A DNA stretch of 46,004 nucleotides from IMG/VR virus record IMGVR_UViG_3300002231_000750, positions 31,659-77,662 of that record, one strand, 5' to 3'. Both the position numbers and the translations under genes were made by a program. Under the pieces are notes generated by a model. It was not told where the DNA came from. It did not search any database and was given only the letters and a program-made list of their open reading frames with translations. This document shows, one piece after another, positions 1-46,004 of this stretch (position 1 is the stretch's first letter; the number at the start of each line of letters is the position of its first letter). Origin of the DNA: a virus.

Positions 1-87
1 GAGAGCTAGTTCCTTTGTCCAATCACTTTCTTTAATAATAATTATTTTTGCGTCGTCGCTTAAATTACCTGAAATTTTGTATGGCAT
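1..87 (-). CDS. Tail-fibre-like protein, N-terminal module (cut by window edge)
   Basis: Only the first 29 codons are present; the gene runs off the left edge. The start is ATG at 87 with AGGAGG about 8 nt upstream, right after the stop of the next gene. The protein begins MPYKISGNLSDDAKII, nearly identical to the starts of the proteins at 97-1191, 4509-5144 and 8401-9219. It is therefore a fourth copy of the same N-terminal attachment-type module. Its C-terminal part is unknown. A role in host binding is inferred from its relatives. Confidence 0.8.
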   Translation of the reverse strand, partial: MPYKISGNLSDDAKIIIIKESDWTKELAL

Positions 88-96
88 ACTATCCTC

Positions 97-1191
97 CTAT
101 GCATTTGATGTAGTACACGCAGTTCTTGTAATAGTTAAGTCTCCGAAATCTTGACTATTTCCTAGAGATGTTATGTTAATATATTCTATAATATTATTTA
201 TTACTGCCCCACTATTCCCAGCAATGATGCCTCTATTTGTAATACCACCAGAAGTACCACTCATATATAAACCACCTAAAACATCTAAGTCTCCGAAATC
301 CGTAGCGTTACTAGTACTTGTTATTGTCACATACTGCATAACATTTGTATAAGCAGTTGATGGCCCTATTTTACCTCCAAGAAACACTCCCCTGTTATTT
401 TGATGGTTTGAACAAGCACCCAAACCATTATTACCTGCCACCAAATCACCGAAATCAGTACTATTACCAATACTTGTTATTGTTACATAATCAATCACTG
501 TACTTCTTTGGTTGTTTGCTGGACCTTCTCCACCTCCTGTGATGCCTCTATTATTTACACCATTTGAAGTAGATGCGCTCATTTGTCTACCTGCAGTTAA
601 ATTTCCAAAATCAACGGCGTCGGCGGCAGAGTTTATATCGAAGTAGTCAATTACATCAGACCTTGGATCAGTTATAACACCTCCTGCGAATATTCCACGA
701 TTATTGGTGTTGTTAGAACAACATGATGGGCCAGACCTTGTAACTGATAAATTTCCAAAACTAGAAGAATTACCCAAATAATCTGTGGCAAAATATTCTA
801 AAACCTGATTATTATTATTTACAACAGCTCTATTGTTTAATCCATTTGAAACAGCGCACGCGCCGGTGTTTATTGTGATATTTGTATCACCAAAATCAGC
901 AGCATTACCTAATGAACTTATCGTTATATAATCTATAACATTAGTTACACCTCCCATAAAAAAGCCTCTATCACCAACAGTTTCAGTAAAAGATGCTGCC
1001 TCTACATTACCAAAAGATAATGCTTCGCCATCACTTTTTCTTGAAATAATTGTTTTGTTTCCTGATGATAACAAATCAATTGTATAATCACCTGAGCCCT
1101 CATCAACTATTCTTTCTATTGACCAATCAGACTCTTTTACAATAATTATTTTTGAAGCATCACTTAAATTACCTGAAATTTTATATGCCAT
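97..1191 (-). CDS. Tail-fibre-like protein with Kelch-like repeats
   Basis: 364 aa. Residues 1-65 form the shared N-terminal module (MAYKISGNLSDASKII, then a YGNV-like end), probably a small beta domain for attachment to the virion. The rest is six repeats of about 45-50 residues built on NRGIFAGG, a V-I-D/E-Y-ITI strand and a NSTDFGDL end, which suggests a beta-propeller or similar all-beta receptor-binding head. No enzyme motif is visible. The ATG overlaps the upstream gene by 11 nt, and GAGGAG lies just ahead of it. Its paralogue at 8401-9219 has four repeats, so repeat number differs between copies. The tail-fibre role is inferred from repeat type and neighbours. Confidence 0.85.
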   Translation of the reverse strand: MAYKISGNLSDASKIIIVKESDWSIERIVDEGSGDYTIDLLSSGNKTIISRKSDGEALSFGNVEAASFTETVGDRGFFMGGVTNVIDYITISSLGNAADFGDTNITINTGACAVSNGLNNRAVVNNNNQVLEYFATDYLGNSSSFGNLSVTRSGPSCCSNNTNNRGIFAGGVITDPRSDVIDYFDINSAADAVDFGNLTAGRQMSASTSNGVNNRGITGGGEGPANNQRSTVIDYVTITSIGNSTDFGDLVAGNNGLGACSNHQNNRGVFLGGKIGPSTAYTNVMQYVTITSTSNATDFGDLDVLGGLYMSGTSGGITNRGIIAGNSGAVINNIIEYINITSLGNSQDFGDLTITRTACTTSNA

Positions 1192-1522
1192 TCTCCTCTT
1201 CTCCCTTCTTATTTTCTAGATAGAGAAAGTCTTTTGAGATTAGGTTTGTTATTCCTATACGCTTCATGGCATGTTTATACTCACCTTTGAATGTTTCATG
1301 CATATCATCTAAGAATTTGTATAAAAGTTGTATGTTAGGATAAGTATCTGTGTCATCCCCCCTGCGAATGAGTTTTTTCATTCCGCGCAAATAATCATCT
1401 ACAAGCTTGAATGCTACTGTTGGGGGAACACCATATTGTTCTAAATACTCTGAAGTTCCAACATTTATTCTACCAGTCATCTCAACATCTCTAACTGCGT
1501 GTAAAAAAGCTAGTTTTAACAT
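1181..1522 (-). CDS. Hypothetical protein
   Basis: 113 aa, mostly helical and highly charged, with no recognised domain. It overlaps the fibre gene downstream by 11 nt and the small acidic gene upstream by 32 nt, so it is probably translated from the same messenger. Position among fibre genes suggests a tail-related or chaperone-like role, but nothing in the sequence proves this. Confidence 0.75.
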   Translation of the reverse strand: MLKLAFLHAVRDVEMTGRINVGTSEYLEQYGVPPTVAFKLVDDYLRGMKKLIRRGDDTDTYPNIQLLYKFLDDMHETFKGEYKHAMKRIGITNLISKDFLYLENKKGEEENGI

Positions 1523-1616
1523 GTTCTTCTACTTCACACTTTTCAAAGTCTTCTTCATCCCAATCATCTGGAATATTATAAGATTCTTTTATTTCATCAT
1601 AAGCATCTTGATACAT
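1491..1616 (-). CDS. Small acidic hypothetical protein
   Basis: 41 aa, very acidic in the middle (PDDWDEEDFEKCEVEE). The frame is open upstream to a TAA near 1680. ATG at 1616 is the first ATG but has only a poor SD; a TTG about 40 nt upstream is an alternative. It fills the gap between two clear minus-strand genes and overlaps the next one by 32 nt. Composition looks protein-like, but this is a modest call. Confidence 0.45.
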   Translation of the reverse strand: MYQDAYDEIKESYNIPDDWDEEDFEKCEVEEHVKTSFFTRS

Positions 1617-1639
1617 ACCTATTTCTTTAAAGAGCGCCC

Positions 1640-1978
1640 TCAAATATATACATTTGTATCTGCTATATTAGAAGCCATCTCTTCTACCTTAATACCAAGC
1701 TCTTCTAAATCTAAATTCAAATTAACTGAGTCTTCTGAGAAAGTTGGTTTCTCTGTAATATCTTTTCTCTTGTTTAAAAGTCTTTGTAATTTTACTTGTT
1801 GTTTTCTTATCTTGAAAATGTTTTCGCGGAGGGCACTTCGTTTTCTTTCTATTTTAGCTAAGCATTGTTTTAACCTGCGATAAGGTGATTGGGATATCAT
1901 GTTCAAGCTCATCAGCTTCCCTGTGGCTTGCGAATTACTCTTACCGAATACATTGGTAGCCCTGTTAATTTCAGGCAT
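1640..1978 (-). CDS. Hypothetical coiled-coil protein
   Basis: 112 aa. The middle (about residues 30-75) is rich in K, R, E, Q and L and probably forms a coiled coil; the C-terminal third is acidic with a second short helix. It overlaps the preceding gene (1971-2150) by 8 nt. No family is recognised. Confidence 0.75.
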   Translation of the reverse strand: MPEINRATNVFGKSNSQATGKLMSLNMISQSPYRRLKQCLAKIERKRSALRENIFKIRKQQVKLQRLLNKRKDITEKPTFSEDSVNLNLDLEELGIKVEEMASNIADTNVYI

Positions 1979-2150
1979 GCTCTTGGCTATCTTTGCCTAC
2001 TGCTTTCTCGTCTAGTGACTTGAATTCTATTAACTCCTTGGCATCATCATCCGCCCCTCTTGTAATTATCTGTGAAAATAGATTTGCTTTGTTTATCAAA
2101 GCGGTTGTTTGTTCTAAAAACTTGTCATCTGCAATTATTAAATCTTTCAT
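1971..2150 (-). CDS. Small hypothetical protein
   Basis: 59 aa, starting MKDLIIADDKFLEQTT and ending DSQEHA. ATG at 2150 has GGAGATATAA directly upstream, a good SD. It is the first gene after the 2151-2379 spacer, which carries a candidate promoter motif, so it may head the transcript that runs to the fibre gene. Function unknown. Confidence 0.75.
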   Translation of the reverse strand: MKDLIIADDKFLEQTTALINKANLFSQIITRGADDDAKELIEFKSLDEKAVGKDSQEHA

Positions 2151-2215
2151 TTATATCTCCTTTATTTAAAAAATCAATTAATCTAAATATATAGAAAGCA
2201 AGCTCTCAATATACA

Positions 2216-2228
2216 ATGGTTAGTTTAT
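2216..2228 (-). promoter_or_regulatory. Candidate minus-strand promoter motif (AACTAACCAT type)
   Basis: On the minus strand the site reads ATAAACTAACCAT. The same motif is found at 8389-8401, 9292-9305 and 11315-11327, always in a spacer and 42-74 nt ahead of a minus-strand gene start. Here it lies 66 nt ahead of the gene starting at 2150. It does not match host sigma-70 boxes, so a phage-specific promoter or regulator site is inferred. Confidence 0.45.
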
Positions 2229-2263
2229 TGTTGTGGGATTGTCTTTTCGCGGATTGGTTATCA

Positions 2264-2282
2264 GTCATACAAACCGTATGAC
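2264..2282. repeat. Short inverted repeat
   Basis: GTCATAC and GTATGAC form a perfect 7-bp inverted repeat around the loop AAACC, in the gene-free stretch 2151-2379. No T-tract follows on either side, so an operator or RNA hairpin is more likely than a terminator. Degenerate TAGTAGCATCAC repeats follow at 2285-2330. Nothing else was recognised in this spacer. Confidence 0.35.
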
Positions 2283-2379
2283 CATGATAGTAATAGTAGC
2301 ATCACCCTATCCCAGTAAGTAGCATCACTCTACACCGGTAATTCTAAAAACCCTGTTCTCTCCACAATAAACAAACCCT

Positions 2380-2631
2380 CTACCCCTTCCATATACCCCT
2401 ATACCATGCATTGTAGAAGTAGAAGTTTCCCCAAGACAATGTCTTATCAGCATCTGATGCTTCATCAAAGTCTTTTATAAAGGCTCTAGCTTCATCTTCT
2501 GTATCAAAGACAAGTGCGTGTGCGAATCTTCCACCACCGCCGTTCATGCTCATGTATAGGGTATATACTACTATATACTTATCAAGGAACTTACTTTTGT
2601 TCTGTATATAACTCTTTAAAGTAGTTTCCAT
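2380..2631 (-). CDS. Hypothetical protein
   Basis: 83 aa with aromatic-rich strands and a short GGGG loop (MSMNGGGGRF); it looks like a small alpha/beta domain. The C-terminus is rich in W, Y and F. It overlaps the upstream gene (2591-2764) by 41 nt, which is long, and ATG 2631 lacks a clear SD, so a later start (for example the internal Met 27) is possible. No family recognised. Confidence 0.65.
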   Translation of the reverse strand: METTLKSYIQNKSKFLDKYIVVYTLYMSMNGGGGRFAHALVFDTEDEARAFIKDFDEASDADKTLSWGNFYFYNAWYRGIWKG

Positions 2632-2764
2632 AAGGTAATAGACCTGGTTTGTTTTGTGTCTTGCTATAACGGTCTCTTATTGACTCTAGATATTTAATGT
2701 ATTTGAAAAGATCTAAGAGACCTACTTTCTCAATGTATTCTATCTGACTAACTGGTCTTTTCAC
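2591..2764 (-). CDS. Small hypothetical protein (GTG start)
   Basis: 57 aa starting at GTG with GGAG about 11 nt upstream. It begins inside the end of the membrane-protein gene 2748-2921 (17-nt overlap). The sequence (KRPVSQIEYIEKVGLLDLF and on) is helical and charged. The frame stays open upstream to a TAA near 2803, but no ATG, GTG or TTG with an SD lies there. Confidence 0.5.
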   Translation of the reverse strand: MKRPVSQIEYIEKVGLLDLFKYIKYLESIRDRYSKTQNKPGLLPYGNYFKELYTEQK

Positions 2765-2921
2765 TTTTATATTGTCTCCATTCTCTGTTACAATAATTTA
2801 TGAAGCTGATAAGAAATTGTATAAAACCGAATACACAAACAACAGTTGCTCCTCCTATTATAGCGACGAGCAAAAAAAATGTTCCACACATTATGTGCCA
2901 CATTCTTTTTATTCTGTACAT
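2748..2921 (-). CDS. Small single-pass membrane protein
   Basis: 57 aa. ATG at 2921 is preceded by AAAGGTAGAAA. A hydrophobic span covers roughly residues 12-45, preceded by a basic N-terminus and followed by a charged tail (NREWRQYKSEKTS), so one or two membrane passes are likely. It lies 19 nt after the 116-aa gene and overlaps the next gene. Function unknown; similar small membrane proteins recur in the window. Confidence 0.65.
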   Translation of the reverse strand: MYRIKRMWHIMCGTFFLLVAIIGGATVVCVFGFIQFLISFINYCNREWRQYKSEKTS

Positions 2922-2940
2922 TTTCTACCTTTTTCCTGTA

Positions 2941-3291
2941 TTATACTTCTTCTATTTCTTTTTCCTCAACTGGCGCTTCTACTGCTGTTGATCCTAAACC
3001 ATTAACGTCATCCATTATAGAAGCATCTAACTTTTCCTTATTCTCTAACACTGATTTATAGTACATCTTGATAAATTGTTTTAATGAATTGGTTGTTTGT
3101 TCTTCGTCTTGTTCTTCTTCAAGGCTGTCTATTTTCAATGTGAGGGGAGCCATATTCTGACCTACAAAACCAAATCGACAATAAAACATATCTCCTTCTA
3201 GCGCCATGGCCATACTTAATTCAACTTCATGTTCTTCATGAAACTCATTTCTTATTTCTTTAAACAAACTTAATACATCTTTGTATAACAT
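2941..3291 (-). CDS. Hypothetical acidic protein
   Basis: 116 aa with a strong SD (AAAGGAGAACTAA before ATG). Residues 20-60 alternate hydrophobic and polar residues as in a beta sheet, followed by an acidic linker and helical C-terminus ending EEKEIEEV. It is the first gene after the 3300-3590 spacer and is followed by three small genes. No known domain recognised. Confidence 0.8.
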   Translation of the reverse strand: MLYKDVLSLFKEIRNEFHEEHEVELSMAMALEGDMFYCRFGFVGQNMAPLTLKIDSLEEEQDEEQTTNSLKQFIKMYYKSVLENKEKLDASIMDDVNGLGSTAVEAPVEEKEIEEV

Positions 3292-3296
3292 TTAGT

Positions 3297-3591
3297 TCTC
3301 CTTTAAAAGTTGTGTAGCAGTAACCCCCTCACCTTTGTTCCTCAAATCATGTCAAAATATGGGCATTTAGCAATGCCCTAATCGCAGACATTTTTCTTAA
3401 AGGGAAGGGTTTTTCCTTAATTCAATATATAGTAAACGAAAGGAGGCGAAACTATAAAAAATACATTCTCTCACAAAAGAAACATGATTCTTGAAGCTTG
3501 AGTAAAGAGATTACTACTACGTTTAATAACAATAACCCACAATAGGTTATTACTACTATATATAATAAGATGATAGATTATATCATCCTAT
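3297..3591. other. Intergenic region with minus-oriented TAGTAGTAAT motifs
   Basis: No convincing gene. It contains two copies of the window-wide TAGTAGTA motif in minus orientation (near 3508 and 3551) and an inverted repeat AATAACC/GGTTATT at about 3531-3551. A TTAAAGGG/CCTTAA imperfect hairpin lies near 3397-3420. It probably holds the control region for the gene starting at 3291. Confidence 0.4.
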
Positions 3592-3696
3592 TTACCAATA
3601 AAACCCTTTTAATAAAAATTTAAATAGTGCTACAGTGCCAGCATAAACCAGTAATAAAATCAAAATCCATATAAGATTTATTACTTTTTTAATCAA
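3592..3696 (-). CDS. Tiny membrane protein (TTG start)
   Basis: 34 aa, almost wholly hydrophobic: MIKKVINLIWILILLLVY and onward, ending LLKGFYW. The TTG start at 3696 sits 8 nt after GGAG inside the end of the upstream gene, an 8-nt overlap that suggests translational coupling. A single transmembrane helix is clear. Function unknown. Confidence 0.55.
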   Translation of the reverse strand: MIKKVINLIWILILLLVYAGTVALFKFLLKGFYW

Positions 3697-3901
3697 AGAA
3701 CGATTCTCCTTTTTCCACCACGTCGTTCGCGATTTTTATAACGTCTCTGATGGCGTAATCCATAGCCACAGTTGTTTTTCCTTTAGATATCTCCTTCCAA
3801 ACTTTATTGCTAAAGCTTTCTATATTATAACACAAGTTAGTTAATTCTTCCATATTGCGTTTTTGTAATTCTTCTCTTTCAGTTAAATCATTATACTTCA
3901 T
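3689..3901 (-). CDS. Small hypothetical helical protein
   Basis: 70 aa, predicted all-helical (ELTNLCYNIESFSNKVWKEI, then AIRDVIKIANDVVEKG). It overlaps the upstream gene by 11 nt with AGGAG upstream, so coupling is likely. No family recognised. Confidence 0.7.
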   Translation of the reverse strand: MKYNDLTEREELQKRNMEELTNLCYNIESFSNKVWKEISKGKTTVAMDYAIRDVIKIANDVVEKGESFFD

Positions 3902-4112
3902 TAGATATTTCTTTACTCCTTAAGTCCTCAACAAAGCTGGTATTTTCTTCCAACAAATGTTGTAATATATTGTTTGTCATATATCTTATACGTTTCTTTA
4001 AATATCTTCTTCTGTGGTTATAAAATTCTTCTCCTAACTCGCTTTTTACTTTTCTCTCTGCATAATTGTACAGCAGCTTCTTCATTGTACCAACAGTTCT
4101 ATTCATTCGCAT
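3891..4112 (-). CDS. Small basic hypothetical protein
   Basis: 73 aa, rich in R and K (HRRRYLKKRIRYMTNN) in the centre and acidic at the end. AGGAG lies 7 nt ahead of the ATG. The basic helical core could bind nucleic acid, but no motif is recognised. Confidence 0.7.
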   Translation of the reverse strand: MRMNRTVGTMKKLLYNYAERKVKSELGEEFYNHRRRYLKKRIRYMTNNILQHLLEENTSFVEDLRSKEISNEV

Positions 4113-4221
4113 AATATACTCCTAAATATAATCACTATTATTTATTTGTTCAAGCAAAAAAATTAACTTTTTATGTTGGCACAGACATACGCATCACCTC
4201 CCAATATTCAAATATTTGTAA

Positions 4222-4482
4222 TCATTGATGATGTGTATAATAGACGTTTTTAATTGCGACCGTTTTATTATTATTATCTATTACACGCCCTACTTCATAC
4301 GTTTTAACTGTTGTCCAATCTTCCTCGTATTTATTATTTTTGATGGCATAATCTAATGCGGCTTCTGCTTCAATCAAACTATTATGAATGCAACCTAAAT
4401 CTTCCCAATCTTTATCTCTCTTTTTAACAAACCTCTGCAACTTGAACTTGTCGTCTTTACATTGTATTCTAAAATGTAACAT
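4222..4482 (-). CDS. Hypothetical protein
   Basis: 86 aa with an alternating strand-helix-strand pattern (MLHFRIQCKDDKFKLQRFV, then AALDYAIKNNKYEEDW). No family recognised. Its ribosome-binding site is locked in a perfect hairpin (4481-4499), so translation may be conditional. Confidence 0.75.
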   Translation of the reverse strand: MLHFRIQCKDDKFKLQRFVKKRDKDWEDLGCIHNSLIEAEAALDYAIKNNKYEEDWTTVKTYEVGRVIDNNNKTVAIKNVYYTHHQ

Positions 4483-4499
4483 AAGGAGAACCTCCTTAT
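4481..4499 (-). promoter_or_regulatory. Hairpin covering the SD and start of the 86-aa gene
   Basis: On the minus strand ATAAGGAG, loop GTT, CTCCTTAT forms a perfect 8-bp hairpin. The left arm holds the SD sequence AAGGAGG and the right arm ends in the first two bases of the start codon. Such a structure would hide the SD unless melted, bound or cotranslationally opened. Confidence 0.6.
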
Positions 4500-4508
4500 T
4501 TATAAAAT

Positions 4509-5144
4509 TTAAACAGGTATACCGTAAAACTCTATATTAGTTACATGAAAATCTGCTACTTCATATTGACTGCCTATTAAAAATTCTATCCCACCTATAT
4601 CTTGTGTTAAACTTAAACTGTGCTCTGTTAATGAAGAAGAATCGTTTACTTGAAATTGCTGTCCGAATCCTGCATCTTTAATACCCAACTCATCCATAGT
4701 ACCATCTCCATCTGTTACTTCCCAAGTTATTCTCATTTTTGTAGGTCTAAATCCAACCTCCCAACCACCTATAGGTTGTAATATGTATTGAGGGGCTGTA
4801 AGTGCAGTTACTTCCCATCCTGGATAAGCTTTGGATGGAACCGGATTAACCCACTGTCCTCCAAGATGATAAGATCCAAACGCAGTAAATTCCTGTAAAT
4901 CTACACCACTAGTAAATCTCGAAGTCCATACTGGTGTTGGAGCAATATCTACAGCTGCCACATTACCATAACTTAATGAGTGTCCGTTTGCCTTTCTAGC
5001 TATTACTAATTTATTTCCTGCTGTTACATCTATTTCATAATCCCCAGCCGATTCATCCGACGTTACTTCCGTTGTATAATCAGACTCTTGTACAACGATA
5101 ATTCGTGCATCTTCATTCAAATTCCCTATAATTTTGTACGCCAT
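4509..5144 (-). CDS. Tail-fibre-like protein with shared N-terminal module
   Basis: 211 aa. Residues 1-65 are the shared module (MAYKIIGNLNEDARIIVV to SLSYGNV). The remaining ~145 residues are unrelated to the Kelch-like repeats of its paralogues and look like a single beta-sandwich (WTSRFTSGVDLQ, then WEVGFRPTKMRITWEVTDGD). Strong SD AAGGAG before ATG. The module swap suggests interchangeable receptor-binding heads on a common base. Confidence 0.85.
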   Translation of the reverse strand: MAYKIIGNLNEDARIIVVQESDYTTEVTSDESAGDYEIDVTAGNKLVIARKANGHSLSYGNVAAVDIAPTPVWTSRFTSGVDLQEFTAFGSYHLGGQWVNPVPSKAYPGWEVTALTAPQYILQPIGGWEVGFRPTKMRITWEVTDGDGTMDELGIKDAGFGQQFQVNDSSSLTEHSLSLTQDIGGIEFLIGSQYEVADFHVTNIEFYGIPV

Positions 5145-5228
5145 TCATTCTCCTTTTTCTATTCCTTTGGTTATTTGTGTAATTGGTATCTTCTCTTAGA
5201 ATACCGTTCTGGTAAAGCCTTGTAATGC

Positions 5229-5252
5229 CACAGAGCTTGTTCAAGCCCTGTG
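5229..5252 (-). terminator. Strong hairpin between tail genes
   Basis: CACAGAGCTTG, TT, CAAGCCCTGTG. In minus-strand RNA every one of the 11 positions pairs (one as G-U); in plus-strand RNA there is one A/C mismatch, but a TTTTT run follows on that side. It sits 12 nt after the stop at 5264. A terminator or processing hairpin is likely; direction is uncertain. Confidence 0.5.
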
Positions 5253-5263
5253 ACATTTTTGTA

Positions 5264-6112
5264 TTAATTTTTTATAATTTCACTATCTTCGGAACCATCA
5301 GTAAAATCTACTGATAATCTACCAAAGTCAGTCATTCTAATATAAGCATCCGCGTCCGTTAAGTCAGATAAAACATTAGGTTTCTTTGCCCACATTCTTC
5401 CCATTCCAGTTATGTCAGGCCTTTCCCACATTACAACTTTAGCACTACCTGCTCCATAAGAAGCATCTGAAGTACCAACAGCGTCAAGTGAACACATTAA
5501 CCCAGATGTAAATGCGAAATGAAATAAAGCAGCGGCAGATGGTTCAGTATTTTCAATTACAGATACTGAAGCAAGATTGATATCATAAAAATCTCTATGG
5601 TTTATAGCTTTATTACCTCTAATAAACCAATCATTTGGCGCCTCATAATTATCTGCGTAAGAAACTGAATTAACAGCAAAACTTTCTAACAAGAACCAAT
5701 CACTCTCATCTAAGTTAGATTCAACTGCGCTTGTGTTATATGTAGTATTAGGATATGAAGCATCATTCTCAGTTCCAATAGCATGATCCATATTCCATGC
5801 GTTAACAAAACACAAAGTTGCATAATTCAAACCGTGAACATAATCAACTTTGGTGTTGAAAGCATCTCTACCGTTTGTAGTTGGTGTTCCATAATCATAA
5901 CCAGCCTCATCCATAAATATACCATCAATCTCTAAAGTATCCCATTGATCTGCTTTAGTTTGAAAAGAAGTAAGATCTTGAAAAACAGTAACGTAACCAA
6001 ATATCAAAACGTTAGGATTCAACGCTTTTACTCTTGGAAGAATTATCTGTGTATTAGCATAATCACCATGACCAGAATCCTGGATACCATCTCCAATTAC
6101 TATGATGTTATA
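5264..6112 (-). CDS. Spherulin-4/GH114-like TIM-barrel domain, C-terminal part of a frameshifted tail spike
   Basis: This frame continues the protein of 6100-7149 after a frameshift near 6113. The first ATG inside it (6022) gives 252 aa, but homology to the protein at 7227-8132 extends upstream to about 6112 (YNIIVIGDG aligned with YSMVVLGND). Hallmarks are GYVTV, a conserved W, and VDGIFMDEAGYDYG-like IDGIFMDEAGYDYG, the acidic strand end typical of Spherulin-4 and GH114-like barrels. A glycan-binding or glycan-cleaving role is inferred; the catalytic residues are not proven. Confidence 0.75.
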   Translation of the reverse strand, partial: YNIIVIGDGIQDSGHGDYANTQIILPRVKALNPNVLIFGYVTVFQDLTSFQTKADQWDTLEIDGIFMDEAGYDYGTPTTNGRDAFNTKVDYVHGLNYATLCFVNAWNMDHAIGTENDASYPNTTYNTSAVESNLDESDWFLLESFAVNSVSYADNYEAPNDWFIRGNKAINHRDFYDINLASVSVIENTEPSAAALFHFAFTSGLMCSLDAVGTSDASYGAGSAKVVMWERPDITGMGRMWAKKPNVLSDLTDADAYIRMTDFGRLSVDFTDGSEDSEIIKN

Positions 6113-7149
6113 CCTTGTCCATATCCTCGAGCAACTTTTTCATTATTCCAACCATTTACATCACTATTAAATGAATTTAACCATCCATAATAAATAAGTA
6201 AATCATGAGGTCTTTCTAAGTGCTCTTTCTCATCCTGACCTCCAGCCATAGAAGTTTGTATTGCAGAAATATCACCAGCATTGGTAGCTATATCTGCTGT
6301 ATTACCTGCTACATCAGACTGTATTGATGTTATATCTCCAGTATTAGTAGAAATATTTGATGTATTGTTGCTTACATCAGATTGTAAAGCAGTGATATCT
6401 GAAGCATTATTTCCAACATCTGTTTGTAAAGTTGCTATATCTCCAGCGTTGGTAGAAATATCACTAGAATTATTTGCTACATCTGTTTGAAGAGTTGTTA
6501 TGTCTCCAGCATTAGCAGCAACATTGGTTGTATTATTTCCAACATCGGTTTGTAACGTAGATATATTTCCAGTATTAACTCCAACATCACTTTGTAATGT
6601 GGAAATAGCATCAGAATTGTTTCCTACGTCAGTTTGTAATCCAGTTATATCAGTGGTGTTATCCTCAATATTAGCAGCATTATTCCCAACACCTGTTTGT
6701 AAAGTACTAATATCAGATAACATAGTTGTTAGTTTATCTAATACAGACTCAAAACCATCTTTATATAATGGGTTACTTGCATCATTATACAATTCCCTAA
6801 GCATTTTAAGTATTTGAAAATAAACCTCTGTTGTCTTCTTCCCAGTTTCGATATCAGTAACTATACCAGGAATTATTTCACCAACAGTAGCTCCATCTAC
6901 AACAGTATTAACTCCTACAAATGTGTCCAATAAGAATGCTTCACCTTCAGTTGCATCTGAAAAGAAATCTGTATCAGACCAACCAACCTGAAGATCTCCG
7001 CTGCGAATCGCAGTCAGTGTGTCCAAACTCGTCATAACTATATCTATTTCTGAATATGGAATCTGCCATACATAATCCACAGGAAATTTCTTTTTAAGAG
7101 CAGGTAATCGAAGAACATCACCACTAGTATTCTTTAGGAATTTTATCAT
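6100..7149 (-). CDS. Tail-fibre stalk with trimeric repeat region, N-terminal part of a frameshifted tail spike
   Basis: ATG at 7149 is chosen over 7167 because GGAGG lies 6 nt ahead of it. Residues 1-100 form a globular N-terminus beginning MIKFLKNTSGD, similar to attachment domains of other phage fibres (from memory of the family). Residues ~140-300 are about ten repeats of NNTxxIxxLQxDVG type, a trimeric coiled stalk. The end (HDLLIYYGWLNSFN) matches the start of the barrel in 7227-8132, then runs into a stop after RGYGQG. With the frame restored the product would be about 628 aa. Confidence 0.85.
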   Translation of the reverse strand: MIKFLKNTSGDVLRLPALKKKFPVDYVWQIPYSEIDIVMTSLDTLTAIRSGDLQVGWSDTDFFSDATEGEAFLLDTFVGVNTVVDGATVGEIIPGIVTDIETGKKTTEVYFQILKMLRELYNDASNPLYKDGFESVLDKLTTMLSDISTLQTGVGNNAANIEDNTTDITGLQTDVGNNSDAISTLQSDVGVNTGNISTLQTDVGNNTTNVAANAGDITTLQTDVANNSSDISTNAGDIATLQTDVGNNASDITALQSDVSNNTSNISTNTGDITSIQSDVAGNTADIATNAGDISAIQTSMAGGQDEKEHLERPHDLLIYYGWLNSFNSDVNGWNNEKVARGYGQGITS

Positions 7150-7226
7150 TTTTACCCTCCATAACATTTTGTCTCTCCAAAAAGTTATTTTTATTTATTT
7201 TTGAATATATAATCCCCTTAAAATAT

Positions 7227-8132
7227 TTATTTTACTACTGTAGTAGAAGTCTTACCAAAGTCCAAAGTAATTCTACCATCATTGAACTTCCTAAAACTTG
7301 TAGATTTTTTTGTACTAACGATAGGTCCAAGATCACTTACGTCCGGCCTATCCCAAAAATTTACACATGCTGAAGTAGCTCCGTAGTTTGTGTCCGAAGT
7401 ACCATGTGCATTAATATCAAAGATAAAAGAACCAAGAAACGAAAAATCTGCCAGGTCCTGGCCGTTCGTTGCATTATTATCTATTACACTAATAGATGCT
7501 ACATTGATGGTGGAATATTTTTTAATTTTTTCACCACGTGCCATAAACTGTGATTGTGGTTCAACAGCATTATTCATAACACCAAAATTTTCCATTAAGT
7601 ACCAATCATTTGTAGTCAATGCAGTTTCAACTAAATTAGGATTATACATGCTATTTGGATATGAGGTATCATTTTCCAAACCCATGATATGATCCATATT
7701 CCAACCATTTACAAAACATATATTCGCGTTTCCTAATGCATGTACATAATTTATTTTTTCGTTAATTGCTTCACGTCCGTTGGTTGCCGTACTTCCATAA
7801 TCATAACCAGCCTCGTCCATAAATATCCCATCTACTCCAACATTAGCATCCCAAGCGGCTGCATCATCTATGAAATCATTTAAAGATTGATTAACCGTTA
7901 CATAACCAAAAACCTTAGTATCTGGATTTATTTCTTTTATTCTATCCACTATAGTAACTGTATTAAGATGATCACCGTGAGTAGGATACTGAAGATCATT
8001 ACCAAGAACTACCATGCTGTATGATGCCATGTCTTGTGCTACTAGTTCTGGATTCCAACTATTGTCGTTATAGTTAAAAGAACTCGGCCAACCATAATAA
8101 ATCAATAGAAAAGCCATCAAGATTGTCTTCAT
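7227..8132 (-). CDS. Spherulin-4/GH114-like TIM-barrel protein
   Basis: 301 aa, a complete stand-alone paralogue of the barrel at 5264-6112. It has LLIYYGW at the start, FGYVTVNQ, VDGIFMDEAGYDYG and FVNGWNMDH. The first nine residues (MKTILMAFL) replace the fibre stalk of the paralogue and are hydrophobic. SD GGAGG lies 9 nt ahead of ATG. Candidate capsule- or polysaccharide-acting enzyme or lectin; activity is inferred only from fold-level similarity. Confidence 0.8.
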   Translation of the reverse strand: MKTILMAFLLIYYGWPSSFNYNDNSWNPELVAQDMASYSMVVLGNDLQYPTHGDHLNTVTIVDRIKEINPDTKVFGYVTVNQSLNDFIDDAAAWDANVGVDGIFMDEAGYDYGSTATNGREAINEKINYVHALGNANICFVNGWNMDHIMGLENDTSYPNSMYNPNLVETALTTNDWYLMENFGVMNNAVEPQSQFMARGEKIKKYSTINVASISVIDNNATNGQDLADFSFLGSFIFDINAHGTSDTNYGATSACVNFWDRPDVSDLGPIVSTKKSTSFRKFNDGRITLDFGKTSTTVVK

Positions 8133-8207
8133 TATTTTTCCTCCATTTTATTTTGAGTATTAAAACATAGAAATCCATTAAAGCATAATACTATATTATC
8201 CTCCTTT

Positions 8208-8315
8208 CTATTCATATTTAATGTAATTATTGTTTGGTGTGTTTTTAAATCCGTGCCATATAAGTAGGACGGCACCGGTAACTATGCATTCTATTAAAAA
8301 TATTACTAATTCCAT
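8208..8315 (-). CDS. Tiny single-pass membrane protein
   Basis: 35 aa: MELVIFLIECIVTGAVLL then a polar tail ending NNYIKYE. GGGAGGTTTCT precedes the ATG, an excellent SD. It sits just ahead of the stand-alone barrel gene and behind a candidate promoter (8389-8401). Holin-like size, but no holin family is recognised. Confidence 0.6.
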   Translation of the reverse strand: MELVIFLIECIVTGAVLLIWHGFKNTPNNNYIKYE

Positions 8316-8349
8316 AGAAACCTCCCTTTTCAATTTTACTCTTCAAATC

Positions 8350-8378
8350 AAAAAGATGGCGCCTTTATATGGCGTCTC
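8350..8378 (-). terminator. Rho-independent terminator of the 272-aa fibre gene
   Basis: In minus-strand RNA an AGA-CGCC/GGCG-TCT hairpin (loop AUAUAAA, small bulge) is followed by UUUUU. It lies about 25 nt after the stop codon at 8401. Confidence 0.5.
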
Positions 8379-8388
8379 TATATACTAT

Positions 8389-8401
8389 ATGGTTAGTTTA
8401 T
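8389..8401 (-). promoter_or_regulatory. Candidate minus-strand promoter motif
   Basis: ATAAACTAACCAT on the minus strand, 74 nt ahead of the gene starting at 8315. Its first bases overlap the stop codon of the 272-aa gene, and the terminator follows it. Confidence 0.4.
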
Positions 8402-9219
8402 TATGCATTTGCTGCGGCTGATGATTCATAATATTCTTGTTCTAAGTCTCCAAAATCTGTTGAGTCTCCTAAAGAAGTAATTGTAACGTATTCAATTATA
8501 TTTATATTAGAATTACCTTGATTATAACCTCCAGCAAAAATACCTCTTTCATTTATATCGTTACTTGTTGCAGCAAAATTTACAACTTTGTCACCGATTT
8601 CACCAAAATTAGAAGCATTTCCGGTTGAAGAAATTGTTACGTATTCTACAACATTATATCGCGTTGTTCCTGCTTGGTTTGAGCCTCCCCCAAACAATGC
8701 CCTATTATTACTACCATTATCACAACTGGCCACCCCATACTTTGGTACTAACAAGTCTCCAAAATCTGTAGTATTACTTGGAGATGATATTGTAATATAT
8801 TCAATAATATTAATTGGCGCTTGTCCTGCAGGAATACCACCAGCGACTATACCTCTATCATAACCACCATTAGAAGCGCCGTCATGTCCAAATTGTTTTA
8901 ACCCTGTTATTGAACTACCAAAATTAGAAGCATTACCTAATGATGATATTGTAATGTAATCTATATTGGCTCTATCATACCCGTAAAAGTATATACCTAT
9001 GTCACCACCTGCAAGCAAAAAACTTTCTGGTGTTACATCTCCATAAGAAGCAGATTGACCATTACTTTTCCTAGCTAAAACTAATTTATCCCCAGCATCA
9101 ACCGTTATTTCATAAGCACCAGCTACTTTATCGGAAGTGGTTTCTACGGACCAATCATTTTCTTTTACAACTATTATTTTCGCGTCTTCATTCAGGTTAC
9201 CGGATATTTTGTATGGCAT
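8401..9219 (-). CDS. Tail-fibre-like protein with Kelch-like repeats
   Basis: 272 aa. It has the shared N-terminal module (MPYKISGNLNEDAKIIVV to SASYGDV, residues 1-66) followed by four repeats of the NRGIFAGG / IIEYVTITSLG / STDFGDL type. It is the shorter paralogue of 97-1191. AAAGGAGGG sits 6 nt before the ATG. The final repeat ends in ESSAAANA, like the SNA end of the other copy, which suggests the proteins close in the same way. Confidence 0.85.
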   Translation of the reverse strand: MPYKISGNLNEDAKIIVVKENDWSVETTSDKVAGAYEITVDAGDKLVLARKSNGQSASYGDVTPESFLLAGGDIGIYFYGYDRANIDYITISSLGNASNFGSSITGLKQFGHDGASNGGYDRGIVAGGIPAGQAPINIIEYITISSPSNTTDFGDLLVPKYGVASCDNGSNNRALFGGGSNQAGTTRYNVVEYVTISSTGNASNFGEIGDKVVNFAATSNDINERGIFAGGYNQGNSNINIIEYVTITSLGDSTDFGDLEQEYYESSAAANA

Positions 9220-9247
9220 CGGTGCCCTCCTTTATCAGATTAAGAGG

Positions 9248-9266
9248 TTTGGGAATAGAAATCCCA
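9248..9266 (-). repeat. Hairpin in the 5' leader of the 272-aa fibre gene
   Basis: TTGGGA and TCCCAA pair around a 7-nt loop, between the candidate promoter at 9292 and the SD. It may stabilise the leader RNA. Confidence 0.4.
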
Positions 9267-9291
9267 AGAAATATGCACCCTCTACCCTAAC

Positions 9292-9305
9292 ATGGTTAGT
9301 TAAAT
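9292..9305 (-). promoter_or_regulatory. Candidate minus-strand promoter motif
   Basis: ATTTAACTAACCAT on the minus strand, 73 nt ahead of the ATG at 9219. The motif runs into CTAACCATGTTAG, a short inverted repeat. Confidence 0.45.
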
Positions 9306-9382
9306 ACATCTTTTGTCTTTAACGCTTATATGTTAAATGATTTTTTTCGGCCGCCGGTAAGGACTTTGTTGTGTTTTTTCCA

Positions 9383-9690
9383 ATAGTAGTAGTATACCAT
9401 AGTAGTAGTATAATAGTAGTATCATCCTACCCTATAGGTGCTGTGTGTATATGAGAGAGAGAGAGGGAGAGAGTAAGTCAAGGCGTTAGCCTACGGCTTT
9501 AACGTAGGACTGGACATGGTGTTACTACTATTTATTACTACTACTATAGGGTTATACTACTATTTTTAGTAGCCTTGACTACTATACAGCTCGACTACTA
9601 TATGGTAATACTACTAGGGGATGATACTAAAAGGATACTACTATGTGTGGTATACTACTATGAAAGTACTGGGAAAGGGTTATACTACTA
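9383..9690. repeat. Inward-facing TAGTAGTAT repeat array with central purine tract and hairpin
   Basis: At 9383-9424 there are three plus-oriented copies of (TAG)TAGTAGTAT. At 9523-9690 there are about nine copies in reverse orientation (ATACTACTA). Between them lie a GA-rich tract (9452-9474) and a perfect hairpin CCTACG-GCTTTAA-CGTAGG (9490-9508). No gene was found in 9306-9687. The layout resembles an origin, partition or packaging site, or a stack of regulator sites. Confidence 0.65.
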
Positions 9691-10947
9691 TACTATCCTC
9701 TTACATACATTATATAGAACATCATCACTGAAGGTACATTTAGCACAGTTGTATATCCAACTTACTATTTGACAGTTGCCTGGTGTATATCCTTTAGTTA
9801 TGTCTGCACGATCTATGCTGGGCGCGAATGGATTTCTATGTTTACTCAAATCATAACTATACTCTATACCGCTTTTTGGACAACAATCTTTTGTATTTTC
9901 ACACATCCATTCAAATGTTAAAGTATTTGGTAGATTTTTTTCTTTAGCTCTTACCCTTGAATAATATAGCAAACGTTTTAGTTTTAAAGTTTTAGGATCA
10001 TTTAGTTTGGCTTGGTTATATTTTTTAACTTGATAAAGAGTTTGAGCTTTTCTATATTCATATGATTGTTCATACTCTTTTCTTTCTTGTCTTCTTACTT
10101 CGACTCTTTGCTGTCTTTCTTTCTTCTTAACTGCTTTGATACGTTCCTTTGCTTCTTTTCTACGTTCACGTTTTAATTTATTGTCAAACTTTTTTTGTTC
10201 TATTGTATTTACTTTTTGTTGGAATGTTTGTTCTTTCTTTATCATAGATCTAAAATCTTCTTGCCAATCATAAAACAATTGTAAGTATTTTCCTCTGCCT
10301 TTCAAACTACTTGGTAGTTGCCTATAACCAGAAGCTATCTCATCATAATATATTATGTCATCCACTGACATGGTTACTTTTGGACAACTACGTCTACAGG
10401 CATCAGAGCATATAAATAAGTTTTCTGCTATATAATCATTAGTTGTATCATTTACGGATATAGCCCTTTGAGAAGTTACGGCCCTTGTTGGACAATACCA
10501 TTTACCACATATACAGCATTTTACTTGTAAAGCTAAAGGTTCATTTGGGTCTCTTCTAACTTCTTCACACCAAGATATTTTTTCTACATAAGAATCATAT
10601 CTTGCTACATTTTTTACTCTCTCTGCTTCTTTTTTTCTTCTCACATTGTATTGATTAACAACTTTTTTTCTATTAGTTTTTATCTTTAATCGTTCTAAAT
10701 ATTTACTCTCTATACGTTTTTGTTCTCTATAGTCTTCTCTACATGTTGTATCACAGTAATGTTTTATATCGTGGTAAGTTGCTTGTAAATATGGTTTTCC
10801 ACAAAACTTACAATTTTTTATTTCAACTCTACCTTTACCACCAACCATATTATAAACATCTTCATAATACATTAAACGTGGTTCTTTTTCTTCACCATAA
10901 CCTTCAACTAGAATTAGATGGTCTAATACTTCCCAACATAATTTCAT
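9688..10947 (-). CDS. HNH endonuclease-like protein with extra zinc fingers
   Basis: 419 aa. Residues ~45-75 hold a C-x2-C / C-x3-C finger (CKFCGKPY, YCDTTC), residues ~145-190 a second one (CCICGKWYC, ICSDAC). A long K/R/E-rich helical stretch follows (~225-340). The C-terminus carries an HNH-type core: CCPKSGIEYSYD, then PSIDRADITKGYTPGNCQ. Its own paralogue lies directly upstream and overlaps by 4 nt (ATGA). Likely a DNA nuclease, possibly a homing type; target unknown. Confidence 0.75.
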   Translation of the reverse strand: MKLCWEVLDHLILVEGYGEEKEPRLMYYEDVYNMVGGKGRVEIKNCKFCGKPYLQATYHDIKHYCDTTCREDYREQKRIESKYLERLKIKTNRKKVVNQYNVRRKKEAERVKNVARYDSYVEKISWCEEVRRDPNEPLALQVKCCICGKWYCPTRAVTSQRAISVNDTTNDYIAENLFICSDACRRSCPKVTMSVDDIIYYDEIASGYRQLPSSLKGRGKYLQLFYDWQEDFRSMIKKEQTFQQKVNTIEQKKFDNKLKRERRKEAKERIKAVKKKERQQRVEVRRQERKEYEQSYEYRKAQTLYQVKKYNQAKLNDPKTLKLKRLLYYSRVRAKEKNLPNTLTFEWMCENTKDCCPKSGIEYSYDLSKHRNPFAPSIDRADITKGYTPGNCQIVSWIYNCAKCTFSDDVLYNVCKRIV

Positions 10948-11273
10948 ATATTCTCCTTTTCATATGTTTCTATAAATTTTTCTGCAAATAATTTTATATC
11001 ACTTTCTTTATTATCTGCCTTTAACACATTATAAATAAACACCACAAGTTGACAATTATCTTCAGTGTATCCTTTATTTGAGTCTATTCTATCTATAGAT
11101 GGATAATATGGATTAGTAATTGTGTTCGCTTCTTTAGTATTAAATTTTATACCTGTTACATCACACACACCAGTACTTACCTTATCTCTCAACCAATTTT
11201 GTGTAAGGTCATAAGCTAACCCTTTGGTTCTCGCTCTGTCACGTATCCCACTTAAACGTCCTATTAAATTCAT
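10944..11273 (-). CDS. Small HNH endonuclease-like protein
   Basis: 109 aa. The core CDVTGIKFNTKEA, then YPSIDRIDSNKGYTEDNCQL matches the C-terminus of the 419-aa protein, so this is the minimal version of the same domain. GGAGG lies 8 nt ahead of ATG, and a candidate promoter 42 nt upstream. It is the first gene of the minus-strand block at the divergent region. Confidence 0.75.
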   Translation of the reverse strand: MNLIGRLSGIRDRARTKGLAYDLTQNWLRDKVSTGVCDVTGIKFNTKEANTITNPYYPSIDRIDSNKGYTEDNCQLVVFIYNVLKADNKESDIKLFAEKFIETYEKENI

Positions 11274-11314
11274 TGTAATACCTCCAATCTAAATTTATCT
11301 ATCTACTTATAAAC

Positions 11315-11327
11315 AGGTTAGTTAAAT
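11315..11327 (-). promoter_or_regulatory. Candidate minus-strand promoter motif
   Basis: ATTTAACTAACCT on the minus strand, 42 nt ahead of the HNH gene start at 11273. Fourth copy of the motif. Confidence 0.45.
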
Positions 11328-11405
11328 CGTGGTCACCTTAACTTTACCGGTACAAATATATATGTGAGGGACCCAAGACACCATAGTCACGTGGAAAAAT
11401 GGACC

Positions 11406-11434
11406 TTGATTTATTGTGAGCTGCACCTTATAGT
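11406..11434 (+). promoter_or_regulatory. Sigma-70-like promoter for the plus-strand block
   Basis: TTGATT, a 17-nt spacer, then TATAGT, in the divergent region 11274-11523. It would start RNA about 85 nt ahead of the 11524 gene. A perfect palindrome GGGGTATACCCC (11468-11479) lies in the leader and may be an operator. Confidence 0.4.
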
Positions 11435-11523
11435 GTATGAGCACATATTCGCATTTATCAATCATTATAGGGGTATACCCCCCTTGTGCTACATACATTA
11501 ACCTTTAATTAAGGAGTATTATT

Positions 11524-11901
11524 ATGAAGACTACACAACTAACTATTGACGACGTAAAGAAAATGTTTTCCGGCCTCAACATCATCACAATATTCACACA
11601 GTTCTTTGGGTATTCTACAAAACGAACCGTGTATTCTAAAGGTTACGAAGTAAATGACCGAAATAACCTGTGCGTTTGTCTGTGTAAAGAATACAAGGGT
11701 GACTTTTATACTTGGTTCCACATCCCAGGTTGTACTACCTGTTCTGATTCCAGCACTCTAATGAACACAGATACTATGAGGGCACTGCTCGTAAGAAGAT
11801 ATTTCTATATGTGGGTGGATGCGGAGAACGCAGCCGAACGTGAAGTTCATTGCTCTAAATGTAATGACTGTTGTCTACGCCACAGAAGACCGCGCGGGTA
11901 A
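11524..11901 (+). CDS. Hypothetical protein, probably frameshifted zinc-ribbon end
   Basis: 125 aa as read. The N-terminal 100 residues are a compact unknown domain with several cysteines (CVCLCKEY, CTTC). Near the end it reads HCSKC, half of a zinc ribbon, then a basic unstructured tail. The other half (NCPYCARLEEEAA) is encoded one frame over at 11864-11974, so a single-base frameshift near 11862 probably shortened the real protein. AAGGAG precedes the ATG. First gene of the plus block. Confidence 0.75.
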   Translation: MKTTQLTIDDVKKMFSGLNIITIFTQFFGYSTKRTVYSKGYEVNDRNNLCVCLCKEYKGDFYTWFHIPGCTTCSDSSTLMNTDTMRALLVRRYFYMWVDAENAAEREVHCSKCNDCCLRHRRPRG

Positions 11902-11974
11902 CTGCCCATACTGCGCACGTTTGGAAGAAGAAGCAGCTCTTCGAGGAGAAATGGTTGATGATGGATGGGGGTAA
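11864..11974 (+). CDS. Displaced C-terminal zinc-ribbon half of the 11524 gene
   Basis: 36 aa from the internal ATG: MTVVYATEDRAGNCPYCA and onward, ending DDGWG. With HCSKC of the overlapping frame it would make a C-x2-C / C-x2-C ribbon with normal spacing. It has no SD of its own. Either a frameshifted tail or a tiny separate gene. Confidence 0.4.
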   Translation: MTVVYATEDRAGNCPYCARLEEEAALRGEMVDDGWG

Positions 11975-11986
11975 CACCCCAGCCCT

Positions 11987-12047
11987 GGCATAGGGCGTTG
12001 TACTGTGCCCTCCTATAAGCCAGCACCATGTGGTGTTGGCTTATAAG
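11987..12047 (+). ncRNA. Double-hairpin intergenic element, copy 1
   Basis: Hairpin A: GGCATAG (11987) pairs with CTGTGCC (12003-12009). Hairpin B: TATAAGCCAGCACCA pairs with TGGTGTTGGCTTATA (12014-12045), 15 bp with one G-U. An alternative pairing GCCC/GGGC overlaps hairpin A. It begins 13 nt after the last stop and ends before the next SD. Copies occur at 12684, 19367 (A only) and 21696. Confidence 0.7.
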
Positions 12048-12093
12048 AGTATACAATAACGTCTACTCTAATACAAGGTAAGGAGGAGCGCAC

Positions 12094-12225
12094 ATGACAA
12101 AGACAATCAATGACTTAAAAGAAGAAGTAATTGAACACTACTTCTGTGGTAATCCAGAGGCCCCAATGTGGGTAGCTGACGCAGTAGAGCAGGGGGAGTT
12201 ACTCAGAGTTGAGCGTGGGGTATGA
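12094..12225 (+). CDS. Small hypothetical protein
   Basis: 43 aa: MTKTINDLKEEVIEHYF, then PMWVADAVEQGELLRVERGV. AAGGAGGAG sits 7 nt ahead of the ATG. It overlaps the next gene by 17 nt. Helical and acidic; function unknown. Confidence 0.6.
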   Translation: MTKTINDLKEEVIEHYFCGNPEAPMWVADAVEQGELLRVERGV

Positions 12226-12667
12226 TAAGAAAGCAGGTTGGGCTGGTGTATACACCCCACACCAGGAGTTTAAGAAAGAAGAGGATATAGCGTTGCTCAT
12301 CTTCGGTACAGAGCGGCATGAGGAGATTAGTGGAATCATGCTACTACACATACTGGTATTGTTGGATGCGGTTAACATTCGGATTGAAGATGGTACACAA
12401 GGAATAACTGAATGGGCATGTCCTGTTAATCAGTTTGATAACAACATTATGATAGCCATGATTCATAATGTGTGGTATTACAATGTTGAGGGCGGCCGCC
12501 ATCGAATATCATTCAAAAGACTTGAAGAAGCGTTGTTGTTTGCTGGTAAGTACGCCAACAAGGTTAGAGCCCTCGAAGAAAAGGAACAGTATGAATTGTT
12601 TGAAATCCACCGTGAAAATGAAACTAGGTTAAAGAACGCAGCAGAGCTTACAGCAGCAGAAGAATAA
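12209..12667 (+). CDS. Hypothetical protein (TTG start)
   Basis: 152 aa. TTG at 12209 is 10 nt after GGGGGAG; GTG at 12215 is the alternative, and there is no usable ATG. The N-terminal half mixes strands and helices; the C-terminal 45 residues are a charged helix (LEEKEQYELFEIHRENETR). A double-hairpin element follows 17 nt after the stop. Confidence 0.75.
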   Translation: MSVGYDKKAGWAGVYTPHQEFKKEEDIALLIFGTERHEEISGIMLLHILVLLDAVNIRIEDGTQGITEWACPVNQFDNNIMIAMIHNVWYYNVEGGRHRISFKRLEEALLFAGKYANKVRALEEKEQYELFEIHRENETRLKNAAELTAAEE

Positions 12668-12683
12668 CTATGTACAAGGCCCT

Positions 12684-12742
12684 GGCACAGGGCATCATAC
12701 TGTGCCATCCTATAAGACAGCAACATAAGTTGTTGTCTTATA
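12684..12742 (+). ncRNA. Double-hairpin intergenic element, copy 2
   Basis: Hairpin A: GGCACAG/CTGTGCC (12684-12706). Hairpin B: TATAAGACAGCAAC, ATAA, GTTGTTGTCTTATA (12711-12742). Compared with copy 1, both arms of hairpin B have changed together (GCC...GGC to GAC...GTC), so the pairing, not the sequence, is conserved. Confidence 0.7.
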
Positions 12743-12783
12743 TGATATTAACAACAATTGTACAAACCATATAAGGAGGAGAA

Positions 12784-12939
12784 GATAGAAGAAAACTAAT
12801 AAGACCTGTTAACAGTGAAGGTAAGCCATTCATTATATGCCTGACCTGTAAAGGCGCTAAGAGCGGTTGTTTTCCACAAAAGTGTCCTATAATAAACACT
12901 ATATCTAATACTAAGAACTCTAAGAAAGTATTTGAGCTC
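12784..12939 (+). other. In-frame coding extension of the 289-aa protein, start unresolved
   Basis: The frame of 12940-13809 is open back to a TAA at 12772. It encodes a zinc-knuckle-like segment: ICLTCKGAKSGCFPQKCP (around 12835-12889). A strong SD (AAGGAGGA, 12773-12780) sits at the head of this stretch, not near 12940. No ATG, GTG or TTG lies at the right distance, so the true start is either a rare codon (ATA at 12799 is in frame) or was altered. Confidence 0.55.
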
Positions 12940-13809
12940 ATGTTGATAGTTACTTTGTGTGAAGACTTTAAGTACATAGAGAAACATATAGAAAACAGCA
13001 TTTGCGCACCGTTTATGCCTGACCATGTACTTGAAGAGGAAGGGTACTGTACAAAGACACAACTGTTTGAGTTGATTTCAATGCCTGAAGAAACACCAAG
13101 GGACTTAGAACCTGATGAGGATGATGAGATTGAGGAAGAGGAGCTGCTTAACATCACTAATACTGACGGCACACCTTTGGAAGAGACAATGGTTGATATT
13201 CCTGACACTGATGATGTGGACACGGATGTTGATGTAGATAAGCTTAAGAAAGTGATAGCTGACCAACAGGATAAGCTTGATTACCTTCAACGCTCCATCG
13301 CAGAACAAGCTAAGGCAGCTCTTGACAACCAGAAACAACATCGTCCTGTGCTTGATAATGCTATAACTTGGAGTGTGCGTATTCTTTGGGTAATGGCTCT
13401 GATTGGTACCAGCTACACAACACATCTGTTAGATACAGGTAATATCCATAAGTTGTTTCCTTGGATGGAGCCCAAAGTACAGGTACAGGTGGTAGAGAAG
13501 CAGATACAGGTAAAAGAGGTTAAGACAGAGCGCTTTGTTCTACGTACAACTGGTATGTTTATGAAGTACGTAAACAAACAACACAGTGATGATATATTCG
13601 TTATGGTACAGGGTGAGAGGTTTATAGTAAATGGTACAGGTAAACGCTATAAATATGCTCAGAAGATACCTATAAACATCATGTGTAAGAAAACAGAATA
13701 TAAACCAGACTTCGTTGGTAGAAGCCCGAATAACAACAAGCTTGTTATATTGAAGGTATATACTGATGGAATCAAAATGAATTATGAATTCCCACCGGAA
13801 TTCAGGTAA
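12940..13809 (+). CDS. Transmembrane protein with acidic and coiled-coil N-terminal region
   Basis: 289 aa from the first ATG, longer if the upstream zinc-knuckle stretch belongs to it. Residues 50-100 are strongly acidic (EPDEDDEIEEEELL, DTDDVDTDVDVD). Residues 100-130 form a coiled coil. One transmembrane helix covers ~145-163. The C-terminal ~100 residues form a beta-rich domain (FVLRTTGMFMKYVNK and on). N-in topology would put a DNA- or protein-binding N-terminus in the cytoplasm and the C-terminal domain in the periplasm (inference). Confidence 0.8.
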   Translation: MLIVTLCEDFKYIEKHIENSICAPFMPDHVLEEEGYCTKTQLFELISMPEETPRDLEPDEDDEIEEEELLNITNTDGTPLEETMVDIPDTDDVDTDVDVDKLKKVIADQQDKLDYLQRSIAEQAKAALDNQKQHRPVLDNAITWSVRILWVMALIGTSYTTHLLDTGNIHKLFPWMEPKVQVQVVEKQIQVKEVKTERFVLRTTGMFMKYVNKQHSDDIFVMVQGERFIVNGTGKRYKYAQKIPINIMCKKTEYKPDFVGRSPNNNKLVILKVYTDGIKMNYEFPPEFR

Positions 13810-13821
13810 AAGGAGGTTAAT

Positions 13822-14130
13822 ATGGGATTCTTTGGAACAGTAGCATTCCTTATGCTCATTGGAATTATTTACAGTGCTATATGGTATATATTCAGCATTA
13901 GTGTGCTTACAAAGATTGGTTGTATAGTGACACTTGTGGTGGGTGGGCTTTACATTACTTGGGCTGTCTTTGAACAAACCAAGATTGTTTTAAATATACT
14001 TTATATACTTGGTGCTGTTGTAGGATTGAGCGTTTTTGTGTTAGTACTTACCCTTAATGTTAGGCACATTAGCATTTTTCGGCATCTTAGCATTGTGGAT
14101 ATTAACAACATAGAAAGGAAACTAAAATGA
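13822..14130 (+). CDS. Membrane protein, three predicted helices
   Basis: 102 aa with hydrophobic spans at about 5-27, 32-50 and 56-78, then a basic tail (RHISIFRHLSIVDINNIERKLK). AAAGGAGGTTAAT precedes ATG. Its stop overlaps the next start by 4 nt (ATGA). It lies ahead of secreted proteins and may help anchor or export them; no family is recognised. Confidence 0.8.
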   Translation: MGFFGTVAFLMLIGIIYSAIWYIFSISVLTKIGCIVTLVVGGLYITWAVFEQTKIVLNILYILGAVVGLSVFVLVLTLNVRHISIFRHLSIVDINNIERKLK

Positions 14131-14645
14131 AAACATTTATAATTAGTATGATTGTAATTCTGGTAATGGTGCCCAGTGTAGATACTGGTGTGTGTTGTAT
14201 CCATGAAACAAAGTTTGAATCAGTCGATGGTATTGGTAGTGTGTATGTTTACCCTAACACCGTTAGTTATGATGATTTGATTCGTGGTATGTTTATCAAA
14301 CAAGAGTACGGGCTTACAACTGATGGTATCAGGATTCCTATAACTGTTGGTGGGCACATCTTTGATAAGTTAAAGGATTTTGTACTTAGCACTGAAGATG
14401 GTGAAGATATAATGATGACTGATGTTTCAGAATCATTCATTGTTGTGTCTGGACAGAGGTTCGATGTTGAACTTAATTTGAGTGGTAACTTTGAAATAGA
14501 GATTGACCTTGTTGGCCCACAGAAAATCAATAATTGGTCAGGCTTAAACATTGAGGTTACACTTCACTACATTAACTCTAAAGGTAGAGAGATAATAGTA
14601 GGGATTACTAACGTCACTATTATTAACATCATGCGTATTAAATAA
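14127..14645 (+). CDS. Secreted protein sharing the C-terminal domain of the DUF1566 protein
   Basis: 172 aa. Residues 1-21 look like a signal peptide (MKTFIISMIVILVMVPSVDTG). The remainder aligns clearly with the last ~140 residues of 15997-17226: GSVYVYPNTV versus GSIHAYPNTL, then QRFDVELNLSGNFE versus KRFDIEPDFEGNYE and DLVGPQKINNWSGL versus DIVGPHKMKDWIGL. This defines an unnamed domain present in two exported proteins of the same operon. Function unknown. Confidence 0.85.
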   Translation: MKTFIISMIVILVMVPSVDTGVCCIHETKFESVDGIGSVYVYPNTVSYDDLIRGMFIKQEYGLTTDGIRIPITVGGHIFDKLKDFVLSTEDGEDIMMTDVSESFIVVSGQRFDVELNLSGNFEIEIDLVGPQKINNWSGLNIEVTLHYINSKGREIIVGITNVTIINIMRIK

Positions 14646-14668
14646 ACCAACTAAAAAGGAGAAAACAG

Positions 14669-15508
14669 ATGAAGATTAACAAAGCAATGATTACTGTAGT
14701 ATTACTGACAATTGTAGGGTTGACCGGATGTACTAAGGTCCCCACTGTACCACATGATATAGACATAGTAGAGCCCTCATGGGGTAAAGAGTACCTCAGA
14801 GACTATGACATCAAGGCCATAGGTGAGTCTAATGGCAGTAACCCTACATGGCTGCTTGATGGTAAGGTTATCGGCACAGGTTGGAGGCTTGAGGCCACCG
14901 CATGTGATAGTAACTTCACTATTGGTGAACACACATTAGAGCTTGCTACCACATTCAGTGGAGAAACATCATCAAGCTCAGTATTGATAAAGATACAGGA
15001 GCGCCCACACTGGATGAAGCTAAGTGAGGGTGAGGAAGCAGATAACATATATACACACATAGACACAGTAACTGGACTGGATTTCGAAGTAAATCGTGAG
15101 GAAAGAACTGTTACACACATTGAATCTGGTGTTATGTTCTTGAAAGATGAAGGTGATATGTATACCTTCAAGGGTGCCAGGAAGTATATTAAATACTTAA
15201 ACCAGTCCAAACACCTTGGGTATAGTAATTGGAGATTACCCAAGGCTAAAGAGCTTGCTCTATTGTTTAAGGTACACACAGTGAAAGGTGAAACTTTATA
15301 TCATCCTGTTGACCTTAAAACAATAGATGCCAGGATAGGTGGTGTGTATTGGTCATGTACTAAAGCATCAGATGGGTTAGATGGTGAAACACGCGCACAT
15401 GTATTCCAGATGTTCGATGGGAATAACGCTGTGGTAAAGGTTAGGCGTAAGCCATCATTACTCAGCAGGCCCAGGTATGTAATACCAGTACGTACATTAG
15501 AAATGTAA
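14669..15508 (+). CDS. Lipoprotein with DUF1566 (C-type-lectin-like) domain
   Basis: 279 aa. The signal peptide ends in LTIVGLTGC, a lipobox, so the protein is probably lipidated at Cys 21 and held in a membrane. Residues ~30-110 look like an Ig-like domain. Residues ~130-275 carry DUF1566 hallmarks: GYSNWRLPKAKEL, VYWSCTKA and a closing V-I-P-V-R-T-L strand. GGAG precedes ATG. Such domains are found in surface adhesins; in a phage it may alter the host surface (inference). Confidence 0.85.
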   Translation: MKINKAMITVVLLTIVGLTGCTKVPTVPHDIDIVEPSWGKEYLRDYDIKAIGESNGSNPTWLLDGKVIGTGWRLEATACDSNFTIGEHTLELATTFSGETSSSSVLIKIQERPHWMKLSEGEEADNIYTHIDTVTGLDFEVNREERTVTHIESGVMFLKDEGDMYTFKGARKYIKYLNQSKHLGYSNWRLPKAKELALLFKVHTVKGETLYHPVDLKTIDARIGGVYWSCTKASDGLDGETRAHVFQMFDGNNAVVKVRRKPSLLSRPRYVIPVRTLEM

Positions 15509-15522
15509 GGAGAAAAGCAGCA

Positions 15523-15810
15523 ATGCTTGAAAGAAACAACAAACAAGACAGAAGGCGTGCTTGGACATACCTTCAAATAATGAGGGCTGTCGAGCATAAG
15601 TGTTTTAAATGTAAACATTACAGCAAAGGAGAAACATATATGGAGTTTGATGACATGGACGAACGAGACATGATTCATGCTCTTCAAGCACTCGAAGTGT
15701 TGAAGAGGTTGGAAACGTGTGAACCATGTAAGTCTTTCAGTAAACACGGCTGTAAATATGGTTTTGCTCCACTTTACGGTTATTGTGTTAAGTTCAAACC
15801 AAAACAGTAG
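15523..15810 (+). CDS. Small zinc-binding protein
   Basis: 95 aa with paired cysteines: CFKCKHY near residue 28, then CEPCKSF, GCKYGF and GYCVKF in the C-terminal half. A helix lies between them (DERDMIHALQALEVLKRLE). Likely a structural zinc site. AAGGAGAAAAGCAGC precedes ATG. Function unknown. Confidence 0.75.
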   Translation: MLERNNKQDRRRAWTYLQIMRAVEHKCFKCKHYSKGETYMEFDDMDERDMIHALQALEVLKRLETCEPCKSFSKHGCKYGFAPLYGYCVKFKPKQ

Positions 15811-15832
15811 ACCATTACATAAACAATTAGCA

Positions 15833-15859
15833 CTGCTTCCCGGTGCTTGATATAACGGG
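15833..15859 (+). repeat. Hairpin ahead of the leader ORF
   Basis: GCTTCCCG pairs with CGGGAGC with one bulged T. A near copy of this hairpin (GCTCCC/GGGAGC followed by a GACAT) occurs at 20625-20653, also ahead of a gene leader. TTGACA (15864) with AATAAA 16 nt on is a possible promoter just after it. Confidence 0.4.
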
Positions 15860-15906
15860 AGCGTTGACATATCGCTTAATGTGTTAATAAATTATGAAAG
15901 GTGGTG

Positions 15907-15945
15907 ATGTCCACTCTTAAGAAGTTAATGACGTTAGTAAATTGA
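15907..15945 (+). CDS. Possible leader peptide (12 aa)
   Basis: ATG with AAAGGTGGTG directly upstream encodes MSTLKKLMTLVN and stops 51 nt ahead of the next gene. Two other very short ORFs behind near-identical SD leaders occur at 17952 and 21976. May be a translated leader controlling 15997-17226, or chance. Confidence 0.35.
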   Translation: MSTLKKLMTLVN

Positions 15946-15996
15946 ATAGTACGTAGTAACATTTCACTCATTAAATGAAAGAAAAGGAAAAGTAAA

Positions 15997-17226
15997 ATGA
16001 AACATGTATTGGCTATTATCGTAAGTATGATTATGGTACTCAGCACAGCAGCAAACGCTGAGATGATTGACAATGGTGACGGCACCATTACAGACACAGT
16101 AACAGAGATGGTGTGGGAAAGTAGGTCTGGGTATCTCAAATATGAGGACGCATGCGACTACTGTGATAACCTTGTCTCTGGTGGTAATGATGATTGGAGA
16201 CTACCTAACATTGAGGAGCTCGCTACACTGCCTGATTATGATTTAGGTGTAAGAGCTATTCCTTCTGTGTTTCCTGATAACTTCACAAATCTGTGGAGTA
16301 CTACTGAGGTGTATACCAACAGGTATCGTACCCTCAACAAGACAGGAAGTATCTCATGGGCTGACTCTTATGAGAAACAGATGGTTAAATGTGTGCGTGG
16401 TGAGCTCATAAGTGTATCCCCTGCTGTTGTATGGGGTATTCCAGCATTAACAACTCATACACTCAACAGCGCACGATACTACTGTGCCAATCTTGTTGAA
16501 GGTGGTAGGGATGATTGGAGACTGCCTACTATAAGTGAGTTGGTGTGGCTTATTGATTGGGATGCTATTGACGGACACAATGGCTACAATGTGTGGTCAG
16601 GTACTTTGTCAGGCCCGGCTGGTAATGCGTGGCGAGTATCATTCAGAGATGGTTCTGTGATATCAAACACCTTGATTAACGAAGCTGAGGTGCGTTGTGT
16701 ATGTGAGGGTGAGGTTGAGATTGAAGAAACCCCTGAGCCTGAACCTGTTGATGTTAGAACTCTTATAGATGAAGCTGGGTTGGCGCTTGATGGCAACGGT
16801 AGCATTCATGCTTACCCAAACACCCTTAATCACCACAGCTTGAGGTATGCTAGGTTTCTTAATAAGAAGGCTGGCATTAAAACCAAGGACATCACGGTAC
16901 CTGTACTGATTAGTGGTTATGTTGTAGATAAGCTGGCTGCGTTAGTCTACGGTGAAGGTGTGGTAGATGCGTACTTCCTCATGAATGAGAAGCGGTTTGA
17001 CATTGAGCCTGACTTCGAAGGAAACTATGAGGGAGTAGTTGATATTGTCGGACCTCATAAGATGAAGGATTGGATTGGTCTTAGCTGGGAGCTTGAGTTA
17101 CATTCGGTAGACCCTGAAGGTACTGACGCAGTGGTAGATGTCACAACCATATCTGTTCAGAACTTCAAGGATAAACCGTGGAAAGCTGAGAAAAAAGCTA
17201 AGAAAGGTAAGAAGTGTAAGAAATAA
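15997..17226 (+). CDS. Secreted protein with two DUF1566 domains and a shared C-terminal domain
   Basis: 409 aa. Signal peptide at 1-21 (MKHVLAIIVSMIMVLSTAANA). First DUF1566 domain at ~25-135 (IDNGDGTITDTVTEMVW, DDWRLPNIEEL, NLWSTTEVY, KCVRG), second at ~140-235 (DDWRLPTISEL, VWSGTLSG, VRCVCEG). Residues ~250-395 repeat the domain of 14127-14645. The end is a lysine-rich tail (KAEKKAKKGKKCKK). Together with 14127 and 14669 it forms a cluster of exported lectin-like proteins, probably acting at the host envelope. Confidence 0.9.
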   Translation: MKHVLAIIVSMIMVLSTAANAEMIDNGDGTITDTVTEMVWESRSGYLKYEDACDYCDNLVSGGNDDWRLPNIEELATLPDYDLGVRAIPSVFPDNFTNLWSTTEVYTNRYRTLNKTGSISWADSYEKQMVKCVRGELISVSPAVVWGIPALTTHTLNSARYYCANLVEGGRDDWRLPTISELVWLIDWDAIDGHNGYNVWSGTLSGPAGNAWRVSFRDGSVISNTLINEAEVRCVCEGEVEIEETPEPEPVDVRTLIDEAGLALDGNGSIHAYPNTLNHHSLRYARFLNKKAGIKTKDITVPVLISGYVVDKLAALVYGEGVVDAYFLMNEKRFDIEPDFEGNYEGVVDIVGPHKMKDWIGLSWELELHSVDPEGTDAVVDVTTISVQNFKDKPWKAEKKAKKGKKCKK

Positions 17227-17247
17227 CACACAGTAGGTGGTTACACC

Positions 17248-17277
17248 AGGCAGGTTGAGGTAGGGCCTCGGCCTGCC
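17248..17277 (+). ncRNA. Long hairpin after the DUF1566 gene
   Basis: GGCAGGTTGAGG pairs over 12 bp (two G-U) with CCTCGGCCTGCC around TAGGG. It begins about 22 nt after the stop. The following 17278-17460 has no gene but a long-range CTGGCCCT/AGGGCCAG pairing, so the whole spacer 17227-17465 may be a structured RNA leader of the next gene. Confidence 0.5.
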
Positions 17278-17481
17278 AAATGTAGTCATCTTCTCTCAAG
17301 TCTGCTGGCCCTGCTAACTGAACATTCTCCGAGGTAGTAGGAAAGAAGGGTTCGAGGGGTGCCTATCCGTAACAAGGGCCAGAAATCCCCTCAGTCTCAC
17401 ATAAAGTCAGCCTCCACGTGGCGTGAGGTGGGTAATTCGAATGACGATGATTTAAATAAACAATGAAAGGAGGTGATTCTT

Positions 17482-17829
17482 ATTACAGATAGAGAGAGGC
17501 ATTTTGAACCCATCACTATAAAGGCTTTATCAATCACTGTAGCGGTGCTTTCTGGCGGAACATACACTGCTGTTGGTAAAAAATACAATGTTACATCTGT
17601 ATGGGTGGGTATGGTGACATGTCGAGTATTTAGTAGAGTATTACCAACAGTGTACCAGGAGGTAATAAAAACTACTAAGCCTGGGGCAAAGAAAACAAAA
17701 GCACTTAGACAATTCAAAAACAGATTCTTACAGAGGATAAGTGAGATTGGTGTTGATGGATTATATAAGAAAGCTGGTAAAGACGTGCTTTACATTGGTG
17801 ATGAGTACATCAAAAAACCTCGAAAATAG
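17482..17829 (+). CDS. HTH DNA-binding-like protein (probable ATT start)
   Basis: 115 aa from ATT 17482. The GTG at 17473 in this frame lies inside the SD itself (AAAGGAGG, 17466-17473) and cannot be the start. ATT sits exactly 8 nt after the SD, the same spacing that gives ATG at 17952 and 21976 behind the same leader sequence. Residues ~15-45 look like a helix-turn-helix (GGTYTAVGKKYNVTSVWVGM), followed by a basic C-terminal helix. Likely a regulator. Confidence 0.7.
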   Translation: MTDRERHFEPITIKALSITVAVLSGGTYTAVGKKYNVTSVWVGMVTCRVFSRVLPTVYQEVIKTTKPGAKKTKALRQFKNRFLQRISEIGVDGLYKKAGKDVLYIGDEYIKKPRK

Positions 17830-17839
17830 AGTTGGCGCA

Positions 17840-17853
17840 AAATTCCAGCGCGG
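17840..17853 (+). repeat. AAATTCCAGCGCGG repeat, copy 1
   Basis: Exact 14-nt match to 25471-25484. Both lie shortly after the last gene of a segment. Here GCGC/GCGC and GGCC/GGCC form short stems around it. Confidence 0.4.
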
Positions 17854-17951
17854 CCCCCTGACGGCCTAAGTGCCTTATTTCACTCTATTACCCACCCGCT
17901 CATCATGGTCACGGTATCCATGGAGAGCTAAACTAAAAGGAGGTGATGCTT

Positions 17952-17969
17952 ATGGGCACCACGGCGTGA
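17952..17969 (+). CDS. Mini-ORF MGTTA behind a perfect SD
   Basis: AAAGGAGGTGATGCTT leads directly into ATG; the ORF is only five codons plus TGA. The structured tandem element 18023-18178 follows, then the 18198 gene. The pattern resembles a leader peptide or a ribosome loading site. Confidence 0.3.
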   Translation: MGTTA

Positions 17970-18022
17970 TACCACCCACCGACATGGTGACACACTCACA
18001 GGGTATGGTACCCTGTACTGGA

Positions 18023-18087
18023 GTGGCACCGCTTGTCACGACGAGTTCACCACACGATCGGTGCGATTTTGGTTTACACCCGTGACC
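18023..18087 (+). ncRNA. CACGACGAR leader element, tandem copy 1
   Basis: GTGGCA (18023) pairs with TGTCAC (18034-18039) and is followed at once by GACGAGTT, then a CACC/GGTG hairpin and GCGATTTTGGTTTACACCC. Copy 2 follows at 18091. Related elements are at 18962-19002 and 20841-20888, each ahead of a gene. Confidence 0.6.
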
Positions 18088-18090
18088 TGT

Positions 18091-18178
18091 GGATGGATAC
18101 CAACTGAACTGTTGGCTACCCCCATCTCGACGAGTTTCTCGCACTAGCGGTGCGATTTTGATTTTAACCCGTAACATG
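18091..18178 (+). ncRNA. CACGACGAR leader element, tandem copy 2
   Basis: GATGG/CCATC stem enclosing a CCAAC/GTTGG hairpin, then TCGACGAGTTT, a TCGCAC/GTGCGA hairpin and GCGATTTTGATTTTAACCC. From CGACGAG on it is clearly similar to copy 1 over about 50 nt. It ends 20 nt ahead of the 18198 start. Confidence 0.6.
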
Positions 18179-18197
18179 AACGAAGGAGATTGTAATT

Positions 18198-18518
18198 ATG
18201 ACCCAGATAGCGAACACATCCCGATTTATCAAGAAGAAGTACGCAAAGGCGGTTTTCACCGCACCCCAGGTAGCTACGTACATGGGTATTACACATGGAT
18301 ACCCAAAGGCCAGCACAATTAACGATGTGTCAAGGCTTTTCCACAAACGGGCAATAAAGAAAGAGGATGAGGTTAACTTGGTACGTAAAGCCTTTTATGT
18401 ACAGAAGAACGGCAAACCTATCTTCACGTTCCTCTACTGTATGAGAGGTAATGCTACTGAAATGTTCAAGAAGGTTAAACACAAACCAGTACCAAAGGGT
18501 AAAGGGAGGGGAAAGTAA
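18198..18518 (+). CDS. Hypothetical basic protein, possible winged helix
   Basis: 106 aa, K/R-rich. FTAPQVATYMGITHGYPKAS is compatible with an HTH, followed by a strand pair (KAFYVQKNGKPIFTFLYC) and a basic tail (KPVPKGKGRGK). AAGGAG lies 9 nt before ATG. Its leader carries the tandem CACGACGAR elements. Likely nucleic-acid binding (inference). Confidence 0.75.
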   Translation: MTQIANTSRFIKKKYAKAVFTAPQVATYMGITHGYPKASTINDVSRLFHKRAIKKEDEVNLVRKAFYVQKNGKPIFTFLYCMRGNATEMFKKVKHKPVPKGKGRGK

Positions 18519-18520
18519 AA

Positions 18521-18697
18521 ATGACATATACTAAATTAACTAGGGACGCGGCTGCTTTCCTAAAACCAGGTGAAGACTTATATTCATGTAATGATTGCGG
18601 CGCTCTTGGTAAAAATACTTCAGAGATAATACACTATGACACCTGTGTTTCTGGAGACAGTGAGAAGTGGGAAAAGTTTTACAGTGAGGAAGACTGA
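18521..18697 (+). CDS. Small C2HC zinc-finger protein
   Basis: 58 aa, starting 3 nt after the previous stop with AGGGGAAAG as SD. YSCNDCGALG, then H and C 14-18 residues later (IIHYDTC), give a possible C-x2-C-x14-H-x3-C zinc site. Ends in TGA, showing TGA is a normal stop here. Confidence 0.65.
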   Translation: MTYTKLTRDAAAFLKPGEDLYSCNDCGALGKNTSEIIHYDTCVSGDSEKWEKFYSEED

Positions 18698-18702
18698 TAC
18701 AC

Positions 18703-18795
18703 CACCTACAAGACTCAGGCTTGTACTTAGCTGAGTCTTGGTGGGGGAGTATGAGCATAAACTTCTCAGCACACCTACCATGTGGAATGGTGGGT
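18703..18795 (+). ncRNA. Double hairpin after the C2HC gene
   Basis: CAAGACTCAG/CTGAGTCTTG (18709-18740, extended by a bulged 4-bp lower stem), then ACCTACCAT/ATGGTGGGT around GTGGA (18773-18795). The placement just after a stop matches the 11987/12684/21696 elements although the sequence differs. Confidence 0.5.
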
Positions 18796-18902
18796 ATATG
18801 CGTAACCTATAACCCCAAAAGAAGGAAATAACCTAATTGTACTACCTAAGCTACTGTACATGTTGTTCAACACTTTCAGGCTCAATCTCAGTAGGTAGAC
18901 AT

Positions 18903-19035
18903 CTTTCCCACCAACAAGTGTTATTGGTGGCCTCTGTCACAGTTTGGCAGGACACAGGAGTGTGGCACTCATGTTGAGGCTGTCATGGACTGTCACGACG
19001 AGTTTTTACATACATTGAATAGGCACATCTAAACA
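18903..19035 (+). ncRNA. Structured leader with CACGACGAR element
   Basis: A chain of hairpins: CCACCAA/TTGGTGG (18909-18931), CCT-TGTC/GACA-AGG, GAGTG/CACTC, then GTGGCA (18962)/TGTCAC (18991) followed by GACGAGTTTT. TTGAATAGGCACAT downstream resembles TTGAATAAGCACAT at 20877. It leads into the 19057 gene. Confidence 0.5.
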
Positions 19036-19056
19036 CATTTATGAAAGGAGGAGTTT

Positions 19057-19353
19057 ATGAAAGAGTTTTGGAAAAAGAAAGTAGAATGTTACAAGAACCG
19101 CGACCCTGAACAAGTTATTATTAACGGCGAACATTACTTTGCTAGACCTGACAATGATGGCCCTGGCCCAAGAGGGCATGGTGGTAGAGAATTTATCATC
19201 ACCTTCCATGATGGAAGAGTAATAACAACCAAGAACCTGTGGAACCAGGGCACTATAGACTGTCCTGAGGCCAGAGCAATACTTCAGGATAATGCTGTGT
19301 GGGGTCCTTACCCAGAACCTGAACCATTCGACCCGGACGCAATACCGTTCTAA
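19057..19353 (+). CDS. Hypothetical protein
   Basis: 98 aa. The centre (ARPDNDGPGPRGHGGREFII, then TFHDGRVITTKNLW) is glycine-rich followed by beta strands and looks like a small beta-barrel; the end is proline and acid-rich (YPEPEPFDPDAIPF). AAAGGAGGAG precedes ATG. No family named. Confidence 0.8.
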   Translation: MKEFWKKKVECYKNRDPEQVIINGEHYFARPDNDGPGPRGHGGREFIITFHDGRVITTKNLWNQGTIDCPEARAILQDNAVWGPYPEPEPFDPDAIPF

Positions 19354-19366
19354 CTCTAACTGCCTT

Positions 19367-19389
19367 GGCACAGGGCGTTGTACTGTGCC
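19367..19389 (+). ncRNA. Hairpin A of the double-hairpin family, copy 3
   Basis: GGCACAG and CTGTGCC around GGCGTTGTA, 14 nt after the stop. Its loop is identical to copy 1. The alternative GCCT/GGGC pairing is also kept. Hairpin B is missing; an SD follows directly. Confidence 0.6.
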
Positions 19390-19410
19390 TGAAAAAAGAA
19401 GGAGGTAGCC

Positions 19411-19503
19411 ATGTTAAAGCACAGATGCGTAAATCAAAGAGTCGAAAAAACTTCTTTGATTATAAAGTGGCCCTGTGTTTATAACATCACACAAACGTGG
19501 TAA
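19411..19503 (+). CDS. Possible tiny protein (30 aa)
   Basis: AAGGAGGTAGCC precedes ATG. MLKHRCVNQRVEKTSLII then KWPCVYNITQTW. No known motif; the good SD is the main support. Confidence 0.4.
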   Translation: MLKHRCVNQRVEKTSLIIKWPCVYNITQTW

Positions 19504-19567
19504 TCCTAAGCTTGGATTCGTAGCTAAATCATATAAACTTTAACCCTTAACATGAAAGGAAGTATTT

Positions 19568-20104
19568 ATGGACACTTATTTAACACACGTATTACCACTT
19601 ACTGTAATAAGCCAACACACAGTGTACAAACCTGCTACTAATAAAGAAACAGAACCAATCAGAGGAGCACGTGCTAGTCTCATTGTCTATGCTAATTTTG
19701 GATTGTTAATAGCTTCTAAGGAAGGCAGTAGAAGCGTTGGTACTTTTTCACCTTTGGACGGAACCCATGATGGACCGCACAACCCATGTAGGGATAGTTT
19801 TATGCTTTACGCCTTCACCCCACTTGGGGTAGATATAGGCGCCGCTGAATATCTATCGAGCTTAGAGATGCGTCAGACGTTTTATACCAGCGTAAGAATT
19901 AGAACAACAAGAACTCTCATTGATGGTAAGCCAAAACTTAAACTTTTCTACATCCTTGATTACAATGAAAACAATGCTGCTATGACAAAAGAAGATTATA
20001 TAAAGTCAATCAGGCATAACAGCCCGCTCCGTGACATACCAATTCCTAAGGATAGAGATAACACACCATCAGATAAAGTTCTTAAAGCATTTTATAACAT
20101 ATAA
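19568..20104 (+). CDS. Protein related to the 296-aa SSB-like protein
   Basis: 178 aa. MDTYLT at the start and the pattern TFYTSVRIRTTRTLI, then KLFYILDY and a helix (TKEDYIKSIRHN) match MDNYLT, TFRAELRVRTKREFI and IMAGIRHYAWDG of 24406-25296. The strand pattern is compatible with an OB-fold single-strand DNA-binding core, without the long C-terminal tail of its paralogue. AAAGGAAG precedes ATG. Confidence 0.75.
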   Translation: MDTYLTHVLPLTVISQHTVYKPATNKETEPIRGARASLIVYANFGLLIASKEGSRSVGTFSPLDGTHDGPHNPCRDSFMLYAFTPLGVDIGAAEYLSSLEMRQTFYTSVRIRTTRTLIDGKPKLKLFYILDYNENNAAMTKEDYIKSIRHNSPLRDIPIPKDRDNTPSDKVLKAFYNI

Positions 20105-20133
20105 CACACACGGCATGAAAGGGGGTGATTAAA

Positions 20134-20271
20134 ATGGGGTGGAACTTAATATGGCAGATTCCACTAGGCATCGCTGTGTACCTTATTGTTGTACTGCCCT
20201 TCGCATCTATGTTAGGTAGTATTATACATAAAGGTAATAAAGATATTATTGAACACATCGATGAAGATTAA
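20134..20271 (+). CDS. Small single-pass membrane protein
   Basis: 45 aa: MGWNLIWQIPLGIAVYLIVV then an acidic cytoplasmic-type tail ending HIDED. AAAGGGGGTG precedes ATG. Function unknown. Confidence 0.65.
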   Translation: MGWNLIWQIPLGIAVYLIVVLPFASMLGSIIHKGNKDIIEHIDED

Positions 20272-20914
20272 TCTCACTTATGGGGGCTTGACTGTGTGTT
20301 GAGCCTCATGGGAGGGTTTAGCCTGACCCTTAACTCCTGCTATTCTGGCAGGGCAATCTCTACAAGAAGGAGATGGTTAAAAGTGCCGACAATTACCTCT
20401 GAGCTGTTGTTGTATTATTATTAGTGTTGTTGAAGCTAAGTCGGTACACACCACTTAACCAAAATTAGGGCATACTAAGTAAGCGAGGTACATAATTATG
20501 TGTAGGATTGATTGTGGAAGTCAGGTACAATGCTTATACTTGACCGCACCACAACATCTTTCTTCGTTATAAGAATTGATTCAACATAATAATTATCTGG
20601 CTTTTTATGTAATAGATGGGTACGGCTCCCAGTTTTTGACCCTTGACGGGAGCAAGTAGACATAGTTCGACTTGAGTAGTTAAGAGGAATGATAATGCCA
20701 AAAGGTGTGTTTAAGGCGTTAAGTAGTGGTTCTTCTCGGATTAGTTTGGCTTTTAACCTAAGCGAAGTTTCACACACAGTTGGTGTGTGGAACCCACTTG
20801 TCGGGAGACAGGCCTCTGCCAGGTGGATGACCACAGGACGGTGGCAGTCAGTGCCACGACGAATTTTAACGGTGCTTTGAATAAGCACATACATTAACTT
20901 TATAGGAGGTAAAA
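20272..20914 (+). ncRNA. Long structured leader of the 20915 gene
   Basis: 643 nt without a convincing gene but with many stems: GTGCCGAC/GTCGGTAC (20383-20447), GCTCCC/GGGAGC (20625-20653), GTTTCACACAC/GTGTGTGGAAC (20766-20792), CCACTTG/CAGGTGG (20795-20826), GTGGCA/TGCCAC (20841-20857) followed by GACGAATTTT, and GTGCTT/AAGCAC (20872-20888). A strong SD (ATAGGAGG) follows. The last part is the CACGACGAR element. Confidence 0.5.
20383..20424 (+). CDS. Possible 12-13 aa leader peptide with its start inside a stem
   Basis: GTG with AAGGAGATGG upstream encodes MPTITSELLLYYY. The GTG is the first base triplet of the 8-bp stem GTGCCGAC/GTCGGTAC closing at 20447, so ribosome entry and folding would compete. 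Speculative. Confidence 0.25.
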   Translation: MPTITSELLLYYY

Positions 20915-21364
20915 ATGAGATTAACGGACAGAGTATTAGCAGTGGGTGGAACAGTAAAGAACATTGAGAATGGTTGGCAGTTGCTGACCATACCACATCC
21001 ATTCAAACACAAGGAGGATTTTACGATTCGGTACAAGGAGACTGTAGAAGCTCCTACAGGACAGCCTGCTCACCCACGTCATAAATTCAATCAGTACCTG
21101 CCGGCGATAGAAACTTATCTTAAAATTAGGGGCTATTCTCCCAATCAGGAGACTATCAAGAAGAACGGTTGGGTGAAGTGTAAACACACATTCTGCCGCA
21201 AGTACCTCAACACGAACCCGAAGACTGGAAAACCGGTGAATGGGTTATACTGTTCAGACTTCTGCCGCATTAGAGCATCATTACTTAGAAAAGCTAAGAA
21301 GAATACAGCAACCAAGAAGGTAGCCACTAAGAAAACAGCTGCCAAGAACAAGAAAAGGGGGTAA
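20915..21364 (+). CDS. Zinc-finger protein with histone-like basic tail
   Basis: 149 aa. Residues ~85-118 carry C-x4-C and C-x3-C pairs (CKHTFCRKYL, GLYCSDFCRIRAS). The last 25 residues are repeats of K, A and T (KKNTATKKVATKKTAAKNKK), like histone H1 tails, a hallmark of sequence-independent DNA binding. AGGAGG precedes ATG. It may bind phage or host DNA (inference). Confidence 0.8.
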   Translation: MRLTDRVLAVGGTVKNIENGWQLLTIPHPFKHKEDFTIRYKETVEAPTGQPAHPRHKFNQYLPAIETYLKIRGYSPNQETIKKNGWVKCKHTFCRKYLNTNPKTGKPVNGLYCSDFCRIRASLLRKAKKNTATKKVATKKTAAKNKKRG

Positions 21365-21367
21365 ACT

Positions 21368-21685
21368 ATGAATCAAGAGACAAGGGTAAAGAACTTAAAA
21401 GATTTATGGAATGAGTTCTGTACAAGAGCTAACCGTAACAACAGGAAGAAGTTGTTACATCTTCGTAAGGTGTATAATGACTCTACTGCGCCAGAGGGTG
21501 TCCGGACGTATGATTTGTGGGAACAGAACCCCAACACTGGTTCGGACTGGGCATTCAAAGCGCAAGGTGGGATGGCTATTGTGTGGGTGTATGACGAGAA
21601 CCACAAATACGTAGGCCGTTTCATCAATGGACAAACCTATACCAACCTCGTACAAAACGCCAACATAACTACCAACCTTCAGTAG
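21368..21685 (+). CDS. Hypothetical protein
   Basis: 105 aa, starting 3 nt after the previous stop with AAAGGGGGT as SD. Basic helical N-terminus, then a beta domain (DWAFKAQGGMAIVWVYDENH, then YVGRFINGQTYTNLV). No family recognised. A double-hairpin element follows 10 nt after the stop. Confidence 0.8.
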   Translation: MNQETRVKNLKDLWNEFCTRANRNNRKKLLHLRKVYNDSTAPEGVRTYDLWEQNPNTGSDWAFKAQGGMAIVWVYDENHKYVGRFINGQTYTNLVQNANITTNLQ

Positions 21686-21695
21686 AAAACGGTAT

Positions 21696-21759
21696 GGCAT
21701 CAACCCCCAGTTCGGTGCCCACCTATAAACCCTGTGAGCTATGTTCGCAGGTTTATAAG
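21696..21759 (+). ncRNA. Double-hairpin intergenic element, copy 4 (divergent)
   Basis: Hairpin A: GGCATC/GGTGCC (21696-21719). Hairpin B: TATAAACCCTGTGAGC, TAT, GTTCGCAGGTTTATA (21724-21757), 15-16 bp with G-U pairs. It keeps the CCTATAA...TTATAAG frame of copies 1 and 2 with a different core. A run of eight T follows 13 nt later, so this copy could terminate. Confidence 0.6.
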
Positions 21760-21807
21760 TGTATTATAATATTTTTTTTCAAATCGTTTTTCTTCCAGAA
21801 ACTGGAC

Positions 21808-21961
21808 GAATCAAACCTTTGTAGGACAAAATTTTCAAATCAAATTCTATCCTGTATGCGTACGAATCAAACCTTTCTGTGCCAGAATTTCGAATCTCAT
21901 TTCTCTGGTCCAGAATTTTGAATCATACCTTACTATAATATAATTAGGAATCAAACCTTAA
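21808..21961 (+). repeat. GAATCAAACCTT repeats
   Basis: GAATCAAACCTT occurs at about 21808, 21862 and 21950, with degenerate copies (GAATCATACCTT, GAATCTCATTTC) and CCAGAATTTCGAATC / CCAGAATTTTGAATC between. No gene present. Possibly binding sites ahead of the 21976 leader. Confidence 0.45.
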
Positions 21962-21975
21962 AGGAGGTGATGCCT

Positions 21976-21996
21976 ATGCTGGTGTTTAACACTTAA
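21976..21996 (+). CDS. Mini-ORF MLVFNT behind a perfect SD
   Basis: AAAGGAGGTGATGCCT leads into ATG, the same leader as at 17952 and 17482. Six codons, then TAA. A TCCCCC/GGGGGA hairpin (22006-22025) and GC-rich stems follow. Confidence 0.3.
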   Translation: MLVFNT

Positions 21997-22132
21997 ACTT
22001 TGTATCCCCCATTGCGGAGGGGGAAGACCGGGCTTCGAGTGAACGGCCGTTCCGGCCTCAGCTAAACATGCCCCGTAACACGACCAGTTTACCACATCCC
22101 AGAATCGCGTATGCTACTTAGTTGAGTGAGCC

Positions 22133-22240
22133 TGAAGGCGTGGCTCGCTGGCGCTCGCGTGTTCTCGTGACCGTGTCGTGTGGCGTGGAGCGTGGGACGT
22201 GACCGTGTTTCGTGCCGTGTTTTGTGAGAATTATTAACCT
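22133..22240 (+). repeat. CGTG-rich GC island, copy A of a long repeat
   Basis: A stretch with about ten CGTG words. Its first part (22139-22173) matches 24292-24324 over a shared 21-nt block CGTGGCTCGCTGGCGCTCGC(G), then TTCTCGTGACCGTG, with a 2-nt indel between. Base composition is much richer in G and C than the flanks. It ends just before the SD of 22262. Confidence 0.55.
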
Positions 22241-22261
22241 TAACTACGGAGGACAATATTT

Positions 22262-22462
22262 ATGGCAGAAAAGAATTTCAGAGAGTTATCAAACGTTAAA
22301 TGTACTGGTAAGAAAAATACATGCCAGAAGAAGATAAAGCAGAAGTTGGTGGACATTAAGACAGAAACACCAACACACTGCTTCGATTGTTGGGAACGTG
22401 AAGTATTGAAGAAACCAATGTCACGGGTCCAACGTAAACTATTTAACAGAGGGAGGTTGTAA
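22262..22462 (+). CDS. Small zinc-finger protein
   Basis: 66 aa. CTGKKNTCQKK and HCFDCWERE supply C-x6-C and C-x2-C pairs, on a strongly basic background. ACGGAGG precedes ATG by 11 nt. It is 2 nt ahead of the zincin-like gene, so the two are probably co-translated. Confidence 0.75.
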   Translation: MAEKNFRELSNVKCTGKKNTCQKKIKQKLVDIKTETPTHCFDCWEREVLKKPMSRVQRKLFNRGRL

Positions 22463-22464
22463 TT

Positions 22465-23922
22465 ATGACAGAAGCAATGAAACGAGCATTCAGCGTACCG
22501 ATAGGTACAACCGTCATCATTGGTTCGGAGTATCTCAGTGGAGCAGCACTTGACTTCATTGAGATAGCTTTATCTGTGTATCCCAACAACGTCAAGAGTA
22601 TTTACATTGACGTGAACGATGTGCTGAAACAAAAGGTAGGGGAAGAGCGTGTTTCCGTATCTGGTTGGCATGACGCAAGGACACGTTCGGTTGAGCTTAA
22701 CCTACAGGAGATACTCAGACAGGCTATTGATCACACAGAGCCACATGAAGGCGCAAGTAGGTATTGTGCTTTGAGGACTGAGCTTTGGTCACGGTTCTGT
22801 GTTATACTACTACATGAGATAGGTCACGACTACACATTCGAAATCGGCGGTCAAGAAGGATATGACGCAGTGAATGAGAAAGAGTTGACACAGTGGTCTA
22901 TCGACGTAGCCATGGAACTGGGGAAGACATATAACATGGAACCAGCACGATGGGAACATGAGCCGTACTTCGGTCAACTGTTCCAAAACGAGCTGGCTGC
23001 AGCGGCAGATGATAAAGAGAAAGAAGATTGGCTTCTCTTTCAGATGGAGTTGCTAGACTCAGACTTGGCTTACAATGATGTAGACAAGGGTATAGAGTTG
23101 ACAACTTTCCATGCTTATCAGCAGTATATGAGTGTCGATCCAATGTCCAAAGACTGGAAGAAGGAAACTATTGACATCACTCCTGTTGAGCCTGAACCTG
23201 AAAAACCGGTAGTAGAATTGCCGGAGAAACAATCGGTGATAGCTCTGAGGGATAAACCAATCGTGACTCAACCTGTGGTTCCTGTTGATGCGCCAGCAAA
23301 TGAGGCCATCATTCAGGTCGATGCCATGGAAGATGACGAGTGGACAGCACAGATTGTTGAAGAGTTGAGTACTGCTGCTGACGAAGACTTTCTTCCACCA
23401 TCCTACCAAGATGTTAAAAATGATTCCATCCAACGACAGACAGTACTCCTACCTAATGGAGCAGTAACTGACGCTCCTCCTGCCCAGAGAAAATTCCCTC
23501 CCACACCAATCGAAGATGTACAACCACTCCCTCCACACATAACGTATGACGTGTGGTCACAGGCGGTACAAAACATCTTCCTCAGATGTGGTGAGCACCT
23601 GTTCGCCGCCGCAGCACAATGGCAGCCAAACAATAATGTTCCGTTTGGTAATCCTAATCACTGTACGTCCGCATTCTCGATAGCAGATATTCCACACGCT
23701 AATGAGATAGTGATGTTTATGGATTTCACTCAAGGTAATGGACGGCCCGCCAAGAAACAATCTGTCCAAAACGGTGTAATATGTGGCAAGTTGGCGAAAC
23801 TACCATGTGTGGTATTATACCTTAACAGAGGAGGTAAGCTGATAAAGCGTACCATTCAGGCCGTAAAATCCAAATACGGGCAGCTCAAGGGCGCAAATGG
23901 CCAGAACAAAGAGATGCTGTAA
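22465..23922 (+). CDS. Zincin-like protein with HExxH motif and long linker
   Basis: 485 aa. Residues ~112-122 read VILLHEIGHDY, the HExxH metal-binding and catalytic signature of zincin metallopeptidases; E residues downstream could give the third ligand. Residues ~235-345 are a low-complexity P/E/V-rich linker (EPEPEKPVVELPEK). The C-terminal ~130 residues form a separate unknown domain (YDVWSQAVQNIFLRCGEHLF and on). AGGGAGG precedes ATG. A protease acting on host or phage proteins is likely, though the substrate is unknown. Confidence 0.8.
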   Translation: MTEAMKRAFSVPIGTTVIIGSEYLSGAALDFIEIALSVYPNNVKSIYIDVNDVLKQKVGEERVSVSGWHDARTRSVELNLQEILRQAIDHTEPHEGASRYCALRTELWSRFCVILLHEIGHDYTFEIGGQEGYDAVNEKELTQWSIDVAMELGKTYNMEPARWEHEPYFGQLFQNELAAAADDKEKEDWLLFQMELLDSDLAYNDVDKGIELTTFHAYQQYMSVDPMSKDWKKETIDITPVEPEPEKPVVELPEKQSVIALRDKPIVTQPVVPVDAPANEAIIQVDAMEDDEWTAQIVEELSTAADEDFLPPSYQDVKNDSIQRQTVLLPNGAVTDAPPAQRKFPPTPIEDVQPLPPHITYDVWSQAVQNIFLRCGEHLFAAAAQWQPNNNVPFGNPNHCTSAFSIADIPHANEIVMFMDFTQGNGRPAKKQSVQNGVICGKLAKLPCVVLYLNRGGKLIKRTIQAVKSKYGQLKGANGQNKEML

Positions 23923-24037
23923 CATTTGGAATAACAACGCGCCTGACTCATCCAAGTTCCATGAGAGATGTCCTTTGTGGATGATTGAAAACGCCAATGG
24001 TATTTTACAGGTACACGAAACACCAGCCACACAGTAA
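23897..24037 (+). CDS. Small zinc-binding protein overlapping the zincin gene
   Basis: 46 aa from ATG 23897, overlapping the previous gene by 26 nt. RCCNIWNNNAPDSSKFHERC gives C-C...H-x3-C spacing suitable for zinc. SD is weak (AAGG). The next gene starts 15 nt later with a strong SD. Confidence 0.5.
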   Translation: MARTKRCCNIWNNNAPDSSKFHERCPLWMIENANGILQVHETPATQ

Positions 24038-24052
24038 TAGGAGGTAGCCACC

Positions 24053-24283
24053 GTGCCAAAGACGTTATTTGGTAGAATTATCAAGAAGGTGGGTAAGACA
24101 CTCACCATAGAGCTGGATAACGGTAAAAAGGTCAGGAAGACCACCCCAGGTTTCAAATTCGGTGAACGTGTTCAAGTAGCCATGAATTGGGAATCTGGGC
24201 GGGTGCGGAAAGTGTATCCTGCTAATATAGAGGAAAGTGAGACGACGTATCCAGAAGAAGATTTAGACCAAGTGTCTGAATAA
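24053..24283 (+). CDS. Small beta-barrel (KOW/OB-like) protein
   Basis: 76 aa with GTG start behind AGGAGGTAGCCACC. FGRIIKKVGKTLTIELDNGK then RVQVAMNWESGRVRKVY reads as five short strands typical of a KOW or S1-like nucleic-acid-binding barrel; acidic tail. Fold is inferred from pattern only. Confidence 0.7.
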   Translation: MPKTLFGRIIKKVGKTLTIELDNGKKVRKTTPGFKFGERVQVAMNWESGRVRKVYPANIEESETTYPEEDLDQVSE

Positions 24284-24291
24284 GGTAAGGA

Positions 24292-24325
24292 CGTGGCTCG
24301 CTGGCGCTCGCGGTTCTCGTGACCG
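24292..24325 (+). repeat. GC-rich repeat, copy B
   Basis: Repeats the first part of 22139-22173 (see copy A) 9 nt after the 76-aa gene. It also precedes the next gene by about 80 nt. Confidence 0.55.
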
Positions 24326-24405
24326 TGCTGTGTGGGGTAAGATGAGGCCTCACCAAGCACTTAATCATTTAATCTCATCACAAACTTCTTATAAGGAGAG
24401 TACAA

Positions 24406-25296
24406 ATGGACAACTATTTAACACAACGACTAGAGCTTGTATGTGCCAATCAACCAGTTTATGTACCAGGAATTCCCGGACAGAAGGGAGCAAGAGGGTA
24501 TATCAGTGTGTTCATGAATGAAGATTGGCAGCGTTCATTAAAACCCGGAGATGAAAACTATCCGGTAGCAGTGGTTATTAACGGCTTCAGCAGCATGAAC
24601 ATGGAAGCTGGTAAGACAGGCCCGGCCGAGTTCATCGCTGGTCTCAGTAAGGGACATACGTTCCGTGCTGAATTGCGTGTTCGTACCAAACGGGAGTTCA
24701 TAATCCATCCCGATACCAAACAGATCATGACAACTCCGTCAGGCGCTCAGCGTTATAACGTGGTTGAGTTCAGGTCTCTTGGGTCGTATTTCCGTTATGG
24801 AAGAGACGGGAGAAAGTTCGAAGACGAGCAGATAATGGCTGGTATTCGTCATTATGCGTGGGACGGAAAACTTCCACTGATGGCACTTCAGAACTTTCTT
24901 GTTGAAGCACAGAAGGCAGAGCCACAGGGCGGAGTTCAAACAAATCTGCTCACTGCTCTCATCAACATATGTAATGAAGGGCCGCAGCATGAGACACAGA
25001 GACGTGCGAATGATAGAGCGCCATATGTACCAGGTGCGGAAACTTTTCGCAATGCTACTGTTAAACTGCCACAGGCCAATGCTTATGCTGGTGGTGCGCA
25101 GCCCAACTTCGTTCAGCAGGTTCAGAACGCTGTTAATCCCGTCACAAATGTTCAACAGGGATTCAATCCGGTAAGTACTCAGCAGGCTGCTCCACCTACG
25201 CCTCCAGTAGTTACCAATCCTCTCACTCCGACACAAAATACACAGCAGAATGTGGCAAACGCTGCTAACGGGTTCCCGCCTGAAGGTCAGTACTAG
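24406..25296 (+). CDS. Candidate single-stranded-DNA-binding protein (OB-fold-like)
   Basis: 296 aa. Residues 1-160 hold a strand-rich core: ARGYISVFM, GHTFRAELRVRTKREFI, YNVVEFRSLGSYFRYG, then a helix (DEQIMAGIRHYAW). The last ~100 residues are a Q/N/P-rich disordered tail (TNPLTPTQNTQQNVANA), an SSB-like design but without the classical acidic tip. A shorter paralogue lies at 19568-20104. AAGGAG precedes ATG and a strong terminator follows, so it may be highly expressed. The SSB role is inference. Confidence 0.75.
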   Translation: MDNYLTQRLELVCANQPVYVPGIPGQKGARGYISVFMNEDWQRSLKPGDENYPVAVVINGFSSMNMEAGKTGPAEFIAGLSKGHTFRAELRVRTKREFIIHPDTKQIMTTPSGAQRYNVVEFRSLGSYFRYGRDGRKFEDEQIMAGIRHYAWDGKLPLMALQNFLVEAQKAEPQGGVQTNLLTALINICNEGPQHETQRRANDRAPYVPGAETFRNATVKLPQANAYAGGAQPNFVQQVQNAVNPVTNVQQGFNPVSTQQAAPPTPPVVTNPLTPTQNTQQNVANAANGFPPEGQY

Positions 25297-25343
25297 GATA
25301 CAAATCTGACATAGACAATCGTCGAAGTTAGATATAATAGGTA

Positions 25344-25395
25344 GGATAGGGCGCTTGGCATATAGGCGCTCTATCCAACCCTATTTTTTTTCTTG
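25344..25395 (+). terminator. Strong rho-independent terminator
   Basis: GGATAGGGCGC pairs over 11 bp (one G-U) with GCGCTCTATCC, then AACCCTA and T8. It lies 48 nt after the stop of the SSB-like gene and closes the 11.5-25.3 kb block. Confidence 0.85.
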
Positions 25396-25500
25396 TTTTA
25401 CCAGTATTTTTTTTGTATTCAACCGCTCTTATTTTCCCTTGACATAATCAAGGATAATAGACAGGGTTTGAAATTCCAGCGCGGGGCATAGAAGGGACAA

Positions 25501-25626
25501 GTGTATGGTTTTACTTCAGATAATGTGTTTTATCATGGTCAGACGGTATACAAGGGACGGAACTATAATAGAGTCTGGGGGCGGAGCTACGCTACTATGA
25601 GCCGGCCTTCCAAATCACTTCTGTAG
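25501..25626 (+). CDS. Possible small protein (41 aa, GTG start)
   Basis: GTG with AAGGGA upstream opens a frame with protein-like composition (YGFTSDNVFYHGQTVYKG, then RVWGRSYATMSR). It overlaps the 25589-25633 stem, so one of the two readings may be chance. Confidence 0.3.
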   Translation: MYGFTSDNVFYHGQTVYKGRNYNRVWGRSYATMSRPSKSLL

Positions 25627-26040
25627 AGTAGCATGGATAGGCGTACCACACAGGGGGTACCTTATAACCTAACCGAAATCATTACTAATTGTTATCACTG
25701 TTTTTGTAGAATACCATAGATAATCGACTTGTGAGCTGGTACCGGCAGGAAGTCGATTGTTTATAGTACTTCACGTGTGTGGGTGTTAGTATCTTTAATA
25801 ATGCCGTTACTTTAACTGTGGGTATTAATTTATAGTTATTTTCGTACTTTTGATGTCTACATAGGGGAAAAGTATACCTTCATTATATTTTATAGGTATG
25901 GCACATTTTGTAGAGTAGCATGAACAATCGACTTGTAGGTATACGACACCTGTAAAGGTACATGGTTCCTACATCTATAACTGCTGTACAACCAATCTTC
26001 AATAATCTCGTTACTTTATATCTGGTAACAAAAAACTCCA

Positions 26041-26120
26041 TATAGTAGTAAATGTTTCTTATAAGAGAACGAAAAGGTGTATATAGTAGTATTATACTAC
26101 TATTGCGAACAAAAAGAGGT
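26041..26120. repeat. TAGTAGTAT repeat cluster with head-to-head pair
   Basis: TATAGTAGTA at 26041; ATAGTAGTAT (26083-26092), one T, then its exact reverse complement (26094-26103); and a further reverse copy near 26119-26129. ATATCGATCGATATCGAT follows at about 26131. It sits ahead of the first gene of region 3. Confidence 0.55.
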
Positions 26121-26225
26121 ATTTACTACTATATCGATCGATATCGATAACAATATGAAGAATACGACCTATTTTGAAGATTTTTGGGCGCTATATGATA
26201 ATTTGTAAATGTAAGGAGGAATCTG

Positions 26226-26438
26226 ATGAGATTATGGAAGTTTACATACCAATGGATAATTCCCATAGTAGTAATATCTATATGGGTATATGCTATGCTT
26301 AAGTTATTCGATCCATTCATGATGCTGGTAGGCTTTGACAGTGCTGCGTTTACTGGTGGAATAACTTGGTGCTGCTGGTGGTATAATAAACAACCTAAGA
26401 AACCGTTAAGTACTGACTGGTACACTAAACCCTACTAA
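26226..26438 (+). CDS. Small membrane protein
   Basis: 70 aa. Hydrophobic spans at about 8-26 and 30-52, then W/C-rich WCCWWYNK and a basic-polar tail. AAGGAGGAATCTG precedes ATG. First gene of the small-gene array. No family recognised. Confidence 0.7.
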   Translation: MRLWKFTYQWIIPIVVISIWVYAMLKLFDPFMMLVGFDSAAFTGGITWCCWWYNKQPKKPLSTDWYTKPY

Positions 26439-26450
26439 CAGGAGGATATT

Positions 26451-26732
26451 ATGGCACTATTTAAGGTTATAGCCTTTATCTTTATTATGTTACCGCTTTC
26501 ATTTGCTCAAATGATAGGAGAAGCATGGTTGGAGGGATGTAGAGTAGTATTAGGTAAGGCTCAGAAGGTGTTAATGAATAGAAACTGTTATATACTACTA
26601 CTATGCTTAGGTATGTGGTCTATTATGTGTCTAGGACCATTGGTGATAGTACTTATGTGTATATTCACTGTTACAACAACCTGTGCGGTACAATGTGCCT
26701 ATAAGGATGGGTTTATGGGAGGTGGGGTATGA
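26451..26732 (+). CDS. Membrane protein
   Basis: 93 aa. First span 2-22 (VIAFIFIMLPLSFAQMIG) and a long hydrophobic region 46-82 rich in L, M, C. AGGAGG precedes ATG, and the last 4 nt overlap the next start. Function unknown. Confidence 0.7.
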   Translation: MALFKVIAFIFIMLPLSFAQMIGEAWLEGCRVVLGKAQKVLMNRNCYILLLCLGMWSIMCLGPLVIVLMCIFTVTTTCAVQCAYKDGFMGGGV

Positions 26733-26932
26733 TGGATAAGGGGACAGTAGGTGTTATACTACTAGGCTTTGTGTGGTGGATAGCTATGTGCTTCTGGCCA
26801 ATACCAATGTTGTCTATTGAGATAGCTTTGATAGCTGCTGGTATGGTATATTTCAATGGCCCGGAATTATATCGATCGATAATGGTTAGATATAAAATGT
26901 CGAAGTGTGTTCGATCGACTCCCATTCATTAA
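26729..26932 (+). CDS. Membrane protein, two helices
   Basis: 67 aa with spans at about 8-25 and 27-44 and a basic C-terminus (RSIMVRYKMSKCVRS). Starts ATGATG inside the previous stop; the first or second ATG may be used. SD GGGAGGTGG. A TATCGATCGATA palindrome lies inside the gene near 26869, also found at 26131. Confidence 0.65.
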   Translation: MMDKGTVGVILLGFVWWIAMCFWPIPMLSIEIALIAAGMVYFNGPELYRSIMVRYKMSKCVRSTPIH

Positions 26933-26944
26933 CATTAAATGATA

Positions 26945-27135
26945 AAGATAGTAGTAGTAGTAACATCCTGTATTGATAGGTGGATAGTAGTATTACACTC
27001 TCATAGAAACAGATGGATAGTAGTATTACACTATTGGTGGATAGTAGTATTACACTCTCATAGAAACAGATGGATAGTAGTATTACACTATTGGTGGATA
27101 GTAGTATAACCCTGTGTAGCACTGAATAGTAGTAA
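26945..27135 (+). repeat. Tandem 57-nt repeat carrying TAGTAGTATTAC
   Basis: Two full units (starting 26979 and 27036) and a partial third (27093) with a period of 57 nt. Each unit holds GGATAGTAGTATTACACT twice. Two further copies of the motif flank the array (26948, 27126). No gene on either strand is credible. It precedes the 27161 gene. Confidence 0.75.
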
Positions 27136-27160
27136 TAAACTGTAGATAGAGGAGAAGTAT

Positions 27161-27295
27161 ATGATAGATTGGAAACGAATAGGAAAGATTCGAATTGATA
27201 TGAAGGTATTCATGATATGGATAATAGGGATACTTTCTGTTGGAGGTACTATATGGGTATATGTTCTTAAGGATTGGGGGGGTATAGATATATAG
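27161..27295 (+). CDS. Small single-pass membrane protein
   Basis: 44 aa. Basic start (MIDWKRIGKIRIDMK), then a helix FMIWIIGILSVGGTIWVYVL. AGGAGAAG precedes ATG. Function unknown. Confidence 0.6.
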   Translation: MIDWKRIGKIRIDMKVFMIWIIGILSVGGTIWVYVLKDWGGIDI

Positions 27296-27373
27296 TTATG
27301 GTTGCTATAGAGCATTAAGCTACTTTCTCTGGCGCCGATTTTTAATTATATTAAATGAAATAAGGAGGTTATT

Positions 27374-27658
27374 GTGAAACCTAAGTTCTATGTGTTATTG
27401 AAACATGATGAGATAGGGTTGGGGAAGATGTTTGATAAGACCCCTAAGTCGCCGTTCTTAACAACAGAAGAGACAGCTATGATTTTTGATGTTACACCGG
27501 GTACAGTCTTAGCCTGGGGTTATAAAGATAAGCTGAGATATGTGAAGTTTTCCCCTAGGATAGTTCGCTATTACAAAGAAAATGTGGCTAGAGTGCTGGG
27601 CTTTGAAGAGCTAGCAAACAAGATGAGAGATACATATAAGCATATAGTTACATTGTAA
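27374..27658 (+). CDS. Helix-turn-helix DNA-binding protein
   Basis: 94 aa with GTG start behind AAGGAGGTTATT. FLTTEETAMIFDVTPGTVLA then RYVKFSPRIVRYYKENVARV matches the MerR/excisionase-like HTH_17 pattern: helix pair, recognition helix, and a wing leading to a conserved basic strand. Likely a regulator of nearby genes. Confidence 0.8.
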   Translation: MKPKFYVLLKHDEIGLGKMFDKTPKSPFLTTEETAMIFDVTPGTVLAWGYKDKLRYVKFSPRIVRYYKENVARVLGFEELANKMRDTYKHIVTL

Positions 27659-27675
27659 TTACAGGGGGTTAAATC

Positions 27676-27771
27676 ATGAGTAAAACAACGAGATTTGTGA
27701 TGTGGTATATACCCACATATTTTGTTCTTATGACCCTTGGTAGTCTACTGGGTTGTGTAATAGCGATGTAA
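27676..27771 (+). CDS. Tiny membrane protein
   Basis: 31 aa, one helix (YFVLMTLGSLLGCVIAM). GGGGGTTAAATC precedes ATG. Function unknown. Confidence 0.5.
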   Translation: MSKTTRFVMWYIPTYFVLMTLGSLLGCVIAM

Positions 27772-27783
27772 TTGGAGGTTATT

Positions 27784-27924
27784 ATGCTGGAAAGAATCAA
27801 AGAAGGTTTTAAAGAGAGCTGTCGATGGGGCGGCGACTTCTATTGGGTATGTGTTGGTTATGGCCTCATTACCATAGGTGTTATAGCTGGCATATTCGTA
27901 TTAATAGTATTAATAACAACTTAA
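27784..27924 (+). CDS. Small single-pass membrane protein
   Basis: 46 aa: charged N-terminus MLERIKEGFKESCRWGGDF then a C-terminal helix GLITIGVIAGIFVLIVLI. TTGGAGGTT precedes ATG. Tail-anchored layout. Confidence 0.6.
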   Translation: MLERIKEGFKESCRWGGDFYWVCVGYGLITIGVIAGIFVLIVLITT

Positions 27925-27955
27925 CATAGTAGTATAAACCTGTATAGGAGGTTAT

Positions 27956-28015
27956 ATGCCATACAAGGAATGGGTTAAATGGAGAACTGGAAGTGGTGAA
28001 TCCTACTGGGCATAG
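27956..28015 (+). CDS. Possible 19-aa peptide
   Basis: AGGAGGTTAT leads straight into ATG; the product is MPYKEWVKWRTGSGESYWA. It overlaps the interrupted membrane ORF 27979-28083, and may serve to load ribosomes for it. Confidence 0.35.
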   Translation: MPYKEWVKWRTGSGESYWA

Positions 28016-28083
28016 GGTTCTTGGTTATAGACTGGGCTTTGTTTAGGTGGGACTGTTTTATTGATGCTATTATAGGAGATTAA
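27979..28083 (+). pseudogene. Small membrane ORF interrupted by an in-frame TGA
   Basis: Reads MENWKW, TGA, then ILLGIGFLVIDWALFRWD and CFIDAIIGD to a TAA next to the following gene. The part after the TGA is a clear membrane helix with the amphipathic style of its neighbours, and TGA could replace a Trp codon by one change (TGG). Other genes here stop with TGA, so code change is unlikely; nonsense mutation, base error or readthrough remain. Confidence 0.45.
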
Positions 28084-28085
28084 CA

Positions 28086-28343
28086 ATGGCAGATAAAAAG
28101 AAGATGAGAGATGAACTAGAGGTTATCTTTAAGTCACAAAGTAAGGTATATGTTGACATAGATCTGTTAAGAGATTTCGACCGCCGCTACGGACTTGTTC
28201 AAGACCTTGACCAGATTGACTGGGATGATATGATAGCAGTCACTGATATAACTACTGAATTTATAAGGCGATGGAAAGAGACAGTTGAAGTTGTTGAAGA
28301 CTTCAGAAAGCTGTGTAAAGAATATCATTTTAAACCGAAGTAG
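28086..28343 (+). CDS. Hypothetical protein
   Basis: 85 aa, helical, acidic centre (QDLDQIDWDDMIAVTD) and basic end. TAGGAGATTAAC precedes ATG. No family recognised. Confidence 0.75.
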   Translation: MADKKKMRDELEVIFKSQSKVYVDIDLLRDFDRRYGLVQDLDQIDWDDMIAVTDITTEFIRRWKETVEVVEDFRKLCKEYHFKPK

Positions 28344-28377
28344 TAGTAACATACTGTAAAGGGAATACGACCACAGT

Positions 28378-28452
28378 ATTAATGCCAGGAAAGACTGGGA
28401 AGTTTACATTAAGAAGTATAATGAAGCACTTAAAGCCAAGAAAGGGGGATAG
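28378..28452 (+). CDS. Small ORF without a standard start
   Basis: The frame 28360-28452 encodes EYDHSINARKDWEVYIKK then YNEALKAKKGG, protein-like and ending just before the next SD. Only ATT (28378) is near the AAAGGG site; ATG 28383 is in another frame. Either a rare start codon or an indel removed the start. Confidence 0.3.
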   Translation: MNARKDWEVYIKKYNEALKAKKGG

Positions 28453-28454
28453 AT

Positions 28455-28691
28455 ATGGCTAATCCTATCGAGGAATACCGAAAGGATTGTAAGTGGGAAG
28501 CTGCATGTGCGGCCGAGAATGGCCAAAAGAGAGAAGATGGTGATGATTACAGAGCTCTATGTGGTACTCACTTCTGCCGTAAGTCATGGGATGATTTTCC
28601 GTGCGTAAGGAAAAGGCGTGGTATGGATGCCATTACATTCTCGGTACACCAGGCCGCACAACTGGAATTATTTTTCAAAAGTGGTATGTAA
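28455..28691 (+). CDS. Small zinc-binding protein
   Basis: 78 aa. Cysteines at CKWEAAC, LCGTHFC and FPC suggest a C4 zinc site in the first 50 residues; helical end. GGGGGATAGAT precedes ATG. Function unknown. Confidence 0.7.
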   Translation: MANPIEEYRKDCKWEAACAAENGQKREDGDDYRALCGTHFCRKSWDDFPCVRKRRGMDAITFSVHQAAQLELFFKSGM

Positions 28692-28706
28692 TTACAGGAG
28701 GTTATA

Positions 28707-29009
28707 ATGGCAATACCAGTACGTTTTATACTATCATTTTTCTTCACATCAATAGTTTTCTGCTGCCTCACAGTTGCATTTGATTTTAAACTTGAGGGTT
28801 GGACAGAGATAGCTTACTGTATCATTATGTTACCTACGACTCTATGGTTCCTGAAACCAAAAGACAAGGTGGCTGGCGCAATTGGGTCTGTTGGTTGTGG
28901 TATATTCTGGCCGGTTTCTCTAGGCACCATTGGTCTTGTGAATCTCAGCTTCAAAGTCATTCCGTATAACAAATACAAATGGTTAGATAAAGACCTGAAT
29001 GGAGGTTAG
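28707..29009 (+). CDS. Membrane protein, three predicted helices
   Basis: 100 aa with spans at about 5-26, 33-48 and 58-80, ending in a lysine-rich tail. CAGGAGGTTATA precedes ATG. Function unknown. Confidence 0.75.
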   Translation: MAIPVRFILSFFFTSIVFCCLTVAFDFKLEGWTEIAYCIIMLPTTLWFLKPKDKVAGAIGSVGCGIFWPVSLGTIGLVNLSFKVIPYNKYKWLDKDLNGG

Positions 29010-29011
29010 GT

Positions 29012-29173
29012 ATGAATCTACACATGTGGTTATGGAATAAGATGCCCAAACCAATACAAATGTTCTTGGTGTGGGGATTCACGGGGGTGGTACTTGCTGT
29101 TATTTTCCATTGTGGAATGAAACATATAGTGGTACCAATACTAAAATATTATCTTGGATTGGAGAACAGATAA
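29012..29173 (+). CDS. Small single-pass membrane protein
   Basis: 53 aa with one helix (MFLVWGFTGVVLAVIF). GGAGGTTAGGT precedes ATG. Its TAA shares one base with the next ATG (TAATG), so the two are coupled. The larger overlapping frame from 29071 is the upstream shadow of the next gene. Confidence 0.6.
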   Translation: MNLHMWLWNKMPKPIQMFLVWGFTGVVLAVIFHCGMKHIVVPILKYYLGLENR

Positions 29174-29622
29174 TGAGCAAACCAACGATTGACGATTACA
29201 TCGACGCTCTATATCGCAAAATAAAGATAACAAAGAATACCATGCCGATAACTGATTTCACACAAATACATCTGAATCGTAAACAATTACAAGGACTACT
29301 GAGGTGGACCAACCTTCATCATAGTACACAGGGGAATGCCTGTCCTTTTGCTATGCGCTCAGATGACTGTGAGATATGCACAGTGGTATTCAATATCACA
29401 CACCCGCGCAGTGGTATGGGCCCACATCACAGAAAATGTCCCTGCAGTGTCTATGATATTAAAATTGTTAGGAAAGTAGCCGAAACATATATAGCAGTTG
29501 AGAAGGAGCGAAGTAATAAGGCTATGAGAGTAGTGCTTAGAGAGGTTACCCTTGCTCTTGTTCTTACTGCAATTGCTCTTGGTATACTAATTAAATTGTG
29601 GAAGGTTTTTCCACCCTGTTAA
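29173..29622 (+). CDS. Zinc-binding protein with C-terminal memb. anchor
   Basis: 149 aa from ATG 29173, chosen because GGAG lies 9 nt ahead and the upstream gene stops here; the frame itself is open to 29071. Cysteines ACPFAMRSDDCEIC then KCPCSVYD form a zinc cluster in the middle. The end (LREVTLALVLTAIALGILI) is a membrane helix. Likely a tail-anchored protein facing the cytoplasm. Confidence 0.7.
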   Translation: MSKPTIDDYIDALYRKIKITKNTMPITDFTQIHLNRKQLQGLLRWTNLHHSTQGNACPFAMRSDDCEICTVVFNITHPRSGMGPHHRKCPCSVYDIKIVRKVAETYIAVEKERSNKAMRVVLREVTLALVLTAIALGILIKLWKVFPPC

Positions 29623-29655
29623 AATAGTAGTATAACACTACATAAGGAGGATACA

Positions 29656-29805
29656 ATGGTTACAAAGATTAGCGAAGAGGACTCACCAACCACAGTCAAA
29701 ATGAAACAGGCTGCGGTAGTTCTGAGGGAGGGTAAAGCGTTGGCCGAACTGGCCTTGAGATGGATTAACTTGTTATGCAATGCCAAGCAGTACAAAAAGC
29801 CATAA
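29656..29805 (+). CDS. Small hypothetical protein
   Basis: 49 aa, mainly one amphipathic helix (KQAAVVLREGKALAELALRW). AAGGAGGATACA precedes ATG, and a TAGTAGTATAAC motif lies 30 nt upstream. Confidence 0.6.
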   Translation: MVTKISEEDSPTTVKMKQAAVVLREGKALAELALRWINLLCNAKQYKKP

Positions 29806-29817
29806 GAAGGTGATAAT

Positions 29818-30021
29818 ATGGCAGTTTGGATTAAGACAGAGTACGGTTTAGCTACCCCATACAGGAAGCCCTCCGTATGTTCCTTCCCAAATGAGGAGGA
29901 GGCAAACAATTTTATTAAAGTATGTACCAAATATGGTATAGATATAACAAACTGCGATATTATACCTACACACCAAGCTGAGAATGAGTTAGGTCTTGGT
30001 ATAGTAGACTGCGGTGATTAA
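29818..30021 (+). CDS. Small hypothetical protein
   Basis: 67 aa with a beta-alpha-beta look (VWIKTEYGLATPYRKP, then FPNEEEANNFIKVCTKYG). AGAAGGTGATAAT precedes ATG. Similar edges to the 83-aa protein at 2380. Function unknown. Confidence 0.7.
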   Translation: MAVWIKTEYGLATPYRKPSVCSFPNEEEANNFIKVCTKYGIDITNCDIIPTHQAENELGLGIVDCGD

Positions 30022-30030
30022 GGAGAGCTA

Positions 30031-30321
30031 ATGAACAAACTTGAACTAGACCATGAGGTCTTCGGTAAACTTACAGTTATATGTGAGCACGATGAACCTG
30101 GGCAATACGGTCACACGCAATGGCTGTGTCTATGTGACTGTGGTCGAGAGGCTATTGTTGAAGGATATAGACTCACGGCCGGTAGAGTTACCATGTGTCC
30201 TGCCTGTAGCTCTGAGCTGCCACAAGGTGGTATTGTTGGTAAGACATATCCGAAGGTTAGGTCTCACATGTCAGTAGATGACCTTTTCAAAGAGATGAAG
30301 GCGAAGGAGGCTACACAATGA
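30031..30321 (+). CDS. Phage zinc-ribbon protein
   Basis: 96 aa. FGKLTVICEHDEPG, WLCLCDCGREAIVEG, then GRVTMCPACSSE is the zinc ribbon commonly found at the front of phage AP2/HNH homing endonucleases; here it stands alone without a nuclease domain. AAGGAGAGCTA precedes ATG; 4-nt overlap with the next gene. DNA binding is likely. Confidence 0.75.
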   Translation: MNKLELDHEVFGKLTVICEHDEPGQYGHTQWLCLCDCGREAIVEGYRLTAGRVTMCPACSSELPQGGIVGKTYPKVRSHMSVDDLFKEMKAKEATQ

Positions 30322-30605
30322 TAATATTACAGATTTTATTTTGGCTACACATCGGGCTGCTTATAACCGCTGGTGCTATGTTGTGGATTTTTGGTGGGTT
30401 ATACCTGGACTGCTATCTCAAAGCAAAATATATGATTACGTACTCTAACACCCCCAAATTTATACTTATCAAACTTCTGTGTGGGCCGGTATCTTGGTTC
30501 TCTGAACGGTCGATTCTATTTAACAAAGAGGTATCGTTTATGCATAGTGTTGAAGGTATATGTAAAGGAATCTCAAAAGACATAACCGAATGGGCAGGGA
30601 GGTAA
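30318..30605 (+). CDS. Membrane protein of the GGxLY/CGPxxW family
   Basis: 95 aa. Span 3-30 ends in GGLYLDCYLK, later LLCGPVSWFSER. The same landmarks (GGxLY, then CGPxAW) occur in the tandem proteins at 34689 and 34985, so this is a third diverged paralogue. GGAGG precedes ATG within the last gene. Confidence 0.7.
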   Translation: MIILQILFWLHIGLLITAGAMLWIFGGLYLDCYLKAKYMITYSNTPKFILIKLLCGPVSWFSERSILFNKEVSFMHSVEGICKGISKDITEWAGR

Positions 30606-30609
30606 TGAT

Positions 30610-30801
30610 ATGCCATTAGAAGGAGTCAATCCATGCCCTGTCTGTGGTTCTACCCAATGGTATGAGGGCTCCGAATGTGTAAGGTGGAACTACGTTTTTA
30701 CAATACACTGTGAATGCGGTGTCTCATTTTCTCGACATGCGCGTGATATCAACCACTTAATAGAGATATGGAACGAGCACAGTAGATGCCATGTCTGGTA
30801 A
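30610..30801 (+). CDS. Lar-like restriction-alleviation zinc ribbon
   Basis: 63 aa. NPCPVCGSTQW, IHCECGVSF and a closing IEIWNEHSR match the Lar family (CPFCGS ... C-x-C-G ... WN). Known Lar proteins modulate type I restriction and protect phage DNA; that role here is inferred from family resemblance. GGGAGGTAATGAT precedes ATG. Confidence 0.7.
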   Translation: MPLEGVNPCPVCGSTQWYEGSECVRWNYVFTIHCECGVSFSRHARDINHLIEIWNEHSRCHVW

Positions 30802-30812
30802 AGGAGGTCAAT

Positions 30813-31106
30813 ATGAAGGTTTTGTACGGTTTGTGCGGCGTAGCAATAACTCTGTTTCTTATTTGTATAACCCTTTCTGATTATAGTAAGACAGCGGCAA
30901 TGGAATCAGAAGCAAAGACAGTAAAACAGGAGGGGCAAATAAAAGAAACCGGAGGTATGAAGGTACGCTTTACTAAACATAGTTGGATGATTGTGACCAA
31001 GAAATGTGTTGATGGATATTGGTATCTTGTATCATCCCAAGGATACATAGAACAAATGATGGAGAGAGATGGTAATTTTACCATACCAATAGAATGTAGG
31101 GAATAA
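30813..31106 (+). CDS. Membrane-anchored small protein, paralogue of 31122
   Basis: 97 aa from ATG 30813, chosen for AAAGGAGGTCAAT just ahead; the frame is open to 30786. Helix at 4-22, charged linker, then a C-terminal mini-domain KCVDGYWYLVSSQGYIEQM ... PIEC. The next protein ends with the same pattern, so these are tandem paralogues, probably with a periplasmic disulfide-bonded head. Confidence 0.75.
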   Translation: MKVLYGLCGVAITLFLICITLSDYSKTAAMESEAKTVKQEGQIKETGGMKVRFTKHSWMIVTKKCVDGYWYLVSSQGYIEQMMERDGNFTIPIECRE

Positions 31107-31121
31107 AGGAGGCGGTTAGAT

Positions 31122-31484
31122 ATGGGTACGTTACGTACAGCGATTACAATAACGACCAGATTACAGAAAGCAATGCTAATAACTGGAGTAGGCTGTGTAT
31201 TCTTTGCTGGTCTTGCTTGTGGTGCGTTGGTCGAAAGGACGGTAAAACATTTCAAAACACCAACAAATACAAGTATATCCACCAAGGTAAAGCCTGTCAA
31301 ACCAACAAAAAGAGAGTTAATAAATCATCCGATAGCTACTACTGCACGACAGGTATCGAGGCTGGAATGTATAAAGGGATATTTGTTTGTTCTATCATCA
31401 AACGGTGATATAAAACAAGTCTTTAAGCAGACTCAGAGAAGTACAAACAGTATGCCAATGGCGTGTAAGGCAGGTGACAAATGA
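31122..31484 (+). CDS. Membrane-anchored small protein, paralogue of 30813
   Basis: 120 aa. Helix at about 17-36 (MLITGVGCVFFAGLACGAL), basic linker with TPTNTS/KPVKPTKRE repeats, then ECIKGYLFVLSSNGDIKQV ... MPMACK, matching the previous protein. AAAGGAGGCGG precedes ATG; 4-nt overlap with the next gene. Confidence 0.75.
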   Translation: MGTLRTAITITTRLQKAMLITGVGCVFFAGLACGALVERTVKHFKTPTNTSISTKVKPVKPTKRELINHPIATTARQVSRLECIKGYLFVLSSNGDIKQVFKQTQRSTNSMPMACKAGDK

Positions 31485-31705
31485 AGGAAACAATAGGGAT
31501 ATTTCTAATATGTATAGCTGTTATGTTTGGCGCACCAGTATGGGTGGAAGACATCGATCAAGCAGTTGTATATGCATTCCTGGCCGCATTTGGGGCAATA
31601 ATCTCTTTCTTTGCACTTATGTGGATGGGAATAACAAAACACCAATCTAAATATCCTGTCAAGGATGATGAAGATGTGGAGTTGGAGGTGGAGGTGGAAT
31701 CATGA
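31481..31705 (+). CDS. Membrane protein, two helices
   Basis: 74 aa; spans at 4-20 and 28-50 and an acidic tail (KDDEDVELEVEVES). The repeats of GTGGAGGTGGAG in its end provide the SD for the macro-domain gene, which overlaps by 4 nt. Confidence 0.7.
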   Translation: MKETIGIFLICIAVMFGAPVWVEDIDQAVVYAFLAAFGAIISFFALMWMGITKHQSKYPVKDDEDVELEVEVES

Positions 31706-32163
31706 TAGTAGTAGTAACAGGAGATTTGGTTAAGCTCACATTTTCAGCGAGATGGGACGTAATTGTACATGGTTGTAACTGCTTCTGTACAATGGGTGCA
31801 GGGATAGCGAAGCAAATAAAGGAAACCTTCCCCATTGCTTATAAGGCTGATTGTAGTACAACCACTGGAGACAGGAAGAAGTTGGGGTCGTACACATCGG
31901 CTTCTATTAAGTATCCGAATCCACCAAACCCACCACATGACCTGACAATTGTCAATGCTTATACCCAATACAAGTATGGTACAGGTATGCATGTAGATTA
32001 TGAGGCTATCGGTTGTGTATTCCATAGTTTAGCTGAGGATTTTAAAGGTCAAGCGTATTGTTTATCCAAAGATAGGGGCGTGACTGCGATGCAGGCGGCG
32101 ATTGGGATATCATCTCAAAGATTATTAACAAAGAACTACACGGTTTCGACCACACACTGGTGA
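31702..32163 (+). CDS. Macro-domain protein with disrupted C-terminus
   Basis: 153 aa as read. VIVHGCNCFCTMGAGIAKQI, LGSYTSA and IVNAYTQYKYG are the ADP-ribose-binding hallmarks of macro (Appr-1''-p processing) domains. After FKGQ the frame is wrong: RIVYPKIGA lies one frame over, and GGDWDIISKIINKELHGF with the end HTLVIY in the third, stopping at 32170. Two indels (near 32058 and 32090) have thus damaged the last third. Intact homologues hydrolyse or bind ADP-ribose derivatives and can counter NAD-based defence or toxins. Confidence 0.8.
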   Translation: MIVVVTGDLVKLTFSARWDVIVHGCNCFCTMGAGIAKQIKETFPIAYKADCSTTTGDRKKLGSYTSASIKYPNPPNPPHDLTIVNAYTQYKYGTGMHVDYEAIGCVFHSLAEDFKGQAYCLSKDRGVTAMQAAIGISSQRLLTKNYTVSTTHW

Positions 32164-32247
32164 TATATTAGTAAGCTTAAATTAGAACCTGACTGGGGAA
32201 GTGTAGAAAAACGAAGATAAAACCAGGAAAAAAAGGGAGAATCAAAA

Positions 32248-32460
32248 ATGGCTACTATAAGTAGAAACGTACCATGGATGGTGGACGCTATTATTACCAA
32301 GATAGAGCCGGAAAAAATCAATGGCAACGTAACAATTATACAGATGCCTTTACCAAATAATAATTCAGCTGCGGTATGGCTCATAGATTCAGATAAAACT
32401 AAAATGAATCTGATGAAGAGTTTAGACCTACATAGAGAAGCTGAAGTTGTACATTTATAG
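32248..32460 (+). CDS. Hypothetical protein
   Basis: 70 aa, beta-rich (VTIIQMPLPNNNSAAVWLID). AAAGGGAGAATC precedes ATG. The 84-nt gap before it includes the true end of the macro-domain gene. Function unknown. Confidence 0.75.
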   Translation: MATISRNVPWMVDAIITKIEPEKINGNVTIIQMPLPNNNSAAVWLIDSDKTKMNLMKSLDLHREAEVVHL

Positions 32461-32469
32461 GAGGTTAGC

Positions 32470-32697
32470 ATGTCTTTTGACGCACCTAATTTAGTAATAA
32501 AAAAGTGGCAATATCCCGGAGTATTTATGGGTGTATTGGCAGCCACAGTAGTGATAATAGTGATGTGTGTATCGGCTATGGCGTACCAAATTGTGACGTC
32601 ATTTTGTAACAAGTTTGGTGTCACTAGAGGGTTCTATGAAGTGCTTACAATGTACCAAGAGGAGTGGGCCGAGTTTATGAACAAATATGGTGAGTAA
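32470..32697 (+). CDS. Single-pass membrane protein
   Basis: 75 aa; helix at 18-42 (GVFMGVLAATVVIIVMCVSA), helical acidic end. TAGGAGGTTAGC precedes ATG. Function unknown. Confidence 0.7.
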   Translation: MSFDAPNLVIKKWQYPGVFMGVLAATVVIIVMCVSAMAYQIVTSFCNKFGVTRGFYEVLTMYQEEWAEFMNKYGE

Positions 32698-32906
32698 CCC
32701 TGTGTAATTATAAGCATTACACTGTTACAGTAGTAGTATAATGATTACAGAGGGTTACAAAAGCCTATTAATGGTACACAACTATACGTAATTGTTGAAC
32801 TAATTAGGCCTATCGAGTGTTATACCGATACGGTAAAAAATGTACAAATTTACCGCTTTTATTTTATTTGAATTATTCAAGCGTGATTACAGGAGGTTAG
32901 ATAATT
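32698..32906 (+). promoter_or_regulatory. Control spacer with TAGTAGTATAAT and ACCGCTTTTATTTT
   Basis: Contains TAGTAGTATAAT (32732), a TACCG/CGGTA hairpin (32823-32835) followed by A6, and ACCGCTTTTATTTT (32852), also found at 41778 and, with one change, at 25422. Probably holds a promoter for the 32907 gene. Confidence 0.35.
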
Positions 32907-34319
32907 ATGATAAAAAACATGGAGTGTAAACGGAAGGGGTGTAAGTTCTATGATCCATATGCATCTCGTTATTGTTCTAGTTCGTGTTCTGCTGAGGATA
33001 ATCCAAAGAAGGAACCGGACACATGTGGTGATTGTAGATACATCAGTAATGTTATGCCTCACTACTGTGATTGTGAGAAATCTCTCTTCTACGGGTTAAT
33101 GCTTATGACTTTCAGACCAGCATGTAACGTCTTCGATTATGCTCTTGAAGACGGCAGTAAAGATGATGAGCCAGCGGTTGATACTGATAAACACCTGGCT
33201 TCTCTGCCAGTTAAGAAAAGCAAGACAACAAGTAAAATTCTGGCTAAAGAAAAGAAAGGAGCAGCCAAAGAACTGGTCTCTCTTCCTGTTAGGAAGGCTA
33301 GGGAAGTCATTCGTTTCAACAGAGATGTAGAAATGATGCTTTATGCTAAAGAAATGGCGAGAGGAACCAAAGGTAAACTGACCATATACAATCTCTTGAG
33401 TAACAGAATTTGGAATTTAGATGGCGCCAGACGTAGAGCAGCAGAGCAAAAGCCGATCCCTACTGAGATTGTTGTGGAAGAACGGTTGAATGAACTCCGT
33501 AATATTGCTGGTGCTAAAGATGTGATGGCTAAAATATTAAGAGACTGGCCTTTATCTGATAGACAAGAAGAGGTGCTCAGATATATAATAGAGAATGGTA
33601 AACTTCTAATAGAAGGAGAAGTACGCCAAGTATTCTTACGTATTATGGATATCCGAGCTGCTTTTAATCTAAACCATAAAAGAGTGGTAGCAATACTCAA
33701 TGACCTACAAAACCTTACTTACATCTACCCCTATAAACCTGGAAAATCAAACCAATTTGGTAGAGGCATCGCTATAGAGATAGCTGAAAATGGCAGGTGG
33801 TTTATTGCTATGAATAACTACCGTGGTACGTCTGCTGTAGCAGGTGATGCGCAAGCCAGCATTATGGTTGAAGACTCACCAGTAGGTCACATAAATAGTG
33901 CTGGTGAGATAGTTAAGGTTCCAACCCAGCCAAGGATACAAACTAGTATAGTAAGTCAAACCGTGCTGGAAAATCTTCGACACACTAGTGGAGCCAAAAC
34001 CATATACAATGCAGTGTTGTTGAACCACCCTTTGTCTGATCTAGAAGAAACCATGTTGAAATATATAATCGAGAATGGTCATCATAGAAATGAATATGCC
34101 GGTAGAGATGTGTGGATACGTATGAATGATATTCAGAGAGACCTAAAACTACATTATGGAAGCATAAAAAAACTGCTTTTATCTCTGGTAAAGAAAACTT
34201 ATATATATCCATTTAGGAAAGCGCATCACCGTATCTACGGCCAAGGTACTATTTTCGAAATAACTTCAAATACTTTATGGTATATAGCTATGAATAACTA
34301 CTTCAGCCATTGGAGATGA
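32907..34319 (+). CDS. Zinc-finger protein with duplicated winged-helix-like domain
   Basis: 470 aa. Residues 5-75 hold about 12 cysteines (CKRKGCKFYDPY, RYCSSSCSAED, CGDCRY, YCDCEK), a multi-zinc N-terminus. Residues ~195-310 and ~355-470 are two copies of one domain: LSDRQEEVLRYIIENG, ... IRAAFNLNHKRVVAILNDL, TYIYPYK, then WFIAMNNY in copy 1 and WYIAMNNY in copy 2. The helix-helix-wing layout suggests DNA binding. AGGAGG precedes ATG. It may be a replication or transcription factor (inference). Confidence 0.8.
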   Translation: MIKNMECKRKGCKFYDPYASRYCSSSCSAEDNPKKEPDTCGDCRYISNVMPHYCDCEKSLFYGLMLMTFRPACNVFDYALEDGSKDDEPAVDTDKHLASLPVKKSKTTSKILAKEKKGAAKELVSLPVRKAREVIRFNRDVEMMLYAKEMARGTKGKLTIYNLLSNRIWNLDGARRRAAEQKPIPTEIVVEERLNELRNIAGAKDVMAKILRDWPLSDRQEEVLRYIIENGKLLIEGEVRQVFLRIMDIRAAFNLNHKRVVAILNDLQNLTYIYPYKPGKSNQFGRGIAIEIAENGRWFIAMNNYRGTSAVAGDAQASIMVEDSPVGHINSAGEIVKVPTQPRIQTSIVSQTVLENLRHTSGAKTIYNAVLLNHPLSDLEETMLKYIIENGHHRNEYAGRDVWIRMNDIQRDLKLHYGSIKKLLLSLVKKTYIYPFRKAHHRIYGQGTIFEITSNTLWYIAMNNYFSHWR

Positions 34320-34321
34320 TA

Positions 34322-34432
34322 ATGGATAAAGTACAAAGAGTACTAAAAATATTAAAGGTCGTAGTTAACTCTTTCTCAATGTATGAGAAGAAGAACAGGA
34401 CTCGTTCCTATAAAATACTAAGGTGGGGGTGA
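34322..34432 (+). CDS. Tiny basic protein
   Basis: 36 aa: MDKVQRVLKILKVVVNSFSM then a basic tail ending YKILRWG. ATG follows the previous stop by 2 nt; GGAGATGATA serves as SD. Amphipathic, possibly membrane or nucleic-acid binding. Confidence 0.5.
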   Translation: MDKVQRVLKILKVVVNSFSMYEKKNRTRSYKILRWG

Positions 34433-34436
34433 TAAC

Positions 34437-34676
34437 ATGAGTAACAATGACATTGATATAGTAGCATCAGATGTCCTGCAGTTTATGACTGCCAGGGTAG
34501 AACACCAAGTTATGCTTGATGTCTTAGAGTACATAGCTTTAATGGAGAACACATGGGCTGGCAGAGAAGATAAGCCACCAACCTATGATTATGATATAAA
34601 ACGTGCCAGGCGGGTGGTGAAATACCTTGAAGATAAGCTTGCGCACCGTGATTCGTTACACAAACCAAAAGAATGA
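34437..34676 (+). CDS. Hypothetical helical protein
   Basis: 79 aa, two or three helices (DVLQFMTARVEHQVMLDVLE, then KRARRVVKYLEDKLAHR). AAGGTGGGGGTGATAAC precedes ATG. No family recognised. Confidence 0.75.
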   Translation: MSNNDIDIVASDVLQFMTARVEHQVMLDVLEYIALMENTWAGREDKPPTYDYDIKRARRVVKYLEDKLAHRDSLHKPKE

Positions 34677-34688
34677 AGGAGACGCTGT

Positions 34689-34973
34689 ATGTTTGGTTTA
34701 CAAGAAACAGTTGTGGTGTTGGTGTCGTGTGTAGCGGTGCTGATGTTATATGTAATCGGCGGAGGTATCCTATACTGGCAGGTGATACAGTTAAATAAAG
34801 AATCAGGTGGTTTTTCTCCATGGTGGAGAATTATTCTGTTTACACTATTATGTGGGCCAGCAGCGTGGATGATACTTGTAGCTGCTTACATCAAGTACCT
34901 AAGTAGAAGACGGCGCAGAAACAGGTGGTATGACCTCAAACTTAAGATATTAGACTGGCTAAAGAATAGATAA
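34689..34973 (+). CDS. Membrane protein, tandem paralogue 1
   Basis: 94 aa. Two helices; landmarks GGGILYWQVIQLNKE, PWWRIILFTLLCGPAAWMI and end LKLKILDWLKNR. Very similar in layout to the next gene, with RRRRR after the second helix giving a cytoplasmic C-terminus. AAGGAGACGCTGT precedes ATG. Confidence 0.75.
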   Translation: MFGLQETVVVLVSCVAVLMLYVIGGGILYWQVIQLNKESGGFSPWWRIILFTLLCGPAAWMILVAAYIKYLSRRRRRNRWYDLKLKILDWLKNR

Positions 34974-34984
34974 GGAGGTGCTAT

Positions 34985-35248
34985 ATGGCTTATTGGCAGT
35001 GGGTGGTATTCATATTGATAGCTGTAGTTATGTATACGATAGGTGGTGGGTTATTATACCGGCAGGTGTTGCAGGAAAATGAAAATGTCTTAGTATGGTG
35101 GAAGATTACCTTATTCACAATAATATGTGGCCCAGGAGCATGGGTATTATGGTTGGGTGCTTACATCATGATGATAAGAGCCAGGCCACACACACCTTAC
35201 CCCTATACTGTTAGACTTAAAATACTAAACTGGCTCACAACCAAATAA
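34985..35248 (+). CDS. Membrane protein, tandem paralogue 2
   Basis: 87 aa: GGGLLYRQVLQENE, WWKITLFTIICGPGAWVL and VRLKILNWLTTK line up with the previous protein. AAGGAGGTGCTAT precedes ATG. A third relative is at 30318. Local duplication is the likely origin; function unknown. Confidence 0.75.
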   Translation: MAYWQWVVFILIAVVMYTIGGGLLYRQVLQENENVLVWWKITLFTIICGPGAWVLWLGAYIMMIRARPHTPYPYTVRLKILNWLTTK

Positions 35249-35259
35249 GGAGACAGCTT

Positions 35260-35442
35260 ATGGAAAAGAAAAGATTAGGTGACCCGGAACAATTCATAAA
35301 TGATGTGCTCTTGATATGTGCTCAGCACAACCTTTCAATAGCTCATGAAGATACACAAGGGGCCTTCATAATTGAACCATTCAAGACAAAGAACACTCAA
35401 TGGTTGAAGGAGGCCATGATATCTGAGGAGGTGAAGGAATGA
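35260..35442 (+). CDS. Small phage protein
   Basis: 60 aa. DPEQFINDVLLICAQHNLSI then AHEDTQGAFIIEPF is a pattern I associate with conserved small phage proteins of unknown role. AAGGAGACAGCTT precedes ATG; 4-nt overlap with the next gene. Confidence 0.75.
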   Translation: MEKKRLGDPEQFINDVLLICAQHNLSIAHEDTQGAFIIEPFKTKNTQWLKEAMISEEVKE

Positions 35443-35771
35443 CAAAGAAAGAGGACCTAGATGAGTTTGGACATGCCATTGATGAATTTGATTGTGACTT
35501 TTTTGACTCTATGGAAGTAAAAGATGGCTTCGAAGAAAAAAATGCTGTGAAGAGGGATAACAACGGTGACATTCTATGGACTACCAGACACGGTGAGGAT
35601 ATCCGTATAATAGATATGACACCATACCATATAGAGAATACCATAGCCTATCTTGAGAACCAAGCTCCGCAAACAATCAGGAATGGCAGGTATAAAATGC
35701 ACTTCAAGCTTGAGCTGATGGAACGCGATGAAGATATAGGAGAGAGTGGGGAGGTAGAAATCCATGTTTAA
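35439..35771 (+). CDS. Hypothetical protein
   Basis: 110 aa, acidic. The middle (GDILWTTRHGEDIRIIDM, then THYHI-like TPYHIENTIAYLENQ) mixes strands and a helix. GAGGAGGTGAAGGA precedes ATG; 8-nt overlap with the next gene. Confidence 0.75.
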   Translation: MTKKEDLDEFGHAIDEFDCDFFDSMEVKDGFEEKNAVKRDNNGDILWTTRHGEDIRIIDMTPYHIENTIAYLENQAPQTIRNGRYKMHFKLELMERDEDIGESGEVEIHV

Positions 35772-36195
35772 ATTTCTCAACACATCTGTATTGTTGTTAC
35801 TGTTGGTAGGCATCTTGTTTATAATATCGCTGCGCCAGCATTATCAGATAAAGGAACTAGAGAGAGGCCGTGCGGTGACTGACATCTGCGTCGAAATGAC
35901 TTATAACCTTACCAGGGATATAGTCACGAAAGAGCTTCCAGCTATAAAGCGCAAGCTTAGTGTTATAATGCTAAGACTGTCCAATGGTGATGAGATAGCA
36001 CTTTGTTTGCGCGCAATGGATGAAAGTTTAATTAAGGAATTCAAATTACTGAGAGTATCACAGGAGAAACAGCTTCAAGCATTGTATGATGTACTCCTGA
36101 TAGAACAGAGGAGTCCTGGTGCGTTGTTGGATTACCTTGATACATTAAATAATTTAAGAGTGGTTGAAACATTACCACACAATGAAGGAGGTTAA
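35764..36195 (+). CDS. Membrane-anchored coiled-coil protein
   Basis: 143 aa. N-terminal helix 6-22 (NTSVLLLLLVGILFIISL) then charged helices to the end, probably exposed outside the cytoplasm. The layout resembles an inner-membrane spanin, and a proline-rich lipoprotein lies four genes on (36903), but the pair is not nested as usual; spanin function is only a possibility. Confidence 0.7.
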   Translation: MFKFLNTSVLLLLLVGILFIISLRQHYQIKELERGRAVTDICVEMTYNLTRDIVTKELPAIKRKLSVIMLRLSNGDEIALCLRAMDESLIKEFKLLRVSQEKQLQALYDVLLIEQRSPGALLDYLDTLNNLRVVETLPHNEGG

Positions 36196-36197
36196 TT

Positions 36198-36393
36198 ATG
36201 ACAGAGTGGAATGTGATTAAACTTGACGATAATGAGAGAAACATGGCGATAGCTCTTGTAAATCTGTACAGTAGGTCCGTTAAGGTTCAAGAAAAAACAC
36301 TTAGCGCTTGAGGAAAAGAAATGGGAGCTCTACATGAAGGACAGAAAAGCAACTGAAGGTAAAGTGCATGTCAGCGAAGAGGGAGGTGAATAA
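36198..36393 (+). pseudogene. Small coiled protein broken by a +1 frameshift at an A6 run
   Basis: AAGGAGGTTAATT precedes ATG 36198. The first frame gives 37 aa (to TGA 36309). From the A6 run at about 36287-36292, the next frame continues HLALEEKKWELYMKDRKA and ends EEGGE at a TAA sharing a base with the next ATG (TAATG). The joined protein would be 64-65 aa. One extra A is the simplest reading. Confidence 0.6.
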
Positions 36394-36710
36394 TGGCAAT
36401 ACCCCCTATATGCGCCTCTTGTAAGGAAGAGATATTTAACTACGCGGCCCTGTTGCTTGGCCCGCCAACCAGGGAAAGTATGGTAAAGAAAGACCACCTG
36501 TGTGGTAAGTGTTATAACAAGGTGATAGATTCAATCAACGCAAAGAATACCTGTGGCACAGTTGGTTGTAACTATCACTCAGGAGAATACAACCAGTGTA
36601 CGTTCGTCATAGCAAACGCATACGGAAGCAGCCTAATATATGACAACACACAGTGTAATGAGTACACCATAGTTATGAGCAAGGAGGAAAAATTATGGCA
36701 ACGCATGTAA
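36393..36710 (+). CDS. Zinc-finger protein
   Basis: 105 aa. ICASCKEEI, HLCGKCYNKV, CGTVGCNYH and a late C give at least two possible zinc sites. GGGAGGTGAATA precedes ATG; 16-nt overlap with the next gene. Function unknown. Confidence 0.75.
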   Translation: MAIPPICASCKEEIFNYAALLLGPPTRESMVKKDHLCGKCYNKVIDSINAKNTCGTVGCNYHSGEYNQCTFVIANAYGSSLIYDNTQCNEYTIVMSKEEKLWQRM

Positions 36711-36916
36711 CCTTAGACCTGAGCTACCAAACACAGCAACGAATTGATAAATTCTTGCAGTTGTTTGGTGCCTACGTTGAAGTACAGAAAGAACTTCTTG
36801 CGTTCAAGAAGGAGAGGCCTGATGATACTATAGGCGGTGACTTCGATGAAGAGGATGAAAGCAAGTCCTACAAACACCCTATATCTGGTAAGGAGACATT
36901 CTATGAACAAGATTAG
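36695..36916 (+). CDS. Small hypothetical protein
   Basis: 73 aa: helical N-terminal half (TQQRIDKFLQLFGAYVEVQK) and an acidic end (DFDEEDESKSYKHP). AAGGAGGAAAAATT precedes ATG. No family recognised. Confidence 0.7.
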   Translation: MATHVTLDLSYQTQQRIDKFLQLFGAYVEVQKELLAFKKERPDDTIGGDFDEEDESKSYKHPISGKETFYEQD

Positions 36917-37163
36917 ATGTGTATGTCTAGTGGTACTCGTAACGCTTATCATTAGTTGTATCCCCTTAAAGAAGAGGGATGTTGTACCTGCTGCAACCTT
37001 AGAGGTAACACCAGTACCTCATGAGGTGGTGAAAAGTCCTGTTGTTGTACCACCACAAGCAGAGCCTAAGAAAGAACCAAAGGTAGATCCTATGGAAGCC
37101 ATCTATGAGGCTGACAGACTACTACAAGAGAAGTTCGCGCCCTCACCTAAGAAGGGAAATTGA
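36903..37163 (+). CDS. Small proline-rich lipoprotein
   Basis: 86 aa from ATG 36903 (AAGGAGACATTCT ahead); the frame is open upstream but lacks an SD there. Signal peptide MNKIRCVCLVVLVTLIISC ends in a lipobox-like LIISC. The mature part is P/V/K/E-rich (VVVPPQAEPKKEPKVDP). Resembles outer-membrane spanin subunits in size and composition; unproven. Confidence 0.7.
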   Translation: MNKIRCVCLVVLVTLIISCIPLKKRDVVPAATLEVTPVPHEVVKSPVVVPPQAEPKKEPKVDPMEAIYEADRLLQEKFAPSPKKGN

Positions 37164-37164
37164 T

Positions 37165-37602
37165 ATGATTATAACGTATGCAGAGATGCCTATCGAGCAG
37201 CTGAAGTTCGGTGTCAACAGGCCTGAACAGTGGTGGGCAGAGCATCCAAGACATGTAGCTGCTGTGATGAGGATGATAACAAACATATACCTTCATGGCA
37301 TGCAGAATCCACTCAGTGTTATGAACAACGGTGATGGTACTTGCACCGTAGAGGTGGGTAACCAGAGGTTGGCTGCTCTAGAGGAACTAGCTCAGTTATC
37401 ACCCGAGTTTGGTATAGCTCCCTGTGTAATAGGGAACAAGAAAGGACAGAAGATAATCGGTGATGTTATCACACCGAGAGAGGCAAGAGAGTATTTCAAG
37501 AGCGGGATTAGTAACATGGTGCTTAATGAAAACAGCATGCACATTACCCCTGCTGATACAGATGACTGGGACGGAGATATAATATTTAAGGAGGTAATAT
37601 AA
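37165..37602 (+). CDS. ParB-like domain protein
   Basis: 145 aa from ATG 37165. MPIEQLKFGVNRPEQWW, QNPLSVMNNGDGTCTVEVGN and GNQRLAALEELA follow the ParB/sulfiredoxin-fold pattern (the G-x-x-R-x-x-A box). It lacks the HTH part of full ParB, but the next gene encodes HTHs. AAGGGAAATTGAT precedes ATG. Roles could be CTP-dependent DNA binding or nuclease-like; which one is unknown. Confidence 0.7.
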   Translation: MIITYAEMPIEQLKFGVNRPEQWWAEHPRHVAAVMRMITNIYLHGMQNPLSVMNNGDGTCTVEVGNQRLAALEELAQLSPEFGIAPCVIGNKKGQKIIGDVITPREAREYFKSGISNMVLNENSMHITPADTDDWDGDIIFKEVI

Positions 37603-37603
37603 A

Positions 37604-38152
37604 TTGACTACTGATTGGCATTTTATCATGGACTCCTACAATGAGGTGAATAAAACAAACCATGCTGACTTGAAGTTATTTTTAGAGACCTTATATGATG
37701 AACAGAAGTCTATGTACAGACTTGAGGATATACTGGGTGTTTGCAGAGTAGCTATAAGACGAATGCTTGTTATATGTGAGATAGAGATTCGACCCAGAGG
37801 CTGGCAAAAGGATGATGAAAAATTACTTAAAAATAAAGTCCTCAAACTACCTACAAGTGAGATGACTACGGCTGAGATAGTTGCTGCTACTGGAGTAACC
37901 AGGGGATATCTCAGTGTGATCCTTGCTCAGAACAACAGAACTTCTAAAGAGACACCAGTAGGTATGAAGACTGCCAAGATCTTAGCTATTCCAGATGCAG
38001 AGATGAAGCACATGACAGTAAACAACATCATATGTGAGGTAAGTGCTTCTCGCTCACAGGTCCGTAAGGTACTAAAAAATAACGAAAGAGATCACAAGGT
38101 TGAAAAGAGAGGAAGGAAGAGCTCATGCCAAAAAAGAAAAAGAACAAAGTAA
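37604..38152 (+). CDS. Multi-HTH protein
   Basis: 182 aa, TTG start behind AAGGAGGTAATATAAA. Three helix-turn-helix-like units: RLEDILGVCRVAIRRML, TTAEIVAATGVTRGYLSVIL and TVNNIICEVSASRSQVRKVL. Basic tail (KRGRKSSCQKRKRTK). It begins 1 nt after the ParB-like gene, so the pair probably acts together. Overlaps the HNH gene by 28 nt. Confidence 0.75.
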   Translation: MTTDWHFIMDSYNEVNKTNHADLKLFLETLYDEQKSMYRLEDILGVCRVAIRRMLVICEIEIRPRGWQKDDEKLLKNKVLKLPTSEMTTAEIVAATGVTRGYLSVILAQNNRTSKETPVGMKTAKILAIPDAEMKHMTVNNIICEVSASRSQVRKVLKNNERDHKVEKRGRKSSCQKRKRTK

Positions 38153-38526
38153 AAATCCATGGCGCTATTATGAAGGTGGCTGGTGTCTACCGTGTGAAAG
38201 ATGTACTAGATTACGTTGGCAATTATGAGAAGCTATACGGTATACACATGGTAAAGATGGGCTCTCATAGGTACCAGACCTTTAAAAAGAAAGGTGTGGT
38301 CTGTGTTACATGTGGTATTAAAGGTAAGTTCATGATACTAGAGAGCCACAGGTATGGAGATAATAATGGGAGATTTCACTTTAATCTTTATGGCATAAAA
38401 AACAAATCATTGGTGTTGATGACCAAGGATCACATTATACCTAAATCGAAAGGAGGTAAGAATAATATAGGTAACTATCAAACTATGTGCCATGTATGTA
38501 ACAGAAAGAAAGGAAATGGTGATTAG
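38125..38526 (+). CDS. HNH endonuclease
   Basis: 133 aa. VVCVTCGIKG, then LMTKDHIIPKSKGGKNNIGN and TMCHVCNRKKGN is a textbook HNH motif (DH-x-x-P-x-S-x-G-G, N, C-x2-C). Basic N-terminus. AGGAAGGAAGAGCTC precedes ATG. May be a homing or DNA-degrading enzyme. Confidence 0.85.
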   Translation: MPKKKKNKVKIHGAIMKVAGVYRVKDVLDYVGNYEKLYGIHMVKMGSHRYQTFKKKGVVCVTCGIKGKFMILESHRYGDNNGRFHFNLYGIKNKSLVLMTKDHIIPKSKGGKNNIGNYQTMCHVCNRKKGNGD

Positions 38527-38604
38527 ATGACACCACTTAATGAAGCAGAGAAAGCACTTGGGGCAGTACCTTATAGAGACTGCGGAATACTGATAACCGG
38601 GTAG
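38527..38604 (+). CDS. Possible 25-aa peptide
   Basis: MTPLNEAEKALGAVPYRDCG then ILITG. It begins right at the HNH stop (TAGATG). SD is weak (AAAGGA, 12 nt off). Confidence 0.35.
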   Translation: MTPLNEAEKALGAVPYRDCGILITG

Positions 38605-38640
38605 TACATAAGACAGGCGTGTTTTTGTGGAGGAGGTATA

Positions 38641-38709
38641 ATGCTTCAGTCTAAGACGAGAAACTTATGGCGCGTTAGGAAGTGGTATGGGTTGTTGTAT
38701 AACTTATGA
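38641..38709 (+). CDS. Possible 22-aa basic peptide
   Basis: GGAGGAGGTATA precedes ATG, an excellent SD. MLQSKTRNLWRVRKWYGL then LYNL. It overlaps the next small ORF by 23 nt. Confidence 0.35.
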   Translation: MLQSKTRNLWRVRKWYGLLYNL

Positions 38710-38797
38710 AATGGTAGAAGCTGTGTCCTGGGCGTTTGGTGCGCCTTGTGTTGTCTGGGCACTTGTTTATCTTGTAGTTAGACTCGTTAGAGGATAA
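38687..38797 (+). CDS. Tiny membrane protein
   Basis: 36 aa: MGCCITYEMVEAVSWAFG then a helix (PCVVWALVYLVVRLVRG). SD TTAGGAAG. Followed 12 nt later by another membrane gene. Confidence 0.45.
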   Translation: MGCCITYEMVEAVSWAFGAPCVVWALVYLVVRLVRG

Positions 38798-38809
38798 AGG
38801 AGGTAAGTT

Positions 38810-39010
38810 ATGAGTCCGTTATGGTTATTATGTTTGATCCCGTTACTTGTTCCGTGGGTAGTTAAGGTGATACTTCACAGTACTATCACCTGGCTTGAGA
38901 TGGTGATACAGATAGTAGTACGTAACCCTTGTGGTAGCTGTTACGTGGTGGGCTGGTATGGCAAACCAGACCAGAGATGTGGAACTGATAAATGGACAGG
39001 TGACTGGTAA
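38810..39010 (+). CDS. Small membrane protein
   Basis: 66 aa; one hydrophobic region 3-40 (PLWLLCLIPLLVPWVVKVIL) and a polar tail with CGSC. AAAGGAGGTAAGTT precedes ATG. Overlaps the next gene by 53 nt in another frame. Confidence 0.65.
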   Translation: MSPLWLLCLIPLLVPWVVKVILHSTITWLEMVIQIVVRNPCGSCYVVGWYGKPDQRCGTDKWTGDW

Positions 39011-39113
39011 GAAGAAGGTGAGAGTCAGTTGTTCACACTCTTACTCATGTAATTGTGTTACATCCTGCTCTGGTTCAGGTATATGTACAAACGTGTTACG
39101 ACCACTCCTATGA
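38958..39113 (+). CDS. Cys-rich N-terminal part of a frameshifted membrane protein
   Basis: 51 aa as read: MANQTRDVELINGQVTGKKK, then VRVSCSHSYSCNCVTSCSGSG. After GICTN the frame leaves the protein. The next segment (CYDHSYDNDWEVYTT) continues in the +1 frame at 39094. The joined sequence matches, from memory, a protein family of large phages with a CSHSYSCNC start and CYxHxYDxDW continuation. One extra base near 39093 is the likely cause. Confidence 0.6.
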   Translation: MANQTRDVELINGQVTGKKKVRVSCSHSYSCNCVTSCSGSGICTNVLRPLL

Positions 39114-39879
39114 CAACGACTGGGAGGTATATACTACTATGTTCAATAGAAAAACTATTGACATAAACCGTATCGATAGGCAGGGCTTGAAAGAACCACC
39201 TAGGTGGGCAGAAGTCAAGGTGGGAGATCCAACGACATCGGAGCATATCTATGAAAACTATGTAAAAGCTGTGCCTGGCAGCTTATTTAATATGACAGTG
39301 GATATGTCACAATTCGATGGTATGATACCTGACTATCCACAAGTGTATGACTACTACAAGGTTAACAGGATACTTATGGTAGGTATGGGTCTGGCTGATG
39401 CGGTCAAGTGGAATGAGGATCTAAGTGAGATACTTAAGACTCTTGGCCCGAAGAAGGAAGCCAACATAGTTATTGTGGTTGTTAAAACAGCCAACACAAA
39501 GTATAAACATGCGGTTGAAAACGCATGGATAGGTGGAAAGAAGAATGACATTGTAATCTTTCTAGGTACAGAGGATGGTAAGACATTCGCCTGGGTAGAT
39601 ATAATGTCGTGGGCTAAACATGACATCTTCAACGTGCAGTTGAGAGATGCCCTGTATGAAATCGGTAAGTTCGACAGAAAGGAGGTGATGGCATCTATAA
39701 AGTCGATTACTGCCAAATCGTTCGTCCGTCGGTCAATGACGGAGTTTGAGTACCTGAAGGATGAGATCGAACCTGAGCCTTGGGTTCAGATTCTTGCAGG
39801 TGTTCTGGGTATAGTGCTGTCTATTATAGCAACAGCGGTGATGCATGTAGTGGACATAAACGAAATGATCAGACATTAA
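39055..39879 (+). CDS. Conserved phage membrane protein (main part after frameshift)
   Basis: 274 aa as an isolated frame; coding for the real protein starts at about 39094 (CYDHSYDNDW). Central domain residues ~100-200 (RILMVGMGLADAVKWNEDL, NIVIVVVKTANTKYKHAV, DIVIFLGTEDGKTFAW) is an alpha/beta fold resembling TPM-type domains in outline. A C-terminal membrane helix (ILAGVLGIVLSIIATAVM). Followed 13 nt later by the LemA-like gene; TPM and LemA proteins often travel together in bacteria (established), so a joint membrane role is plausible. Confidence 0.75.
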   Translation: MLHPALVQVYVQTCYDHSYDNDWEVYTTMFNRKTIDINRIDRQGLKEPPRWAEVKVGDPTTSEHIYENYVKAVPGSLFNMTVDMSQFDGMIPDYPQVYDYYKVNRILMVGMGLADAVKWNEDLSEILKTLGPKKEANIVIVVVKTANTKYKHAVENAWIGGKKNDIVIFLGTEDGKTFAWVDIMSWAKHDIFNVQLRDALYEIGKFDRKEVMASIKSITAKSFVRRSMTEFEYLKDEIEPEPWVQILAGVLGIVLSIIATAVMHVVDINEMIRH

Positions 39880-39892
39880 AAGGAGAAGCAAC

Positions 39893-40504
39893 ATGAACAA
39901 ACTTATTAGAAACAGCCGTGGCAACATGAATATTGGAGCAATCATTGGACTTTGCGTACTTGGTGTGATAGCCACCATTGTTATTATCTGCGTGTCGTCC
40001 TGGTACGGCGCAGAGAAGACGGGCAATCAGTCGGAGAACACCATGGAAGCGGCCTGGGAAGACAGCGAGAACGTCCTCTCCAACTTCAAGCTGAAGGTAC
40101 AGGAGATGGCACAGGTAAACGATATGTCCGTGGAGGACAAGGTGAAAGTCATCGACTCAGTGATGGGTGGACGCTACGGTAAGGACGGTATGAAAGCTAC
40201 ATGGGCCTGGATTAAGGAGCAGAATCCTGATGTCGATAACAAGCTATATCAGAAGCTGCAGCAGGCCTTTGAGGCTGGGCGTACTAACTTTCAGGTGAGC
40301 CAGAAGATTGTCATCGATACTAAGCGGTCATACAAAGATGCCCTGGGTAATCCATGGTCAGGTCTCTGGTTGAGTGTGGCAGGATATCCTACTCTCAACG
40401 TGGGGTTCCCAAGAGGCACCCAGGACGACTATGCAATCATCTCATCGAAAGGTGCCAGGAAGGCATTCGCTACTGGCGAGGATGAGGTGACCAAACTAAG
40501 ATAG
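39893..40504 (+). CDS. LemA-like membrane protein
   Basis: 203 aa. N-terminal helix 14-34 (IGAIIGLCVLGVIATIVIIC), then GNQSENTMEAAWEDSENVLS and LKVQEMAQV, which follow the LemA pattern (N-x-x-V-x-x-A-W-x-x-V-E-N-V-x). Length is close to the usual LemA size. AAGGAGAAGCAAC precedes ATG. Third-position bases are richer in G and C than in neighbours, a possible sign of separate origin. Biological role of LemA is not well defined. Confidence 0.65.
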   Translation: MNKLIRNSRGNMNIGAIIGLCVLGVIATIVIICVSSWYGAEKTGNQSENTMEAAWEDSENVLSNFKLKVQEMAQVNDMSVEDKVKVIDSVMGGRYGKDGMKATWAWIKEQNPDVDNKLYQKLQQAFEAGRTNFQVSQKIVIDTKRSYKDALGNPWSGLWLSVAGYPTLNVGFPRGTQDDYAIISSKGARKAFATGEDEVTKLR

Positions 40505-40516
40505 GAGGTGGTGACG

Positions 40517-40726
40517 GTGGAGCCACGTACTTTAGAAGTTAAAGGCACGGACTTCAGGGTTAAAGGTGGTAGTTTCAGCTTCGATATCGACATCGCTGTG
40601 GTGGCGAAACAGATAAAAGCAGGTAAGCTTACAGATTCCAGTCTGGATAGTATCAACATAACTGTCCAGACTGAGCGTCTGTTCGGTATACCAATAACTT
40701 TTGAAGGAAGTGTAAAACCTGAGTAA
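40517..40726 (+). CDS. Small beta-rich protein (GTG start)
   Basis: 69 aa from GTG 40517, 8 nt after AGGAGG; the GTGs at 40508 and 40511 lie in the SD. FRVKGGSFSFDIDIAVVAKQ then strands to FEGSVKPE. No family recognised. Confidence 0.7.
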   Translation: MEPRTLEVKGTDFRVKGGSFSFDIDIAVVAKQIKAGKLTDSSLDSINITVQTERLFGIPITFEGSVKPE

Positions 40727-40739
40727 GGAGGTGATGATC

Positions 40740-41078
40740 ATGAAGGCCCTGGATGAGGTCGTTAGAGTAGATAATGATATAGAATTCGCTGACGGCCACA
40801 ATGTAAGGTTAAGAATTAAGTTAGATCAGGAAAGTGAAGTGGTCATCCACTTCGCTGAGGACAAAACAAAAGATGAGTGCCAGTTGTCACTGAAGGGGCT
40901 CGTGCAAGATGACATAGCACGTTGTAGAGAAACCCTTGATGGCCAACCAGTAGCAGTGGCAACAGCAGTCATTACTAAAAAAGCCGAGGCATTTATGAAG
41001 GTAGCTGGTTACTATATGGCAGAGCTCGGCGAACTGAAGGTGTGGGAAAGGACGAACAATGCATTTGGAACTGACTGA
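40740..41078 (+). CDS. Hypothetical protein
   Basis: 112 aa from ATG 40740, 8 nt after AAGGAGG; earlier in-frame starts lie within the SD. Strand-rich first half (VRLRIKLDQESEVVIHFAED), helical second half. 20-nt overlap with the next gene. Confidence 0.75.
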   Translation: MKALDEVVRVDNDIEFADGHNVRLRIKLDQESEVVIHFAEDKTKDECQLSLKGLVQDDIARCRETLDGQPVAVATAVITKKAEAFMKVAGYYMAELGELKVWERTNNAFGTD

Positions 41079-41454
41079 TGAACAAAGCACCTGGTTAGGG
41101 AGTGTTCTAGAGGGAATAAACTCTGAAAGAATGATCGTCTCTACCATAGAGGATATGGAACAGGCAGAGGATATACTCCATGCTTTACGCGCATACCAGA
41201 GTACCGCGTTTAAATGGGGTATATCTCCTTACAATGCTGAGATGATAAAGATGTTGATTATAAAGAATGAGGTCTTCCGGGCAGTAGTACACCTGAGGAA
41301 ACATACATCAGACCCACTGTCTACAACAAAAGCAGAACAGATTATATCTAAGTTTGTTGCTATAAATAGGTACACTCGTAAGAAAGAGAAAACAAACCTA
41401 AAAAAGGCAGCAGATGCTTTTATCAAGGCCTATAGAGATACCACAGGGAGGTGA
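41059..41454 (+). CDS. Hypothetical helical protein
   Basis: 131 aa, all-helical by composition (MHLELTDEQSTWLGSVLEG, EDMEQAEDILHALRAYQ) with a basic end. AAGGACGAACA upstream gives a weak SD; coupling through overlap is likely. No family recognised. Confidence 0.75.
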   Translation: MHLELTDEQSTWLGSVLEGINSERMIVSTIEDMEQAEDILHALRAYQSTAFKWGISPYNAEMIKMLIIKNEVFRAVVHLRKHTSDPLSTTKAEQIISKFVAINRYTRKKEKTNLKKAADAFIKAYRDTTGR

Positions 41455-41460
41455 TATTAT

Positions 41461-41778
41461 ATGACAGATTGGTCGTTAAAAAGAGCTATAATAAGACTTA
41501 AATCACAGGTGAGTGAATTGAGCAAGGGTATGGCTGACATACTGAAGAGGTTAGATATTTTAGAAAAGAAATCACATACTGGGCCTGTAGTCTTCGGCCC
41601 ACCACCTGTTGATGGTAGTGGATCAGATTTTGGTGGCTCTCTATACGAGTCAACTAAAGAGATTGACTGGAGTATGCCACACCCAGATGGTGTTAGAGAT
41701 ATAAATCTTTCAGAGATAGATAGGAAAGGAGTAGTAGACCCGAAGAGAGTGAGACCAAGGTTTGGGCCAGAGAAATAA
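41461..41778 (+). CDS. Hypothetical protein with N-terminal coiled coil
   Basis: 105 aa. Coiled coil at 5-38 (IIRLKSQVSELSKGMADILK), then a G/P/S-rich, probably disordered tail. GGGAGGTGATATT precedes ATG. Function unknown. Confidence 0.75.
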   Translation: MTDWSLKRAIIRLKSQVSELSKGMADILKRLDILEKKSHTGPVVFGPPPVDGSGSDFGGSLYESTKEIDWSMPHPDGVRDINLSEIDRKGVVDPKRVRPRFGPEK

Positions 41779-41804
41779 CCGCTTTTATTTACTAGGAGTT
41801 AATT

Positions 41805-42104
41805 GTGTATAATAATATTTGGGGAGTACCAGATGTTGAGGAGGAAGAGGAAGTGGACACCGCTAAACCTAAAGGTGAATGTAAGTTCATAATAGGACGT
41901 GATTTAGTATGCGGAAGTGATGTCGCCTATAACTCTGAGTATTGCTCCAAACATAAAAATCTTAAATGTAGCTGTGGCATACAGGCCACACACTATTGTG
42001 ATGAACGTACGGCCTGTGAAGAACCGTTGTGTGATGGTAGCTTTTGTTCTACCATACACAACACAGAGTCAAGCCATGTGGATGAAACCTTTTTTAAATA
42101 CTAG
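41805..42104 (+). CDS. Cysteine-rich zinc-binding protein (GTG start)
   Basis: 99 aa, GTG behind TAGGAGTTAATT. Acidic N-terminus, then CKFIIGRDLVCGSD, YCSKHKNLKCSCGI, HYCDERTACEE and FCSTIH: at least ten Cys/His in a B-box-like spacing. Structural zinc protein, function unknown. ACCGCTTTTATTT lies at 41778-41790 just ahead. Confidence 0.75.
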   Translation: MYNNIWGVPDVEEEEEVDTAKPKGECKFIIGRDLVCGSDVAYNSEYCSKHKNLKCSCGIQATHYCDERTACEEPLCDGSFCSTIHNTESSHVDETFFKY

Positions 42105-42114
42105 AGGTATTAAG

Positions 42115-42774
42115 ATGCTTAAGACGCTGAAGAAAGGATATAAGAAACATACTCAACTTGAACTAGTAAACCTTTTAAATGAGTCACACCCATCGCAAAC
42201 CAAAGAGATAAAGAAAATAGTCAGACTATTGAGAACTCGGGCCCTACAGTTTTGCAACGACACAGAGACAGAGATCATCAGGAAAGCTGAGCTGGAACTG
42301 GCAAAGAAGTGTGTACTTATGGCCGACCAGTTGGTAGATGGTGAGAATAAAAACATTAAATTATTTGTAGAACTATACAAATTAGCATGTTTCCTTTACA
42401 TCCCTATGGCCAAAGACTTTTACAGACATATGGAAAATACCATTGACAGTGAAGATAAAGGCCTTATGAAAGATGCTATAGGGCTTGTCGTTCGCTGGTG
42501 TGTTGGTGGTGTTTTTGTTTGTTCAAAATCTGAGCGCAAGAGTTTAATACATGTACTTAAACTTATAACTTCAGAGTATCATGACATTGAGAATCATGAT
42601 ATACTTAAGAAGGCAGGCGGAAAGATGAAGCGTGTACCAGTACCAATAATAACTAACAACTACGGTATGGGTTCTGGTAGCACTCCTTATAACAAAATAT
42701 GGGAGGACCTAGGAAGCAGAGAACCTGTGGATATGGTAGCTATAAGTGTTACAAGGTTAGGGGGTAACAAATGA
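42115..42774 (+). CDS. Hypothetical protein
   Basis: 219 aa from ATG 42115 (AGAGGTATTAAG ahead); the frame is open to 41917 but that part overlaps the zinc protein. Helical throughout (KEIKKIVRLLRTRALQFCND, LFVELYKLACFLYIPMA). No family recognised. 4-nt overlap with the next gene. Confidence 0.75.
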   Translation: MLKTLKKGYKKHTQLELVNLLNESHPSQTKEIKKIVRLLRTRALQFCNDTETEIIRKAELELAKKCVLMADQLVDGENKNIKLFVELYKLACFLYIPMAKDFYRHMENTIDSEDKGLMKDAIGLVVRWCVGGVFVCSKSERKSLIHVLKLITSEYHDIENHDILKKAGGKMKRVPVPIITNNYGMGSGSTPYNKIWEDLGSREPVDMVAISVTRLGGNK

Positions 42775-43232
42775 AAACATGTCTACACTCTGAAACATAT
42801 GAATGTCTCTTTGATTATGGTAATTACTTTTGTGAAATAAGTGCGGAAACGTGTGGATACTCTAAGAAGAAAGAGGAGACAGAGACAACAACCAATGATA
42901 GTGAATGGTCAGCACTAGGACTCATTTGTAGAAGATGCGGCGGCACAGGATATCATGATTCGCACTATATCAGGGGCCCATGGAATAGCTTCTGGCAACA
43001 GCGTGAGAGAGATGTATACGTTCCTGAAAGAAGTTGTGAATGGTGTGAGGGTAAGGGGTATACAACTACAACTGAGATATTCGAAGCAGCCCTTGGTTTT
43101 AATGTTGTGAGTGCGTTGTCTGCTTGGATTAAGAAACAACTTGTAAGTGACTCGTTGTTAATGAATACAATAAAAGAAATGGAGCTGCCTAGTAAAGGGT
43201 GGCCAGAGTTGATAATGGATATTGGAGATTAG
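42771..43232 (+). CDS. DnaJ-type zinc-motif protein
   Basis: 153 aa. CRRCGGTGYHD (residue ~53) and CEWCEGKGYTT (~89) are C-x2-C-x-G-x-G repeats as in DnaJ zinc domains, here only two, so one zinc site. N-terminus has further cysteines. No J domain. The 416-aa protein at 44384 starts with the same motif pair. Probably a protein- or nucleic-acid-binding module. Confidence 0.75.
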   Translation: MKTCLHSETYECLFDYGNYFCEISAETCGYSKKKEETETTTNDSEWSALGLICRRCGGTGYHDSHYIRGPWNSFWQQRERDVYVPERSCEWCEGKGYTTTTEIFEAALGFNVVSALSAWIKKQLVSDSLLMNTIKEMELPSKGWPELIMDIGD

Positions 43233-43236
43233 TAGT

Positions 43237-44196
43237 ATGGTAAAAACAATAGATAATATAAAACCAACAGATGAAGTAAAAGCTATAGTAAAGATTAGAC
43301 ACAGGTGTTTGGAGTGCGGCCAGAAAGATTATGAGTGGGGTAATATTGGTGATGTATTCCATACACGGAACAGGTGTAAGCAATGTGGCGCTACAGACCG
43401 TATAGAATCACACAAAGAATTCATTGACCCACACCTGAATGGTGCCCAGATGGCCTTCGATGATCCACCTAATACAGTTATATTTCGCTGTGGTAGGTGT
43501 GGTTTTGATTATCGCAGTAGTTATGATGTCTTCGGTGACTGCAATCCTCCCAAGAGATGTTCTGGCTGTGGAAAAGCAGGACATATGCTTAAGGTTTCTA
43601 AGGAACCATCATACTCTGAGGATGAGCTCAAAGTTAAGGATGATGTTGAAAAAGCATCCAACAAGGAAACTGTAAAGCCATACAAGGGCAAGGCCACTGA
43701 GTGGAAACACTATGCTTTTAGTTACGACAGCAAAGATGGGTATGATGCTAAGTTTAAAGAGGTTGCTGAGGAAGAGAAACCCAAGGAAGAGGTAATACTT
43801 AAACACTGGTGTAACTACTGTGGGAACAACTACTATACTACAAGCCGGGAAGACCGTGTTGAGCATATGAGAGTTCAGGAAAAATACCGTAAATGCTCGA
43901 AGTGTAGTAAGGCCGCCACCATAGAGACAATAATTGTTAAGGACAAGAAGAGGAGATCCAAAACCAGCAGAGATTCAACTTGGACTGATACAGGATGGGA
44001 AAGAGTTGACCCATCAGGGCCGCAGCCCAACTTGGTTGGACATGAAGCAGCTTATGAACTTGGGTATCCAGAGCTGGGAAGTGGGGTACCAACACCAGTG
44101 GAAAAGAAGAAGAAAGCAAAGAAAACAAAACGACGTTGCAGCGTCGAGCATATCGCCGCAGTAGAAAAGATAAAGGAACAAGTTGGGATAATGTAA
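43237..44196 (+). CDS. Multi-zinc-ribbon protein
   Basis: 319 aa from ATG 43237 (TTGGAGATTAGT ahead). Three C-x2-C ... C-x2-C ribbons: RCLECGQKDY/RCKQCGATDR (~15-55), FRCGRCGFDY/CSGCGKAGHM (~80-120), HWCNYCGNNYY/CSKCSKAATI (~195-235), spaced by charged linkers; basic C-terminus (KKKKAKKTKRRC). Related to 44384-45634. Such beads suggest nucleic-acid or RNA-polymerase binding (inference). Confidence 0.8.
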   Translation: MVKTIDNIKPTDEVKAIVKIRHRCLECGQKDYEWGNIGDVFHTRNRCKQCGATDRIESHKEFIDPHLNGAQMAFDDPPNTVIFRCGRCGFDYRSSYDVFGDCNPPKRCSGCGKAGHMLKVSKEPSYSEDELKVKDDVEKASNKETVKPYKGKATEWKHYAFSYDSKDGYDAKFKEVAEEEKPKEEVILKHWCNYCGNNYYTTSREDRVEHMRVQEKYRKCSKCSKAATIETIIVKDKKRRSKTSRDSTWTDTGWERVDPSGPQPNLVGHEAAYELGYPELGSGVPTPVEKKKKAKKTKRRCSVEHIAAVEKIKEQVGIM

Positions 44197-44207
44197 GGAG
44201 ATTATTA

Positions 44208-44369
44208 TGTCTGAGGGCAAGGAACCAACGGAAGAAGAAATCAAAAAGTATATGAAGGAACATAACGAATCCTACTACCATGCTCGTAGAAAAATTAAGA
44301 GAGCAAGCTTATGGTGGAAAACCACCAGGTGGTTACCAATCATGGGGTGACTACTGGAAATCGTATTAA
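44208..44369 (+). pseudogene. Small protein broken by a +1 frameshift
   Basis: AAGGAGATTATT precedes ATG 44208. As read it stops at 44351 (47 aa). After ARRKIK the next frame continues EQAYGGKPPGGYQSWGDYWK and stops at TAA 44367, which shares a base with a following ATG. The glycine-rich end looks authentic, so one extra base near 44300 is inferred. Confidence 0.6.
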
Positions 44370-44383
44370 TGGAGTATAGAATT

Positions 44384-45634
44384 ATGGCGCCAACAACAGA
44401 CATATATACAGGTCTTAGGGTAAAGGGAGACTCACCTTATGGTACAAAGAGACCGAAATCAATAGAGAAAGCTAGATGTACGCTATGTAAAGGCAAAGGT
44501 ATGCTGCTTGAGACAAAGAAGTGTCCTCGCTGTAATGGTACAGGGAATTATATTGCCAAGAGAGAATGGCAAGCCGAACGTGACAGGCATAAACCTAAAC
44601 ACAGCCTTAAAGCAACTAACCTTACATTCAGATGCAAAGACTGTGGTCATGAGTCATCAGCGATAACTGTTAGAGATCCAAAACTATTTAAGACACCACG
44701 TACATGTAAGAATTGTGGGACTGTAGGTAGAGTAATAAAGCTAAAGAATATATCTGCAGCCAAAGCACCAAGAACTGTTACGTATGTGTGTGAGAGATGT
44801 AGGCATTTACACTATGCTGTGGTGCGTTATGATGATTCACATAAGGTGCCTGGTAAATGCACAGAATGTAAAGCTAAGGGTACTATGAGCAGGGACATAT
44901 ATACGAAGTCCCCACTTGAAGCTGCGCAGGTTAAGGCAGGAGAACCTATCTCACCTAAAGCAAAGACCGGCTCATTTATATGCAAGGTATGTGGGTATAC
45001 ATACCACAGTATGGTACTTGCTAGTGGTAAGTACACCAAACCTCATACATGCCTGCGGTGTAGTAGAGATGGTACTATGATTAGGGGTTCCAGACCAGCT
45101 CCTGATGTTATAGAAGCAAAGGCTTTAGAGCCGCTCAGCCCCCCAACTGTTTCGTATCTATGCAACAACTGTGGGTTTATATACTACAGCACACTACTTG
45201 ATGATGGCTCACACAATAAACCTACCAAATGCCTGCAGTGTAGAAAGAATAATACTATGATTCGTGATGCCAGACCACCTGAAGACATACCCCCCTCAAT
45301 GGCAGCACCAAAGGTGAAGAAATCAAACACCGGTATATTTATATGTGAGAAGTGTGGTTATATGAAAGTCTGTAAAAGTAAATCCGATCCGCACTTGGCT
45401 TGTTCGAATTGTAGTTCGCTAGGAACCATGCGAAGAAGTGTGTGCCGTGTGGAGTTACCTAAAGCGGCCAGAATAGCCAATCCAGACAAGGCGACCTGGG
45501 CAACTAAAGCAGAGGATGTTGCCAAAACAGTAAAGCCGGTTAAAGCAGTGTCTTCAAAACTGGGAAGAAAATTGACGACCAGTCCAGAACATGACAGTGC
45601 GGTTGCGACTATAGAGAAGAGGATGGGTAAATAA
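44384..45634 (+). CDS. Multi-zinc-ribbon protein with DnaJ-type start
   Basis: 416 aa from ATG 44384 (GGAGTATAGAATT ahead; ATG 44369 is an alternative). CTLCKGKGM/CPRCNGTGN at ~32-58 is a DnaJ-like pair. Five ribbons follow: FRCKDCGHE/CKNCG, YVCERCRHL/CTECKAKG, FICKVCGYTYHS/CLRCSRDG, YLCNNCGFIYYS/CLQCRKNN, FICEKCGYMK/CSNCSSLG, about 60 residues apart. No catalytic motif. Probably a tandem binding protein; one of the most zinc-rich products here. Confidence 0.85.
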   Translation: MAPTTDIYTGLRVKGDSPYGTKRPKSIEKARCTLCKGKGMLLETKKCPRCNGTGNYIAKREWQAERDRHKPKHSLKATNLTFRCKDCGHESSAITVRDPKLFKTPRTCKNCGTVGRVIKLKNISAAKAPRTVTYVCERCRHLHYAVVRYDDSHKVPGKCTECKAKGTMSRDIYTKSPLEAAQVKAGEPISPKAKTGSFICKVCGYTYHSMVLASGKYTKPHTCLRCSRDGTMIRGSRPAPDVIEAKALEPLSPPTVSYLCNNCGFIYYSTLLDDGSHNKPTKCLQCRKNNTMIRDARPPEDIPPSMAAPKVKKSNTGIFICEKCGYMKVCKSKSDPHLACSNCSSLGTMRRSVCRVELPKAARIANPDKATWATKAEDVAKTVKPVKAVSSKLGRKLTTSPEHDSAVATIEKRMGK

Positions 45635-45636
45635 AT

Positions 45637-45912
45637 ATGGAGGGACAAATAGAAATATGGATGAGTTTTGTTGGCTTTGTAATGGCTATATCAGGTGTGC
45701 CACAAATACTTAAGCTTCTCAAAAGGAAATCAAGTGATGACGTGAGCGTGGTATTATGGTACTTGGTTGGTTTTGGTCAGCTTAATTGGATAGGATATGG
45801 TTTTTACAAAGATTCTATTAGTATAATATTAACAAACTTATTTTGTATATTGGTCTGTACCGTGCTTATAATCTTAGTTCACAAATATAAAACGGGAGGG
45901 AAAAATGCCTAA
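45637..45912 (+). CDS. SemiSWEET/PQ-loop membrane protein
   Basis: 91 aa, three helices (~9-27, 40-58, 62-85). GVPQILKLLKRKSSDDVSVV is the PQ-loop hallmark (P-Q ... K-S-S-x-x-S), then LWYLVGFGQLNWIGYGFY. Size and layout match bacterial SemiSWEETs, which dimerise to move sugars. Presence on a phage would suggest altered sugar flux during infection. SD is weak. 8-nt overlap with the next gene. Confidence 0.8.
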   Translation: MEGQIEIWMSFVGFVMAISGVPQILKLLKRKSSDDVSVVLWYLVGFGQLNWIGYGFYKDSISIILTNLFCILVCTVLIILVHKYKTGGKNA

Positions 45913-46004
45913 GAACTTTGGACTATCTGACGAGATGTTCAAGAAGTTGATTGATGAGCTTAACAACGGTGGTAATGATTACCGAAGTTATTATGAGGAA
46001 AGAG
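45905..46004 (+). CDS. Hypothetical protein (cut by window edge)
   Basis: Starts ATG 45905 behind GGAGGGAAAA and continues past the right edge. The first 33 residues, MPKNFGLSDEMFKKLIDELN then NGGNDYRSYYEE, are not enough to assign a family. Confidence 0.65.
   Translation, partial: MPKNFGLSDEMFKKLIDELNNGGNDYRSYYEER

Follow-up and report, generated by a model that had tools for sequence, protein, structure and literature searches.

A repeated RNA element, a putative pseudoknot with a hairpin, after stop codons of one operon in a bacterial-type virus

Intercistronic hairpins that follow stop codons and segment polycistronic mRNA are represented by REP/BIME repeats and by phage RNase III hairpins, such as those of T7 early mRNA. 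In T4-like phages, the PeSL is a composite cassette in which an early (sigma-70-like) promoter is joined to a stem-loop. The T4-type gene 32 operator of T4, T2 and RB69 is an autoregulatory mRNA pseudoknot of two coaxial short stems (PMC535899; PMC3014915), and a 2010 review says that it may be the one viral example of a pseudoknot that serves in translational autoregulation (PMC3014915). The element described here resembles that operator in placing a putative pseudoknot in the intercistronic region of a phage mRNA. It differs in having four copies, each behind a stop codon and three with an added hairpin, in an unrelated sequence, in being known from sequence alone, and in that no SSB was identified in the virus. 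With PeSL cassettes it shares repeated stem-loops in the spacers of small ORFan genes, although here the stem-loop is a compact pseudoknot plus hairpin with no recognisable promoter in any copy. It has the intercistronic hairpin after stop codons in common with REP/BIME repeats and T7-type RNase III hairpins, from which it is set apart by the pseudoknot module, by its single orientation and by its detection in this virus only.

The window analysed is a stretch of 46,004 nt, corresponding to bases 31659-77662 of the 85,631-base virus record IMGVR_UViG_3300002231_000750. Its plus strand carries the element three times in full and once as a half copy, in the spacers of an operon of mostly ORFan genes (Table 1). 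A repeated double hairpin had been proposed at these sites in a sequence-only reading, and its sequences, coordinates and pairings proved to be as described, except that the conserved unit is longer and starts at the upstream GCCC. Copies 1 and 2 (82% identity across 67 nt) are similar from the first base of that GCCC (11982/12679) to ~12049/12746, where hairpin B's outer stem ends. In the full element hairpin B lies directly 3' of module A with zero linker; copy 3 is strongly diverged, and copy 4 indicates that module A can occur without hairpin B.

Table 1. Positions of the element copies, their helices and the preceding stop codons in the window.
Feature	Position	Strand	Details
TAA 5' of copy 1	11972..11974	+	ends frame from ATG 11819, no SD
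Copy 1, full (module A + module B)	11982..12049	+	z -5.2
Copy 1 S1	11982..11996	+	GCCC 11982-11985 / GGGC 11993-11996; L1 = U11986
Copy 1 S2	11987..12009	+	GGCAUA 11987-11992 / UGUGCC 12004-12009; L3 11997-12003
Copy 1 hairpin B	12010..12049	+	outer 3 bp 12010-12012/12047-12049; C12013.A12046 mismatch
Copy 1 hairpin B inner stem	12014-12027/12032-12045		14 bp; loop AUGU
TAA 5' of copy 2	12665..12667	+	end of ORF 12209-12667
Copy 2, full	12679..12746	+	z -6.8
Copy 2 S1	12679-12682/12690-12693
Copy 2 S2	12684-12689/12701-12706
Copy 2 hairpin B	12707-12746		mismatch C12710.U12743
Tandem TAA 5' of copy 4	19351..19359	+	19351-19353 and 19357-19359; ends ORF 19057-19353
Copy 4, half copy (module A only)	19362..19389	+	z -1.5 (nested hairpin)
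Copy 4 S1	19362-19365/19373-19376		GCCU / GGGC
Copy 4 S2	19367-19372/19384-19389
TAG 5' of copy 3	21683..21685	+	end of ORF 21368-21685
Copy 3, diverged full element	21691..21761	+	z -4.7
Copy 3 S1	21691-21693/21703-21705		GGU / ACC
Copy 3 S2	21696-21701/21714-21719
Copy 3 hairpin B	21720-21761		mismatch C21723.A21758; one bulge

In RNAfold, none of 200 shuffles of any full copy folded as well as the copy itself, but 16 of the 200 shuffles of the half copy did (z values in Table 1). The cleanest test is the ungapped comparison of copies 1 and 2, in which the six changed sites of hairpin B (17 bp) amount to three C-G to A-U exchanges without a broken pair; random placement of the six changes kept all pairs in 96 of 200,000 trials (P ~5e-4). 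The earlier reading of a structured, virus-specific RNA family with covarying stems is borne out within this one genome. Among the four copies all 91 proposed pairs stand, seven as G.U and none as A.C, in an alignment fitted to the structure with copy 3 placed by hand, so that these counts lean towards the structure. When copy 3 is included, ten hairpin B columns vary (eight double and two single changes) with zero broken pairs, and S2 holds one double change. A 1x1 mismatch separates the outer and inner stems of hairpin B in all three full copies (C.A, C.U and C.A). The compensatory changes and the bias of G.U over A.C favour a plus-strand RNA under selection, and the element is probably a real, compact RNA with good internal support, its four copies forming a family supported within one genome.

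The same changes bear on the view that these are copies of a dispersed DNA repeat (REP/BIME-, MITE- or PeSL-like) which spreads or recombines gene cassettes, with an incidental RNA fold. Such a repeat would accord with the position of copies 1 and 2, which as direct repeats at a distance of 697 bp flank a cassette of two small ORFan genes (12094-12667), with the mixture of copy 1 and copy 2 features in copy 4, and with the presence of a second intergenic repeat family in the genome. However, the compensatory changes and the G.U bias point to selection on the plus-strand RNA, and all copies share one orientation. The element also lacks the sigma-70-like promoter required of PeSLs, and a PeSL mobile cassette was rejected since no copy carries a promoter-like site. 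An inert repeat is possible, and the dispersed-repeat explanation as a whole is considered rather unlikely.

The predicted lengths in module A (S1 4 bp, L1 1 nt, S2 6 bp, L2 0, L3 7 nt) correspond to the usual layout of H-type pseudoknots, and the gene 32 pseudoknot also has a 1-nt L1 and a 7-nt L3. The GCCC/GGGC pairing had been taken to compete with hairpin A in a two-state switch. The pairing is present, but it need not compete, because the GCCC 5' of hairpin A can pair with the GGGC at the 5' side of the loop while S2 (GGCAYA:UGUGCC) stays formed, closing a classical H-type pseudoknot. A switch is not the best reading, given that both pairings can coexist and that hairpin A is more stable than the isolated S1 hairpin by 2.7-6.6 kcal/mol. 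A rough Dirks-Pierce-type calculation puts the pseudoknot 1.2-1.9 kcal/mol below the nested hairpin. S1 and S2 can both pair in all four copies, with P values for S1 of 0.01-0.06 against shuffles, although the S1 of copy 3, of only 3 bp (GGU:ACC), is weak alone (P ~0.05). Copies 4 and 2 ranked first (29 and 28) when the genome was scanned for the module A pseudoknot only, a scan in which the number of genome hits was no higher than in shuffled sequence. Judging by this pairing potential, module A quite likely folds as an H-type pseudoknot.

A descriptor of pseudoknot plus hairpin was run over 454 kb, made up of the genome and its related records (27 sources in all). Copies 2 and 1 came top with scores of 62 and 60, the best unrelated match scored 52, and copy 3, at 44, fell inside the unrelated background. 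Applied to the same 454 kb, a covariance model recovered all four copies with no other convincing match, its reverse-strand matches being a palindromic shadow of hairpin B; the additional copies in spacers that the sequence-only reading would have counted as support did not appear in the 85.6-kb genome or the related records. Nor was another copy found in eleven portal-related records, INPHARED, PLSDB or pattern scans of IMG/VR, where the few matches were all judged to be chance and none had the fold. A pattern search of genome contigs gave 30 matches, which as a group were put down to chance, the pattern being loose and the matches spread across unrelated phyla. With Rfam 15, the scan of the window was empty at the gathering threshold and lenient scans gave chance matches only. 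The element is undescribed in the libraries searched. Protein searches found no relatives of the operon genes, and the portal relatives have practically none of the window's genes, nor does the element occur in the sequence examined for them. Absence elsewhere is weak evidence, since records near the window may be missing from the collections and the relatives are partial and have only the structural module in common with this virus.

The copies do follow stop codons, at 10-16 nt to the first hairpin rather than the 10-17 nt first claimed: the gap from stop to S2 is 12, 16 and 10 nt for copies 1, 2 and 3, and for copy 4 it is 13 nt from the first of the tandem TAAs and 7 from the second. Measured to S1, the gaps are 7, 11, 8 and 5 nt for copies 1, 2, 4 and 3, and the next Shine-Dalgarno (SD) sequence lies ~34, 27, 12 and 190 nt beyond the element in the same order. 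The distance to the stop varies less than that to the next SD, which favours a role tied to the upstream cistron and its 3' side, although in spacers as short as these any element would sit near a stop. Known viral recoding signals are laid out in a similar way, with an H-type pseudoknot 5-11 nt past a stop, and the element might accordingly stimulate stop-codon readthrough or frameshifting. However, spacing and frame relative to the element vary among copies, the products would be short and unrelated, and copy 4 follows two tandem in-frame TAAs; a recoding function is poorly supported and seems highly improbable.

Strong hairpins in spacers could also be intrinsic transcription terminators or attenuators, and TATTATAATATTTTTTTT lies 3' of copy 3, where a T8 tract occupies ~21773-21780. 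Yet copies 1, 2 and 4 have no T tract, a terminator scan listed none of the four copies, and a real-looking terminator, a strong hairpin with a T8 tract, is found elsewhere, at the operon end (25340-25392). Rho-independent termination, which calls for a GC-rich hairpin with a T tract immediately 3' of it, was rejected because only copy 3 is near a T run, ~12 nt past the hairpin. The terminator reading is therefore poorly supported and improbable.

The element might instead be bound by an RNA-binding protein of the virus, as the T4-type gene 32 pseudoknot is, and serve as its nucleation site or as a translational operator through which nearby genes are repressed. The topology is shared, with the pseudoknot 5' of a ribosome-binding site, and copy 4 is ~12 nt before an SD and ~180 nt before ORF 19568-20104. 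This ORF has a paralogue at 24406-25296 (BLASTP E 5e-7), and its very poor model (pLDDT 45) gave OB-fold/SSB chains among non-significant Foldseek matches. On the other hand, a T4-type operator lies upstream of the virus SSB and is bound by it, and no Pfam SSB member was found in the virus; the element keeps no constant distance to the starts downstream of it, and the genes next 3' of copies 1-3 are unlike the two paralogues. An operator is possible, if unlikely. Both paralogues are ORFan proteins, the longer with a Q/P-rich tail; their structure predictions are poor, and from these models they are possibly OB-fold/SSB-like.

Type III antitoxin RNAs are pseudoknots too, and a compact, repeated element could be a small decoy or anti-defence RNA (a type III toxin-antitoxin pseudo-antitoxin or a CRISPR-repeat mimic). 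The copies are single rather than tandem, however, without an Rfam match, and a ToxN search found none in the virus, its control giving no match either. A decoy is very unlikely.

The S1 strand begins 5-11 nt past the stop codon and would be covered by a ribosome pausing there. The pseudoknot could therefore not form before that ribosome is released, and this makes a post-termination barrier, a 3'-end protection or a processing site the best inference. Once the terminating ribosome leaves, the element would refold as a rigid barrier, and in the full form hairpin B would probably stack on module A to give a nearly continuous helix of ~24 bp. The barrier would mark the 3' side of the upstream cistron and protect it against 3'-to-5' degradation or scanning ribosomes, and this cistron and the next would have separate fates. 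A double-strand RNase of the host may also cleave the RNA within hairpin B or 3' of it; a search found no RNase III-type gene in the virus, so a host enzyme would have to cleave. A cis-acting RNA of polycistronic mRNA that protects the upstream cistron and insulates the next is the reading we put forward, tentatively and at somewhat less than even confidence.

The virus is of bacterial type. The idea of an archaeal virus, which came from a Volactin match, is weakened by a lipobox-like lipoprotein and a signal peptide, by a U-tract terminator, and further by a portal and capsid distantly like those of Bacillus phage G. A host search with the portal, covering one class (391 genomes) and one phylum (295 genomes), gave a single weak match. 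At L003:12754-15437 and L004:1596-4465 of this tailed virus, intein/LAGLIDADG domains interrupt the terminase region; also found there were a protein that combines CapR, REase-like and Mom domains, and an actin homologue of Volactin-like type (E 2.6e-55).

Several other features of the genome were observed. The second intergenic repeat, GGCTCGCTGGCGCTCGCG(TG)TTCTCGTGAC, occurs in spacers at 22138-22171, 24294-24323 and L005 ~3466-3498 (G000:C1 ~80965-80998), with up to 30 nt identical and two sites close behind stop codons; as an exact pattern it was not found in IMG/VR. At L004:6451-6530 (G000:C1 26250-26329), two minus-strand ORFs are separated by an inverted repeat (-45.9 kcal/mol) that is very long and contains few mismatches. 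The long spacers 20270-20900 and 21765-22260 have little convincing coding content and no Rfam match, and the latter contains several AATCAAACCTT-like repeats (~21807-21967). The SD-led ORF 5' of copy 1 (11524-11901) stops at 11901 with GGG TAA C, where a +1 shift would read on as NCPYCARLEEEAALRGEMVDDGWG; the extension, within 11524-11974, adds a CxxC to the upstream CxxC and ends just 5' of copy 1. This continuation may represent a programmed frameshift, a natural mutation or a sequencing error. The open frame 12773-13809, 3' of copy 2, has a good SD (AAGGAGGAG) and no nearby in-frame ATG, GTG or TTG.

More broadly, the copies might represent a hitherto undescribed modular viral RNA class, in which an H-type pseudoknot, alone or joined directly to a mismatch-bearing hairpin, stands behind stops at several operon junctions and is recognised by a factor of the virus or host that is dedicated to it, several cistrons being co-regulated through one RNA module, a proposal that we consider doubtful at present. 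Phage RNA pseudoknots in gene control have rarely been described. If true, a repeated, modular, stop-adjacent pseudoknot would be a second, multi-site use of phage pseudoknots in gene control, and would offer an easy reporter system for unequal gene expression in virus operons.
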